Source: Candidatus Bathyarchaeota archaeon
GTDB taxonomy: Archaea > Thermoproteota > Bathyarchaeia > Bathyarchaeales > UBA233
Assembly (NCBI GenBank): GCA_023488835.1
Contig: JAMDCS010000075.1
Location: forward strand, 1-5,539
Length of the DNA: 5,539 nt
Direction: 5' to 3'
Positions 1-5,539 of the stretch are shown here, in pieces. A program made the position numbers and the translations under genes. The notes under the pieces are model-generated. The model saw only the letters and a list, made by a program, of their open reading frames with translations, had not been told where the DNA came from and ran no database searches. How positions within the stretch are numbered: the stretch's first letter is position 1; every line of letters begins with the position of its first letter.

Positions 1-26
1 AACGCTCAGTTTTGCATAGAGCATTT
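1..26. repeat. Left copy of a 26-bp exact direct repeat (possible recombination core site)
   Basis: This 26-bp stretch is identical to 749-774 inside the integrase gene; identity stops at base 27. It touches the window edge, so the match may continue to the left. It has imperfect dyad symmetry: AACGCTC on the left and GAGCATT on the right, one mismatch between the arms, with an 11-bp centre. Arms flanking a short spacer are typical of tyrosine-recombinase core sites. On the minus strand the integrase frame is present (MLYAKLSV), but a TAA lies five sense codons upstream of that Met, so it is not joined to another open gene inside the window. It could be an att site or the start of a duplicated integrase 3' fragment. 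The repeat is certain; its role is inferred. Confidence 0.85.
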
Positions 27-82
27 TAGTGTTTCCGAATTATATGCTAATTTGCTTGAAGAGATGGGATACGGTCTAGCTG

Positions 83-1534
83 TCAATATGTGTTCTTCTC
101 CTTTCGTAAATAATGCCTGCCTGTCGTGCGATTATAGTTGTATTCCAAATAGCCCTCAAGTCCTAGGCGGTTCATTTTTTCGCTATAGTCTGGGTCTATC
201 TCACAGATTTCAACAGGTTGCTCCCATTGTTTGTCGCTGCCGTAGATTCGTTCAGAGATTGGCGCGTAGACTTTCACGTATTTATCAGAGTTTTCGCCTA
301 ACAGGTTTGCTACTGCATCGGAATTGCCTTTGAGGTATCTTTCAAGAACTGCTCGCCAATGCCTGTTGCTATAGAACGTGATTTTCTCTAGTTCTGGCAT
401 TCCCAAAGCCTTAGCCGCTCGTTTTCGTGCTCGCCTAAAGCTATTCCCAGCCACATCAGTATCTCTATAGGTAAATATTCGGTCAACATTTCTTTGTTTT
501 CTGTTTTGGCGTATCGTTCCATTTGGTGAAGTTGCAATATTAAACTGTGTTTTCTTCCATTCTGCTAGCATTCCGATGACTTTAACAAAATTGCCTTTCA
601 ATTGGACTGTTCTTGTTCTGCCATGCTTAGCTGGGTGATTAATTGCAATTGTATTTCTAACGAAATCTATGTCTTTCCACTCAATTCTAAGAGCCTCAAT
701 AGGTCTAGCAGCAGTTGCCATAAGAACAAAGCAGAAAACCTGCATCTGAACGCTCAGTTTTGCATAGAGCATTTCCATATGGTTAGGAAGTGGCAGGATA
801 TACTCTGGTGTTCTGTATTCGAAGTGCGGTATCTTAACGTCATTTATGTGAAGATAGTGTTTGACGAAGCTAGTGTATGCCTTACAGTAACCATTTTTGT
901 TACCATTTGTCCATGTGCTCATTACAGGGTCGAAAGCAAGTTTCCGTTTAAAGTCTTCTGGGTCAAAGAGGTTTATTTTAAATTCAGCTGCCAAGCGTTT
1001 CAGGCGGGAAACATATTTGCTTAAGGTTAAGTCGTTGGTTTTATGCTCTACTTGGATATACTGCTTGTAGTCTGCAATTACTATATCGATGCCGTGGTCA
1101 TCCAGTTTTACCTTCTGCGAAACGCATAATTCTTGTTTCTGCGCTTCGATCAAGTTTTTCGACACTTTCCCTTCTATTTGTTTGTCGCCTACTTGAACGC
1201 TTTCAGTATTACGACTTTGGCAATTTAAAGGCTCGCTTGAGATAGATAATAAGTAATTTTCAGCTGTTTGTTTTGCCTTTATCATGTCAACTGGATCGCT
1301 AAAGCGGCGTCCACAGTCCCGGCATAGATAGCGTTGTATTTTGACGCCAAATTCTGATGTTGTTTTTCCATTTCGAAATATTTTCAAGCTTTTGCAATCT
1401 GGACAAGCTAGGGGGATTTGGGTGCTGGCGTCGGCGGTTGTAGTAACCGACTTATCATCTGCGAAGGGACCGACTTTATCATCCTTAAATAATTGCTCAC
1501 CGATAAGACCAACTTTTCCCTCCCCGTTAACCAT
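83..1534 (-). CDS. Tyrosine recombinase/integrase with N-terminal zinc ribbon
   Basis: A 483-aa site-specific recombinase expected to integrate and excise the element. Residues 44-74 form a transposase-type zinc ribbon (C44-x2-C47 ... C71-x2-C74, followed by GRRF). Residues about 150-235 look like the SAM-like core-binding domain. The catalytic domain starts near residue 250. R277 (AARPIEAL) fits Arg I, K303 the beta-hairpin lysine, R391 (in YSNRHW) Arg II and Y423 (KVYAPI) the nucleophile. The spacings R391 to 414 (23) and 414 to Y423 (9) match XerD-like enzymes. Two usual histidines differ: the HxxR position is Y388 and the LGH position is E414 (LLGENS). The ATG at 1534 has a strong AGAGGAGG with 8-nt spacing and lies 3 nt after the upstream stop, as the last gene of the operon. 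Codons 254-262 contain the 26-bp repeat. The family is secure; full activity is not. Confidence 0.94.
   Translation of the reverse strand: MVNGEGKVGLIGEQLFKDDKVGPFADDKSVTTTADASTQIPLACPDCKSLKIFRNGKTTSEFGVKIQRYLCRDCGRRFSDPVDMIKAKQTAENYLLSISSEPLNCQSRNTESVQVGDKQIEGKVSKNLIEAQKQELCVSQKVKLDDHGIDIVIADYKQYIQVEHKTNDLTLSKYVSRLKRLAAEFKINLFDPEDFKRKLAFDPVMSTWTNGNKNGYCKAYTSFVKHYLHINDVKIPHFEYRTPEYILPLPNHMEMLYAKLSVQMQVFCFVLMATAARPIEALRIEWKDIDFVRNTIAINHPAKHGRTRTVQLKGNFVKVIGMLAEWKKTQFNIATSPNGTIRQNRKQRNVDRIFTYRDTDVAGNSFRRARKRAAKALGMPELEKITFYSNRHWRAVLERYLKGNSDAVANLLGENSDKYVKVYAPISERIYGSDKQWEQPVEICEIDPDYSEKMNRLGLEGYLEYNYNRTTGRHYLRKEKNTY
749..774. repeat. Right copy of the 26-bp exact direct repeat, inside the integrase gene
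   Basis: Identical to bases 1-26. It covers integrase codons 254 (part) to 262 (EMLYAKLSV), at the junction between the DNA-binding N-terminal half and the catalytic half, only 15 residues before Arg I. Recombination between the copies would remove about 748 bp carrying all catalytic residues. An attachment site inside the integrase gene is known from SSV-type archaeal integrases, where integration splits the gene. Here the gene is intact, and the second copy lies 57 nt past its stop codon. Confidence 0.85.
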
Positions 1535-1537
1535 CTT

Positions 1538-1726
1538 TTAAGCCTCCTCTTTAGCCCAAGTGACCCATTTTTTCCGCTCTTTTTGGTTAGTCTCGATATG
1601 ATGAGCACATAAGATGCAGAATAAGACGCCATCCACAATTCTACTTGCATAACCTTCCTCATGACCAGGCTGAATTAGGTCTTTACATCGTGGACAGAAG
1701 CCTAAATCAAGCGGCTTACTGCTCAT
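1538..1726 (-). CDS. Small zinc-ribbon protein, 62 aa
   Basis: Start chosen at ATG 1726, giving a 62-aa protein, because a GGAG lies 11 nt upstream and this start overlaps the previous gene's stop by 11 nt; the longer open frame to 1897 would run through the neighbouring gene. The protein has two CxxC knuckles, C11-P-R-C14 and C37-I-L-C40, the second followed by His-His, consistent with one zinc-ribbon site. The C-terminal third is charged (NQKERKKWVTWAKEEA) and probably helical. The stop is 3 nt before the integrase start, so the two are probably translationally coupled. No specific family recognised; a DNA-binding or protein-protein role for the integrase module would be a guess. Confidence 0.8.
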   Translation of the reverse strand: MSSKPLDLGFCPRCKDLIQPGHEEGYASRIVDGVLFCILCAHHIETNQKERKKWVTWAKEEA

Positions 1727-1979
1727 AGATGTTAAATCTCCTTTTTCCAGCTCTGGCCTTATTGCAGGACCCACCGCCATGAGTGCAGGCGTAACTTTGT
1801 AAGTCATAACTTGAGCATGCAGGCGTTGAGCTGCTGGGCGTGGCAAAACGGCAAAAATAGATCTTGCCATTCCCATCACAACGTGCCAAATCGCCAAGTC
1901 CGCTCTGCGCTACTAAGGGTTTCGAGCAGTTTTGACAATCATAATTACCCTGTACACAAGGCGGCAACGTCTTGTCCAC
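1716..1979 (-). CDS. Cysteine-rich small protein, 87 aa (eight cysteines)
   Basis: GTG start at 1979, directly abutting the TAA of the upstream membrane-protein gene; a GGAGG lies 11 nt upstream inside that gene, which supports this start. Eight cysteines at residues 8, 15, 18, 34, 43, 55, 65 and 72. The clearest unit is C15-x2-C18 with C34 and C43, suggesting one zinc site and possibly a second formed by the later cysteines. The C-terminus is basic (NKARAGKRRF). Its 3' end overlaps the next gene by 11 nt. No known family recognised. The Cys pattern and a position between a membrane microprotein and a zinc ribbon fit a small structural or nucleic-acid-binding protein of an archaeal virus or plasmid, but no function is demonstrated. 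Confidence 0.75.
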   Translation of the reverse strand: MDKTLPPCVQGNYDCQNCSKPLVAQSGLGDLARCDGNGKIYFCRFATPSSSTPACSSYDLQSYACTHGGGSCNKARAGKRRFNIYEQ

Positions 1980-2096
1980 TTACTTCTTAGCCTCCGCTTT
2001 TTTGACTCCAAAATAATACATTACCCAACCTGCACCGGCAAATGCCAAAAGAAACGGCAACAAGAATAGTCTAACCCAAAGCGGTTTCCTGCGCAT
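1980..2096 (-). CDS. Single-span membrane microprotein, 38 aa
   Basis: A 38-aa ORF starting with ATG at 2096, with GGAGG about 12 nt upstream. It begins 1 nt after the previous gene's stop and its TAA abuts the next gene's GTG. Sequence layout: a basic N-terminus (MRRKPLW), a hydrophobic segment at about residues 7-29 with small residues in the middle (AFAGAG), and a short charged tail (VKKAEAKK). This is a textbook single transmembrane helix, with the charged residues giving no clear topology. The very tight packing and own SD make it a real gene although it is below usual annotation length. Roles known for such proteins in archaeal viruses include envelope components and membrane-targeted peptides; which applies here cannot be told. 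Confidence 0.8.
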   Translation of the reverse strand: MRRKPLWVRLFLLPFLLAFAGAGWVMYYFGVKKAEAKK

Positions 2097-2097
2097 C

Positions 2098-2298
2098 CTA
2101 ATAGGCGCCTCCGGACTTTTTCCAAGTATTTATTGGGCAATCATTCCAACAATAATGTGAGCGCTTGTAGGAACATTGGCGGCATTCTGCGTTAGTAAAA
2201 AACTGAGGCTTACTTGAATGATGAGAAGTAACCTTTGGTTTAGGTTTTTGATGGCGGAGAAATTCAAGTAGACTCTCAGACTTGGCATGATTCGACAA
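2098..2298 (-). CDS. Small Cys4 zinc-finger-like protein, 66 aa
   Basis: TTG start at 2298 with GGAG 8 nt upstream and 5 nt after the previous stop, which fits the packing of the operon; there is no in-frame ATG near. The N-terminal half is basic and Pro/Lys/His rich (RHQKPKPKVTSHHSSKPQ). The C-terminal half carries C39-x2-C42-x7-C50-x3-C54 (motif core CRQC ... CWNDC), a compact four-cysteine site likely to bind one metal ion. The protein could bind nucleic acid through its basic region, but no family is recognised. Its stop is 1 nt before the membrane microprotein's ATG. Confidence 0.78.
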   Translation of the reverse strand: MSNHAKSESLLEFLRHQKPKPKVTSHHSSKPQFFTNAECRQCSYKRSHYCWNDCPINTWKKSGGAY

Positions 2299-2303
2299 AA
2301 TCT

Positions 2304-2528
2304 TTACTCCACTAGCTTTGTCTGGCTTGTTTTGTTGAGTTGTATGGGTACTTCGCAGTCCTCGGGGTATTTCTCGAAAAGTGCGTCGCTGCCTTCGCTG
2401 ATTGTCAAGGTGTATTTTTTCTTGTCGTCTTGAAGTTTTACTTTGTAAATCTCAATTATGTTGCCTTCTTTGTCTTTGCGCTTACTAACAGAACTGCCAG
2501 CATATTTCATGGTGATTTCTTCAGCCAT
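2304..2528 (-). CDS. Hypothetical small beta-rich protein, 74 aa
   Basis: The ATG at 2528 directly follows the TAG of the upstream 46-aa gene and is preceded by a near-perfect SD, AGGAGGTGA, about 7 nt away and lying within the end of that gene. The protein is charged and seems rich in short beta strands: strand-like stretches NIIEIYKVKLQ, KYTLTISEG and CEVPIQLNK separated by charged turns. It has one cysteine and no membrane segment. Family not recognised. Its place in the middle of the operon suggests a core function of the element. Confidence 0.82.
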   Translation of the reverse strand: MAEEITMKYAGSSVSKRKDKEGNIIEIYKVKLQDDKKKYTLTISEGSDALFEKYPEDCEVPIQLNKTSQTKLVE

Positions 2529-2669
2529 CTATTCACCTCCTATCGTGAGGCCTGTGATTGTGAAGGTTTGCTCGTGTCTGGGAGTCTGGGGGTTGGTTGA
2601 ATCTGAAAAATGTGTAAGTTCTGGATTGTTCCCCAGAGGCAAAATATTGTCTGCCGACCTATTCCCCAC
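2529..2669 (-). CDS. Hypothetical microprotein, 46 aa
   Basis: The open frame extends upstream to 2729, but GTG 2669 is preferred because a GGAGG lies 9 nt upstream (inside the preceding gene), while no SD serves the more distal TTG. With this start the gene overlaps the upstream 38-aa gene by 11 nt, the same overlap length as between the 87- and 62-aa genes further down. The product is polar, rich in Asn/Thr/Pro (FSDSTNPQTPRHEQTF), and has no cysteine or membrane segment. Its last codons contain the SD of the next gene and the TAG abuts the next ATG. It may be a short expressed protein or mainly a coupling device. Confidence 0.55.
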   Translation of the reverse strand: MGNRSADNILPLGNNPELTHFSDSTNPQTPRHEQTFTITGLTIGGE

Positions 2670-2775
2670 GAGCAAACGCCTCCTTAAATGCGCTAGTTGA
2701 GCGTGATTTCTTAGCGTTCTGTAGGGCAATAAAGGAATCTTCGACGTTATCCATGTTGATTTCGCTGCGCCCCAT
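2659..2775 (-). CDS. Hypothetical microprotein, 38 aa
   Basis: ATG at 2775 overlaps the stop of the upstream RHH gene by one base (TAATG), with a GGAGG 7 nt upstream inside that gene. The 38-aa product is hydrophilic, with an acidic N-terminal part (INMDNVEDSF) and a basic, probably helical C-terminal part (ALQNAKKSRSTSAFKEAFARGE). No family recognised. Being translationally coupled to the RHH protein, it could be a partner peptide such as an antitoxin-like or regulator-binding peptide, but nothing in the sequence proves that. Support comes from the SD, the TAATG overlap and consistent packing. Confidence 0.68.
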   Translation of the reverse strand: MGRSEINMDNVEDSFIALQNAKKSRSTSAFKEAFARGE

Positions 2776-2948
2776 TAGAGTGCCTCCGCTTTGGCTTTTT
2801 TACGGAGTTTTTCACGGTTTTTATGGGCGTTCAAAATTAGATATTCGGCTTCTTTTTTGACGCTGCGGTTATCTTCTTTTGCTAATTTTTCTATTTTGTC
2901 GTAAACCTCGCATGTCACGGTTATTGATGTGCATTCTTGATGAACCAT
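2775..2948 (-). CDS. Ribbon-helix-helix (CopG/Arc-type) DNA-binding protein, 57 aa
   Basis: A 57-aa protein with the RHH layout: a beta strand (SITVTCEVY, residues about 8-16), helix 1 (DKIEKLAKEDN), the turn with Ser29-Val30, and helix 2 (KKEAEYLILNAHKNREKLRK), followed by a basic tail. RHH proteins dimerise, pair their N-terminal strands in the DNA major groove and usually repress their own operon. ATG at 2948 has GGAG 7 nt upstream. It is the first gene of the leftward operon, so it is a strong candidate to bind the TTACTGTAA boxes at 2975-3116. Its stop overlaps the next ATG (TAATG). Confidence 0.85.
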   Translation of the reverse strand: MVHQECTSITVTCEVYDKIEKLAKEDNRSVKKEAEYLILNAHKNREKLRKKAKAEAL

Positions 2949-2974
2949 TGACCTTCTCCACCCTTTACCTCAAT

Positions 2975-2983
2975 TTACAGTAA
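2975..2983. promoter_or_regulatory. Operator box TTACAGTAA beside the proximal leftward TATA box
   Basis: On the minus strand a TATA-like TATTTAATTA (2990-2981) runs into the box TTACTGTAA (2983-2975). The TATA lies about 38 bp from the RHH ATG at 2948, so transcription would start near 2960. A protein on the box would cover the core promoter. The box is single here but identical to boxes at other promoters of the window. Confidence 0.55.
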
Positions 2984-3019
2984 TTAAATAGCCCTTTTGA
3001 CGCGTTCCAAATATAAGTT

Positions 3020-3038
3020 TTACTGTAAGTTACTGTAT
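3020..3038. promoter_or_regulatory. Paired operator boxes with 10-bp phasing, distal leftward promoter
   Basis: TTACTGTAA at 3020-3028 and TTACTGTAT at 3030-3038, start to start exactly 10 bp, so both face the same side of the helix. On the minus strand they directly follow the TATA-like CTATTTAAATA (3046-3036) and would sit between TATA and start site. This could be a second promoter of the leftward operon with a leader of about 65 nt. The AT palindrome could also serve the other strand. Confidence 0.6.
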
Positions 3039-3097
3039 TTAAATAGGGGATCGCCTGTTCGACAACTATACAAACATCTTATATATATCACAGCAAT

Positions 3098-3116
3098 TTA
3101 CAGTACATTACAGTAT
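3098..3116. promoter_or_regulatory. Paired operator boxes with 10-bp phasing, rightward RHH promoter
   Basis: TTACAGTAC at 3098-3106 and TTACAGTAT at 3108-3116, again exactly 10 bp apart. A TATA-like CTTATATATAT lies upstream at 3078-3088, which would put the start site near 3110. A second TATA-like TATATTTAAA follows at 3114-3123, which would give a nearly leaderless transcript for the ATG at 3147. In either case bound protein would interfere with promoter use. Confidence 0.6.
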
Positions 3117-3146
3117 ATTTAAAGGAACCAACGCGAAGGACAACCA

Positions 3147-3362
3147 ATGCCACCAAAAAACTTCCGAAACCTAACCGTCAGACGCGAAGCATATGACCTG
3201 CTAATGGAAGACTACAAAGCCACCCCAAAAAAATGGCTAGTCCAACATGGAATAAGCAGTTTCAGCGGATATGTAACATATCGTTTAAACGAGTTGGCAG
3301 AAGAGACTCTGAAACGTAAGAGTCAACAGAATCAAAACCAGCCAACCCAGCCGCCTCCTTAA
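3147..3362 (+). CDS. Putative RHH-like DNA-binding protein, 71 aa
   Basis: The N-terminal part NLTVRREAY (residues 8-16) looks like the DNA-contacting ribbon of an RHH protein. It is followed by a helix (DLLMEDYKATPKKWLVQHGI) longer than in standard members, then Ser-Phe-Ser-Gly and a second helix (YVTYRLNELAEETLKR). The tail (SQQNQNQPTQPPP) is low-complexity. The ATG has only a weak upstream GAAGGA and may be read leaderless. It is the first rightward gene after the operator region, so autoregulation is likely. From residue 39 on it lies antisense over a second RHH gene (3262-3447), and its odd tail is opposite that gene's helix 1 and turn. An RHH variant is the best guess; other small helical DNA-binding folds are possible. 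Confidence 0.72.
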   Translation: MPPKNFRNLTVRREAYDLLMEDYKATPKKWLVQHGISSFSGYVTYRLNELAEETLKRKSQQNQNQPTQPPP

Positions 3363-3447
3363 GCTTGAGATAGAGCTTTTCAGGAACTTCGACGTTATAG
3401 ACGCCCGGCGAGATTTCGTACACTTCAATAGGTTGCGCTCTTTTCAT
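3262..3447 (-). CDS. Ribbon-helix-helix protein, 61 aa, antisense-overlapping
   Basis: A 61-aa protein with a clear RHH pattern: strand YNVEVPEKL (residues 17-25), helix 1 (YLKLKEAAGLAG), turn FDSVDSY, helix 2 (VSESLLPTRLNDML). The N-terminal MKRAQPIEVYEISPG precedes the ribbon. ATG 3447 has GAGGG 6 nt upstream, and a weak TATA-like TAAAGTATAAGG lies on the minus strand at 3484-3473. The last 101 nt are antisense to the 3' end of the rightward RHH gene (3147-3362), so both products have second-helix coding in the overlap. The transcripts converge and could interfere with or base-pair to each other. The RHH call is good; which operator it binds is unknown. Confidence 0.74.
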   Translation of the reverse strand: MKRAQPIEVYEISPGVYNVEVPEKLYLKLKEAAGLAGFDSVDSYVSESLLPTRLNDMLHIR

Positions 3448-3762
3448 AGGACACCCTCATGCAGATGCGTAGCCTTATACTTTAGAATCAGGTATGAGGC
3501 CTCCCAGAAATGATGGTTCTATTAAGCAAATACTCCTCGTATTTCGAAATCATATTGTTCTCCTGACTGCTAGTAGTAAGTAACGCCATATAAGACTTAC
3601 CAGAATTCAACAACTCAAAGGTATTTAGCACAACAAAACGACAAATAGAGCTCAATTTTTGTGCAAATAATTCAATTATTCACATTCCAATTAAAAATAA
3701 GAATGATAAACAAAAAACATTTAACCCTGAGCGATTGACTGTTCAAAAGGAGAGAGTGTGAA
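3448..3762. other. 315-bp region without a convincing gene
   Basis: AT-rich spacer between the minus-strand RHH gene and the rightward 148-aa gene. The right end holds a plausible TATA-like CATTTAA (3719-3725) and an AAGGAG at 3747-3752, ten nt before the ATG at 3763. A minus-strand frame stays open from 3679 to its TGA at 3488, with a possible 21-aa ORF from ATG 3553 (GGAG six nt upstream), but it has no recognisable family and no supported longer start. No operator boxes of the TTACAGTAA type are present. Confidence 0.5.
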
Positions 3763-4209
3763 ATGAGGATAATAATCGACCACCCAATGTTTAGGCTAAC
3801 AGAAACTGAGGAAGACACGGATGACGACGGTTTACTTTGGGACAAAATAGAAACCTATCTCAGATCCAACAACATCAAATACGCAGCCATTTCCGAGGAT
3901 GAAGAAATAGGCCTAAACGATGGCATAATAGTTTGGTTGCCTGATTTAAGCCCACGCGAACATTATTATGAGAAAAAAGAACAACACATCAAACAAGTTC
4001 AGGACTTCAGCCGATTCCTATTTGACGAATTAAAACTTTCAAAAATGTGTCTACACTTCATCAATATTGAAGAGTGCGTAAATGGCGAAGGTAACTTTGA
4101 ACAGGTATGGAATGCAATCGACGAGGTTACATATGGCGAATTGACTGGCCTAACGCTCCCTAAACAATTTGGTTCTCAAAATATTTCAGCACATGAATTA
4201 AAGAAATAG
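3763..4209 (+). CDS. Hypothetical acidic protein, 148 aa
   Basis: ATG 3763 is preceded by AAGGAG at 10-nt spacing and by a TATA-like CATTTAA about 38-44 bp upstream. The protein starts with a strand-like MRIIIDHPMFRL, followed by a strongly acidic segment (TETEEDTDDDG), a mixed alpha/beta part with the hydrophobic strand DGIIVWLPDL (about residues 53-62), and a helix rich in Lys/Gln/Glu (EKKEQHIKQVQDFSRFLFDEL). Two cysteines (C96, C105) do not form a zinc motif, and there is no membrane segment. I do not recognise the family. The gene ends at a hairpin terminator shared with the convergent zinc-ribbon gene and stands as its own transcription unit. Confidence 0.85.
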   Translation: MRIIIDHPMFRLTETEEDTDDDGLLWDKIETYLRSNNIKYAAISEDEEIGLNDGIIVWLPDLSPREHYYEKKEQHIKQVQDFSRFLFDELKLSKMCLHFINIEECVNGEGNFEQVWNAIDEVTYGELTGLTLPKQFGSQNISAHELKK

Positions 4210-4216
4210 GTCCCTT

Positions 4217-4240
4217 TAAAAAGAGTACTTCAACTTTTTA
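4217..4240. terminator. Bidirectional hairpin/T-run terminator between convergent genes
   Basis: A perfect 7-bp stem, TAAAAAG (4217-4223) with CTTTTTA (4234-4240), and a 10-nt loop. It offers TTTTT to transcripts on both strands (4235-4239 on plus, 4222-4218 on minus). It starts 8 nt after the stop of the 148-aa gene, and its right arm contains the stop codon of the minus-strand zinc ribbon. Archaeal termination mainly needs the T-run; the hairpin fits but is AT-rich. Confidence 0.55.
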
Positions 4241-4381
4241 CTTGATAAACTGAGCTGCGACGGCATCACATTTTGGGCAGTGAACATGCAATCCGTTAAC
4301 GCCACCCTCATAACCGCTTATAATTGCTTCCTTTTTGGGGATAATAAAACCGCATTTTCCGCATACAAAGTTGTCCTTCAA
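4238..4381 (-). CDS. Small zinc-ribbon protein, 47 aa
   Basis: TTG start at 4381. An in-frame TAG lies immediately upstream, so this is the first possible start, and a GGAG lies 10 nt before it. The product has two CxxC knuckles, C7-G-K-C10-G and C35-P-K-C38, 24 residues apart, the classic zinc-ribbon arrangement (rubredoxin-like knuckles). Between them a short segment (KKEAIISGYEGGVNG) leads to LHVHCPKC. A single zinc-binding domain fills the protein. Such ribbons often bind nucleic acid or RNA polymerase partners, but no specific assignment is possible. A TATA-like CATAAAAGTTAA lies upstream on the minus strand at about 4432-4421. It converges with the 148-aa gene. Confidence 0.76.
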   Translation of the reverse strand: MKDNFVCGKCGFIIPKKEAIISGYEGGVNGLHVHCPKCDAVAAQFIK

Positions 4382-4462
4382 CTATCTTTCTCTCCGTTTT
4401 CGTTTTAGCTAGCGACTGCATTTAACTTTTATGCTAATCCACCTGGCGCCTTAGACAAAGGC

Positions 4463-4487
4463 TTATAATTACAGTAAATTACAGTAA
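4463..4487 (+). promoter_or_regulatory. TATA-like box with paired 10-bp-phased operator boxes
   Basis: TTATAATT (4463-4470) runs into TTACAGTAA at 4469-4477, and a second TTACAGTAA follows at 4479-4487, exactly 10 bp apart. Over 18 nt the pair differs at one position from the minus-strand reading of the pair at 3020-3038. The start site would be near 4490. The next gene is 290 bp away, so the direct product is a long leader or a short RNA. Confidence 0.62.
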
Positions 4488-4489
4488 AC

Positions 4490-4625
4490 TTAGCGAAAAA
4501 GAAAGCACGAAAGATAGGGAAAAAATAAGCGTTCTAGGGTCGCGAAAACGCGAAAAATCTCTTAAGTTTTCGCCTAGTAAGCGACTAGTTTCGAATAAAC
4601 GTTTAACGTCTAAAGTTTATTTTTT
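4490..4625 (+). ncRNA. Candidate regulated short RNA or 5' leader with nested stem-loops
   Basis: Predicted from a promoter at 4463-4470 to a terminator at 4594-4625. The body holds a two-tier stem: outer GTCGC (4539-4543) with GCGAC (4581-4585), inner GCGAAAA (4550-4556) with TTTTCGC (4567-4573) and a 10-nt apical loop. The left side of the inner stem is part of a tandem CGCGAAAA repeat (4541-4556), so an alternative pairing register exists. The ends are estimates. It may be an independent RNA or an attenuating leader for the gene at 4778. Structure and promoter are seen in sequence; transcription is inferred. Confidence 0.4.
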
Positions 4626-4755
4626 CTCTAGAAGAATTCGTGAACTTATCTAGACGCCTAGAAAAAGACTAGAACGACTAGAAACTAGAATTAATTCAGC
4701 CCTAGCCCAAAACCAAAATTTTACGTTTCTTTCCAGCCCCAGTTAGCTAGCCTAG
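4534..4755. repeat. Cluster of twelve CTAG tetranucleotides
   Basis: CTAG occurs at 4534, 4574, 4585, 4628, 4650, 4658, 4669, 4678, 4685, 4702, 4747 and 4752, about 12 in 222 bp where roughly one is expected by chance. Between 4650 and 4688 the copies lie only 7-11 bp apart, several within GACTAGAA. The last two form an inverted repeat, AGCTAG and CTAGCT around one base (4745-4757). Possible roles are iteron-like protein binding, an origin, or leader structure. Confidence 0.7.
4594..4625 (+). terminator. Hairpin plus T-run, possible internal terminator/attenuator
   Basis: AATAAAC (4594-4600) pairs with GTTTATT (4615-4621) around a 14-nt loop, and the T-run continues to 4625. This would end transcripts from the 4463 promoter after about 135 nt. 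The left arm is also part of a 10-bp palindrome, TAAACGTTTA (4596-4605), so it can fold in another way, as expected for a conditional terminator. Confidence 0.45.
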
Positions 4756-4777
4756 CTGAGGAAAAGAAGGCGAAAAA

Positions 4778-5140
4778 ATGAGTAAAGTATTCGAAAAAGA
4801 AAATGAAGAACTACTCGGCTTTTATGCTGGAGTGGGCGAAGAATTAACCCTACACTTTAACATCAAAACAAACGAATTTTACGTCATACATTCCGCAGCC
4901 CCATGCGGTTGCTGGGAACTCTATCGAGGCAAAGATGGCATACAAGCGAACGAGAAATTCCAAGCTAAATTTAAAGAAATATTATCAGAGGTTATAGAAG
5001 AATACCAAAGAATCAAAGGAATAGTAAAAACCGCTAAAATTTGCCCTATAGACTCAACCAAAGAGATGTCCCCTGAGAATTGCAAAGGCTGTAACAGCGC
5101 AGGCTTCGACGGCGAACAACTAGTCGACTGCACCGCATAA
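4778..5140 (+). CDS. Hypothetical protein with C-terminal Cys4 motif, 120 aa
   Basis: ATG 4778 follows GAAGG at about 7 nt. The N-terminal two thirds look alpha/beta: LTLHFNIKTNEFYVIHS suggests two strands, then APCGCWELYRG, and a helix (FQAKFKEILSEVIEEYQRI). The C-terminal part has C89-P-I-D, C102-x2-C105 (ENCKGC) and C118, a four-cysteine arrangement (CP-x11-C-x2-C-x12-C) that probably binds zinc or a cluster; C43 and C45 lie apart. I recall similar CP...CxxC...C tails in small archaeal proteins but cannot name a family. The gene is 16 nt upstream of the LPD29-like gene in the same direction, so both likely form an operon, possibly controlled by the operator pair 290 bp upstream. Confidence 0.85.
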   Translation: MSKVFEKENEELLGFYAGVGEELTLHFNIKTNEFYVIHSAAPCGCWELYRGKDGIQANEKFQAKFKEILSEVIEEYQRIKGIVKTAKICPIDSTKEMSPENCKGCNSAGFDGEQLVDCTA

Positions 5141-5156
5141 TTTTGAGACGAGAAAA

Positions 5157-5539
5157 ATGTTTGAAGGCACAAAATATTTAGAAACCAAGAACCTACCGCT
5201 TAAGGAAATCGCTAAAAAAGTCAAAGCCGAAATCCTACAAACCCACACAGAAATCAAAGTCAGCGTAAGGTCCAAAGACTACAGCTCAATAGACGTCGAA
5301 ATAATCGAAATCCCCAAAGACTTCCAACCCTTCAAAAAAGAACCCCTTACTCAAGGCTCCCCATACACAACATATCGAACCACAGATACAGGCCAGCAAC
5401 TTCTAGATGACATAGAAAACCTTTTAGACGCCTACAACCGCAAAGACATCGACAGCCAAACCGACTACAGCAACGTGCGATTCTATACATACGTGTTTTT
5501 CAGCTTCGAAATCAGCCAAGCTTCCCGAAACTCAAGCAG
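5157..5539 (+). CDS. LPD29-like mobile-element protein (partial, runs off the window)
   Basis: Open from ATG 5157 to the window end (127 codons, 3' end missing). Only a weak purine-rich site precedes the ATG, so coupling to the upstream gene 16 nt away is possible. The segment LPLKEIAKKVKAEI, then IKVSVRSKDYSSIDVEII, and near the end LLDAYNRKDIDSQTDYSNV with RFY resemble, by eye, the LPD29 domain (large polyvalent-protein-associated domain 29). Family members have a KEIAK-type helix, a FSVR...S-I-x-V strand pair and a YN...S...DY...FY motif. LPD29 is common in phage and plasmid polyvalent proteins and as small stand-alone genes; its biochemical role is unclear. This supports a mobile-element origin. 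Assignment is from memory of the motif, without a search. Confidence 0.75.
   Translation, partial: MFEGTKYLETKNLPLKEIAKKVKAEILQTHTEIKVSVRSKDYSSIDVEIIEIPKDFQPFKKEPLTQGSPYTTYRTTDTGQQLLDDIENLLDAYNRKDIDSQTDYSNVRFYTYVFFSFEISQASRNSS

What the first reader, a model, noticed from the sequence alone, without database searches (positions are those of the whole stretch)
1..774. 26-bp direct repeat that cuts the integrase gene between its two halves
Bases 1-26 equal 749-774 exactly. The inner copy encodes integrase residues 254-262, just before the catalytic residues; the outer copy is 57 nt beyond the stop. The repeat has recombinase-core-like dyad arms. Recombination between copies would delete or exchange the whole catalytic half. 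Inference: an SSV-like att site inside int, a duplicated int 3' end just left of the window, or a self-switching recombinase whose C-terminal cassette can be replaced. It may also be an assembly artefact, since the copy sits at the window edge.
Basis: partly seen in the sequence, partly recalled or inferred. Interest (0 to 1): 0.72.

Follow-up and report, generated by a model that had tools for sequence, protein, structure and literature searches.

The report
Contig-end join mimicking an att repeat
The 26-base repeat is really in the sequence, but its outer copy is simply the last 26 bases of the assembled contig, where a normal archaeal virus-type integrase region appears to have been joined by mistake to its own gene just short of the tRNA gene that this integrase family targets; it is most likely ordinary.

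Summary
Observation confirmed: bases 1-26 equal 749-774 exactly. But the window is almost certainly a whole contig: its integrase is listed on one contig of 5539 bases. The outer copy is the contig's end, so 26 is only where the contig stops. In 13 of 23 distinct loci with integrase relatives, including all nine first found, tRNA-Arg(TCG) follows int on the same strand, 81-100 nt past the stop in those nine. In 9 of 11 close relatives AAATG sits exactly 29 nt before that tRNA. The window's tail fits the family up to this AAATG; its last 21 nt fit at chance level and instead repeat the window's own integrase, where AAATG also stands. So the contig appears to leave the true path at a 5-nt microhomology about 29 nt before the expected tRNA. 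Relatives agree at only 15-20 of the 26 bases (8 of 12 examined), so the copy is self-derived. The 26-mer is in 0 of 256 related genomes with up to 3 mismatches and not in IMG/VR exactly. Best reading: chimeric contig end. A real 748-bp tandem duplication or circle is not excluded without reads. The att-inside-int and cassette-switching readings are not supported.

The parts
1..21 (-). last 21 nt of the contig (read on the minus strand): copy of the integrase interior, out of place relative to the family's pre-tRNA sequence
   Evidence: matches 11 relatives at chance level in the family register (4.9 of 21 against 5.4 for shuffles); identical to 749-769
22..26 (-). AAATG, the 5-nt microhomology at the join; in 9 of 11 relatives AAATG lies exactly 29 nt before tRNA-Arg(TCG)
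27..82 (-). tail downstream of int; its part next to AAATG fits the family's pre-tRNA sequence
   Evidence: 15 nt ending in AAATG (22-36) match 9.2 of 15 on average, 0 of 5000 shuffles reach it
83..1534 (-). intact tyrosine recombinase (integrase), 483 aa, with N-terminal zinc ribbon; PF00589 at residues 258-424
749..774 (-). inner copy of the 26-mer: ordinary coding sequence, codons 254-262
   Evidence: 15-20 of 26 identical in the 8 of 12 relatives in which the place was located

Best explanation
The repeat is a contig-end chimera. The contig follows true sequence through the integrase stop and its downstream tail up to AAATG, about 29 nt short of the tRNA-Arg(TCG) gene that should come next. 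There it jumps, at the shared 5-mer AAATG, into the integrase gene at codon 254, runs 21 nt and stops. Shown: exact repeat flush with the window's end; family fit up to AAATG and loss of fit exactly after it; the copy is self-derived; the tRNA is the neighbour of int in close relatives. Inferred: that the window is a whole contig, that the jump arose in a chimeric read or in the assembly, and that the contig stops here because the tRNA/attachment region is shared by several genomes. The integrase itself is an ordinary intact archaeal integrase whose attachment site probably lies beyond its stop, in that tRNA gene.
For: Integrase listed on one contig of 5539 bases = window length. tRNA-Arg(TCG) downstream, same strand, in L001, L002-L009 (L010 is the contig of L001, and L008 and L009 are identical here) and L021, L022, L024, L027: 13 of 23 distinct loci; int stop to tRNA 81-100 nt in L001-L009. 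AAATG exactly 29 nt before the tRNA in 9 of 11. The window's 15 nt up to AAATG fit best at exactly that offset (9.2 of 15; next best offset 7.0; 6 of 1105 window 15-mers, taken every 5 nt on one strand, do as well at any offset), while the 21 nt after it fit at chance (4.9 against 5.4 for shuffles; relatives among themselves 11.6-15.1). Free sliding of the 21-mer gives nothing special (313 of 1104 window 21-mers do as well). Relatives' own 26-nt segment differs (15-20 of 26 in 8 of 12), so the outer copy comes from this very sequence. In 8 relatives the longest exact match between int (partial in some) and the tail is 8-11 nt. Contigs of relatives do end at the tRNA: 2, 28 and 48 nt past it in L021, L022 and L023 (the last a tRNA-Pro), 3 of the 16 loci (contig lengths). 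26-mer with up to 3 mismatches in 0 of 256 genomes; exact in 0 IMG/VR contigs.
Against: No reads are available, so the join was not seen to lack support. Such ends are not common: of 264 ends of 132 whole MAG contigs, 5 repeat 20 nt or more of their own contig, and by eye these are two tandem arrays, a CRISPR-like array and both ends of one inverted pair; none is a distant direct repeat like this one. Those contigs come from other assemblies. Two of 11 relatives (L004, L009) lack the AAATG. The place where the family fit was tested came from an alignment, not from prior knowledge.
Confidence: 0.8

Rival explanations
1. A real rearrangement in part or all of the population: a tandem duplication of about 748 bp (int 3' half plus tail) or an excised 748-bp circle, formed at the AAATG microhomology. 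The contig end is then the true junction.
For: The order of sequence at the end (int, tail, int again) is just what such a junction gives; the copy is identical to self.
Against: None of 8 relatives tested shows a long int match in its tail; the contig stops after 26 nt instead of running on through a second copy; the 26-mer was found nowhere else.
Confidence: 0.13
2. A second, partly degraded integrase of a neighbouring element lies between int and the tRNA, and the contig has just entered it.
For: Decayed int C-terminal remnants beside tRNA-Arg exist in related genomes (L006, L024, L027), and one MAG holds two int-tRNA places (G002).
Against: Relatives' segments match only 15-20 of 26, whereas this copy is 26 of 26; none of the 8 tails tested holds such a remnant.
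Confidence: 0.05
3. A 26-bp attachment or switching site inside the integrase gene (SSV-like or cassette exchange).
For: Location just before the catalytic residues; imperfect dyad. Three relatives change over within int at about residues 222-226, some 30 codons from the repeat: L005 by a frameshift in a run of A, L006 and P0051 by a switch to unrelated sequence; this may be chance or decay.
Against: In close relatives the tRNA lies outside int, and ARAGORN finds no second tRNA in those loci; 4-nt longest match to that tRNA; dyad common (6.6% of 26-mers); PF16795 not among matches; full-length relatives on very long contigs, e.g. 480 aa on a 921,688-base contig (P0047).
Confidence: 0.02

Closest known systems
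Type II (non-splitting) archaeal tyrosine integrases, as described in PMC8371274 (passages read)
   Same: Intact integrase gene lying beside a tRNA gene in close relatives; archaeal hosts.
   Different: N-terminal zinc ribbon; the window itself ends before the tRNA, so its own att site was not seen.
SSV-type 'suicidal' integrases (PMC8371274, passages read)
   Same: Archaeal tyrosine recombinase.
   Different: Those carry att inside int and PF16795; neither was found here.
Chimeric contig ends of metagenome assemblies (recalled; no paper read on them)
   Same: Terminal stretch duplicates another part of the same contig, joined at a short microhomology.
   Different: Reads and assembler are unknown, so the exact cause is not shown.

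Membership tests
SSV-type suicidal integrase | attachment site inside the int gene, shared with a tRNA gene | tested here: not met
   longest match of the 26-mer to the family's tRNA-Arg (L009 copy) is 4 nt; tRNA lies beyond the int stop in L001-L009
SSV-type suicidal integrase | Phage_integr_3 domain PF16795 (PMC8371274) | tested here: not met
   hmmscan with E up to 1 lists PF00589, zinc ribbons and weak others, not PF16795
SSV-type suicidal integrase | int split in int(N)/int(C) at the ends of the provirus | tested here: not met
   full-length relatives beside the tRNA (L002, L003, L009, L021); broken ones (L004-L007, L024, L027) break at other residues than 254-262, and L001 is cut by its contig edge
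Type II tRNA-targeting archaeal integrase | tyrosine recombinase catalytic domain | tested here: met
   PF00589 41.3 bits, cut-off 27.1; phrog_1 integrase
Type II tRNA-targeting archaeal integrase | tRNA gene as attachment site next to an intact int | tested here: inconclusive
   arrangement seen in relatives, but the window ends before the place; attL and attR of one provirus were not both recovered
Real 26-bp direct repeat | both ends of both copies bounded by diverging sequence | tested here: not met
   the outer copy is cut by the window's end, inferred to be the contig end
Chimeric contig end | junction lacking read support | not testable with these tools
   no reads held

The most novel reading that the evidence does not exclude
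The junction is real: part of this population carries a tandem copy or a 748-bp circle of the integrase's catalytic half, made at a 5-nt microhomology, which would give an alternative or silenced integrase end right before the attachment tRNA.
Probability: 0.07. Interest if true: 0.45.

Novelty: not a real feature. Interest (0 to 1): 0.08.

Why it matters
It removes a tempting false lead: a repeat flush with a contig end has no measured length and should not be read as an att core. It also places the likely true attachment site of this integrase family, tRNA-Arg(TCG) about 80-100 nt beyond the int stop, just off the window.

Tried and rejected
Own-genome search: none held. 26-mer in IMG/VR: none. 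Plasmids (megablast of the window) and phages (tblastn of the integrase): no match. Solved structures with the int alignment: 5 zinc-finger chains only, uninformative for the catalytic half. Viral relatives of two neighbouring ORFs: none. The idea that the 21 nt might be native pre-tRNA sequence in a shifted register was tested and rejected. The dyad as evidence of a recombinase core was rejected by its base rate.

Rows dropped: the first fit test left out L004 and L009, which lack AAATG; one search repeats it with all 11. L008 was left out as identical to L009 there. L022, L023, L026, L031 and L034 (more distant) were not in the fit test. In one search the 26-nt place was not located in L007, L022, L024 and L027. 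Of 139 control loci fetched, six partial contigs and two under 1 kb were left out, and L002 was added, giving 132; they come from seven genomes plus L002, mostly by arbitrary contig number, but some were taken because they bear int relatives. L017-L020 and L035 were not scanned for tRNAs.

The names given for neighbours in relatives (larB/C/E, SPFH, ABC transporter, capsid genes) are my reading of the translations and come from no profile search.

Full report
What was claimed.

Check. The repeat is exact. The inner copy is codons 254-262 of an intact 483-aa integrase, ORF 83-1534 on the minus strand, which matches PF00589 over residues 258-424 and has an N-terminal InsA-type zinc ribbon. The outer copy is the first 26 bases of the window. 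The protein search lists this integrase on one contig whose length, 5539, is that of the window, so I infer that the window is a whole contig and the outer copy its end. The repeat length is thus set by the contig end and may be meaningless.

Relatives. 94 proteins match the integrase, itself included; the best other by score is 72% identical, partial ones reach 79%. Few carry an organism name: two Candidatus Bathyarchaeia, one Thermoproteota, one Crenarchaeota, and one Acidoferrales bacterium. One genome-contig scan gave 6 loci, whose titles name Bathyarchaeota or Bathycorpusculum, and two IMG/VR scans gave three distinct contigs. In the class of one of these genomes, 19 of 256 genomes hold a relative at E <= 1e-30. 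ARAGORN finds tRNA-Arg(TCG) downstream of int, same strand, in L001, in L002-L009 and in L021, L022, L024 and L027. Of the other ten new loci, four have another tRNA in that place (tRNA-Pro in L023 and L026, tRNA-Val in L031, tRNA-Arg(GCG) in L034), four show tRNAs in other arrangements (L029, L030, L032, L033), and two show none (L025, L028). From int stop to tRNA is 81-100 nt in L001-L009. After the tRNA, L005 and L006 carry what I read as chromosomal genes, L001 and L009 what I read as viral head genes. So the likely attachment gene of the close family is this tRNA, outside int.

The join. Eleven close loci were aligned between int and tRNA. Nine of 11 have AAATG exactly 29 nt before the tRNA. 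The 15 nt of the window tail ending in AAATG match the 11 at 9.2 of 15 on average, reached by 0 of 5000 shuffles, with the best offset exactly 29; 6 of 1105 window 15-mers do as well at any offset. The following 21 nt match at 4.9 of 21, against 5.4 for shuffles and 11.6-15.1 among relatives. Letting the 21-mer slide gives no fit beyond what 313 of 1104 window 21-mers give. The tail therefore looks native up to AAATG and foreign after it. The foreign part equals the integrase interior, where AAATG stands too. The corresponding 26 nt, located in 8 of 12 relatives, agree at only 15-20 places, so the copy comes from this same sequence.

Why a contig would end here. Contigs of relatives end 2, 28 and 48 nt past the tRNA in 3 of the 16 loci listed (lengths). 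In genome G098 a second tRNA-Arg(TCG), 99% identical, lies on another contig and shares with the contig that ends there the tRNA and the two bases after it. That the attachment region breaks assemblies is my inference from this. Contig ends that repeat their own interior are not common: 5 of 264 ends, none of the same type.

A result that cuts the other way. Three relatives change over inside int at about residues 222-226: L005 by a frameshift in a run of A, L006 and the protein P0051 by a switch to unrelated sequence.

Judgement. Chimeric contig end, about 0.8. Real duplication or circle, about 0.13. The attachment-site and switching readings are unlikely: no occurrence of the 26-mer in 256 genomes with up to 3 mismatches or exactly in IMG/VR, no tRNA similarity, PF16795 not among the matches (the defining statement is from passages of PMC8371274).

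Literature. I saw the listings of four searches and passages of PMC10848311, PMC11705971 and PMC8371274. None of the passages that I read describes this integrase family; I make no wider claim about what is in print.

Noticed in passing
window 2965-2983, 3019-3041, 3088-3121, 4466-4492: Related TTACAGTA-type repeats, direct and inverted, around the divergent region next to a small ribbon-helix-helix-like gene (2775-2948, weak profile hits); they look like operators.
   Followed up: partly
L006 5923-6736; L024 (int match 1501-1971): Decayed integrase C-terminal remnants directly upstream of tRNA-Arg(TCG) on long MAG contigs (127,827 and 1,138,178 bases); the tRNA there seems to keep a virus-derived upstream region.
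   Followed up: partly
L005 about 6595; L006 about 6001; protein P0051: Three relatives break within int at about residues 222-226 (frameshift in a run of A in L005, unrelated sequence before it in L006 and P0051).
   Followed up: partly
G004:C22, locus L188: Sequence after a tRNA-Arg(CCG) gene closely resembles, by eye, the viral sequence after the tRNA in L001; possibly the other end of a related provirus.
   Followed up: partly
L002 1-160: The contig begins in what looks by eye like a CRISPR array.
   Followed up: no
L105 (G084:C90), both ends: Terminal inverted repeat of 101 nt at the two contig ends.
   Followed up: no
window 83-220 (C-terminal end of int): Strong conservation of the integrase's last 40 or so residues, beyond the Pfam match, across the family.
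   Followed up: no
L007 285-2881: The integrase reading appears interrupted: residues 244-364 and 369-483 lie about 1.9 kb apart.
   Followed up: no
window 5157-5537: Partial ORF with a weak match to LPD29 (PF18847), below its cut-off.
   Followed up: no
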